IMG/VR virus record: IMGVR_UViG_3300043219_000033
Location: 1-35,541 of that record
Length of the DNA stretch: 35,541 bases
Direction: 5' to 3' (one strand)
Source of the DNA: a virus
Part shown: piece by piece, positions 1-35,541 of the stretch
Layout: each line of letters opens with the position of its first letter
How positions within the stretch are numbered: the first letter of the stretch is position 1
Program-made: the position numbers and the translations under genes
Notes under the pieces: generated by a model
Seen by the model: only the letters and a program-made list of their open reading frames with translations
The model's database searches: none
Told to the model about the DNA's origin: nothing

Positions 1-194
1 TATTTAGTATTACCTTTAAACTTCTTTTAGTTTTAGATATTGACATTTTTAATCTTGATTCTTCTGATGGATATATTCCTTTGTTAGATTCTGATATCTT
101 TAATTTTGTGTCTTCTGACATCTTAATGCCTTTTTTAGCGTTTGATATTTTACGTTTTGTCTCTTGAGAATGTTCTTTACCTAAGTTAATTTTA
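1..194. repeat. Left copy of the terminal direct repeat (contig end overlap)
   Basis: Bases 1-194 match 35348-35541 base for base except position 128 (g) versus 35475 (a). The repeat lies inside a protein-coding gene that stays in frame when the ends are joined, and the mismatch is synonymous (Gly GGC versus GGT on the minus strand). This is what an assembly of a circular or circularly permuted genome looks like when the overlap is not trimmed; the unique length is then 35,347 bp. A true short terminal repeat of a linear genome is possible but less likely. Confidence 0.95.
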
Positions 195-532
195 TTACCC
201 ATTTGCGATTTACTGATTTTCAATCTAGTTTCTTTAGATGGAATCACACCTAACTGACCTTCTCCTCCGTTAGTCATATTAACTAATATACCGGTTTTAT
301 TATCTATTCTGCCGTATTTAGATATTAAAAACATTTCCAACTCGCAAGCGTCTTCCCAACCTATGTCTTTAGTTAAAATCTCAACAATATGACCGTATTT
401 TTTATAAATATTAATCCAATGTTTATTTCTATTGCTTTTGTGAGTTTTATAAGCTCGTTTCTTTTCTTTACCTATTCCAATATAAAACGGTTGTAAATTA
501 TCTTTTCTTATATGTCTATAAACTATCGCCAT
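1..532 (-). CDS. GIY-YIG homing endonuclease, N-terminal 177 codons (gene continues at the right end)
   Basis: The start is ATG at 532-530, 7 nt after the stop of the Mu F-like gene, and the frame is open to base 1. Joined to 35223-35348 it gives one 218-aa protein. Residues 4-8 VYRHI and 16-21 FYIGIG form the GIY-YIG strand pair; R26, H38 and E66 fit conserved positions of the nuclease fold. From about residue 92 it carries repeated NUMOD3-type DNA-binding motifs (SKETRLKIS, SQETKRKIS, SEDTKLKIS, SEESRLKMS). The family cuts DNA at specific sites, usually to spread its own gene. It sits inside the head-gene cluster, a typical place for a free-standing homing endonuclease in phages. Function is inferred from motifs. 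Confidence 0.9.
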   Translation of the reverse strand, partial: MAIVYRHIRKDNLQPFYIGIGKEKKRAYKTHKSNRNKHWINIYKKYGHIVEILTKDIGWEDACELEMFLISKYGRIDNKTGILVNMTNGGEGQLGVIPSKETRLKISKSQMGNKINLGKEHSQETKRKISNAKKGIKMSEDTKLKISESNKGIYPSEESRLKMSISKTKRSLKVILN

Positions 533-539
533 AAAATAA

Positions 540-1355
540 CTATATTCTTACTAATCTTCCGTTCTTATCTCTTTTCGGCACTACTGCAACCGAACATCTG
601 CAATTTATCGTATTTCCTGCTCTTCCTTTTGGATCTCCTGGAAATCCTAACGAATCAGCGTTTAACGTTTTAGGGTTAAACTTAAAATCCTCCTTTAATC
701 CAACTCTTTGCCCGTTCATTTCTCTATGGTCAAAGTCGCTCGGCGGTGTTCTTCTCGTTCTTACGTCTAATGCACTTATCCATTGCTTTTCCATAACAAA
801 CCCGCTTACATCTCCGCTTTTAACCGCTGCGTAATTAGCTGCTGTTGTCGTTTCCGTTCTCGCTATTCTCTCAGCTTGCCATCTATAAAACCGTGGAGAC
901 TTCATTATTTCGAATATCTCTTTAGTGGTTTCTACTAATGTTTTACCGTCTTTTAATCGTTGGTCGAACATACTAAATATTAAATCTAAGTATGTCGTAT
1001 TAACTTGCTGTATTCGTGTTATTAACTCATTTCTTAAGAACGTAGGTAAATCAAGTTCAAATATACGCATAAAATCGGTCAATATGAACTGTTTTAGCTC
1101 TAAATTGATGAACTTACCCACTCTTGTACCGTGTTTTACGCCTATATTGAAATAAATAGTGTTATACGTCGTAAACATGTCCTCGAACTGTATTAACGTA
1201 AATAACTCCTGTTTTACGTTATTTTCTGTAAACTCAGCGTTAATAATCTGGTTATTCCACTTTCTAAACGTCTTAAGAAGCTCTTTTGTAGCTCCTTTTT
1301 CGTACTGCTTTAGATAGCGTTCGTAATTACGTCGATATGTTCTTATACTTGCCAA
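540..1355 (-). CDS. Mu F-like minor head (head morphogenesis) protein
   Basis: A 271-aa protein directly after the portal gene, which stops at 1356. The N-terminal half is helical and charged. The C-terminal third carries the family signature: an ARTET stretch near residue 164 (ERIARTETTTAANYAA), then WISALDVRTRRTP, DHREMNGQ and a final NCRCSVAVVP segment. Mu F/SPP1 gp7-like proteins enter the prohead with the portal and help assembly or DNA ejection. Order terminase-portal-MuF-protease-capsid is the usual one. The stop is TAG, 7 nt before the GIY-YIG start. Confidence 0.88.
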   Translation of the reverse strand: MASIRTYRRNYERYLKQYEKGATKELLKTFRKWNNQIINAEFTENNVKQELFTLIQFEDMFTTYNTIYFNIGVKHGTRVGKFINLELKQFILTDFMRIFELDLPTFLRNELITRIQQVNTTYLDLIFSMFDQRLKDGKTLVETTKEIFEIMKSPRFYRWQAERIARTETTTAANYAAVKSGDVSGFVMEKQWISALDVRTRRTPPSDFDHREMNGQRVGLKEDFKFNPKTLNADSLGFPGDPKGRAGNTINCRCSVAVVPKRDKNGRLVRI

Positions 1356-2771
1356 TTATTGATTATTACTATTATCTATACTAAAAGTATCATCTAACGA
1401 CTCACTTAGTTTAATAGGGTTGTCAATTACCGTATATTCGTCCATATCGTCATTATCTACCTTAGCGAATGTTAATATATCTCTTACTTCATTACGTGTT
1501 AACGCTCCTTTATCTAGCAATGATACCGCCCATGTTGCCATTTCTTTGATATCCTGTTGCATCTCTGGCAACTCACTAATATCAAATACAAGCTCTGTAT
1601 TCTCAAACCCTTTAAACAAAGGTAAGAATTTTTTATTTAATGCATCTTGTAATAGTAATAAATCAGGGTGTATGTTATCGGTAATCACACGTTTACGCTC
1701 GTTGTCGATGTTGTTCATCGTTGCGGCTCCGTCGTTGTTCAATAACTTATCTGACCATCCTAATACGTTTGCTATCTGCTTTTGGTCGAAGTTTAGGTAC
1801 TCGAATGGCTGTAATTCTGCGCTTGTAAGTGATAACCTTGTAAATCCTATCTCAGAACTAATCCCTGCAATCTTAGCTAAGTCTTCTGGGTTGCTATTCA
1901 TTTCTTTTAAACGCTCCTTAATCTCACTTGCTTGCTCTGGTTGTAATGGTGAACCTTTAGCATGTATAAACCCAAATGCTCCTCCAGATTGAAGCGTTTT
2001 AATGTTTAGGTCTAAGCCTTTATTTGAACTCTGTATGTTTCTTAGCGCTGCTCTTAATCTTGACTGACCGTACAAATGCGATCCGTTCATGTCAAAGTTA
2101 GGATTACTTGTTTTGATATGTATCACTTTATCAGCAGGAAACTCAATAAAACTATTACCTTGAATTAACATGTAACTATGTATAGGTGACTCAGTACCTA
2201 ACATATCAGCACCGTGTTTAAGTATTATTTGTATATCTTGACTAGGTAGTATATAAAAAGACTGTGGAGTACCTTTGTTAGGACCGTTATTAGGACTTAA
2301 CATGAATAAATAAACGTTTCCATTAGTTGCTAAGAATGTCTTATATAAAGCTAAAAACTCCGTCCAAGTCTGTAATGCGTTAGGCTGGTCCAACGGCATA
2401 TTAAGTAATTCGTCTGAATATGCTTTATTCTCTAGTATAAGCTTTTTTACTTGTTGTTGAGGTGTTAGATCGTTCTTAGTTACTTTTAACAATGCTTCTA
2501 ACTTTCTTTTACTTGACTTATCCTCTATTCTACGTATAGAATACGGTATAGAGGCTGTTTTACGTGCTTGCTGGTCAATTATAGAGTAGACGAACGGATT
2601 AATATTATATCCCTTGTCTAAGTATACATGTCCTTTATCGTCGTAGTTAGTGAATCCACCACCTATAAGTTTATAGAATGCCTCGTTAAATGTATTCCTC
2701 ATTGCTGAATTAGGGTCAATAAATCCCGCTACTGACGACCTAAAATTGTTGAATATGTGTTTTACTTTCAT
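1356..2771 (-). CDS. Portal protein (HK97-like)
   Basis: The ring at the capsid vertex through which DNA is packaged and to which the tail connects. I chose ATG at 2771 (MKVKHIFNN), giving 471 aa; it lies 2 nt after the terminase stop. The frame extends upstream to another ATG at 2834, but that would overlap terminase by 61 bp. The order of features fits phage portals: an N-terminal FVYSIIDQQARKTASIPY segment, the core with LYGQSRLRAAL, LGWSDKLLNNDG and MNNIDNERKRVI, and an acidic C-terminus (DNDDMDEYTV). It is followed without a gap by the minor head gene. Confidence 0.9.
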   Translation of the reverse strand: MKVKHIFNNFRSSVAGFIDPNSAMRNTFNEAFYKLIGGGFTNYDDKGHVYLDKGYNINPFVYSIIDQQARKTASIPYSIRRIEDKSSKRKLEALLKVTKNDLTPQQQVKKLILENKAYSDELLNMPLDQPNALQTWTEFLALYKTFLATNGNVYLFMLSPNNGPNKGTPQSFYILPSQDIQIILKHGADMLGTESPIHSYMLIQGNSFIEFPADKVIHIKTSNPNFDMNGSHLYGQSRLRAALRNIQSSNKGLDLNIKTLQSGGAFGFIHAKGSPLQPEQASEIKERLKEMNSNPEDLAKIAGISSEIGFTRLSLTSAELQPFEYLNFDQKQIANVLGWSDKLLNNDGAATMNNIDNERKRVITDNIHPDLLLLQDALNKKFLPLFKGFENTELVFDISELPEMQQDIKEMATWAVSLLDKGALTRNEVRDILTFAKVDNDDMDEYTVIDNPIKLSESLDDTFSIDNSNNQ

Positions 2772-2773
2772 GC

Positions 2774-4186
2774 TTAAAATGTAAATACTTTCGGTGTTAA
2801 TTCGAACCAGTAACGCATCATGATTGAATCCCATTCATCAGGAGAACGCCCTATATTCTGTTTTACTATATCCTTAGACACTAACGCGACTTTTCCGTCC
2901 TTGTCTATGTCTTTCTGTTTTACTTGCTCCATTTCCTCGCTTGTAATCTCTACCACTTGCGAATCTGTTACTATCTCTCCTACTTCTCTGCTTACTATCT
3001 TCTGCGCCATCTTATAGCCGCATTGAGACTTTAGGTTGTTATAGTTAGGTATAATCATTTCATCGCCTATTAATTCCTCTAATGGTCTTGAACCGTTAAC
3101 AAACCCTTTACACCTTAAAAAGTCTACTACTCCACCTCCTACGCCATCCTCATCAGCAATCACATGAGACAAAGGTACGTTAAATTTTCTTTGTAGCTCT
3201 TGTGCTTTACGTACAACTACGTCCAACGTACTAACGTCTATTGCGTAACGGTGAATACATTTCCAACCATGCCAGACTCTAAATACTGTATTATCCTTTC
3301 CTTTACGCGCAACATCAATAGTCATATACTTGTCTCCTTCCGCTTTTACGTGGTCAGCTCCCCAATAATCGGTTATACTATCTATATCTATTAGCGTGCT
3401 CGGGTCGTCGTCATACTCCCAGTTACCGTAATACAAACGTTCTTTACTATTCTTATCTAGCCCTAATAATGTATCTAAATACGACTGTGGCAGATGTGGG
3501 TTGTCCGTCGGCAATGCCTGTATAAACTTTCTATGCTTTGGCAGCGTTCCGTCTCTACTAGGTTTATAGAATTTTTTATAAGTCCATCCTTTAGAAGGGT
3601 TGCAAGTGCCGGTTATCTTAGGTATAAGACCAGGAGTTTCTTCTCCTTTCGAATTAAGCCATAATATAGGAATTCCTTCGCTGTTATACTTAAGTATCTC
3701 CATAGTGTCAGTACGTTCACCGTGAACATCCCACTCTGTAAGCTTATATCTACACCTTGACGATACTATTTGCCATGCTAGGAATACTATTTGACCGCAT
3801 TCATCTACAAAGGCACCTGTTATCTCTAACGAACCTAAACTATCAAAATCTTGGTCAGACGGGTACAGAAATAAATCCTTTAATAATATCTCACTACCAT
3901 TAGTCCATGTGATTACATTAGTTTGTGCATTATAATTCCATTGGTTAGATATTCCTAGTTTTGTGCATATCTCAAAGAACGTGTTTAATGTTGTTTCCTT
4001 TAATGACTTTAACTTTGCTCTACCTAGAAGCCATCTACTGCCTGGATATAATTGGCAGTTCTCTATAAGCTTAAACACCTCTAAAGCCGACTTACCACCA
4101 CCCGCAGCGCCTCCGTAGACTAGTTCTTTAGTTTCATTGTCTTTTAGGTAATATACAGCATGTTCCTGCTTTGGGAGTAGCTTCAT
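2774..4186 (-). CDS. terL: Terminase large subunit
   Basis: The ATP-driven DNA-packaging motor and headful or cos nuclease. The 470-aa protein shows Walker A GGAAGGGKS at residues 25-33, Walker B ITGAFVDE at about 122-129, and a C-terminal RNase H-like nuclease domain with acidic residues in MTIDVARKGKD and VIADEDGVGGGV, plus a late DEWDSIMMRYW motif. Length is normal for the family. It starts one base after the small subunit stops and ends 2 nt before the portal, so the three are translationally coupled. Whether packaging is by headful or cos cannot be read from this sequence. Confidence 0.95.
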   Translation of the reverse strand: MKLLPKQEHAVYYLKDNETKELVYGGAAGGGKSALEVFKLIENCQLYPGSRWLLGRAKLKSLKETTLNTFFEICTKLGISNQWNYNAQTNVITWTNGSEILLKDLFLYPSDQDFDSLGSLEITGAFVDECGQIVFLAWQIVSSRCRYKLTEWDVHGERTDTMEILKYNSEGIPILWLNSKGEETPGLIPKITGTCNPSKGWTYKKFYKPSRDGTLPKHRKFIQALPTDNPHLPQSYLDTLLGLDKNSKERLYYGNWEYDDDPSTLIDIDSITDYWGADHVKAEGDKYMTIDVARKGKDNTVFRVWHGWKCIHRYAIDVSTLDVVVRKAQELQRKFNVPLSHVIADEDGVGGGVVDFLRCKGFVNGSRPLEELIGDEMIIPNYNNLKSQCGYKMAQKIVSREVGEIVTDSQVVEITSEEMEQVKQKDIDKDGKVALVSKDIVKQNIGRSPDEWDSIMMRYWFELTPKVFTF

Positions 4187-4588
4187 TTATTCGGGTTTAA
4201 CTCCACTTCCTAGACTTATCACATTTCTAATTGGCTTGTCCGCGTCTCCACCTTCATGCTGAAATTTAGACGTTTCTATTAACGAATGATACGACTTAAG
4301 TATGAATATACCTAAAGCTGTATTTATCTTGCTCTCCGCAGTCTTTCGAACTACAATAGCCTCGCATTTATTAGTGATTCTTTTTATAGTGTGAAAAACG
4401 TCTTTGTCATCTTTGAACTTCTTAGCTATATAATTAAACTGTTCTCGGTAAGTATCACACTTTACAGCAACCTCAGATAGAAAGTAACAATCATCACCAA
4501 TAACAGATTCAGCCTTATCCAATATCTCCATTGCGACTTCTTTAGTTATCCACTCTGCTTGCTTATTGCCTTTCTCTGCTGCCATCAA
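4187..4588 (-). CDS. terS: Terminase small subunit (probable)
   Basis: A 133-aa helical protein immediately upstream of the large terminase. The N-terminal ITKEVAMEILDKAESVIGD could form a DNA-binding helical unit. The segment ALGIFILKSYHSLIE resembles the C-terminal pattern in small terminases of Bacteroidota phages. Its position is the main evidence. Start is the MM at 4588 or 4585. It is the first gene after the putative late promoter at 4603-4640. Expected role: recognise the phage packaging site and hand it to the large subunit. Confidence 0.75.
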   Translation of the reverse strand: MMAAEKGNKQAEWITKEVAMEILDKAESVIGDDCYFLSEVAVKCDTYREQFNYIAKKFKDDKDVFHTIKRITNKCEAIVVRKTAESKINTALGIFILKSYHSLIETSKFQHEGGDADKPIRNVISLGSGVKPE

Positions 4589-4602
4589 TTAGATTTTATC
4601 TA

Positions 4603-4640
4603 CAAATGTATGAAATTATTTTCATATAGTATTATTTAGT
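4603..4640 (-). promoter_or_regulatory. Putative late promoter with a perfect dyad operator, upstream of terminase
   Basis: On the minus strand TACATTTG (4610-4603) matches the Bacteroidota -7 consensus TAnnTTTG and lies about 15 nt before the terminase start. Overlapping it is a perfect inverted repeat: tatgaaa (4609-4615), 4-nt spacer, tttcata (4620-4626). There is no TTG at the expected -33 distance, so the promoter may need an activator. The sequence after the -7 box (ATTTGTAGATAA) recurs at the internal late promoter near 30550. Confidence 0.5.
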
Positions 4641-4760
4641 ATCTAAATCCTTTAGTATTCCCTTTGCTATTAACTTATGCCGAGTGCTTGAATAGTCTTT
4701 GTTATATTCTGAAACCTCTGTTAGTAGCTCTCTTATTGTCTCTTTTTGTTTAGGTGTCAT
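4632..4760 (-). CDS. Small hypothetical protein (42 aa)
   Basis: ATG at 4760 to TAA at 4632. The protein starts MTPKQKETIRELLTEVSEYN and ends GILKDLDTK; it is charged and probably one helical hairpin. The A-rich leader (AAAACAATG) matches other starts in this genome. It lies between a small membrane protein gene and the terminase promoter. No function is recognised. Confidence 0.6.
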   Translation of the reverse strand: MTPKQKETIRELLTEVSEYNKDYSSTRHKLIAKGILKDLDTK

Positions 4761-4810
4761 TGTTTTGTTTTATCTACGTAAAGATAGTCTATTATTATTT
4801 AAGTGTTGTT

Positions 4811-4996
4811 TTACTCTTGTCTTAAAGGGTTTAGTGACATCATAATAGAAGACACACATATAAGTATAGTTCCTGGAGTCATTATTAATTTAACCCATAA
4901 TATGTCTACTTCACATGATACACAAACAATTCCTATTATAACTAATAACATTCCAATTAAAAATGCACTTGCTGTTCTACTTTGTAATTTTGTCAT
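4811..4996 (-). CDS. Small two-segment membrane protein (61 aa)
   Basis: Two hydrophobic stretches are visible: AFLIGMLLVIIGIVCVS (about residues 11-27) and VKLIMTPGTILICVSSIMM (about 35-53), with a basic N-terminus (MTKLQSR). This could be a host-envelope protein, for example for superinfection exclusion, or a second holin, but nothing identifies it. It follows the 118-aa gene by 7 nt and so belongs to the same small-gene block. Confidence 0.6.
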   Translation of the reverse strand: MTKLQSRTASAFLIGMLLVIIGIVCVSCEVDILWVKLIMTPGTILICVSSIMMSLNPLRQE

Positions 4997-5003
4997 ATCT
5001 CGT

Positions 5004-5360
5004 TTACTTTAAATTATTAAATATTTCATTTGCCTTATGTATTGCTGCTGCTCTTGCTTGGGGGCGTGTTTCGTATTCATCTTCATTATGTAATCCACTA
5101 ATCATATACCCGTAAATGCGCCCAACTGATGGTTCAATAGTTAAAGTTCCATAGGTGTCTGAATCTATTAATTTAAATATTTCTACGTCTATATTTACAC
5201 TATCAAACCAATCTACGTACACTCCGTATTTCTCGGAATCTGATTGGCTCATGAACACTAGATATTTTAAGGCTTTAGGTACGCCTCTTTTTATATCTCT
5301 ACATATTATTTCAAAAAACCATTTTCTAAATTCAATCTGAGCTTTATCCGTTAGTTTCAT
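5004..5360 (-). CDS. Hypothetical protein (118 aa)
   Basis: A mixed alpha/beta soluble protein. The C-terminus (TRPQARAAAIHKANEIFN) looks like a helix typical of small phage proteins. The start at 5360 follows the leader AAACAAAACGATATG, a start context repeated in this genome, and the upstream 34-aa gene overlaps it by 4 nt (ATGA). No family recognised. Confidence 0.7.
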   Translation of the reverse strand: MKLTDKAQIEFRKWFFEIICRDIKRGVPKALKYLVFMSQSDSEKYGVYVDWFDSVNIDVEIFKLIDSDTYGTLTIEPSVGRIYGYMISGLHNEDEYETRPQARAAAIHKANEIFNNLK

Positions 5361-5461
5361 ATCGTTTTGTTTATTATAATATTACTAAATATTGGTGACC
5401 CGTTAGAGTCGTATCCGTTAAATGTATTTACTTCTGTTATATTTTCTTTGTCGTGGTTCAT
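5357..5461 (-). CDS. Very small hypothetical protein (34 aa)
   Basis: ATG at 5461, TGA at 5357 in an ATGA overlap with the next gene. The protein is MNHDKENITEVNTFNGY followed by a short polar tail. The leader (TAACAAAACGATATG) is nearly the same as that of the next gene, which supports real translation; coding potential is otherwise hard to judge at this length. Confidence 0.5.
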   Translation of the reverse strand: MNHDKENITEVNTFNGYDSNGSPIFSNIIINKTI

Positions 5462-5526
5462 ATCGTTTTGTTATTATTGTCTCCACCCCGTGAGGCATGT
5501 TGACTTAATTGTTGATTGTTAGGTGT

Positions 5527-5724
5527 TTATGTATCTAGTTCGAATATCTGTTTCCTTACTTCTTTCCAGAATTCTATCACTTCATCTGAAAAACCGCCTC
5601 TAGGAATATTACTATCAATCCATTTAACAACTCTTCGTTTAGATTCAGCTCGTGTCACTGTTCTTCTATGCACCATTGATTCAGCTTCTTTTTTAGCTTT
5701 CTTTATCAGTTCTTTGTTTTCCAT
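5527..5724 (-). CDS. Hypothetical protein (65 aa)
   Basis: Highly charged, basic N-terminal half (KKAKKEAESMVHRRTVTRAE) followed by a segment ending EFWKEVRKQIFELDT. It could bind nucleic acid, but no motif confirms this. The start follows AAAACTAAATAAAACAAAATG, the recurring A-rich leader. The 65 bases after its stop, before the 34-aa gene, contain no supported feature. Confidence 0.65.
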   Translation of the reverse strand: MENKELIKKAKKEAESMVHRRTVTRAESKRRVVKWIDSNIPRGGFSDEVIEFWKEVRKQIFELDT

Positions 5725-5730
5725 TTTGTT

Positions 5731-5901
5731 TTATTTAGTTTTAACCTTTCTTTCCGCGTACTCATCCATCATGGCTTTTAAAGCCATAAAAAAACTTCCG
5801 CTTACTTTTCCTGTTTCTTCAAAGTGTTTTATGCTTAATTGTTCTAAGCCGCCCCATCCTTCAATGTGTTTATTTATTAGCTCTCTCTTTAATTTTTCCA
5901 T
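5731..5901 (-). CDS. Small hypothetical protein (56 aa)
   Basis: ATG at 5901, TAA at 5731. It begins MEKLKRELINKHIEGWGGL and ends in a helical, charged tail (MMDEYAERKVKTK). Its leader (AAAACTAAAATTATG) fits the genome's usual start context. It is the first gene after the terminator at 5947-5980, so it may be read from the weak promoter at 5923-5930 or from read-through. Confidence 0.65.
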   Translation of the reverse strand: MEKLKRELINKHIEGWGGLEQLSIKHFEETGKVSGSFFMALKAMMDEYAERKVKTK

Positions 5902-5922
5902 AATTTTAGTTTTAATTCTATA

Positions 5923-5945
5923 CTAATATACAACAATTAACCCAA
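5923..5945 (-). promoter_or_regulatory. Weak putative promoter after the terminator
   Basis: On the minus strand TATATTAG (5930-5923) matches TAnnTTTG at 7 of 8 positions and lies about 22 nt before the 56-aa gene start. There is no TTG at a standard distance upstream, where the sequence is the terminator's T-tract. P1 has a similar -7 box (TAAATTAG). Confidence 0.3.
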
Positions 5946-5946
5946 T

Positions 5947-5980
5947 AAAAAAAGCCTGTTCGTACATGAAGCGAACAGGC
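5947..5980 (-). terminator. Strong rho-independent terminator
   Basis: On the minus strand GCCTGTTCG (5980-5972) and CGAACAGGC (5962-5954) form a perfect 9-bp stem around a 9-nt loop, followed directly by a run of seven T. It closes the P4 unit after the 63-aa gene that ends at 6083. The roughly 100 bases between that stop and this hairpin hold no supported gene. Confidence 0.93.
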
Positions 5981-6082
5981 AAAATAATCTAAAACTAAAC
6001 TCTATGAAAACAAAACTATGATATTTTGTTATTGCTAAGTTAAAGCTTTTATTTGATTATACTGTTCTTTATTTGGTTTATT

Positions 6083-6274
6083 TTAATATAGAAACTCTTT
6101 ATATTCTTTTTCAAACCATAAAGACCCGTTCTCTTTAGCTTCGACTACATAGTCCCATACCTCATCAGTTAGCTCAGGTTCATCATACATTGCATCCGAA
6201 TATCTTAGCGCTTCGTAATCCATATTTTTGTCTATTGCTGTGTTAGCAATATTAATCATTTGTTTTTTAGTCAT
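6083..6274 (-). CDS. Hypothetical acidic protein (63 aa)
   Basis: I start at ATG 6274 (MTKKQMINIANTAIDKN) because the frame's upstream ATG at 6352 would overlap the PP-loop gene and gives a non-matching basic extension. The C-terminus is acidic and aromatic (TDEVWDYVVEAKENG), like many small phage proteins. No family recognised; last gene of the P4 unit. Confidence 0.65.
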   Translation of the reverse strand: MTKKQMINIANTAIDKNMDYEALRYSDAMYDEPELTDEVWDYVVEAKENGSLWFEKEYKEFLY

Positions 6275-6324
6275 CTTATTTATTGTTTTAATTATTATTC
6301 TAGTTCGTTGCTTAGTGTTATTGT

Positions 6325-7197
6325 TTAAAATACTACACATCCAGCTCCGCAATCACCTTCTGAATCAAATAAATCATTTTCATAAATATATTCATCTGTT
6401 GATTTTATGAAAGGTTGCTTAGACATCTCCACTAAGTCTTCTAAGCTTTTATTACCCCTAAAAAAATTCATTCCTCCATTTTCAGCATAACTATTATAAG
6501 AAGGTTTTCCTTCTATTGGTATTTCTCCATATTTATTTTCCATATCTCCCCACCAATAATCAACACCATCCTCTGAAATAATTGTAAGTAACTTTCTGTT
6601 AGCTTTTTCAAAACACTTGTTACAATTACCTTTAAATGCTGGTATTCCTATTTCAATAGGCTCATTATTCCAAAACTTATTTCTATCTTTTGTAGTTATT
6701 CCGTTATCTAATAACGGATAAAATACATTATTTTCTTTAAACTTCACCATTACCCTATCCATTTCATCAGCTCTTAAACCAACAGCAATAGAGTAATTAT
6801 TTAACCCAAATATACTGTCTACATATTTTTTTAATGGTACTAATTTTAATTCCCTATTGCACCATTTATTTATCTTACAAGGTATTCCGTATTTTTTTAT
6901 CCCATCTTCAAATATTTCCCCGTTACGTTTTAATTCTTTAAAGTTTGTAATTATAAAATCTGTGCCTTTTCTTTTTTTTTGATTTATTTTTGCTTCGATC
7001 CATGTCATGTTTAAATTATAGTACTCGTCACATTTATTCATGTATATTAAGCTTTCCTCGTCCTCTTTAGATGTATTTGCCATTGCATAAATTATATTAT
7101 GGTCTGGATACCATTCTTTTATTTTTATAGCCATTAAGACGCTACTATACCCCGCAGATACAGAACAAAATATATTATTATTATCTTTTAACTTCAT
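6325..7197 (-). CDS. PAPS-reductase-like PP-loop protein (290 aa)
   Basis: The N-terminus (FCSVSAGYSSVLMAIKIKEW) is a PP-loop ATP-pyrophosphatase strand-loop-helix; the loop reads S14-A-G-Y-S-S19 instead of the common SGGxDS. HNIIYAMANT is the expected second strand. Downstream are VGLRADEMDR, a metal-binding-type GNCNKCFEKANRK and a cysteine tail (DCGAGCVVF), as in phage proteins labelled phosphoadenosine phosphosulfate reductase. The family includes sulfonucleotide reductases and DndC-like sulfur enzymes; in phages the substrate is generally unknown. Roles in sulfur supply, nucleotide or DNA modification are all possible. Fold call firm, reaction unknown. Confidence 0.8.
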   Translation of the reverse strand: MKLKDNNNIFCSVSAGYSSVLMAIKIKEWYPDHNIIYAMANTSKEDEESLIYMNKCDEYYNLNMTWIEAKINQKKRKGTDFIITNFKELKRNGEIFEDGIKKYGIPCKINKWCNRELKLVPLKKYVDSIFGLNNYSIAVGLRADEMDRVMVKFKENNVFYPLLDNGITTKDRNKFWNNEPIEIGIPAFKGNCNKCFEKANRKLLTIISEDGVDYWWGDMENKYGEIPIEGKPSYNSYAENGGMNFFRGNKSLEDLVEMSKQPFIKSTDEYIYENDLFDSEGDCGAGCVVF

Positions 7198-7199
7198 AA

Positions 7200-7421
7200 T
7201 TAAACTCTTTTTTTAGATTTAGTTACTTTTTTAGTTTTAATATTTACAGTAAAATTGAAATGAGTTAAGTTTTCTTGTTTGTCATTAAAAATAACATAAT
7301 AAGTAAATATTTTAGTTCCTTCTTTTAGGGTTTCGCAGTGAGTCCATTCGTTATTATTTGAAACTTCTATTTTAAATAATTCTTTTATTAAAATTTCGTA
7401 AGCTTTGTCTGAAGTTGTCAT
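7200..7421 (-). CDS. Hypothetical protein (73 aa)
   Basis: Mostly beta pattern in the second half (IFTYYVIFNDKQ, HFNFTVNIKTKK) with a basic tail (KSKKRV). It ends 2 nt before the PP-loop gene, so the two are probably co-translated. No family recognised. Confidence 0.65.
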   Translation of the reverse strand: MTTSDKAYEILIKELFKIEVSNNNEWTHCETLKEGTKIFTYYVIFNDKQENLTHFNFTVNIKTKKVTKSKKRV

Positions 7422-7478
7422 AATTTATAATGTTAAGTTTTTAAATAGTGTTTTTATACCCTCTATTAGTTAGTTGTT

Positions 7479-7742
7479 TTAAAGCATACAGTATTCTGTA
7501 TTCCATTCATCATTAAATACGTCAAAATCCATACATAACATACTTGCTAATTCTGATTCAAAATCCGATTCTGAAATTTTAGGAGTTAGTACATTTAATC
7601 TTTTACCTAATTTCTTATATTCTTTTATTAAATCCAAACGTTCCCATTTTGTCATACCTGATTCAATTCTATTATCTAATAAGTTTTCTATTTCATATAT
7701 TCTTAAATAAACTGCTTCGAATTTTATAGTATTTTTTGACAT
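7479..7742 (-). CDS. Hypothetical protein (87 aa), first gene after promoter P4
   Basis: A helical, charged protein (YEIENLLDNRIESGMTKWER, then a LIKEYKKLGKRL helix) with an acidic C-terminal half. The start follows AAAACTAAACAAGATG, about 40 nt after the P4 -7 box. Being first in an early operon suggests takeover or regulation, but nothing in the sequence shows which. Confidence 0.65.
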   Translation of the reverse strand: MSKNTIKFEAVYLRIYEIENLLDNRIESGMTKWERLDLIKEYKKLGKRLNVLTPKISESDFESELASMLCMDFDVFNDEWNTEYCML

Positions 7743-7782
7743 CTTGTTTAGTTTTTAGTAGCGGTTAATCCTAACTACTCGA

Positions 7783-7829
7783 CAAATATACGAAAACATA
7801 TTCGTTCTCACAACATTAAAGTAATATTA
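7783..7829 (-). promoter_or_regulatory. Promoter P4 (extended Bacteroidota-type)
   Basis: Minus strand: upstream box TAATATTACTTTAATG, then TTG (7813-7811) starting TTGTGAGAACGAAT, 20 nt, then TATATTTG (7790-7783), an exact match to TAnnTTTG. The same extended arrangement occurs at P1, P2 and P3. It lies in the gap between the 118-aa and 87-aa genes and drives leftward genes up to the terminator at 5947. Confidence 0.88.
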
Positions 7830-7836
7830 TTTTTAT

Positions 7837-8193
7837 TTATTTTATTTTACTATTAAACTCCGATGCTCTAAACATCTTTATAAATTCCTTGTTTCCTAAT
7901 TCAATCATTTTAGGCACGGCTCGCCTGTCGGCTCCTAAACTCTTTGCAAACATAATCATTGACTTGTGCGTATCGGTTCCTACTTTTATCCCCTGATCGT
8001 TTTGCAGTGTCTTAACAAGTGCGTTGGCTTTAGATCGTGTCATTGGCTCACCTTCATACATGACTAAATCATGTCCGTGGAATCGTACAGGATCTTTCAT
8101 TTGTGCCTTTGCCTTACCTATGTCTTTTAAGTACTTTGTTTTATGTTTGTTTAGGTGCTCGCGAAAGCATGGTGTTATTAGTTTTATTTTCAT
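7837..8193 (-). CDS. Hypothetical basic protein (118 aa)
   Basis: Rich in Lys and Arg, starting MKIKLITPCFREHLNKHKTK. The central segment (PMTRSKANALVKTLQNDQ) and the C-terminal half are helical. It may bind nucleic acid, judged only from charge. Start follows AACTAAACACAATG. It is the last gene before P4; no terminator is visible between it and P4. Confidence 0.65.
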   Translation of the reverse strand: MKIKLITPCFREHLNKHKTKYLKDIGKAKAQMKDPVRFHGHDLVMYEGEPMTRSKANALVKTLQNDQGIKVGTDTHKSMIMFAKSLGADRRAVPKMIELGNKEFIKMFRASEFNSKIK

Positions 8194-8198
8194 TGTGT

Positions 8199-8396
8199 TT
8201 AGTTTATAGTAAATTCATGTTCAGTAACTTTCCATCCGTCTTTTATGCTTAAATTAAACACTCTAATTAAGTGCCATATTGCATCTCCTTCATCATAAAA
8301 CATAAATGCTTCTAATGCGTTTTTAGTTAGTCTACCGTCCTCTTGCATCCATTCTTGAGTATCGGTTTGTTCTATTAAATATCTTGTGTAGCTCAT
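8199..8396 (-). CDS. Hypothetical protein (65 aa)
   Basis: Starts MSYTRYLIEQTDTQEWMQED and ends in a beta-like KVTEHEFTIN. Leader TCTAAATAAAACAAAATG matches the usual start context. Spacing of 5 nt to the next gene shows it is part of the replication-linked operon. No family recognised. Confidence 0.65.
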   Translation of the reverse strand: MSYTRYLIEQTDTQEWMQEDGRLTKNALEAFMFYDEGDAIWHLIRVFNLSIKDGWKVTEHEFTIN

Positions 8397-8402
8397 TTTG
8401 TT

Positions 8403-8546
8403 TTATTTAGATTGATATTTTAAGACTTTAGATTGCAACCATGCAGTGTAACTCCTAGTAAAAACATAAGATTCGGTAACTTCCTTGTTAGTTTCTTTTC
8501 TGAATTCGTCTCTTAACTTTTCTATATCAGATAATTTTTTACTCAT
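8403..8546 (-). CDS. Small hypothetical protein (47 aa)
   Basis: ATG at 8546, TAA at 8403. A charged helical start (MSKKLSDIEKLRDEFRKETN) and an aromatic tail (YTAWLQSKVLKYQSK). It lies between two small genes with short gaps. Function unknown. Confidence 0.6.
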   Translation of the reverse strand: MSKKLSDIEKLRDEFRKETNKEVTESYVFTRSYTAWLQSKVLKYQSK

Positions 8547-8550
8547 AATA

Positions 8551-8796
8551 TTATTTTTTAAATGATTTGTTTTCTATTTTCTTAATCGCTTCTTTTACGA
8601 GTGCTTCTGATTCTTCGTTCTCCGCCTTTACAAATGCATCTATGTTAAGTATATTACCTGTTGAACATACGTGGATTAGGTTTGTTATATTAGCTTTTAT
8701 TCCGTAGCATTTTAACGTATCAAGAGCTTCGTCTATTCCCTCAGAAAACATGTAGCTCACTATTCCTTTAATTGTTATTTTATATAAGTTTTTCAT
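8551..8796 (-). CDS. Hypothetical protein (81 aa)
   Basis: Alternating strand and helix pattern suggestive of a ferredoxin-like fold (YKITIKGIVSYMFSEG, then NIDAFVKAENEESEALVKEA). It overlaps the stop of the 261-aa replication-region gene by 4 nt. No family recognised. Confidence 0.65.
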   Translation of the reverse strand: MKNLYKITIKGIVSYMFSEGIDEALDTLKCYGIKANITNLIHVCSTGNILNIDAFVKAENEESEALVKEAIKKIENKSFKK

Positions 8797-9578
8797 AATT
8801 TGTTTGATATTTTGTTTAGTAACTGCTCTTCGCTTGTAAACGATTTAAAAAAGCGTTCTAATGTAATCCTATAACATTCGGTTATTAACGCCTTAGAAGG
8901 GTTCTTTTGATTATTTAAGATACTATCTAGTGCTTTATCTTTACTCATCTTTGAATTAGAACCTTGTCTTTTTTCAATTACCTTGCTTTTTGCAATCTTC
9001 ATAACTGCCTGTTTAATTAAATCATCTGTAGGTAAAAGTCCTTTTTGATAAAGTGGGTGATACAAGTATGTGCGGTTGGTTGTCATTTCTCCTGTTTCGC
9101 TTACTTCCTTCCATGCTAATTTTGCACCGCTTATTATCGCCTCTTCATTTTGTTCTGTTGATATTACTGTTTTACTCGATTCGTCACGGAGTAAGTTATG
9201 AAGCAATGTTTTTTTTTGTTTCCACGACTTGTATTTATTTAAAACGTCAGCAACATAAGCAGCGTTAAATAGTTGATAATGCTCTGTGCGCTTCTCGTGC
9301 GCACCGTATCGTTCTAGCTTGAACGCATAACATATCTCGTCAAGTGATAAGTATCTAAAACGCATTAAAACCATTTCTTTAATATCTGCTTTTAATTCGT
9401 TTGTTAATGGCTCTTTGATTCCGCTAAGATTATGTGTAATTGTCAGCGTGGCAATAAAAGCGTTTTTTAATTGCACTTTGTCTTGTACGTCCATTATTCG
9501 TATCTGACTCTTTGCGTCTTTTAAAAATGCTACTTCTGTTAAATCGTTCCTTTTTGGATTGTAAATTGTTAAACTCAT
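8793..9578 (-). CDS. Putative replication-module protein (261 aa)
   Basis: Directly follows the replisome-organiser-like gene. The middle (KEMVLMRFRYLSLDEICYAF, then QLFNAAYVADVLNKYKSWK) resembles a conserved block that I have seen in Bacteroidota phage replication regions, without an assigned function. No Walker motifs of a DnaC-type loader are visible. The C-terminal part is basic and helical. It may bridge the initiator and host helicase, but this rests on position only. The 4-nt overlap with the next gene indicates coupling. Confidence 0.6.
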   Translation of the reverse strand: MSLTIYNPKRNDLTEVAFLKDAKSQIRIMDVQDKVQLKNAFIATLTITHNLSGIKEPLTNELKADIKEMVLMRFRYLSLDEICYAFKLERYGAHEKRTEHYQLFNAAYVADVLNKYKSWKQKKTLLHNLLRDESSKTVISTEQNEEAIISGAKLAWKEVSETGEMTTNRTYLYHPLYQKGLLPTDDLIKQAVMKIAKSKVIEKRQGSNSKMSKDKALDSILNNQKNPSKALITECYRITLERFFKSFTSEEQLLNKISNKL

Positions 9579-9588
9579 TGTGTTTGTT

Positions 9589-10425
9589 TTAAAAATCTCC
9601 CCATCCGTCTGGGTTTAGATTTTGTTGAATTGTCGCTGCTGTTTGTCTTCCTGCTATTACAGGTTCTTTTATTGGTGTAATATCGAAAATTAATTCGTCT
9701 TCCCATGAATTATTATTTAAAAATGTCATTGGGTCTTTTCTGTACTTCTTATTTGGCTGTGACAAAATGTAATTTGGTATGTATTCTATTATTTTTTCTT
9801 TTACCGATTGTTTTAATGCAGACCATTTTTTTTCGACACTTTCCTTTTTTCCTTTTTTTTTGTCGTATAAATCCCAAAAATCTATAAAAGTTGGATAAAT
9901 CTCAGCCTCTATAAAATCACTATCTAAAAGACTTTCTTTTTTTATTATCTTATCTTCTCTTATCTCATCTCTTTTTATCTCCTCTTCTCTTATCTGTGAT
10001 GTTTTGGTGATCGCTGATTTATCGGGGGGCGATACTTTAGCGAGCTCCAACGCTTCTTTTAACGTCAGCTCTTTAGATATAAACTTATCGTATATGGTTC
10101 TATTCCATCGCTTTAAGTTACCTATCTTACCTTTAGTACTGCTCTTTGCTTTTTCTTCTTCAATACTAGTAAATTGAATGTCTAAGAAACTAATTGATAT
10201 TTTATCACCTGTTAATTTAAAAACGCCTTCGTCTAATAATTCGTTAAACTCCTTATCGTGATTGAGCCGTTTTAAGAATTGTGTTTTAGTTAATTCACAT
10301 TGCCTTTGCCAATAATAAGAGCAAAGATTTATGAATAAGCCTTGAGCAGATAAAGAACAAAAAGATATATCTTTTGTTAAATACTCGGCAGGTTCAAATT
10401 GGAAGTATGGCAGTTCTTTTGCCAT
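9589..10425 (-). CDS. Replisome organiser / replication initiator-like protein (278 aa)
   Basis: N-terminal domain (residues 1-110) starts MAKELPYFQFEPAEYLTKDI and continues with CSLSAQGLFINLCSYYW, the pattern of phage replisome-organiser N-terminal winged-helix domains. The middle (about 145-170) is a very charged run encoded by iteron-like repeats. The C-terminal part (FWDLYDKKKGKKESVEKKW, then DPMTFLNNNSWEDE) matches the tail of lambda O/DnaD-like initiators that recruit host helicase. It should open the origin and load the host replisome. The start overlaps the preceding stop region by a few bases. Confidence 0.8.
   Translation of the reverse strand: MAKELPYFQFEPAEYLTKDISFCSLSAQGLFINLCSYYWQRQCELTKTQFLKRLNHDKEFNELLDEGVFKLTGDKISISFLDIQFTSIEEEKAKSSTKGKIGNLKRWNRTIYDKFISKELTLKEALELAKVSPPDKSAITKTSQIREEEIKRDEIREDKIIKKESLLDSDFIEAEIYPTFIDFWDLYDKKKGKKESVEKKWSALKQSVKEKIIEYIPNYILSQPNKKYRKDPMTFLNNNSWEDELIFDITPIKEPVIAGRQTAATIQQNLNPDGWGDF
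9946..9995. other. Candidate replication origin (iterons inside the initiator gene)
   Basis: The 13-mer tcttctcttatct occurs exactly at 9953-9965 and 9983-9995, 30 bp apart. The core tatct occurs at 9946, 9951, 9961, 9976 and 9991. The stretch is flanked on the low-coordinate side by an A/T-only run. Lambda-like phages place the origin within the initiator gene in just this manner. The same bases encode a low-complexity charged run, so the repeats could reflect coding alone. Confidence 0.4.
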
Positions 10426-10427
10426 GA

Positions 10428-10595
10428 TTAAGCCTTTTTAAGATTAGTTTGTATGCTATGTAAAGCACCTATAAGGCTGTATAATTCTTTTTTAGATAAG
10501 TCTATCCTTTCTTCTCCGTTAATCCATAGACTAACACCATTGTTAATTGGTTCGACCTCTAAAGTGTCGCTTTCATTATTAAACTTGTAAATCAT
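10428..10595 (-). CDS. Small hypothetical protein (55 aa)
   Basis: ATG at 10595, TAA at 10428, ending just before the replisome-organiser start. It begins MIYKFNNESDTLEVEPINNG and has a beta-rich first half followed by a helix (SKKELYSLIGALHSIQTN). First gene after the structured terminator; it may be controlled by read-through of that element. Confidence 0.6.
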   Translation of the reverse strand: MIYKFNNESDTLEVEPINNGVSLWINGEERIDLSKKELYSLIGALHSIQTNLKKA

Positions 10596-10620
10596 AAATG
10601 TATATTTAAAAAATATGTAT

Positions 10621-10725
10621 AAAAAAACCGTACAAAGGTTTGGCTATTGTGGAACGCCTCCCCTTAATACGGTAAATGTTTTTAATCAATGTGTTCCACT
10701 CCATTAACTTGTGGCTAAGATACGA
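10621..10725 (-). ncRNA. Structured terminator RNA with pseudoknot potential
   Basis: Minus strand. ACCGTA (10673-10668) pairs with TACGGT (10632-10627), extended by AAGG/CCTT and GGC/GCC inside, and is followed by a T-run, forming a terminator. Its apical loop holds GTTCCAC (10655-10649), which is complementary to GTGGAAC upstream (10699-10693). The order a-b-a'-b' means an upstream arm can bind the terminator loop. A -7-like TATCTTAG at 10722-10715 has no matching TTG. This fills the 142-base gap after the coiled-coil gene. It could be an attenuator, an antiterminator switch or a short stable RNA. Confidence 0.6.
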
Positions 10726-10737
10726 ATAATTATTTAA

Positions 10738-11883
10738 TTAAAGCTCTGTTATCTTATTTATGTAAGATAATGTTAATGCTTTTCTTTCGTCGTTAAGGTC
10801 GTTAATTAACTTGTCTACGTCATTATTTCCTGTAAGTAATAAATCGTTACTTTTGTTTAATTCTTTTAAAACAGCATCTTTAAAAGGTTTTAATTCTGAC
10901 TGTCTTTTTGTGTCCGCTTTATTCTTTTTGATTATATCGGCTTTTAATTTTTCGTCTGCTAATTTCTTTTTGTCAGCATCTATGATAGCTTGTTTTTCTT
11001 CGGCTGCTTTTCTTAACGCTTCTTTTTGCGCGTCCTCTAATTTTTTCTTATCAGCTTCGAATTGCTCTCTTTCTTTGTTAAATTTTTCACGCTCAATACG
11101 CGCAGCCTCGTCTTTTTCGTCTTGTATTATTTTAGCTTCTGCATCCTTCTTGGCTTGTTCTACTGCAATCCTATTGGTTTCTACTTGTCTTACTTCTTCT
11201 TGTTTTTTAGCTTCTGCTTTTACTGCTTCTAGTTCCTTGGCTTGTTCTGCTGCTAGTTCTTTTGCTTTGATTAATTCTAAGCGTTTTTCTTCTTCGTCCT
11301 GTAATCGAATTACTTTAGTTTCAAGCGTTAATTTTCCAGATTCTATAACTTTTTCTAATTCATCCGAAAACTCCCATGCGTCAATTTTATGGTTTTCTAC
11401 TTTTTCGGTCAGCTCATTAATTGACTCTTCAATATTAGAAAACACCATCTTGTCAGTAATCGTATCTAGTGCAAAATCTAAACTTGCTATTTCTCCTTTT
11501 ATATTTTCTATTCTTAATGATTCTGCTTTCGCTGCTGCTTCTTTTTTATCAATCTTAATTTGCTCCCATCGGTCAATTTCAGTTTGTTGTTTTGTTCTAG
11601 CCTCTAAAGTTATTACTGAAAGTCTCTCAGCTTCTGTTTTACATTCTTTACGGAACTTGACAAGTCCAGACGCTAACGCCTTGTCTCCATTCATTATCTC
11701 TGTACCTCCCCCTTTTAAAGCTGTACGTCTAGCTTTAGCTAATTTTTCAGTAGCACCATCTATTATCTCAATAAATGGATTTTCTTTTACTAGCCCTTTT
11801 TGTTTAGCTTCAATTCCTGCTATGTGAGGTAATTGATTTACTTTCAATGTTGCAATGTCAAATGTTTTGTCTTTTGTACTCAT
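10738..11883 (-). CDS. Long coiled-coil protein (381 aa), function unknown
   Basis: Residues 1-90 form a compact-looking domain with ATEKLAKARRTALKGGGTE and VKFRKECKTEAERL. About 90-130 and 190-330 are continuous heptad-like coiled coil rich in Glu, Lys and Ala. The C-terminus (KPFKDAVLKELNKSND) ends in a small helical piece. Low-complexity matches to TolA or similar proteins would be misleading. Similar proteins sit near single-strand annealing or replication genes in other phages, so a DNA-metabolism scaffold is possible. Downstream is the structured terminator. Confidence 0.75.
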   Translation of the reverse strand: MSTKDKTFDIATLKVNQLPHIAGIEAKQKGLVKENPFIEIIDGATEKLAKARRTALKGGGTEIMNGDKALASGLVKFRKECKTEAERLSVITLEARTKQQTEIDRWEQIKIDKKEAAAKAESLRIENIKGEIASLDFALDTITDKMVFSNIEESINELTEKVENHKIDAWEFSDELEKVIESGKLTLETKVIRLQDEEEKRLELIKAKELAAEQAKELEAVKAEAKKQEEVRQVETNRIAVEQAKKDAEAKIIQDEKDEAARIEREKFNKEREQFEADKKKLEDAQKEALRKAAEEKQAIIDADKKKLADEKLKADIIKKNKADTKRQSELKPFKDAVLKELNKSNDLLLTGNNDVDKLINDLNDERKALTLSYINKITEL

Positions 11884-11913
11884 CGTTTATTTTTATTTAG
11901 TTATTATTTGTTT

Positions 11914-12135
11914 TTAATCATCGTAAATACTCATATTCTTTATCTGAAAATAACCAACCCGCCTACGGCTTAAATACTCGTCTATTATTAAACTAACAGT
12001 ATATTCGTGCAAGTTTAATTGTTTAGCGATTACCGATGTTCTGTTGTCGTGTGTAGTTGAAAATAGGTCAACAACTAGGTTATACTCATCTTCATTTATC
12101 ACTCTTACTATACCTGCTTTTGTTGTTGATTTCAT
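11914..12135 (-). CDS. Small winged-helix-like DNA-binding protein (73 aa)
   Basis: The stretch SVIAKQLNLHEYTVSLIIDE (residues about 35-54) fits a helix-turn-helix, followed by a wing-like RRRVGYFQIKN. It probably regulates phage or host promoters. It sits in the P3 operon with other small regulators. Family not identified. Confidence 0.65.
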   Translation of the reverse strand: MKSTTKAGIVRVINEDEYNLVVDLFSTTHDNRTSVIAKQLNLHEYTVSLIIDEYLSRRRVGYFQIKNMSIYDD

Positions 12136-12140
12136 TTTGA

Positions 12141-12509
12141 CTAAAGTTTATTTATAAATCTATCCGGTATCACAAAGTAATTATTTAAAGGACTACCGAA
12201 AACGACTCTACAATCGTCTATAATTGTTTTCTCAAGCCTCATTGTGACAACTCTTCCTGTAGGCAGTTTGTATCTTCTCTTAGTCAATACACAAACAGAT
12301 AAGTCGTTACCTATAGCGTCTACTAAAAACGGCATCCCATATTCAATAACTTGGTTTAATGTTATTTTTTGCTTGTCGTTATCTGTCGGATAGAATAAAT
12401 CAATATCGTTTCTGGCATGAGCTTTTACTAAATCACCATTCTTGATACCTCGATATGTAAGTGTCTCTAAAAATGATTTTAATTCTGAATAGTTAATTTC
12501 GTATTTCAT
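12141..12509 (-). CDS. Hypothetical protein (122 aa)
   Basis: Starts MKYEINYSELKSFLETLTYR; the C-terminal half is beta-rich (KRRYKLPTGRVVTMRLEKT, then DDCRVVFGSPLNNYFVIPD). No catalytic motif is evident. It is 4 nt after the preceding gene and 5 nt before the next. Confidence 0.65.
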   Translation of the reverse strand: MKYEINYSELKSFLETLTYRGIKNGDLVKAHARNDIDLFYPTDNDKQKITLNQVIEYGMPFLVDAIGNDLSVCVLTKRRYKLPTGRVVTMRLEKTIIDDCRVVFGSPLNNYFVIPDRFINKL

Positions 12510-12513
12510 AATA

Positions 12514-12798
12514 TTATTTCGTTTTATTTATCTTGTTATACACTTCTATTCCTTTTGCTTTGTCTTCTAAACTAAACGTTCCCATTCTCTTGCGCTTGCC
12601 GTGTTTGTTTATAAATGGGATTCTGTCACACTTTATATCTAATTCGTGATTTAGTCTTAGATTGCTTATTCTTTGGCTTATCCCAACTATTCTAGTTATC
12701 TTGTTTATTTCATTATGAGATAACGGATGTTTGCTCTTTATTAGTAGTTTTAAAACTTCTGCCAGGTGCGTTCTTGGTTTGCTTAGTCTTGTTTTCAT
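12514..12798 (-). CDS. Winged-helix/HTH protein (94 aa)
   Basis: I prefer ATG at 12798 (MKTRLSKPRTHLAEVLKLLI), 4 nt after the preceding stop; an in-frame ATG at 12813 would overlap that gene. The segment HPLSHNEINKITRIVGISQR followed by ISNLRLNHELDIKCDRIPF is a helix-turn-helix plus wing pattern common in phage proteins that act on DNA. Likely a transcription regulator of the early region. Confidence 0.65.
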   Translation of the reverse strand: MKTRLSKPRTHLAEVLKLLIKSKHPLSHNEINKITRIVGISQRISNLRLNHELDIKCDRIPFINKHGKRKRMGTFSLEDKAKGIEVYNKINKTK

Positions 12799-12802
12799 GG
12801 TG

Positions 12803-13075
12803 TTAGAATTCAAAAGGTTTATTAGTTTCTAATTTCTTTCCTTGCAAAATACAATCAATTACGAATTCGTCAACCTCAACTCCGTTAGCTATTTCGTTAA
12901 ACCCGTTACTAGCGTCGTACCATCCATCTATACGGACGAATTCGTTAAACTCGTCATCTTCTCTATTATCGTACTCTTCCGCAGTTAAACATACGGTATC
13001 ACCTCTGTAATGTCCTTCTTCTGGCTCTGAATAAAACATTAGTATTTTATCTTCTGTTTTTAGTAAATATCCCAT
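12803..13075 (-). CDS. Hypothetical acidic protein (90 aa)
   Basis: Strongly acidic in the centre (EYDNREDDEFNEFVRIDGWY), suggesting a partner-binding or DNA-mimic-like surface, though that is only a guess from charge. Leader AAAACTAAACGATATG matches the genome's start context. No family recognised. Confidence 0.65.
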   Translation of the reverse strand: MGYLLKTEDKILMFYSEPEEGHYRGDTVCLTAEEYDNREDDEFNEFVRIDGWYDASNGFNEIANGVEVDEFVIDCILQGKKLETNKPFEF

Positions 13076-13080
13076 ATCGT

Positions 13081-13185
13081 TTAGTTTTTAAATTCGTATA
13101 TAATATTGTCTAGTTCTTTATTAGTGATGTAACGTCCTTTTATTTTGGTTGTGTACCACTTGTAGAAATCTTGTATTTGTTGCAT
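13081..13185 (-). CDS. Very small hypothetical protein (34 aa)
   Basis: ATG at 13185, TAA at 13081. The protein (MQQIQDFYKWYTTKIKGRY, then a short helix) is basic and aromatic. Preceded by AACTAACACCATG and 5 nt upstream of the next gene. Small but consistently placed. Confidence 0.5.
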   Translation of the reverse strand: MQQIQDFYKWYTTKIKGRYITNKELDNIIYEFKN

Positions 13186-13194
13186 GGTGTTAGT

Positions 13195-13338
13195 TTAGAT
13201 TGAACCTGAGTTAAGTTGATCAACAATATTGTCAATTTGACGATTTGAAAGACCTGTAAGTCTTGCTACCTGTTCCCAATTATTATCTTCATCTAATTTA
13301 ACGATGCTTTTGTCGTGATTTGATACTTTGTATTTCAT
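13195..13338 (-). CDS. Small helix-turn-helix protein (47 aa)
   Basis: ATG at 13338, TAA at 13195. The second half (WEQVARLTGLSNRQIDNIVD) is a good helix-turn-helix: helix 2 EQVARLTG, turn LS, recognition helix NRQIDNIVD. It starts after AAACTAAATAATTATG. A hairpin lies just upstream of its start. Likely a small early regulator. Confidence 0.65.
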   Translation of the reverse strand: MKYKVSNHDKSIVKLDEDNNWEQVARLTGLSNRQIDNIVDQLNSGSI

Positions 13339-13367
13339 AATTATTTAGTTTTTAGATTAACCCATTA

Positions 13368-13419
13368 CCGCAATCACTACTGGAAAATTCACAATACAAT
13401 ATTTAGTGTAGTGTCGCGG
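13368..13419 (-). promoter_or_regulatory. Possible structured leader hairpin
   Basis: Minus strand: CCGC (13419-13416) and CACTAC (13413-13408) can pair with GTAGTG (13380-13375) and GCGG (13371-13368) around a 27-nt loop, with a small internal loop. No T-run follows, so it is not a typical terminator. It lies about 30 nt upstream of the 47-aa HTH gene and could control its translation. Confidence 0.4.
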
Positions 13420-13444
13420 ATTTTTCGAGGGTTGTTAGTTTATA

Positions 13445-13660
13445 TTATTCTGTAGCTTCTGATAAATATCTTCCTATATCTATCAGGTTATCTCCTAAAT
13501 TTTCATATTGGAAATCGAATGTAAAATCTAATTTATCATCTTCATTAGCTAATTGATAGCCAACATAGTTTCCTCCATTACCTTCAAGGTGTAATTCATA
13601 AGATTTTAAACATGCTTCTTTTCCGTATATTTTTAAAATTGATTCTTGATGAGTTGTCAT
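13445..13660 (-). CDS. Hypothetical acidic protein (71 aa), first gene after promoter P3
   Basis: Starts MTTHQESILKIYGKEACLKS; the remainder is acidic with aromatic residues (KLDFTFDFQYENLGDN). It begins about 30 nt after the P3 -7 box. As the first gene of an early operon it is a candidate host-takeover protein. No family recognised. Confidence 0.65.
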   Translation of the reverse strand: MTTHQESILKIYGKEACLKSYELHLEGNGGNYVGYQLANEDDKLDFTFDFQYENLGDNLIDIGRYLSEATE

Positions 13661-13688
13661 AATGTTTGTTTTAGTTTGTTTCGATACT

Positions 13689-13735
13689 CAAAGATACAAC
13701 CTTTTATTCGTTCTCACAACATAAAAGTAATATTA
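13689..13735 (-). promoter_or_regulatory. Promoter P3 (extended Bacteroidota-type)
   Basis: Minus strand: TAATATTACTTTTATG, then TTG (13719-13717) beginning TTGTGAGAACGAAT, 20 nt, then TATCTTTG (13696-13689), an exact fit to TAnnTTTG. It lies just after the terminator at 13762-13795, so it restarts transcription for the next operon. It shares about 35 conserved positions with P4. Confidence 0.88.
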
Positions 13736-13761
13736 TTTATATTTATTTTAATTTATAATTG

Positions 13762-13795
13762 AAAAACCCTTCTATGATTGGGGTCGTAGAAGGGG
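13762..13795 (-). terminator. Rho-independent terminator after ninB
   Basis: Minus strand: CCCTTCTA and TAGAAGGG form an 8-bp stem (13794-13787 with 13774-13767) around a 12-nt loop, followed by TTTTT. It closes the P2 recombination operon, and P3 follows immediately. Confidence 0.9.
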
Positions 13796-13802
13796 TAAAT
13801 AT

Positions 13803-14237
13803 TTAAAATGTTATATTCATTTGGGTATTTGGCAACGGAATCACAGTATTAAACATTTCTAATGCTAAGTTCCTGGCGTTTGTACATAGTAGTTCTTGTT
13901 CTACCGTGCTGTTTTCCGTGGTGCTTTTTGATATACGTAATATTTCGCCCGTTTCTTCATTCACTTTTTCAATATAATTACAGTTATATTTTAGAAATTC
14001 ATGCGTTTGATCCTTACTATAAACGTCACCCCACTCAGTTAGGAGTATGTTTTGCCAGAATACAACGATTACCGCCCAATAATAAGCGTTTTGGTTGTTG
14101 CTCCTTTGTTTTTTACGCTTGGCTATAGTAATTGTTATGTTTATACCTTCAAACGCTTTAAGGGCTTTTAAAATCAACGGTCTGTTTTGCTTCATTTGAC
14201 CGTTGATTACCTGCGTGTCTATTTCAATTTTTTTCAT
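13803..14237 (-). CDS. ninB: NinB-like recombination protein (144 aa)
   Basis: Residues 45-54 RSNNQNAYYW are the hallmark of the NinB family, and the second half keeps ETGEILRISKSTT. NinB (lambda Orf) binds single-stranded DNA and helps RecA-independent or RecBCD-replacing phage recombination. It is next to an HNH nuclease and near the ERF annealing protein, which fits a shared recombination pathway. Last gene before the terminator. Confidence 0.88.
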   Translation of the reverse strand: MKKIEIDTQVINGQMKQNRPLILKALKAFEGINITITIAKRKKQRSNNQNAYYWAVIVVFWQNILLTEWGDVYSKDQTHEFLKYNCNYIEKVNEETGEILRISKSTTENSTVEQELLCTNARNLALEMFNTVIPLPNTQMNITF

Positions 14238-14263
14238 TTATTTTAATTATGTAAGCGATAATA

Positions 14264-14551
14264 TTACCTTCCTTCGTATTGCCACATTACCGCATTACAA
14301 TAATTATGAACCGAACCCTCTGTCATTCCTGTGTTATGATTATGTTGTAGGTGTATTGGGTATTTTAAAAAGTTTTTAGGAAACAATCTCCAATTTACTT
14401 TCTTTTTTGTTATTCGTTTAGGTGCTGATTCTTTTAGGTTGCCTCCGCAATAATAGCATTTATTTTCTTGCTCTTGTACATATTGTTCTCTTACTTTTTT
14501 TCGTTCAGTCCAATGAAGTTTAGTATAGTCTATTGGTAAATCGTATTTCAT
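14264..14551 (-). CDS. HNH / recombination endonuclease VII-like protein (95 aa)
   Basis: C32 and C35 (CYYCGG) form half of a zinc site. HLQHNHNTGMTEGSVHNYCN (residues 67-86) contains the HxxHxH-type metal site and N86, as in small phage HNH enzymes related to T4 endonuclease VII, a resolvase. It could resolve branched DNA during packaging or repair. Placed between ninB and the ERF gene. Confidence 0.82.
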   Translation of the reverse strand: MKYDLPIDYTKLHWTERKKVREQYVQEQENKCYYCGGNLKESAPKRITKKKVNWRLFPKNFLKYPIHLQHNHNTGMTEGSVHNYCNAVMWQYEGR

Positions 14552-14563
14552 AATTAATTTTTT

Positions 14564-14788
14564 TTAGTTGTGTTGGTTTATGTAGGCATCCCTTACTTTT
14601 TGAGAGCTACTGACGGCTTTTACTAACTTCTTGAAGTGAGAATCTTCTTTGTATAATTTCTCGGTTTTTGGTAATATTTTATAATCAATCACCTCGTAGT
14701 TTGCTCTTAGTTTATGTTCTAATGTATGTAAATCGCACGCTAGTATTTTAAGCGTGCAATTTATAGTTAGTATATCGTCTGGTTTCAT
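14564..14788 (-). CDS. Hypothetical protein (74 aa)
   Basis: Starts MKPDDILTINCTLKILACDL and is helical and basic toward the end (FKKLVKAVSSSQKVRDAY). It sits between ERF and the HNH nuclease with 1-12 nt gaps, so it may assist recombination; no motif shows this. Confidence 0.65.
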   Translation of the reverse strand: MKPDDILTINCTLKILACDLHTLEHKLRANYEVIDYKILPKTEKLYKEDSHFKKLVKAVSSSQKVRDAYINQHN

Positions 14789-14789
14789 G

Positions 14790-15548
14790 TTATTTATCGA
14801 TTAAGAGTAACGCCTCTGTTAATAGTTTCTTTTGTCCTTTATCTAGGTCGTAGTCGTTCATATCCACGGCTTTCATTGTTCCTTTTTTAACTGCTGCTAT
14901 TGCTCTGTTAAACTCTTCAAACGTTAGTGTCCTAAGTTCTTTTTTAGGCTCCGTTTTCTGTAGTTTAGTTAATACTTTCTTTTGGGTTTCGGTAACTTCT
15001 CTGTTGTCTAGGAACCATTGTATTTGTCCTTTGTTGTTAGGGTTGGTTAAATCTGATAGTTCCTTTTCTGATAGTTTATCTTTTATCGTAGGTCTTGAGC
15101 TATCTTCGCTATGCGTACTATCTGAATCATCAATATCACCTGTAGGAGTTAAGAACGTATAAAGCAACGTGTATTTTAAAGCGTATGTAGTGGCTTTTCC
15201 TGCGCCTTTATCTTGGTTGTCTGTACCTTGTCCATAACCGCTAATAACTTGACTCTCACCGCTCGTATGTAATAATAGATATTTTGTTCTTACCTCTGTA
15301 AATACTTCTTTTTTCTGCTTAGTCCCGTATTGATTCGTTTCTTCCCATCGTTCTATTGTTATGTTGCTATCTACTTCTAAAGGTAGAATACATAAACCTT
15401 GTTCTGTCATTGCGTTGTTATACGCTTTTTTTACATCTTTGTCGCTTACTCCTTTATACGAGTAACTACCGCTACCTACTGTTGTGTTTTTTTCTATATT
15501 TTCAACAGCTTTCATTACTTCAATGATTGCTTTTGCTAGGTTTTTCAT
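14790..15548 (-). CDS. erf: ERF-family single-strand annealing protein (252 aa)
   Basis: The core segment around residues 104-126 (GYGQGTDNQDKGAGKA followed by TTYALKY) and then FLTPTGDIDDSD is the ERF family signature. The N-terminal ENIEKNTTVGSGSYSYKGVSD also fits. ERF proteins anneal complementary single strands and promote circularisation or recombination of phage genomes. The C-terminal domain is longer and charged. No partner exonuclease was recognised nearby. Confidence 0.93.
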   Translation of the reverse strand: MKNLAKAIIEVMKAVENIEKNTTVGSGSYSYKGVSDKDVKKAYNNAMTEQGLCILPLEVDSNITIERWEETNQYGTKQKKEVFTEVRTKYLLLHTSGESQVISGYGQGTDNQDKGAGKATTYALKYTLLYTFLTPTGDIDDSDSTHSEDSSRPTIKDKLSEKELSDLTNPNNKGQIQWFLDNREVTETQKKVLTKLQKTEPKKELRTLTFEEFNRAIAAVKKGTMKAVDMNDYDLDKGQKKLLTEALLLIDK

Positions 15549-15551
15549 AAT

Positions 15552-15773
15552 TTAGTTTTTAGTTTCAAATATTTCAAAAAATCTATTCATTGGTAAACCA
15601 AACACGTCCGATATTTGGTGAGCAAGTAGTAACGGCATGTCTGTATATCCTTGGCATCGGCATAGGCTATTTGCGTACGTTTCTCCTACTCGTTCAACAT
15701 CTAGTATTCTTTGTTTGTTTTCGTCGCTTAATTGGCTCCAAGCGTTTTGTGGTTTAAATTGTTCTAGTTTCAT
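15552..15773 (-). CDS. Hypothetical protein with possible HTH (73 aa)
   Basis: The segment YTDMPLLLAHQISDVFGLPM (about residues 43-62) could be a helix-turn-helix of the XRE type (LLLAHQISDVFGLP then MNRFFEIFE). It lies directly upstream of erf with a 3-nt gap. It may be an operon regulator; the call is weak. Confidence 0.55.
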   Translation of the reverse strand: MKLEQFKPQNAWSQLSDENKQRILDVERVGETYANSLCRCQGYTDMPLLLAHQISDVFGLPMNRFFEIFETKN

Positions 15774-15775
15774 AA

Positions 15776-15937
15776 TTATTTTTTGTTTTTAATAGGGTTT
15801 TTATAGAATTCGATTTCTATACTCCAACATATCCAACCTATAAATAGTGTATTTGCGTACTTCTCAATATCAAATACAATCGTAGGTGTAAATAATATTT
15901 GTGTAAAATGTTGCATTGTTTTGATTTGTGCTTTCAT
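15776..15937 (-). CDS. Small hypothetical protein (53 aa)
   Basis: ATG at 15937, TAA at 15776. MKAQIKTMQHFTQILFTPTI leads to a hydrophobic stretch (ANTLFIGWICWSIEI) that might be membrane-associated, and a basic tail (KNPIKNKK). No function recognised. Confidence 0.55.
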   Translation of the reverse strand: MKAQIKTMQHFTQILFTPTIVFDIEKYANTLFIGWICWSIEIEFYKNPIKNKK

Positions 15938-15948
15938 AATATTGTTTT

Positions 15949-16131
15949 TTAGTTTAATGCTTCTGCTAATATTCTGTTTAATTCATTCTTGTAAACATCG
16001 CCTATCATCTCCATAAAGTCCTCTTGCGTTGTTGTGTGTATTAAGTTGTCTATTACTAAGCCTCTTTCGATTTCGATGTGGTAGTGGGCTTCTAATTTGA
16101 AGCCCATGAAATATATGATTTTAGTTGGCAT
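15949..16131 (-). CDS. Hypothetical protein (60 aa)
   Basis: Starts MPTKIIYFMGFKLEAHYHIE with a beta-like first half and a helical second half (EDFMEMIGDVYKNELNRI). It follows the 69-aa gene by 2 nt. No family recognised. Confidence 0.6.
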   Translation of the reverse strand: MPTKIIYFMGFKLEAHYHIEIERGLVIDNLIHTTTQEDFMEMIGDVYKNELNRILAEALN

Positions 16132-16133
16132 GG

Positions 16134-16343
16134 TTATTTATTTATAGTTAAACAATTACCTTTAACCGATTCTATTTTTTTTATAATACCTATTAGTTTT
16201 TTAGGTACTAGATATTCATTTAAAAGATTCGGTATTTGCTCAATAAAAGCATCTGTATAAATTGTTCCGTTTCCTTGATTAATGTTTCCAAATGTTCCGT
16301 CTTTCATTATTGCTAATGTTTGGTATTCTACTTTGTGCGCCAT
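16134..16343 (-). CDS. Hypothetical protein (69 aa)
   Basis: Starts MAHKVEYQTLAIMKDGTFG; the C-terminus is KKIESVKGNCLTINK. Leader AAAACTAAATATTATG is a clear copy of the genome's start context. No function recognised. Confidence 0.6.
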   Translation of the reverse strand: MAHKVEYQTLAIMKDGTFGNINQGNGTIYTDAFIEQIPNLLNEYLVPKKLIGIIKKIESVKGNCLTINK

Positions 16344-16359
16344 AATATTTAGTTTTAAA

Positions 16360-16539
16360 TTATCGTTGATCTTGCGGGTGAATATAAGTTTCGTTTGTCT
16401 CTACTGCGTCGCGGAAATTATCTCCTGTGTAGCAGTGTTGTTTTGCAACTATTAACGCGTGGTGTTCGTCTGGTGCTTGTATGTTAATTGTTGCAGTTTC
16501 TTTTATTGCTTTTGTGTAGGTTACTTTGTAGGTTTTCAT
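16360..16539 (-). CDS. Small hypothetical protein (59 aa)
   Basis: ATG at 16539 overlapping the preceding TGA; TAA at 16360. The sequence MKTYKVTYTKAIKETATINI then APDEHHALIVAKQHC has the pattern of small phage proteins with strand-strand-helix layout. No family assigned. Confidence 0.6.
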   Translation of the reverse strand: MKTYKVTYTKAIKETATINIQAPDEHHALIVAKQHCYTGDNFRDAVETNETYIHPQDQR

Positions 16540-16715
16540 AACTTAAACTTATCTTCTATAATGATTAATTGTTTATGCCTATCTTCAATGTACATGTGCG
16601 CATAAAAATAACCTTCTTTGATTCGTCTAGTTGCAATATCGAATCCTATTGATCCATAAAACCCAGTTGCCAAGACTTCGTTTTCATTTCCTTTTGTAAC
16701 TACCTTGTATTTCAT
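16536..16715 (-). CDS. Small hypothetical protein (59 aa), first gene after promoter P2
   Basis: ATG at 16715, TGA at 16536 in an ATGA overlap. Beta-rich (MKYKVVTKGNENEVLATGFY). It begins about 22 nt after the P2 -7 box. No family assigned. Confidence 0.6.
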   Translation of the reverse strand: MKYKVVTKGNENEVLATGFYGSIGFDIATRRIKEGYFYAHMYIEDRHKQLIIIEDKFKL

Positions 16716-16736
16716 AATATATATGTTTTAGATACT

Positions 16737-16783
16737 GCAATTTACGAAACTTAATCCATTCTCACAACTAAAATGTCATTATC
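16737..16783 (-). promoter_or_regulatory. Promoter P2 (extended type, weaker -7)
   Basis: Minus strand: TTG (16767-16765) beginning TTGTGAGAATGGAT, 20 nt, then TAAATTGC (16744-16737), a partial match to TAnnTTTG. The TTGTGAGAA core is the same as in P3 and P4. Its upstream half overlaps the 3' end of the 90-aa gene, so the conserved bases here also encode protein. Confidence 0.7.
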
Positions 16784-17023
16784 TTTTAGTTTATTTTCCA
16801 TTTCTAGCACGGCAGCCTCATACGCTTTGAAATATATCTCTATTTTATCGTAGTGTTTCTGGCTTATTTCACCTTTAGAAGCCATGTTTTTAAACGAGTT
16901 CTTTGACTTATGACCCAAAACTCTTGCAAGTACAAAGGCTTTTAAATTAGTTCTATTAAGTATAATATCTATTTTCTTTTTTAGCTTGTTGCTTAGTTTC
17001 TGTGCGTCTGTTAATTTCTTCAT
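16751..17023 (-). CDS. Putative DNA-binding regulator (90 aa)
   Basis: The middle (LKAFVLARVLGHKSKNSFKN, then MASKGEISQKHYDKIEIYF) has the layout of an XRE-like helix-turn-helix. The N-terminus is lysine-rich. It lies just upstream of P2, so it could regulate that promoter. It follows the RusA gene by 4 nt. Confidence 0.6.
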   Translation of the reverse strand: MKKLTDAQKLSNKLKKKIDIILNRTNLKAFVLARVLGHKSKNSFKNMASKGEISQKHYDKIEIYFKAYEAAVLEMENKLKDNDILVVRMD

Positions 17024-17027
17024 GTCG

Positions 17028-17354
17028 TTATATATTTTCTATTTTAAATTCTATAAAATCGTCTCCTTTTTTTACGATCTCTTTTGTTTGTATCAGCTCG
17101 AAGATTTGACGGTCATCGAAACAGTATTTTTTAACCATGCAATCGAGTATCATTTTACATGGGTTGTCAATGTCTGATAGTTTACTGCTAAATCCATAAT
17201 GTAAAGTAACTCTTAACGCTCCTTTTGGCTTATCTTTTAGTTTAGGTAAACTATATAACATTAGTTTTTCAAATACCTTATAATCGTCTGTTTTAAATCT
17301 TCGCCCTTTCCATGCTTTATTGACTGATAAAGGTTTTATACTTAATTTAATCAT
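17028..17354 (-). CDS. rusA: RusA-type Holliday junction resolvase (108 aa)
   Basis: Cuts four-way DNA junctions in recombination. The catalytic acidic cluster is visible: D61, D63 and N64 in SDIDNPCKMILDCM, D71, and the conserved DD at 80-81 in YCFDDRQIFEL. The N-terminal SIKPLSVNKAWKGRRF is the usual RusA start. Overlaps the HNH gene by 8 nt. Short but complete. Confidence 0.92.
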   Translation of the reverse strand: MIKLSIKPLSVNKAWKGRRFKTDDYKVFEKLMLYSLPKLKDKPKGALRVTLHYGFSSKLSDIDNPCKMILDCMVKKYCFDDRQIFELIQTKEIVKKGDDFIEFKIENI

Positions 17355-17751
17355 TGTCTAGTCTCTTAAGTGAATATCCGTTTTGTTTCGCCCACTTTGG
17401 ATGCTCTTCTACATACTTGTGACCTTTTCTAGATAACGCAATCCAATACCTAACATCTAAAAATAAACTACCTACACGCCCTTTTTTGTGATGTATATCT
17501 GTTGTCGGTGTTCCTGTTATCGGGCAAATTTTATTTTCACTCAGGAACTTGACGCGTAAAACACTGTATGTTTTGTTGTCTAATTGTCGTTTTGTAGATA
17601 CTTGTAATATCGGTTTAGGCATATTTGTCTTTCTCCAGACGTTAAAGCATTTAGGGCACAGTCCTTTTTCTCTGTATAAAGATAGTATTCCGCACCCCTC
17701 AAAACCATAAGCTTTGTTTATTCCTTCGCATTTCTTTGGTTTAACTTCCAT
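17347..17751 (-). CDS. Zinc-ribbon HNH-type nuclease-like protein (134 aa)
   Basis: An N-terminal zinc ribbon uses C8, C20, C32 and C35. The C-terminal half (CPITGTPTTDIHHKKGR, then YWIALSRKGHKYVEEHPKWA) matches small phage HNH proteins, with H87/H88, H111 and H117 as candidate metal ligands. In other phages such proteins sit beside RusA and NinB. It probably cuts or processes branched DNA, although no substrate can be read from the sequence. Confidence 0.78.
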   Translation of the reverse strand: MEVKPKKCEGINKAYGFEGCGILSLYREKGLCPKCFNVWRKTNMPKPILQVSTKRQLDNKTYSVLRVKFLSENKICPITGTPTTDIHHKKGRVGSLFLDVRYWIALSRKGHKYVEEHPKWAKQNGYSLKRLDND

Positions 17752-17851
17752 TTATCAGTGGTTTTAAAAACGGTTCAACTAGGTATATTAAGAAGTACCA
17801 AAATGAGATTAGAGCAATGAATTTTAATAATATAATTCCTTTCTTTTTCAT
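17741..17851 (-). CDS. Very small membrane protein (36 aa)
   Basis: ATG at 17851, TAA at 17741. A basic start (MKKKGI) then one transmembrane segment (FIALISFWYFLIYLVEPFL). It overlaps both neighbours by 4 and 11 nt, which supports translation by coupling. Confidence 0.55.
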   Translation of the reverse strand: MKKKGIILLKFIALISFWYFLIYLVEPFLKPLINGS

Positions 17852-18084
17852 AAGTTCACGTTTTGCAGAAACTCTTTTGCTTCGTTCTCCAGGTGTTCGT
17901 CTAAGTCTTTGTGACCTGTTTTCGTACTCATGTCTTGAAAGTCCTTTTTTCTTTGTTTGTATTTTTTTTGCTGATCTACATACCCCATGTAAATTGCGAT
18001 TGCAAATATTGAGAATATAGCGAACATTGCGAAATAAGATAGTGCTTGTACTATTATATCTAGTACTAGGTTGTTTGTTTCCAT
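17848..18084 (-). CDS. Single-pass membrane protein (78 aa)
   Basis: A hydrophobic segment at about residues 10-34 (VQALSYFAMFAIFSIFAIAI) is followed by a charged, lysine-rich cytoplasmic-type tail (QQKKYKQRKKDFQDMS). Next to another tiny membrane protein. Possible roles include superinfection exclusion; none is shown. Confidence 0.65.
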   Translation of the reverse strand: METNNLVLDIIVQALSYFAMFAIFSIFAIAIYMGYVDQQKKYKQRKKDFQDMSTKTGHKDLDEHLENEAKEFLQNVNL

Positions 18085-18107
18085 TGTTATTTATTTAGAG
18101 TGTTTAA

Positions 18108-18320
18108 TTACTTACGTACAAGTATGTTTACGGGCTCACTTCCTTTATCAATTAATTTTAAATCAACCCATTTTGCTGCTCCTTTTTCTGTTTTATGGTA
18201 TTTTGTAACTCCACATACGGAAGCGATCCATCGAATAAACCCCTTATCACCTTCGGCTTTAGCCACGTATTTATATTTACTGCTTTTAGGAATTCTTTTC
18301 CAATTGTGCCCTGTCGCCAT
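18108..18320 (-). CDS. Small DNA-binding-like protein, AP2-type pattern (70 aa)
   Basis: KYKYVAKAEGDKGFIRWIAS then VTKYHKTEKGAAKWVDLKLI resembles the three-strand plus helix layout of AP2 DNA-binding domains, which are common in phage HNH proteins but here occur alone. The protein is basic. The resemblance is by eye only. It lies 3 nt after the 150-aa gene. Confidence 0.55.
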   Translation of the reverse strand: MATGHNWKRIPKSSKYKYVAKAEGDKGFIRWIASVCGVTKYHKTEKGAAKWVDLKLIDKGSEPVNILVRK

Positions 18321-18322
18321 AA

Positions 18323-18775
18323 CTAATAGTTTATTTGTTTAATTAATTTCCTTTTTACCTTGTCTAATTCTGGCTCTTGTATCTCTAACTTTTCCGAGTC
18401 TGAGAATACCCGTATGTTCTTAATTTCTTTACAGTCGTTTATGTACAATGAAAAACGTATCGTGTGGTTGTCTGTTTTAACTTCGTAGTTCTCGTTGTCA
18501 AATACTCCGAAATCACCGTCGTACTCTTGAAAGTCGATTTGTATTTCTGGAATGTTTGCTAGGATGTTGCGTACTGTTCGTTTGGTTTTGAATTGTATTA
18601 GGAACTCGCGGTATATCTTTGAGAAACATGGTGTATCTGATACGATATAGTACACGTTGCTTTTGTATTTTACAGTTGTGTACCTAGTGTTTCCTTGTTG
18701 CTTATCTATCTTGCATAAGTGCTTAATTTCTAAGTGTAGTTTTACTTCGTTGGATGTATAGTATTTTAGTTTCAT
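18323..18775 (-). CDS. Hypothetical protein (150 aa)
   Basis: Starts MKLKYYTSNEVKLHLEIKHL; a mixed fold with beta-rich centre (YTTVKYKSNVYYIVSDTP) and charged C-terminus. No motif recognised. It is 2 nt after the 42-aa gene. Confidence 0.65.
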   Translation of the reverse strand: MKLKYYTSNEVKLHLEIKHLCKIDKQQGNTRYTTVKYKSNVYYIVSDTPCFSKIYREFLIQFKTKRTVRNILANIPEIQIDFQEYDGDFGVFDNENYEVKTDNHTIRFSLYINDCKEIKNIRVFSDSEKLEIQEPELDKVKRKLIKQINY

Positions 18776-18777
18776 GG

Positions 18778-18906
18778 TTATTTTCTTAAATGTTTTACGG
18801 CTGCTTCAAATCCACTTATAAAACCTAAGCACTTATCTTGGTTTTTCTTTAGTTTTATATATTTATCAAGTTCAATAGCTAATGCTTGTTTGTAATCTGT
18901 TTCCAT
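18778..18906 (-). CDS. Small hypothetical protein (42 aa)
   Basis: ATG at 18906, TAA at 18778. MDKYIKLKK-like helical content (METDYKQALAIELDKYIKLK) with a short C-terminal helix (GFEAAVKHLRK). Leader AAACTAAATAATTATG is a full copy of the start context. Confidence 0.6.
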   Translation of the reverse strand: METDYKQALAIELDKYIKLKKNQDKCLGFISGFEAAVKHLRK

Positions 18907-18912
18907 AATTAT

Positions 18913-19038
18913 TTAGTTTATTGGATTGTTAAATACTTCTTTAATTTCCGCTGTGACTATTATATGTCCGCTTGATTCGGTTGTTTTGAATAGTGGTTTT
19001 GAGGCGGTGTTTTGTTTGTTGGATTTTATTGTTGTCAT
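18913..19038 (-). CDS. Small hypothetical protein (41 aa)
   Basis: ATG at 19038, TAA at 18913. A basic first part (MTTIKSNKQNTASKPLFKTT) then a beta-like segment (HIIVTAEIKEVFN). 6 nt before the next gene. Unknown. Confidence 0.55.
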   Translation of the reverse strand: MTTIKSNKQNTASKPLFKTTESSGHIIVTAEIKEVFNNPIN

Positions 19039-19044
19039 GGCTGT

Positions 19045-19287
19045 TTATTCGTAAAATATATGTTCGATTATACTTTTTGTATCGTTTACTGACCCTAAAT
19101 CAAGACCGTACCTTTTGTTAAGTCTATTTATTGTATTATTACAAATAGATCCGATTCTGTCTAGTATTTTTTGTTGCTCGTCAATTGTTAATATTTCGTC
19201 GCAATCATCGAATATAAAACCGTCTGCTGCATCTGCGTATTTAGCAATAAGAACCTGAGCTACTAAGTTTACTTCTTCTTTATCCAT
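19045..19287 (-). CDS. Hypothetical acidic protein (80 aa), first gene after promoter P1
   Basis: Starts MDKEEVNLVAQVLIAKYADA with an acidic centre (FDDCDEILTIDEQQ) and helical remainder. Start about 20 nt after the P1 -7 box, preceded by AAACTAGATATTATG. First gene of the early region, so a candidate early takeover protein, but unidentified. Confidence 0.65.
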   Translation of the reverse strand: MDKEEVNLVAQVLIAKYADAADGFIFDDCDEILTIDEQQKILDRIGSICNNTINRLNKRYGLDLGSVNDTKSIIEHIFYE

Positions 19288-19308
19288 AATATCTAGTTTA
19301 ATTTAATG

Positions 19309-19354
19309 CTAATTTACAACAAATAAACCATTCCACAACATAAAAGTAATATTA
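19309..19354 (-). promoter_or_regulatory. Promoter P1 (extended Bacteroidota-type)
   Basis: Minus strand: TAATATTACTTTTATG then TTG (19338-19336), 19 nt, then TAAATTAG (19316-19309). The upstream box is the same as in P3. The -7 box deviates from TAnnTTTG at one position, and the stretch after TTG (TGGAATGG) differs from P3 and P4. It restarts transcription after the late terminator. Confidence 0.75.
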
Positions 19355-19381
19355 ATTTCGTTTTATTTAAGTTTAGCGCAT

Positions 19382-19418
19382 AAAAAAGAGCCGAACATTT
19401 ACGAACGACTCTCTTTTT
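19382..19418 (-). terminator. Terminator ending the late unit
   Basis: Minus strand: an A-tract and GAGTCG pair with CGGCTC and a T-run of six; about 12 pairs with G-U wobbles around a 12-nt loop. A-tract on one side and T-tract on the other make it potentially bidirectional. It follows the spanin gene, the last late gene, by about 24 nt. Confidence 0.85.
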
Positions 19419-19441
19419 CTAACCCAACCCAACTAAATATA

Positions 19442-19810
19442 TTATTTGTTCTTTTTACTTCCCCATAGTTTACCTAACCATGAGCGCGTGTCTTTTACCT
19501 CGTTAATAGTATCTATGCTTTTTGTTTCGTCTTTAATGTCGATTAATTGCGCGTCGGTCTCTGGAACGAATACAAGTTTACCGCCTCGTTTAACCTTGGT
19601 ATCTGTTATTTGATTCGTTACGTTTAATTTCGGCACCTCAGCTATTTTAATGATGGATTGTTGCCATTGCTTCATTACTTCGTCTTGGTGGTCTATTCGT
19701 GCGCTTAAAGCCCTGTTTTCGCCTTTAACATATACGTAGCCTATTACTATCCCTGCGGTTAATAATAGTGCGTATCTGAATAATCTGTTTTTAAATAATA
19801 GTGCTATCAT
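19442..19810 (-). CDS. Inner-membrane spanin-like protein (122 aa)
   Basis: One N-terminal transmembrane segment (FRYALLLTAGIVIGYVYV, about residues 11-28) followed by a hydrophilic, partly helical periplasmic domain, and a basic C-terminus (LGKLWGSKKNK). It overlaps the endolysin by 4 nt (ATGA), the usual place of an i-spanin, which helps fuse inner and outer membranes at lysis. No outer-membrane lipoprotein partner was recognised. Call by topology and context. Confidence 0.65.
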   Translation of the reverse strand: MIALLFKNRLFRYALLLTAGIVIGYVYVKGENRALSARIDHQDEVMKQWQQSIIKIAEVPKLNVTNQITDTKVKRGGKLVFVPETDAQLIDIKDETKSIDTINEVKDTRSWLGKLWGSKKNK

Positions 19811-20262
19811 AATTTAAAGTATTTTAATGGGTCAACTAATATACCGTTTATTCTTATTTCAATATGCATATGGTTAGTCATTCCTTTGTATCGTTGTGCG
19901 TTGTCTTGTGCTAGGGCGAATATATCACCTTGACATATGTGGTCACCTACCTTAAATAAGTCTCTTAAAGTGCAGTATAGTATTTTAACTTTTACATTAG
20001 AAAACTTGCCTGTACCTTGAATCCAGATACTTCGTAATTTCTCTTTTGCGTTGTCGATTCTATATGCTCTTCCGTGTCTTGTTATTGTACCGCTTATAGG
20101 TGATTTTATATAGTCGTCTACTGTAGTTATAAAATCAACGCCTTTATGTCGGTATTTTACTACCTTTCCTTTTACTTTTCTTTTTCTGGAAGCTCCGTAG
20201 TTTCCGTCGCCCACGCTGTCTACTCTTATTGTTGGTTTGTGTAGTGGGCTAGTTAGTATCAT
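19807..20262 (-). CDS. Endolysin: M23-family zinc peptidase (151 aa)
   Basis: Cuts peptide cross-links in the cell wall. Zinc ligands are visible: H39 and D43 in RHKGVDF, and H131/H133 in NHMHIEI. The YGASR segment and SPISGTITRHGRAY strand also fit the LytM/M23 fold. It has no signal peptide, so it needs a holin to reach the wall. Downstream of three small membrane proteins and upstream of the spanin. Confidence 0.92.
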   Translation of the reverse strand: MILTSPLHKPTIRVDSVGDGNYGASRKRKVKGKVVKYRHKGVDFITTVDDYIKSPISGTITRHGRAYRIDNAKEKLRSIWIQGTGKFSNVKVKILYCTLRDLFKVGDHICQGDIFALAQDNAQRYKGMTNHMHIEIRINGILVDPLKYFKL

Positions 20263-20552
20263 TATATGTCTTGTTTATCGTTTTCTCTTGTTATTTTCTC
20301 TAGTTCCTCTTCTTTTAATTGTAGTTCTAATTTCTGTATTTTGTTTTTATGCGGTATCTCTATAAATATATACGATATTATCTTAAAAATAAAATAAATT
20401 AAACCACAAATCGCCATAAGTGTCTTAATCCATCCATCAATTGACTCGAGCGGATTTTCTCCTGCTATCTTTAGTAAATCCATAACAGTCAAACCCCAAA
20501 CGCTTACGAAAATAAAGTCAAAGAATTTTACAAATAGTCTTAAGTTTGCCAT
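20262..20552 (-). CDS. Holin-like membrane protein (96 aa)
   Basis: I prefer ATG at 20552 (MANLRLFVKFFDFIFVSVWG), overlapping the preceding stop by 13 nt; an in-frame ATG at 20594 adds 14 residues. Two hydrophobic segments: FFDFIFVSVWGLTVMDL and LMAICGLIYFIFKIISYIF. The C-terminal helix is highly charged (LQLKEEELEKITREND). The two-helix plus charged tail layout directly upstream of the endolysin fits a holin. Confidence 0.65.
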   Translation of the reverse strand: MANLRLFVKFFDFIFVSVWGLTVMDLLKIAGENPLESIDGWIKTLMAICGLIYFIFKIISYIFIEIPHKNKIQKLELQLKEEELEKITRENDKQDI

Positions 20553-20914
20553 TTTGAGAGGGTATTTTTTATATATAATGATATCGTTCTCCATTCTGCA
20601 AACATATAAATTAATAATGTAAGTCCTATCTTTGACGTCCCGAATCCTTGCTTTGCGAATAACAATAAATGAATAAAATCCAAAGATGTTACTATTAAAA
20701 TAAATTTAGTAATCCTGTTATCTATCCCTCTTTTATAATGCAAGCAATAAGCCATTATTAAAAAGCTTATTGCGTTTGCGTAATATAGTGCTACAAAGTC
20801 CAACCTCGTACTTCTAATCGTTATTAAAGATAAATTCATCCTATCAGTAGTACCAAAAAATAACGAGGGGATTTGTGATATTAAAAATACAGAAAAAAGT
20901 ATCTTATTTTTCAT
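20540..20914 (-). CDS. Multi-pass membrane protein in the lysis cassette (124 aa)
   Basis: Four likely membrane segments: ILFSVFLISQIPSLFFG, ALYYANAISFLIMAYCL, FILIVTSLDFIHLLLFA and IGLTLLIYMFAEWRTI. Four passes are unusual for a small holin. It could be a lysis regulator or antiholin. Overlaps the next gene and lies 6 nt after the 72-aa gene. Confidence 0.6.
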   Translation of the reverse strand: MKNKILFSVFLISQIPSLFFGTTDRMNLSLITIRSTRLDFVALYYANAISFLIMAYCLHYKRGIDNRITKFILIVTSLDFIHLLLFAKQGFGTSKIGLTLLIYMFAEWRTISLYIKNTLSKWQT

Positions 20915-20920
20915 AACTTA

Positions 20921-21139
20921 CTATTCGTCGTCCGTTTTTGGTAGTTCTCCTCCAATGCCGTCTATCATTGTAGAATGCGATTTATCAGCGTCTTTCACTA
21001 ACATAAATCCTACACCGTTAATTAACAATAAAAAACTAACTACGTTTAGCCCGCCTGTTAGGTATATATTATAAATTAATCCCGCTATTGCTATTACTCC
21101 TACTACTGTTGTTTTCCAACTCTTTAAAATGTTATTCAT
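20921..21139 (-). CDS. Small holin-like protein (72 aa)
   Basis: Basic N-terminus (MNNILKSWKTT), then two close hydrophobic stretches (VVGVIAIAGLIYNIYLTGG and VVSFLLLINGVGFMLV), and an acidic tail (LPKTDDE). This is the layout of small phage holins that open the membrane for the endolysin. First gene of the lysis cassette. Confidence 0.65.
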   Translation of the reverse strand: MNNILKSWKTTVVGVIAIAGLIYNIYLTGGLNVVSFLLLINGVGFMLVKDADKSHSTMIDGIGGELPKTDDE

Positions 21140-21177
21140 TGTTATTTGTTTATGTAAAGTTACTAAAATTTATTTAA

Positions 21178-23418
21178 TTATATTTCTTTTTTTACCCCAC
21201 TTGGTAGAACCACAAATTTCACGCTTCCAAATCCAGGGAGTATATTACTGCCTAATTTCGTCTCTATGTTTACATTGTCAACTATATCAGCTAAATTACC
21301 ACTACCCTCTATTACCGTGAACTCTTGAAACTCAACGCCATCATCAAAATTAACAACGTCTAGAGATGCGTTTGTTGTGTTTAGTATAAATCTATCAGCC
21401 CCAAGTACTGAAGGGCTTTGATCCCCGTCTGTTATTAATAGCTTATCAACAGTATAACTAACCACATCAATTTGAGAGCTACCAATTAAAGACTTATCGA
21501 AATCAAATATTTCAAAGTGTCTAAATTTATAATTTGATGCTACAGTTGTACCACTTACGGGTACATTCATAAAAAATAGAGGTTTAGAATTTGAATCAAC
21601 ACCAACTATTATATATGCTTTCTGCCATGTATCATTATTTATTTTAGTCTTAAATTTCTCAGCTCCTACCTCTATTGTGTCAAATGAATATCCAAGTATG
21701 TTTGAGTCAAAAAAAGAGGCTAACCAAAAATCAACAGAGCTATCACCTGTGTTATTTTTGTATTCAAAACTTATAACCTTAACTCCCTTTGAAAATGATT
21801 TTAAATTAGGCTCAAACTTCATTTGTGCGGACACATCACCGCCTACATGATTAAGTTCAATTATAGGTATTCCACTCTCTAAAATATTGTTTATTTCAAT
21901 ATTAGTTCCGCTGTAATTTTCTTTTTCGATCCCTTGTAGTTCTAGGTTTGAATAAGTGTTAATGTCGTTTATGTTCCCGTCTTTAGTTATAAATAACTCA
22001 TCAATAAACGCCTCGTTTTGTAATTGAGGCAAGGTGTCATATGTAAAAAACTCTAATCCACTATCTGTTAATGATAGCCATTTTTTATTATTGTTTGTTC
22101 TAAGTCTAAACCAACATCTATTTATTTTAACGTCTTGATTTGTAAATTCAAACTTAGGAAGATTAACAGCGTTAATTTCGTCTTTCTCGAAACCTATATA
22201 GCTATCAAATATCTGTACAATACCTAATCCGTTCCCATTTATAACTATGTCTTTATCGCATCTTTCGTAATGTACGTTTCCTATTTTTAATTGAGGTACT
22301 TCATTGCCCATGTCTATCTGAATCCCTATGTCTGAAATCTCACAAGCTAAATTAGATATTAACATATCCGAGCAATTATCTAACATCAAATTAGTTCCAT
22401 TATCAAAAGTAACTGTATTTCCAGAATTAGATAAGTAACATTCTGAAAGTACGGTAAACCCTTTTATATTTGTCAAGCTCATATTTACTTCAAAGTTTTT
22501 AACAAAAACATTTCTAAAAGTACAAACCCATGCTTGGCTAAAATTAATCCCTGTTCTTGCAGTGTCGTTTTCACCCTCTATAGTCATGCTTGATATTTCA
22601 GCGTAGCTCATAGAATCACCGTTTAAAATACCGTCACAATCTGTAAAATGTAAAGTAGTGCCCTCCATCGCTGACCCTGAGTATTTATTCTTACCATAAA
22701 AAGTTATTGAGGATGTAAAATTATACTGACTTCCTGTAAAATAAACCTCCCTTATTTCTCTTTCATTTGCAAAATCTATAGCTTTTTGAAATTGCACTGA
22801 ATTATCTGACAATGAAGTTGACGCTCCAAACCATTCTGGGTAAACTTCTTTTATTTTCCAAACGCCTAATAACCCGATGTTTCCTGTAAAAATCTGAACT
22901 AAACCTGCTGTTATCGCAGTATTGCCACCTGTCAAATCAAACCCGCCTAAATTAATTTGTGCACTTCTAAACTCTAAAGTTACCTCTTGCGGGATTGTTT
23001 TATTTGCGTCTAAAGTAAAGCTATTAGTAATCATCCATATACCACTAATTGAACCGCTTATTAACGTATCAAAGTCTGATAATGACATGACTAAGTGATA
23101 GCCGTTACTTGTATCGAAGTCACCTAAAAACAAATAACCCCCTGCCTCTGACGCTAAGTATATGTAGTATCCATCTTCGCCTGTTCCACTATCTCTAACT
23201 AGAAAAGGTGTGTTGTCTGAAGGAAGTGGTAAAACCGCCATTGCTAGCGCTATACTCGTGTATGTTTTGCCGTCTCCGTTTATAATAGAGTCAATATCTA
23301 AAGCGTGGCTATTTATTACGCTTTTCAATTGGTTCATATCTATATCCCATATTTGATTTACCCTAGTTTCTCTCGGGGATACCCCTTCCTTATCTAGCCA
23401 TGTTATTTTCTTTGACAT
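21178..23418 (-). CDS. Tail spike with parallel beta-helix, probable depolymerase (746 aa)
   Basis: Residues 1-40 (ITWLDKEGVSPRETRVNQIW then DMNQLKSVINSH) match the N-terminus of the neighbouring fibre, an anchor domain. About residues 190-430 show the beta-helix spike pattern: VYPEWFGAS, then QFQKAIDFAN, then short strand repeats with Asn-rich turns. The C-terminal third looks like a carbohydrate-binding or trimerisation beta-sandwich. It likely binds and cleaves surface polysaccharide of the host. Catalytic residues cannot be assigned by eye. Confidence 0.82.
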   Translation of the reverse strand: MSKKITWLDKEGVSPRETRVNQIWDIDMNQLKSVINSHALDIDSIINGDGKTYTSIALAMAVLPLPSDNTPFLVRDSGTGEDGYYIYLASEAGGYLFLGDFDTSNGYHLVMSLSDFDTLISGSISGIWMITNSFTLDANKTIPQEVTLEFRSAQINLGGFDLTGGNTAITAGLVQIFTGNIGLLGVWKIKEVYPEWFGASTSLSDNSVQFQKAIDFANEREIREVYFTGSQYNFTSSITFYGKNKYSGSAMEGTTLHFTDCDGILNGDSMSYAEISSMTIEGENDTARTGINFSQAWVCTFRNVFVKNFEVNMSLTNIKGFTVLSECYLSNSGNTVTFDNGTNLMLDNCSDMLISNLACEISDIGIQIDMGNEVPQLKIGNVHYERCDKDIVINGNGLGIVQIFDSYIGFEKDEINAVNLPKFEFTNQDVKINRCWFRLRTNNNKKWLSLTDSGLEFFTYDTLPQLQNEAFIDELFITKDGNINDINTYSNLELQGIEKENYSGTNIEINNILESGIPIIELNHVGGDVSAQMKFEPNLKSFSKGVKVISFEYKNNTGDSSVDFWLASFFDSNILGYSFDTIEVGAEKFKTKINNDTWQKAYIIVGVDSNSKPLFFMNVPVSGTTVASNYKFRHFEIFDFDKSLIGSSQIDVVSYTVDKLLITDGDQSPSVLGADRFILNTTNASLDVVNFDDGVEFQEFTVIEGSGNLADIVDNVNIETKLGSNILPGFGSVKFVVLPSGVKKEI

Positions 23419-23419
23419 A

Positions 23420-24391
23420 TTATGTAAAAATTATATTAGAGGTTTCTTTTTGTGTCGCCCATACTTTCATTGTGAATGATGAAAAATATTGCTGATTCGT
23501 AGGGTCTAGAAATAAATCAATAAATATACCGTCTGTTGTGCCGTCTAATGACTCGTTTATGTTGCCTATACGTCTTCTGTAGCTCGCGTCTACGAACTCA
23601 CCAGACGCATGATTTAAAGCTGCTACTTGTTCTATTTCTACTGTACTTCCTGTTACTTTAACAGTATATAAGTAAGTGTCCATTACGGCTGTTGTATTAG
23701 ATATAATATAGTTTGTGTCAAACGAATTTAACGTTATATCTGGAGTATCATTAAATTGCTCAAATGATAATTGAGCGAATCTGATCTCTGTTAAATCTAA
23801 ATCAGTAGTGCTAAATGTTAATTGTCCTTTCCACCATTTAGAACTTAAATAAGCATTTGAATAACCATGTATAGTATTTCCGTTTGGATCCGTAGAACTT
23901 GTGTTTATTGTTAATCCGTTTATAGATAGAATTTCCGTGTCAGCGGGTGTTTCTACTCCTGTATTTCTGTCTACGCTTGTTCCTGATATTGTAATGTTTC
24001 CTACAAGGTCTGAGCCCGCCAAAACTGCCGCCATCACTTTAGATATACCACCGTCTCCGATTATGGGAGTTCCTGAGTTTAATATAATCCCATCCTCTGA
24101 ATTGTTAATAAGTAAAGAACCATGAATACTATTTAAATCTGTTTTGTTGTTTAACGGGAAATCGAAAGGTATTAAAACAGGGTGGGAAGTTTCTACGGTT
24201 GCGGATCTATTCTGAAGATCCATAATGTCCAAAGTATTAACATCTGTTTCCTGCTCGACCGTTTCTAGTAAATCAGCGTTGTTATTTAACTTTAACTTGA
24301 TTTCGTTCATGTCGTCGTCCCAAACCTGATTTATATGAGTGTCTTTAGGTGTTACTCCTACTTTATCCGCGTATGTTATATGATCTGCCAT
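23420..24391 (-). CDS. Tail fibre protein with shared anchor domain (323 aa)
   Basis: Residues 1-45 (ITYADKVGVTPKDTHINQVW then DDMNEIKLKLNNN) match the start of the 746-aa spike. The remainder is beta-rich and Asn/Thr/Ser-rich, typical of fibres, with no helical core. It starts 1 nt before the preceding gene ends and ends 2 nt before the spike gene. Probably a receptor-binding or spike-holding protein. Confidence 0.78.
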   Translation of the reverse strand: MADHITYADKVGVTPKDTHINQVWDDDMNEIKLKLNNNADLLETVEQETDVNTLDIMDLQNRSATVETSHPVLIPFDFPLNNKTDLNSIHGSLLINNSEDGIILNSGTPIIGDGGISKVMAAVLAGSDLVGNITISGTSVDRNTGVETPADTEILSINGLTINTSSTDPNGNTIHGYSNAYLSSKWWKGQLTFSTTDLDLTEIRFAQLSFEQFNDTPDITLNSFDTNYIISNTTAVMDTYLYTVKVTGSTVEIEQVAALNHASGEFVDASYRRRIGNINESLDGTTDGIFIDLFLDPTNQQYFSSFTMKVWATQKETSNIIFT

Positions 24392-24855
24392 TATATTGTA
24401 ACGTTTAATAAGTAATTTAATGTTGATTGAGTATCTAATTGCGTTACAGGTTCACCATAGCCGATTATCTCAGCCGAGAAACTTATAAAACTGTCAATCT
24501 CTGCGTTGTTTGATAATACGTTTATGTATCCCATGCCGAAATCAGAATATCCTACTTTCTCGCTGTTAGTCTTCCAATTTACCTTAACCTTTGTTCTTTT
24601 TAATGTCTGTAAATCATCATAAGAAACGATACTACCGTTTTTATTAGTCCTAGACACAATTCCGTCAAATGATATATTAAAGCTCTGTAATGTAGGTATT
24701 GATGTTCTCCATCCGCCTGCATTTTGTCGCGTCGTAGTATCTAGCATTTCCGACTCTTCGCTAAAACTGTTAGTTGTTAAACATCCAATCGGTACATAAA
24801 CATCGCCTATGTATAAAAAGAGTAATTTATCTGTTCCTTTCTTAAAATCGCTCAT
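24391..24855 (-). CDS. Second tail-tube-like protein (154 aa)
   Basis: Its start (MSDFKKGTDKLLFLYIGDVY, then CLTTNSFSEESEMLDTTT) aligns with the major tail protein at 29229-29666 (MSDFIKGEDLVLYVHDGAAY, then CLTSNSLSQTQNIIESQT). Both fit the TP901-1-like major tail family. Located after the distal tail gene rather than before the tape measure, it may form a tail-tip ring or decorate the tube end. Confidence 0.75.
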   Translation of the reverse strand: MSDFKKGTDKLLFLYIGDVYVPIGCLTTNSFSEESEMLDTTTRQNAGGWRTSIPTLQSFNISFDGIVSRTNKNGSIVSYDDLQTLKRTKVKVNWKTNSEKVGYSDFGMGYINVLSNNAEIDSFISFSAEIIGYGEPVTQLDTQSTLNYLLNVTI

Positions 24856-26729
24856 TATATTATCGTTGGTTTTACCGTATTTCCATAGTCCAATGTCTTA
24901 ACATAGCTTATGTCGTTTAGTTCATTTCCTAATATCTGTCTAAAATCTGCCGATATTATATTTTTAGCAGTGTCATAACTGTACTTAATCGGCATAAATT
25001 GGAGGTTTAACCCCTCAATATCAATTACGCTAAGATAGTTAAAAAATCCGTAAGTATCACCAGAAAAAACCCTAGACGGCAATTGAGACATCCTAAGAGT
25101 CTCTTCCCCCATTATTTGAAGTATGGGTTTTTCTTCCGCTATTCCTTTTCTATTCCATGTTTCGGTTGGTGTGTCTGCGTTATTTTTATACAAAGTTCCT
25201 TCATAAAAATTCTCTTTACTGTCGCCTGTCGCTACTTCTTTTACATCTTCTATTTTTGAGCTCGGTTTTTCCGTCCTTTGTACAGTATGAAACTCACCAT
25301 TTACATCTGTGTTAGTACTTAGATTAGTTGTGACAATCATTTTTTTATACTCTATAAACCCAACAGGATTACTCCGGAAAGGTGTTGGGAAATTAACATG
25401 TATAGTTTTATCACCTTCAGCTCCTACAGGAGATTCAGGGGTGGTTATCTTTAAATCAACTATCTGTCCGTTAAGTATCTGAATAAAAACAGTATCTTCT
25501 ACACCTTCGTTAGCCCACTCTAGCGTCGTTTGATCTAAATAGTAAACAGTAACAATGTTATTAACATCTGTATTAGTTAATACTATTTGGTAAGGAACGA
25601 AAGTGAAAAACCCCGTATCATTTAGGTAATTAAATTCACACTGTAAAAATATATCTACAGTAGCTCCTTGGGTTATCGAAAATGGATTCGAAGCCATCTG
25701 AGGAGTTTGAAACGTATTTACCGTAATGTTAAAGCCTCTATCTCCTGACGTAATTGGCAATAGGTGACTATTAGATATTATTGTCATATTATCAATTATA
25801 CCATCACTTAAACTAACGAAATTAGGATTAGTAAATAGTTTTTGTAATCCACCATACTTATAATTAATCCTATAAGCTCCTATACTCGACACATTTCTAA
25901 GTGTCTGATTTGAATTACAATGGTGCAATGTCGCCCCTTTCCAATCGCTTCCAATAACCCTAGATAAATCTAATTGAATAGTAGGAGTCATAAAAGGAAG
26001 TCCTAAATACGTATAAGTGTAAAATGTAGCTGTACTGTTTAAGAATAATTGATTAGGCTTGTAGATATACCATTCACCATTTAATGATGTTAAAACAGCT
26101 CCAAATGGCTCTAATATATCTCTTAGCACTTCATCACAACTCATTATAGTTTCACCGTCGTCTTTAACGTAGCGTTCAGTATTTGCGTAAACATTCGTTA
26201 AGATGTCAACACTATTCGATAAACCTGTGTAGTAAATATCTATATTCGTGTTAATCTTTAGCGCTAATCCTGTGCGTAATAACGCTAATGATATTAATTC
26301 TAGGTATGTTTTTCGTCCTGTTATCGGCAAACCTGTTCCATCCTCTACGAATGACAAGTCTTTAAGGAACCCTAAACCGTCAATACAATCAAATGAAACT
26401 ATCCAATTAGTATTTACATACGACTCGAAAAAACCCTCTGGGTTTAGCCATCCGTTAAATAGCGTTACACTATCTCTTTTATACTCTACTCTAAACGTCT
26501 TTTCTTCTTCGCTCCATAGGTCGTTAAATGTTAATTGAGTGTCTGCTTCTAATTCTACTCTTAAGCCTTGTCCTCTAATCGCTTCTAATGGGTCATCTGT
26601 TTCAGAGTATGTAAGTATTACGTTACCGTCAATCTGTAATGAATCGCCTGTAAAGTCGTCATCATAGATATTAAGCCTGTGCTCTATATCTACAACATCA
26701 AAGTATTTTAAAAAGTATCGTAATGCCAT
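24855..26729 (-). CDS. Distal tail / baseplate hub protein (624 aa)
   Basis: Directly follows the tape measure, where distal-tail and hub proteins are encoded. The N-terminus (MALRYFLKYFDVVDIEHRLN) and LEAIRGQGLRVELEADTQLT match a conserved block in Bacteroidota siphovirus tail proteins. The segment FNGWLNPEGFFESYVNTNWI is also of this type. No lysin motif visible. Forms the tip adaptor between tail tube and fibres; the exact structural role is inferred from order. Confidence 0.7.
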   Translation of the reverse strand: MALRYFLKYFDVVDIEHRLNIYDDDFTGDSLQIDGNVILTYSETDDPLEAIRGQGLRVELEADTQLTFNDLWSEEEKTFRVEYKRDSVTLFNGWLNPEGFFESYVNTNWIVSFDCIDGLGFLKDLSFVEDGTGLPITGRKTYLELISLALLRTGLALKINTNIDIYYTGLSNSVDILTNVYANTERYVKDDGETIMSCDEVLRDILEPFGAVLTSLNGEWYIYKPNQLFLNSTATFYTYTYLGLPFMTPTIQLDLSRVIGSDWKGATLHHCNSNQTLRNVSSIGAYRINYKYGGLQKLFTNPNFVSLSDGIIDNMTIISNSHLLPITSGDRGFNITVNTFQTPQMASNPFSITQGATVDIFLQCEFNYLNDTGFFTFVPYQIVLTNTDVNNIVTVYYLDQTTLEWANEGVEDTVFIQILNGQIVDLKITTPESPVGAEGDKTIHVNFPTPFRSNPVGFIEYKKMIVTTNLSTNTDVNGEFHTVQRTEKPSSKIEDVKEVATGDSKENFYEGTLYKNNADTPTETWNRKGIAEEKPILQIMGEETLRMSQLPSRVFSGDTYGFFNYLSVIDIEGLNLQFMPIKYSYDTAKNIISADFRQILGNELNDISYVKTLDYGNTVKPTII

Positions 26730-28522
26730 TATCCGAATAATAAATTATCAGACCCGCCAAGAGCCTTGTTCCTATCTAATGTGTTTTTTAACACTCCTAT
26801 TAATTTTGTTCCTTGGATCTCAAATACAAATGTACCTCCTGATTGCCCGCTGCTGCTAGCTCTTGAATTACCACCGCTAAAACTTGAACGTCCTGAGAAG
26901 TCAGAACCTCCACTTCCTGCGCTTGATCCTCCACCGCTTCCCATGCTTGAACCTATACTTTTTGATTTAGAGCTAAACAATGAACCTAAAGCAATAAGCG
27001 CAATACCACCCGCAATAGCTAAATATGGATTTAAGGAGTTTAAAGCTAATTGAACAGCTAATAAGCCTACACCTATTGTTATAGCCATACCTCCTAATTC
27101 TGTTAGTATTCCGCCAAGAGCACCTAATAAGGCACCTCCTGCCGATTCTAGTATATTACCTCCAGACGCTAAACCCTCACCTATAGCCTGTCCAATACCT
27201 GCGAACGTGTTAACTATTCCTTCCTGTATTATTGCCGATGCGTTTCTATTGAATTGAACCAAAGCAGCTTCCATCTCACCGAAACTAATTTTCATGTTTT
27301 CAGGTACTATGTCTAAAACCGCACCGTACTTAATCTCTAATCTCTTTTCTGCTTCTAATTCGTCTCTTATCTTCTTGTTTATCTTTTCGGCTTGTAGTGC
27401 TGTTGTTTGCTCTAGTTTGCTAAATCCAACCGTAAGACCTTTTAATTCGTTGTCTATTATTTTACGTATTCCACCTCCAGAACCTCTTACGTTTAATGGA
27501 ATTATACCCCCTTGGGCTTCTACCTCTTTAGATAGAGCTGTGATATTACCGTGTAATGTTATTATGCTCTTAGCTGTAGCCTTAACTATCTTTAGTTGCT
27601 TCTCGTATCTTTGTTGTGTTCTTATCGCTGCTTCTGCCGTAGCTGAATCAATTAAAGCACCTGCCTTTTTTAGTGTATTATTTGCATTCTCGTTTGCAAT
27701 AGCTTTTTTACCTAACTTCTCTGATTCTCCTTTTAGTTTAAGTTCTAAAGTTAGTATCTTTTGGAAATTCTGGCTTATCAAAGTAGCTGCCGCCTGTGCT
27801 TTAGCTGTTTTTAGTATCGCTGCTGATAGTTCATTATATTTATCATCTAACCCGCCTACTAAAGCGTCCTCTTTCGTTACGTTGCTTAAATACGAGGGGT
27901 ATTTTTTCTTTAGTTCGTCAAACGCTTTTAACCTCTCCATGTTAGAAAGGTTATTATTGTCTAATTGTGATTTAAGTAATTTAAGGCTGGTAAGCTCTTT
28001 TGCGGCACTTTTAGCACCTTTTAATTGCGCTGCGTCTACTGCTTTTAGTTCTCCTACGAACTTTTCTAAGCTCTTTACTAGCTCCTCTTGCTTCTTCTTT
28101 AGTTTCTCGGCTTTATTAGCTGTAAAGTTTAATTTACTACCAAAACTAACCATTAATGAGGTAACAACCGATACAGCTAATAATATACCTGCGGGTCCTG
28201 CTAAAGTCTTTAACATACCTGACAATGCCGCTTTAGCTCCTCCTGTCTTAGTACTAAGGTTACCGAATTGCATTGTAAGCTGAGTAATGTTATTCGCCAC
28301 ACCTTGTATACCAAACGGTGCATCTTGTATGATCTGACTAAAAGAAGTCATTGCGGGTACTGCGTTACTTTTGACGGACTTAGCCATTTTATTGGTCTTA
28401 GTCGTCATTTTATCAGTCTTAGTACTAAAGCTTTTTAGGCTGTTTTCTGCTTTATTTAATCCTTTAGTAAGCCCTGCAACATCGGCTTGAATATCAACAT
28501 GTAAAGTATTATCATTTGCCAT
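26729..28522 (-). CDS. Tape measure protein (597 aa)
   Basis: Sets tail length. Long helical body with hydrophobic stretches (AGILLAVSVVTSLMVSF near residue 112, and GGMAITIGVGLLAVQLALNS with YLAIAGGIALIALGSLF near 470-510) and a Gly/Ser-rich tail before a short structured C-terminus (TFVFEIQGTKLIGVLKNTLD). The family ratio of about 0.15 nm per residue would suggest a tail near 90 nm. Overlaps the T chaperone by 11 nt. Confidence 0.9.
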   Translation of the reverse strand: MANDNTLHVDIQADVAGLTKGLNKAENSLKSFSTKTDKMTTKTNKMAKSVKSNAVPAMTSFSQIIQDAPFGIQGVANNITQLTMQFGNLSTKTGGAKAALSGMLKTLAGPAGILLAVSVVTSLMVSFGSKLNFTANKAEKLKKKQEELVKSLEKFVGELKAVDAAQLKGAKSAAKELTSLKLLKSQLDNNNLSNMERLKAFDELKKKYPSYLSNVTKEDALVGGLDDKYNELSAAILKTAKAQAAATLISQNFQKILTLELKLKGESEKLGKKAIANENANNTLKKAGALIDSATAEAAIRTQQRYEKQLKIVKATAKSIITLHGNITALSKEVEAQGGIIPLNVRGSGGGIRKIIDNELKGLTVGFSKLEQTTALQAEKINKKIRDELEAEKRLEIKYGAVLDIVPENMKISFGEMEAALVQFNRNASAIIQEGIVNTFAGIGQAIGEGLASGGNILESAGGALLGALGGILTELGGMAITIGVGLLAVQLALNSLNPYLAIAGGIALIALGSLFSSKSKSIGSSMGSGGGSSAGSGGSDFSGRSSFSGGNSRASSSGQSGGTFVFEIQGTKLIGVLKNTLDRNKALGGSDNLLFG

Positions 28523-28847
28523 TGTTCGCTTCTTTTACGTCTATTCTGTATTGTTCTTGTGCTTGTTTAATCCTTTCTGCCATAGAATCGGTTAAACCTG
28601 TTCTTTTGCTTCCTATCTTCCAAAAACTTTGCCTATTTTTAGGTAGTTTTTTAGGGTTTGCATGGAATCCTATTAATGAATTCCACGCTACCTCCCTAAA
28701 TCGTATATCTTCTCTCTCTTGTATTCTAGTGTAAGCGTAAGATCTTATTTGGAACTCAGCCCAAGTCATAGAATATACATATTCAAGATTTGGGCAATTG
28801 AGTTCTCCTAAAGCAAAAGAAATAATATCAGCTCCCCAATCTATTTT
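28512..28847 (-). CDS. Tail assembly chaperone T part, read by -1 frameshift from G
   Basis: In the -1 frame the sequence stays open from the A-run at the end of G: IDWGADIISFALGEL, then CPNLEYVYSMTWAEF, then the rest to 28512. The piece from the internal ATG at 28769 (MTWAEFQIRSYAYTRIQERE) is typical of T domains of G-T proteins. No start codon is needed if ribosomes slip, and the upstream coding sequence without an ATG is clearly protein-like. The fusion would be 231 aa. G-T binds tape measure and tail tube subunits during assembly. Confidence 0.8.
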   Translation of the reverse strand, partial: KIDWGADIISFALGELNCPNLEYVYSMTWAEFQIRSYAYTRIQEREDIRFREVAWNSLIGFHANPKKLPKNRQSFWKIGSKRTGLTDSMAERIKQAQEQYRIDVKEANNGK

Positions 28848-29206
28848 TTTTTTGGAGTGCTTTGTTTTTCTGGTGTACCTTCTTGTTTTGGTACGTTCTT
28901 GTTTAATGAATCCAGAAATGCACGTAAGAAACTAGCCATTAATTGCTCTGCGTCTTCTGTGCTTTTCTTGTATAGCAACTTATCAAGTTCTAGCTTTGTA
29001 AATTTAGGCTCTACACCGTCTAAATAACATTGATACTTATGGCTTTCATACATAAGAACAGGAATCCATTTAAACGTGTTCCTGTCTAGCTTTGCGCCTA
29101 TCTCTTGTACTGATAAGTCTAAGTTTTCTACACATTCACCAATAAAACCTAATCCAAAAGGAAAGGTTAATTTGACTTTATCTATCTTTAATTTTATTTC
29201 TTTCAT
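28841..29206 (-). CDS. Tail assembly chaperone G (121 aa)
   Basis: I start at MKEIKLKIDKVKLTFPFGLG (ATG 29206), 22 nt after the major tail stop; an upstream in-frame ATG at 29248 would overlap the tail gene by 20 nt and adds a low-quality extension. Length and position between major tail and tape measure are those of gpG-like chaperones. Ends in a Lys-rich tail at the slip site. Confidence 0.78.
   Translation of the reverse strand: MKEIKLKIDKVKLTFPFGLGFIGECVENLDLSVQEIGAKLDRNTFKWIPVLMYESHKYQCYLDGVEPKFTKLELDKLLYKKSTEDAEQLMASFLRAFLDSLNKNVPKQEGTPEKQSTPKKK
28844..28853 (-). promoter_or_regulatory. Programmed -1 ribosomal frameshift site (ten A)
   Basis: The G frame ends CCA AAA AAA AAA TAG within a run of ten A on the minus strand. 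Sliding back one base avoids the TAG at 28843-28841 and enters the T frame. Lambda-like phages use slippery heptamers at the same gene position. A weak downstream stem (TTGGG with CCCAA, GAG with CTC) may help. Confidence 0.78.
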
Positions 29207-29228
29207 TTCTATTTGCTTTAGGTTGTTA

Positions 29229-29666
29229 TTATGCTTCTGGATCAACAATTACTATTGCTCCACTACCTGCTAATGTACAGCTAAACGTGCTTAACTCGTC
29301 TCCTGCACCTGCATCTAATGATAAATCACCAACAATAGCAGTACCAAAATAAGCGTCTGTATCAGCTAGTCCTGTATCCATTTTCCAAGTTACAGAAGTT
29401 CCCATAATTGTATGTAAATAATCATGTGATGCCTTTGTTATTTGCGCTCCTGCTGATGTAGTGTCTATATACTGACCTTCTGCGCTAATCTCATAAGACT
29501 TTGTTCCTGCATCTTTGATAACTAATCCAGGATCGCACTTGGTTTGGCTCTCGATAATGTTTTGCGTTTGACTTAAGCTATTTGAAGTCAAACAGGCAAT
29601 TGGTCTATACGCCGCACCGTCATGCACATATAATACTAGGTCTTCACCTTTGATAAAATCACTCAT
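29229..29666 (-). CDS. Major tail protein (145 aa)
   Basis: Tail tube subunit of the TP901-1-like family. The N-terminus MSDFIKGEDLVLYVHDGAAY, the CLTSNSLSQTQNIIESQTKC segment and the acidic C-terminal half with TFSCTLAGSGAI fit. Short for a tube protein but within range. Encoded directly upstream of the chaperone and tape measure, the usual order. Confidence 0.88.
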   Translation of the reverse strand: MSDFIKGEDLVLYVHDGAAYRPIACLTSNSLSQTQNIIESQTKCDPGLVIKDAGTKSYEISAEGQYIDTTSAGAQITKASHDYLHTIMGTSVTWKMDTGLADTDAYFGTAIVGDLSLDAGAGDELSTFSCTLAGSGAIVIVDPEA

Positions 29667-29677
29667 TGTTACTGTGT

Positions 29678-30109
29678 TTAATTAATTAAAAATTCTATTC
29701 TTATAAACTTACGAAATACTATTTTAGTGTCCGTAGTTGTGTCTAAATCGTTAGGGAATGATTGTGTTTGTGTTTGTATGGTTAACCCGCTTGCACCATC
29801 TAATACTAGACTGTCCGTTAACTCTCGTACTTTGTCTAGTATATTATCTGCTAGTAAGCGACTCCCTGTATTACCGCTTAATAGATAAGATGTGAATATC
29901 TCTAGTAATATCTGAGACTCCCATTTATCAGCGCATTTATTAGTCTTATCAACTATGCTAGATTGCCCTTGCATTAATACATAGTTGCTTTTATTAGCTC
30001 CTGTAACACGCATATCGAAACACGGTATAGTTTTAGTATCAACAACTATATTATTGATAGCGTCGAACACTGCTTTACGTATGTATTTGTCAGGTAGCGT
30101 CTTAATCAT
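29678..30109 (-). CDS. Tail terminator / completion-like protein (143 aa)
   Basis: Between gp10-like protein and the major tail protein, the place of tail terminators that cap the tube. MIKTLPDKYIRKAVFDAINN and a central CADKWESQILLEIFTSYL pattern resemble the DUF3168/gp17-like group. The call rests mainly on order. Overlaps the preceding stop by 4 nt. Confidence 0.65.
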   Translation of the reverse strand: MIKTLPDKYIRKAVFDAINNIVVDTKTIPCFDMRVTGANKSNYVLMQGQSSIVDKTNKCADKWESQILLEIFTSYLLSGNTGSRLLADNILDKVRELTDSLVLDGASGLTIQTQTQSFPNDLDTTTDTKIVFRKFIRIEFLIN

Positions 30110-30543
30110 TGGTTAAACTTTTTAGCTAATATTTTAAACTCTTCTCTCAACTCTCTATTATAGTTTTTACGCCCTATTACAAACGCGGGGTACATAAATG
30201 GTCTAGGATTGAGATTAACCTCTCTTATTCCTTTACCTTTGAACCTCATTGCCATCGCTCCCCAATCTCCGTTTATCTTTACCTTTCCTCCTGTTCCAAA
30301 CTCAACAAAAGGCGAATAAGGCATATAAGATGTTACTCTATAATGTAATTTTGTCTTTTGCTGTTCGTTTCTTATGCTCTGGCTTAACTTACCTTTATCT
30401 TTACGGGCTAAACTCTTAGCTTTTAACTCCATTTCTTGACCTGTGATCTTAGTAATGTCTCCAACCATTTTAACCGCTTCCTCTTCGTACATACCGAATG
30501 ATGCTATTACTTTTTTAGTATTAGAAACATTTATCTTTATCAT
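30106..30543 (-). CDS. HK97 gp10-like head-tail joining protein (145 aa)
   Basis: The signature YMPYSPFVEFGTGGKV (central) and the helical N-terminus with a LARKDKGKLSQSIRNE segment are those of HK97 gp10-like proteins, needed to complete the neck. The start codon lies 6 nt after a strong -7 box, so a transcript from that promoter would be nearly leaderless. Confidence 0.88.
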   Translation of the reverse strand: MIKINVSNTKKVIASFGMYEEEAVKMVGDITKITGQEMELKAKSLARKDKGKLSQSIRNEQQKTKLHYRVTSYMPYSPFVEFGTGGKVKINGDWGAMAMRFKGKGIREVNLNPRPFMYPAFVIGRKNYNRELREEFKILAKKFNQ

Positions 30544-30549
30544 TATCTA

Positions 30550-30582
30550 CAAATATACGATATTATAATTTACTATGACCAA
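30550..30582 (-). promoter_or_regulatory. Internal late promoter
   Basis: Minus strand: TTG (30582-30580), 22 nt, TATATTTG (30557-30550), an exact match to TAnnTTTG. It is followed by TAGATAATG, where ATG starts the gp10-like gene. The -7 region and downstream bases (ATTTGTAGATAA) recur at the terminase promoter. It overlaps the 3' end of the 111-aa gene. Confidence 0.65.
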
Positions 30583-30908
30583 GTATGATTAGGTGATTTT
30601 GGGTTTACCTCGAAATCCTCCCAAGACTTTAAAGGTTCACCCCGCCAATGTACGTCCACATCAAAAGTAGTTCCTTTTTTAATTATAATAGTTTCGTTCG
30701 TTTCCTCGTTGTATTCTGTAACGTCTGTTCTACCCATGTAATGTAGTCCGTGTGTGTGCTTTGTTACGGTTACGTTATGTATGTCCGTGTCTTTTTGTTC
30801 GTCGCTTATAGGCTCTGTTTCTTGAACTCCATTTACTAGTGCGGTGATTAGTTCCGTTGCTTTTTCCTCGGTTGGAAAGCTGTATTTTAATCTGTTTATT
30901 GGTCTCAT
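30573..30908 (-). CDS. Hypothetical virion-region protein (111 aa)
   Basis: Located among neck genes; starts MRPINRLKYSFPTEEKATEL and ends PLKSWEDFEVNPKSPNHTWS. It looks like a small globular structural or assembly protein. It overlaps the preceding gene by 1 base. No family recognised. Confidence 0.65.
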   Translation of the reverse strand: MRPINRLKYSFPTEEKATELITALVNGVQETEPISDEQKDTDIHNVTVTKHTHGLHYMGRTDVTEYNEETNETIIIKKGTTFDVDVHWRGEPLKSWEDFEVNPKSPNHTWS

Positions 30909-32224
30909 TATCTCATGATTACTTTATTTACTAATCCTCCTCTGCTTATTACTTCTTTCGTTGATACATTGTCTAACTCAAAATATTCCCCGCCACTATG
31001 TCCCGCTATTATTACACCTATAAACATAATTGTTGCTGTTGCTATAAATGAGCTGTTATAAGTGTCTGTAGAGGTAACTGGAACTTGTAAAATAGCAGCT
31101 CCTAAATTAGGGTTTACTGATATATTAATTACAAATGTAGGGGCTGCATTAGCCGTTCCTTTATTAACGAATAAAGAAAAATTATAAGTATTACCTATCG
31201 TCAATCCTGTTAATTCTGTAACCGCTCCAAAAGTACCTGTATCATCTGATGTAGACCTAAGCTTGTTGTTTACGTTAGATAATGTAGACCTGTTTCTTGG
31301 CTCTGACCACCCAACTGTTCCGTTATTAAAGTCTCCGTTTTCAACTTCTTCAACCCCTAACACCTCACCTGTTAACTCATGTATCGCAGGAATTACTGTT
31401 ATCGGTGGTTGTTCTATACCGTTAATAGTTTCTATTATTTCGGTTGTTCCTACGGGTGGGGTTGTTGTTATCTGGTCGGCTATTCTTGTGACTTGTGAAC
31501 CTTCTGATTTTATATATGATGACGCATCTAAACCTTCTTCTACTTGTGCCCCCCAAATATAAAGACCATCCGTATTAGGTATAGACCAAGATTCAAGACG
31601 ATTTGAATTAATTGCGGGAACTAAAGCAAGATAATATACACCAAATCCAATAGTCGATGTACCGCTACACCTAAACCAACCATTTGAAAGTGTTTCTATT
31701 TTAATATTAGAAAAATCTGACCCTATTGTACCAATACTTCCGTTTAATACGTCAAAATTAACATTCTGATTAGAACCAACAATAGATACTATTTGTAAAT
31801 ATCTTAATTCTTTAGCTTTCGCAAAAATACTAAAAGAAGCATCGCCTGTTACTGAAGTGAATATTCTAATGTAATGATCTGTATTGTCTGTATTTCCTAA
31901 GAAAATAGACGCATTTTGAGTCTCATCAGGACTAACAGCGCTATTGCCATTAGTTGACGCATGAGTTTCTGTCCATGTACTAAAATCCTCACTATATAAA
32001 ACTAATTGCGTACTCTGAAAATTCTCAACTTTTACCGCCCCATCTTGAATCCTTGGAAAATTAGCGGGTGCCGTTTTAATTATTCCATCTTCTGTATATG
32101 TCGCCTCGCCTGTTACAACCGTAAAATCCCCGTCCCCACTAGTCGGTTTAACGGAATATAATTTACCCTCTTTATTCCCTCCGCATGGTAACATTATAAA
32201 ACTAGCTTCTGTATAAGTACTCAT
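30908..32224 (-). CDS. Head-spike/adhesin-like structural protein (438 aa)
   Basis: First part has a phage head-spike-fibre domain: LVLYSEDFSTWTETHAS, FSIFAKAKELRYLQI, GWFRCSGTST, and the common closing motif YIWGAQVEEGLDASSYIKSE then VTRIADQ. The second part (NGDFNNGTVGWSEPRNRSTL, then YNFSLFVNKGTANAAPTFVI and ELDNVSTKEV) resembles carbohydrate-binding CenC-type modules. Encoded in the connector block, so probably carried on the head or neck and binding glycans. No enzyme motif. Confidence 0.75.
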   Translation of the reverse strand: MSTYTEASFIMLPCGGNKEGKLYSVKPTSGDGDFTVVTGEATYTEDGIIKTAPANFPRIQDGAVKVENFQSTQLVLYSEDFSTWTETHASTNGNSAVSPDETQNASIFLGNTDNTDHYIRIFTSVTGDASFSIFAKAKELRYLQIVSIVGSNQNVNFDVLNGSIGTIGSDFSNIKIETLSNGWFRCSGTSTIGFGVYYLALVPAINSNRLESWSIPNTDGLYIWGAQVEEGLDASSYIKSEGSQVTRIADQITTTPPVGTTEIIETINGIEQPPITVIPAIHELTGEVLGVEEVENGDFNNGTVGWSEPRNRSTLSNVNNKLRSTSDDTGTFGAVTELTGLTIGNTYNFSLFVNKGTANAAPTFVINISVNPNLGAAILQVPVTSTDTYNSSFIATATIMFIGVIIAGHSGGEYFELDNVSTKEVISRGGLVNKVIMR

Positions 32225-32709
32225 TATAATAGGTTTTTTATTTGTGCAACTAAACAGTCGAAATCAGTAACTGTACCCCCGTCAATGTTAACTCTTATCA
32301 TGTGCTGAAGTGCTAAATCTTCCGCTATTGCCTGTTTAGCTAGGTCACTAAGGTCTGCGTTTTGGTCTACTTGTTCTCTTACTCCTACAAATTGTATTAT
32401 ATTATCTTTAAAATCTATGTTTGTTGGTGATGTGCTTATTATATATTTATTCCCTCGATACATTACGAATTGAGTAACTGAGTCGTAGAATATGTCGTTT
32501 CGTTTTCTAAGAGTGATAATTATACCTGTTTGAGTGCTCAGTAATCCTAAATCTGTGTCGGCACTACCTTTGTTTGCGCTTTTAAACGTGTCAATCTTCG
32601 CCCATGACGTAGTTACTAATACGTTTGAAGTTGTATTACCTCCGAATCCATCAGGTACGTTAATCTTCTCCCAAATCTCAATTCTCTTATTAAACGCTCT
32701 TGCTCTCAT
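32224..32709 (-). CDS. Head-tail adaptor / head closure protein (161 aa)
   Basis: The N-terminal pattern FNKRIEIWEKINVPDGFGGN, then SWAKIDTFK, and YRGNKYIISTSPTNIDFKDN then IQFVGVREQV fit the SPP1 gp16-like head-tail adaptor family that closes the portal after packaging. The C-terminal 45 residues are an extra acidic extension. Overlaps its neighbours by 1 base at both ends. Confidence 0.87.
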   Translation of the reverse strand: MRARAFNKRIEIWEKINVPDGFGGNTTSNVLVTTSWAKIDTFKSANKGSADTDLGLLSTQTGIIITLRKRNDIFYDSVTQFVMYRGNKYIISTSPTNIDFKDNIIQFVGVREQVDQNADLSDLAKQAIAEDLALQHMIRVNIDGGTVTDFDCLVAQIKNLL

Positions 32710-33170
32710 TATAACCAGAATCTTTTATATTGGTTTAGCATATCCTTGCTTAATGGACTTATATTAGCCATTGTTTTGCCACTTTCTTTTCCGTAATAGT
32801 ATATGTCGATTATCTCATAAGCTACTTCGATTAGTTCTTGTGGTACGTCTGCTACTAATGCATAGCCTACGTTTAACTCGATTAGGTCGTTGGTAGTTCC
32901 TAGTTCGTAGTTGGTGTGTAATGTTTTATTCTCGACTATTAGATCGTCTGTAACCTCGCTATTAATTGGATGGTCGTAAACTCGTACGCATCCGTTAATT
33001 AACCGGTATTCTTTATTCTGTGCAAATAGTACGTGATTGGTGTATTTCTCGACATAAGATAACGCAGCGTTAATCATTCTAGTAATCTGCGTGTCGTCCT
33101 CAGTTAAGGTGTCGTCTATTCTTAGATATATTTTAGCGTCTGCTAGTGGTATTATGTCAATGTATGCCAT
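32709..33170 (-). CDS. Head-tail connector, gp6-like (153 aa)
   Basis: MAYIDIIPLADAKIYLRIDD then DTQITRMINAALSYVEKYTN is the typical start of gp6/YqbG-like connectors that bind the portal. The C-terminal helix (PQELIEVAYEIIDIYYYGKE) also fits. It follows the hairpin at 33186-33211. Confidence 0.85.
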   Translation of the reverse strand: MAYIDIIPLADAKIYLRIDDTLTEDDTQITRMINAALSYVEKYTNHVLFAQNKEYRLINGCVRVYDHPINSEVTDDLIVENKTLHTNYELGTTNDLIELNVGYALVADVPQELIEVAYEIIDIYYYGKESGKTMANISPLSKDMLNQYKRFWL

Positions 33171-33185
33171 TTGTTTGCTTTAAAT

Positions 33186-33211
33186 AAGCCTACCGTGTTA
33201 ATAGTAGGCTT
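33186..33211 (-). terminator. Hairpin between the 44-aa gene and the connector
   Basis: Minus strand AAGCCTAC (33211-33204) pairs perfectly with GTAGGCTT (33193-33186) around a 10-nt loop. The following T-tract is weak (ATTT), so it may dampen rather than stop transcription or protect an upstream mRNA end. Confidence 0.6.
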
Positions 33212-33217
33212 GTTTGT

Positions 33218-33352
33218 TTAATCTTCTTTTACTTCTTCTTTAAACCCTTCCATAAGGTGTTTTAAATCTGTTCTTTTACCTTTGTACTCTTGTCCTGCTT
33301 TATAGGACTTCTTTGTTTTTACACAATAGAATGGAATCTTTACTTTTGCCAT
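33218..33352 (-). CDS. Small protein between capsid and connector (44 aa)
   Basis: ATG at 33352, TAA at 33218. MAKVKIPFYCVKTKKSYKAG then YKGKRTDLKHLMEGFKE with an acidic end. Similar short proteins with this start are encoded after major capsid genes in many phages; function is unknown. It is bounded by hairpins on both sides. Confidence 0.7.
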   Translation of the reverse strand: MAKVKIPFYCVKTKKSYKAGQEYKGKRTDLKHLMEGFKEEVKED

Positions 33353-33370
33353 GATATTTATTTATTGGTT

Positions 33371-33394
33371 AAAACCTCCTACCGAAGCAGGAGG
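33371..33394 (-). terminator. UUCG-capped hairpin after the major capsid gene
   Basis: Minus strand CCTCCTGC, loop TTCG, GTAGGAGG (stem 33394-33375, one G-U pair), then TTTT. C(UUCG)G is an unusually stable tetraloop. Placed 15 nt after the capsid stop, it may partly end transcription or stabilise the 3' end of the capsid message. Confidence 0.8.
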
Positions 33395-33409
33395 AATGTA
33401 ATTAATTTA

Positions 33410-34552
33410 CTATACTGCGGTGAAATCACCTAATACTATTGATAATTTATCTTCAACAGCCAATGCAACTTGCGCCTCGATTCTAGCAGTAACTTGATTC
33501 TTAACAAAGTTAGTTCCTTCCTCTTCTGAGAAGTCTAAGGATAATCCCTCGGTAGTAATCTTGTTAATTCTTGACCAGTCAGCAACAAAATACTTATCAG
33601 CAGTTACCCAAGTGGCTTTTAATAACGGGATTCCGTTAATTCTAAGCACTCCACCGTCTAAAGTAACGACTCCAGGTAATCCATATCCTGCACCTGTTGA
33701 CTTTTCAGTTAATAAGATGTCCCAATAATCAGCAGGAGTCATTACAATCGCGTTAACGTCTCTATCTAAACCATCTAATGTAGCGATTTCGTTTATTAAC
33801 ATTTCGATTTTGTTCTTACCTGTGATGATCTGAACTGATGCCGTAGCCTCTGTAACTAATACAGTGTTAAATGAAGCGTTTTCAGCTTTCATGTAATCTC
33901 TTCTCAATACTCTAGGGATGAAACTTTCCAAGTAAGGAAGGTTATTTTTCATCTTTTTAGAGTAACGTGCAAAACCTGCTAAGAAATCTGTTGATACATC
34001 TACATTCAAGAAATCGTAATCAATCTGAGTTTTACTAGCGTTCTCTGTTTGAGTACTAATAGATCCTTCTCCTACTACTTCTCTAGTGAATGTGTAAGTA
34101 CCTCCGCTAATCATTACATTACCTACTAAATCAGATACGTTTGCTTTCTGATTAGGGAACATAACAACATCGAAATTATAATCTCTTGGCTCGTCACCTG
34201 TAAGATTACCAGTACCCATGTCTCCAACAACTTTAACCTCTACGGAAGCTCCTTTTTTAACAGACTTGATTTTGTCTATATTCTCGGTAATCGCAGCCTT
34301 AACAAAGTCACCTTTAGCGTTGTCTATTTTACTTTTGGCTTGCAATTTAATATCTAACTTGTCGATATGAGCCTGAGCTTCTTTTAATTGAGTCTCGAAA
34401 ACCTCTTTAACAGCATCTACAGCTGTTTTAATCTCCAAGGTCATTGCTTCTTTATTTGATGTCTCGAATGCTTTAATCGCAGTCTCAATCTCTTTTTTAG
34501 ACTTACCTTCTAACTTAGTGGCTAAATCTTTTAATTCTTGTTCTAATTCCAT
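33410..34552 (-). CDS. Major capsid protein, HK97 fold (380 aa)
   Basis: The N-terminal 110 residues are a coiled-coil, lysine/glutamate-rich delta domain (ELKDLATKLEGKSKKEIETA, then FETQLKEAQAHIDKLDIKLQ) that is normally removed by the prohead protease. The core contains ISGGTYTFTREVVGEGSIST, LAGFARYSKKMKNNLPYLES, and the MTPADYWDILLTEKSTGAGY P-domain segment. Preceded by the protease gene, so the delta-domain/protease pairing is intact. Confidence 0.92.
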   Translation of the reverse strand: MELEQELKDLATKLEGKSKKEIETAIKAFETSNKEAMTLEIKTAVDAVKEVFETQLKEAQAHIDKLDIKLQAKSKIDNAKGDFVKAAITENIDKIKSVKKGASVEVKVVGDMGTGNLTGDEPRDYNFDVVMFPNQKANVSDLVGNVMISGGTYTFTREVVGEGSISTQTENASKTQIDYDFLNVDVSTDFLAGFARYSKKMKNNLPYLESFIPRVLRRDYMKAENASFNTVLVTEATASVQIITGKNKIEMLINEIATLDGLDRDVNAIVMTPADYWDILLTEKSTGAGYGLPGVVTLDGGVLRINGIPLLKATWVTADKYFVADWSRINKITTEGLSLDFSEEEGTNFVKNQVTARIEAQVALAVEDKLSIVLGDFTAV

Positions 34553-34555
34553 CTT

Positions 34556-35221
34556 TTAAATGTGTTTAATGAATTCGTTTAATATACTCTTTTGTTCTTG
34601 TAGCGGCTTATCCTTAAGAGTGTTTTTCAACGGCTCATTATTTGAAAGTGCTTTTAATATTGTCTCTATTTGCTTTAATCTCGGGTCTGAGTAGTCTAAA
34701 TTGTATGACTTCTCTAATAATTCCATGATACCATAATGGCTCTTTACTCCTTTTATTCCTTGGACTGTTGCTAACTCATTAGCCGCCCAACTAGAAAGGA
34801 ATGAATACTCCATTAGTTTAAATTCCTTAATTATGGATTTATCGTTCTTATCACGTTGTAATACTTGGTAGCCTATGGATAATTCAGCGTTTAGGTTATT
34901 ATCATGCATCAACTTTACATCTGTAAACATGTCTTTACCTAATGGCTTATTCATGTTAAACTGAGTGGTGGTTAATAAGCCGTATGAGTCCTTTGAGTCG
35001 ATAACTAACGGAACTCCTACCATTTCTCTTGGGTTATGGTCTTTCAATACTCGAATACGTTTAAAGTTCTCTTGTACCGTTTTGTCAAAGCTTCCTTTTG
35101 CGCTTATATCTCCGTCACTGTCCTTATTACCGTAAGCGTTGGCGTAGGCAATAATTATCCCTTTGCTTTCGTCTAAGTCTTTAAGACTATATGCTATTTG
35201 TTTAAATCCTATATTTCCCAT
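34556..35221 (-). CDS. HK97-family prohead protease (221 aa)
   Basis: Serine protease that trims the capsid delta domain during maturation. Catalytic H62 lies in LKDHNPREMVG and S115 in AELSIGYQV; the start (IIIAYANAYGNKDSDGDI then KGSFDKTV) is the usual one for this family. The C-terminal helical tail is Lys-rich. It starts 1 nt after the homing endonuclease ends and stops 3 nt before the capsid gene. Confidence 0.93.
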   Translation of the reverse strand: MGNIGFKQIAYSLKDLDESKGIIIAYANAYGNKDSDGDISAKGSFDKTVQENFKRIRVLKDHNPREMVGVPLVIDSKDSYGLLTTTQFNMNKPLGKDMFTDVKLMHDNNLNAELSIGYQVLQRDKNDKSIIKEFKLMEYSFLSSWAANELATVQGIKGVKSHYGIMELLEKSYNLDYSDPRLKQIETILKALSNNEPLKNTLKDKPLQEQKSILNEFIKHI

Positions 35222-35222
35222 C

Positions 35223-35541
35223 TTAAACGTACATTAAATTAGTTTTATTAACTCTTTTATTCCTTAACATTTTATTTAAATGACACTCACTATATCCAAC
35301 AGACTCGGCGGCTTCTTTGCATCCTAGATAAAATATTCCATTTTCTTTATTTAGTATTACCTTTAAACTTCTTTTAGTTTTAGATATTGACATTTTTAAT
35401 CTTGATTCTTCTGATGGATATATTCCTTTGTTAGATTCTGATATCTTTAATTTTGTGTCTTCTGACATCTTAATACCTTTTTTAGCGTTTGATATTTTAC
35501 GTTTTGTCTCTTGAGAATGTTCTTTACCTAAGTTAATTTTA
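35223..35541 (-). CDS. GIY-YIG homing endonuclease, C-terminal part (gene continues from the left end)
   Basis: This is the distal end of the gene starting at 532; bases 35348-35541 repeat 1-194 and the frame continues across the join. The part adds NUMOD3 motifs (SEDTKLKIS, SEESRLKMS) and a final helix-turn-helix of the IENR1/NUMOD1 type (KEAAESVGYSECHLNKMLRN). An internal ATG at 35468 is not the real start. Together the protein is 218 aa, stopping 1 nt before the protease gene. Confidence 0.88.
   Translation of the reverse strand, partial: KINLGKEHSQETKRKISNAKKGIKMSEDTKLKISESNKGIYPSEESRLKMSISKTKRSLKVILNKENGIFYLGCKEAAESVGYSECHLNKMLRNKRVNKTNLMYV
35348..35541. repeat. Right copy of the terminal direct repeat (contig end overlap)
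   Basis: Same as 1-194 except a at 35475 versus g at 128. The mismatch is synonymous, so it is probably natural variation in a phage population or a sequencing difference. Confidence 0.95.

Follow-up and report, generated by a model that had tools for sequence, protein, structure and literature searches.

An RNA element on the minus strand of a viral contig of 35,541 nucleotides (the whole of this stretch is called the window below) is probably a transcription attenuator. Judged from its sequence and those of its relatives, it would be a 5' leader made of two kissing hairpins, placed before replication genes and other early genes. The specific role proposed for the kiss is less certain than attenuation as such. 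The two hairpins, of which the second is a terminator, their covarying kiss, a promoter motif in most members and a short distance to the next start codon recur together in many viruses that infect flavobacteria, and such a kissing-hairpin terminator looks like an undescribed kind of gene-control leader. The timing of gene expression in Bacteroidota phages is poorly understood, and a recurrent, unannotated leader in cultured Flavobacterium columnare phages makes it directly testable.

Architecture and gene neighbourhood

The initial annotation had described a terminator with stem ACCGTA/TACGGT, whose loop carries GTTCCAC, complementary to a GTGGAAC about 38 nt upstream. This arrangement is indeed present between 10621 and 10725 on the minus strand, which carries the genes of the region, and the covariation, loop-swap and genome-scan shuffle results given below place it beyond chance. 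The upstream arm was correctly located, at a real distance of 37 nt. GTGGAAC (10699-10693, minus strand) and GTTCCAC (10655-10649, minus strand) are perfectly complementary and could form a 7-bp helix; the pairing envisaged as a pseudoknot thus stands, in the form of a loop-loop kiss and not of an H-type pseudoknot, since GTGGAAC is itself a hairpin loop. The terminator stem that had been drawn exists (ACCGTA 10673-10668 with TACGGT 10632-10627, minus strand), as the outer part of a longer hairpin. That description also lacked the promoter, the relatives and the hairpin that encloses the upstream arm. The features are as follows, in the direction of transcription.

10738..11883, minus strand: 381-aa coiled-coil protein, phrog_6347-like, gene 5' of the leader; its stop codon is 15 nt 5' of the promoter element
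10596-10737, minus strand: gap between the 381-aa coiled-coil gene and the 55-aa gene, holding the kissing-hairpin leader
10715..10722, minus strand: promoter -7-like element TATCTTAG, one mismatch to the Bacteroidota sigma-A TAnnTTTG, without a clear TTG at -33
10684..10709, minus strand: hairpin 1, stem AGUUAAUG/CAUUGAUU and a 10-nt loop (from folding, and from covariation in relatives)
10693..10699, minus strand: kissing arm 1, GUGGAAC, in loop 1; covaries with arm 2
10674..10683, minus strand: A-rich linker AAAAACAUUU, unpaired on folding
10627..10673, minus strand: hairpin 2, the intrinsic terminator; its stem has a GGC/GCC upper part and a 3x3 internal loop of purines (GGA 10661-10659 / AAA 10641-10639)
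10649..10655, minus strand: kissing arm 2, GUUCCAC, within the terminator's apical loop; covaries with arm 1
10621..10627, minus strand: U-run of the terminator, whose first U pairs with A10673
10428..10595, minus strand: 55-aa gene, first after the leader; its ATG is 25 nt 3' of the U-run, and its C-terminal helix resembles phrog_7002, of unknown function
9589..10425, minus strand: replication-initiation or primosome-like protein (phrog_9327, phrog_270, phrog_9474), second gene 3' of the leader

In hairpin 1, positions 10709-10702 pair with 10691-10684 (minus strand) and enclose the loop G-A-GUGGAAC-A. Many relatives have similar linkers (AAAAACAUU-like). The terminator is built, from its base, of 7 bp, AAGG/CCUU, the 3x3 GGA/AAA internal loop and GGC/GCC, closed by the apical loop GUUCCAC-AAUA; this predicted intrinsic terminator is a stable GC-containing hairpin with the U-run directly 3' of it.

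All recognised genes of the window lie on the minus strand, both neighbours of the element included. The downstream gene matches bear out the position 5' of replication genes that had been proposed, and a kissing leader likewise stands two genes 5' of gp025, the homolog of the replication protein in Cellulophaga phage phi10:1. A PHROG search with the 55-aa protein itself gave no match; its homologs match phrog_7002. Proteins of this phrog_7002-like family (55-74 aa, C-terminal motif SKKELhSlIGtLlHvQsKmK; window 10428-10595 on the minus strand, L011, L013, L021 and L059-L064) are recurrently encoded by the first gene after a leader, which makes them candidate autoregulators. Elsewhere in the window, the plus-strand open reading frame at 10811-11827 (338 aa) lies antisense to the 381-aa coiled-coil gene as its shadow and is probably not a gene, and a 290-aa protein (6325-7197, minus strand) has by eye the look of a PAPS-reductase-type ATP pyrophosphatase, with no Pfam match.

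Relatives of the leader and selection on the kiss

Relatives were found in IMG/VR contigs, in about 69 F. columnare phage records, in other Flavobacterium phages and in Cellulophaga phages. Pattern and BLAST searches gave L008, L009, L011-L014, the F. columnare records and vB_FspS_snusmum9-1; later searches gave L050, L051, L056, L057, L063, L061/L062, L059, L060, L034 and L006, as well as the Cellulophaga phages phi10:1 and Nekkels_1. One contig (L004) has the same 55-aa gene, with the RNA 850 nt away from it in a different gene context and with arms GUCGAGA/UCUCGAC. Loci found by a protein search with the small protein (L059-L063) have a leader of like kind directly 5' of the gene, with unrelated loop sequences, and L064 has a similar, unscored leader directly upstream. 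Several phages carry more than one unit: three in snusmum9-1, and two each in FCOV-S1, L008, L012 and L013. Replication-type genes downstream comprise, besides the replication protein of the window, a DnaD-like helicase loader (L034) and a helicase and helicase/VapE operon (snusmum9-1); other leaders are followed by HNH endonucleases or by genes of unknown function. Two of them, L041 38605-38720 and L006 3050-3170, stand before HNH or NUMOD4-type endonuclease genes, not replication genes.

The F. columnare phage and snusmum9-1 records viewed carry no RNA annotation for the element. At L042 (MN812237; 9083-9184 and 14006-14169) and L038 (NC_048836; 14157-14300), annotated coding genes overlap it. 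Probably snusmum91_gp041, the annotated 5' end of helicase gp032 and HWC92_gp42 are mis-annotated, and the ATG just 3' of the terminator is the more likely start of gp032. The leader thereby marks likely transcription starts and would correct gene starts in deposited genomes.

The window's exact arms, used as a DNA pattern on viral contigs, gave no further match, because the arm sequences themselves vary. A covariance-model search of 398 Flavobacteriales genomes found none, a weak negative with 10 candidates scored per genome; one pattern scan of genome contigs gave five matches, all judged to be chance, and host-genome searching is weak. Pattern matches at L010, L015, L045, L047 and L049, lacking hairpin 1, promoter or terminator, were likewise set down to chance, and reverse-strand covariance-model matches were mirror images of palindromic stems.

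Covariation of the GTGGAAC/GTTCCAC arms in relatives, proposed as a check by the initial annotation, proved strong. When 11 relatives were aligned on the structure including the kissing helix, 93% of cells were paired, compared to 32-48% with the partners slid; because folds of the same sequences had supplied the structure string, this control is biased in favour of the structure, while the double-change counts and the loop-swap test depend on it much less. In the kissing helix, 98.7% of cells were paired and 4 of 7 pairs had changed on both sides; such changes were also seen at 9 of 12 pairs of the lower terminator stem and 5 of 7 of the hairpin 1 stem, and none of 500 shuffles reached any of these measures. 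The loop-swap test covered 29 leaders with 21 distinct arm pairs. Cognate arms were complementary over 6-8 contiguous bp and non-cognate combinations reached at least 6 bp in only 0.5%, where leaders from complementarity scans match partly by selection and those from the sequence pattern, the covariance model and the protein search (the window's class, L034, L059-L063) do not. The upper stem beside the loop changes in step: GGC/GCC, AUC/GAU (L034), GGU/ACC (L063). Finally, 14 flavophage records were scanned for units combining the promoter motif, a first hairpin, a terminator at least as stable as -12 kcal/mol and loops that match exactly over 7 bp. This gave 15 units, where 40 Markov shuffles gave 0.28 on average and never more than 2, an excess that speaks for reality and not for frequency, since the criteria were shaped on known members and several of the records were brought in by search.

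The element is thus a pair of hairpin loops with conserved, covarying mutual complementarity, and these comparisons indicate that selection acts on the structure of the kiss and not on any one sequence. In phage FL-1 (L044, KY421186, 18914-19025) the loop types are swapped, with ...CAC-AAUA in hairpin 1 and GUGAGACG in the terminator, which suggests selection on the kiss itself and not on hairpin order. That the locus is an ordinary terminator with a complementary stretch upstream by chance is hardly credible: the window fold alone shows a modest excess stability over shuffles (z = -1.87, single sequence) and a simple terminator scan omitted the locus, but covariation, loop-swap test and shuffle control refute this reading.

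Attenuation and the alternatives

In 22 of the 29 leaders, by our own count, an exact TAnnTTTG lies just 5' of hairpin 1. The same consensus has been mapped for sigma-A promoters of F. psychrophilum, a species whose 5' UTRs have a median length of 24 nt (PMC9723704); the window's copy is imperfect. From the U-run to the start codon the distance was 3-27 nt in 16 of 17 measured leaders and 46 nt in one; terminator-like hairpins of the same phages without a nearby promoter stand at a median of 106 nt from the start codon. With a start codon so near the U-run there is no space for a second promoter, and the next gene would therefore depend on read-through. The layout is accordingly that of an attenuator leader: a promoter 5', a start codon close 3' of the terminator, and no second promoter between them. 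Further terminator-like hairpins, without obvious kissing loops, were noticed at window 5953 (minus strand), L037 34074, L039 22366, L041 12040 and 18708, and L044 31841; several have a promoter-like motif just 5' and a start codon 8-52 nt 3', before other genes.

On folding, both arms lie free in hairpin loops of the minimum-energy structures, and keeping both free costs 0.6 kcal/mol on average. Because they are free in the fold that contains the terminator, kiss and terminator are compatible in secondary structure. The initial annotation had also considered competition between an antiterminator and the terminator. This did not survive the folding: with both arms unpaired in hairpin loops, no conserved alternative helix was found that would compete with the terminator, terminator-less structures were on average 12.7 kcal/mol worse, and a switch of the riboswitch type was rejected as no mutually exclusive helix was detected. 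According to these folds, the kiss adds to the terminator and does not replace it. That no alternative antiterminator fold was found weighs against attenuation, since regulation, if it occurs, would have to depend on a factor, a small ligand or kinetics. A NusG-family gene (PF02357) was absent from the 11 phage records searched, with control genomes positive, and phage-encoded antitermination by a NusG paralog of the UpxY/LoaP type was accordingly rejected; a host factor may act instead.

From these features we infer transcription of the leader, its partial termination, its regulation and the nature of the signal. RNA polymerase would start at the Bacteroidota sigma-A promoter and hairpin 1 would form at once; the A-rich linker would come next, then the terminator hairpin, whose apical loop would pair with loop 1 while emerging. 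Some polymerases would stop at the U-run and release a compact RNA of about 95 nt. The others would read through into the phrog_7002-like gene, whose start codon comes within about 25 nt, and on into the gene for the replication protein. The kiss probably sets the efficiency or speed of the terminator, or offers a surface recognised by a factor for read-through later in infection. Several further observations count against attenuation. With all genes in one direction, polymerases arriving from the operon upstream could supply the downstream genes as well; these phages also have some short promoter-terminator units that do not kiss; the window promoter is imperfect; and two phages of Bacteroidota that were tested, Bacteroides phage B124-14 and Flavobacterium phage 6H, have no kissing leader. 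Cis-acting attenuation is nevertheless favoured over the readings that follow.

The terminated product of about 95 nt might instead be a stand-alone small RNA acting on a protein or another RNA, protected and shaped by the kiss, with the downstream gene fed by incidental read-through. We consider this unlikely. The element has its own promoter and terminator and a compact fold, the gene context of close relatives differs (L004, L008 and L009 compared to the window), and Gifsy-1 IsrK is a precedent for a dual role, as terminated sRNA and read-through mRNA (PMC4825925). However, a start codon within 3-27 nt in almost all members would be needless for a free-standing RNA gene, and between types there is little sequence conservation beyond the structure, so that no conserved target-binding stretch is visible.

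The loops could also pair between two RNAs, either a released and a nascent leader or a homodimer, which would give copy-number feedback on the replication genes. Antisense RNAs provide such feedback in phage P4 and plasmids, and kissing loops between copies have reportedly been seen in one study of ROOL and GOLLD RNAs. Covariation fits between-molecule pairing equally well, as it does not distinguish this from pairing within a molecule. By a simple length estimate, moreover, the linker is nominally too short for a straight coaxial stack of hairpin 1, kiss and hairpin 2 in 10 of 27 leaders, the window included; these would need bending or fraying, or between-molecule pairing. The CI RNA of phage P4 does terminate replication-gene transcription by pairing with leader sites (PMC4825925). 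In the other 17 leaders, however, the linker spans the stack, and the local kiss should win by effective concentration; nor was cross-pairing found between the loops of different units in phages with two or three leaders. Pairing in trans is, in our judgement, very unlikely.

Still less credit is given to a riboswitch or protein operator, in which the kiss and the GGA/AAA internal loop would bind a metabolite or a phage or host protein, possibly the small protein encoded next, and so decide termination. One large subgroup shares the 3x3 purine internal loop (GGA opposite AAA or GAA) and an AAUA that follows arm 2, and phrog_7002-like proteins are encoded directly downstream of several leaders. 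Against this, leaders of the same architecture lack those residues (L008b, L012b, L013b, L041b, L042c), several precede other genes, and no Rfam class was matched.

Returning to cis-acting attenuation, a phage-wide extension can be put forward tentatively, although on balance it is doubtful. Several early operons of one genome would carry alike but sequence-orthogonal kissing terminators, read by a common factor or polymerase, which would allow timed read-through into replication genes without a base-pairing antiterminator. Independently of that extension, a terminator tied by a kissing helix to an upstream loop, and indifferent to loop sequence provided that the two loops fit, would follow an unusual logic of control; it would lend itself naturally to deriving orthogonal transcription attenuators.

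Comparison with known systems

A search of Rfam 15 at the gathering threshold gave no match in the window or at eight relative loci, in line with the initial annotation, which had recognised no riboswitch class; matches at relaxed thresholds were at chance level only. The open-access literature searched held no description of a kissing or attenuating phage leader of this kind. A type III toxin-antitoxin RNA (ToxI) was rejected, given one kissing unit at this locus, no tandem-repeat pseudoknot array and downstream genes without a toxin match. The possibility of a CRISPR repeat mimic, raised by a faint resemblance to Cas13b repeats, was dropped, as nothing matched.

The put stem-loops of phage HK022 act on RNA polymerase, through the zinc-binding domain of beta', and suppress downstream termination. 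They form an early-operon leader of about 70 nt with two stem-loops, in two copies of alike architecture per genome (PMC9378689). Common to both systems are thus a phage early leader, two stem-loops 3' of early promoters, and multiple similar copies. However, put, an antiterminator, has no terminator of its own and acts on distant ones, and PMC9378689 mentions no pseudoknot or kissing; in the present leader the terminator is hairpin 2, and its loop kisses that of hairpin 1. In the P4 CI RNA/seqA-seqC system and in Gifsy-1 IsrK, RNA-RNA pairing in a leader causes premature termination and yields a short terminated RNA and a read-through mRNA (PMC4825925). The setting in a phage replication or early gene leader and the two products are as proposed here, but those systems use between-molecule pairing and a processed antisense RNA, whereas here both paired sequences are loops within one leader of about 95 nt and vary from phage to phage. 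Since put, CI RNA and IsrK, the closest analogues in their manner of working, each differ in a defining feature, the leader is filed under none of them.

Attenuating riboswitches and plasmid rep attenuators share the order of promoter, structured leader, intrinsic terminator and start codon; they differ from the present leader, in which no antiterminator helix was detected, no ligand pocket is conserved across all members and no Rfam match was obtained. ColE1 RNAI/RNAII and TAR/TAR* form loop-loop helices of 6-7 bp between two molecules. The helices of the leaders are of like length and in some cases use the whole loop (L006: GGACAG/CUGUCC), but here the kissing hairpins stand in tandem on one transcript that ends in a U-run.
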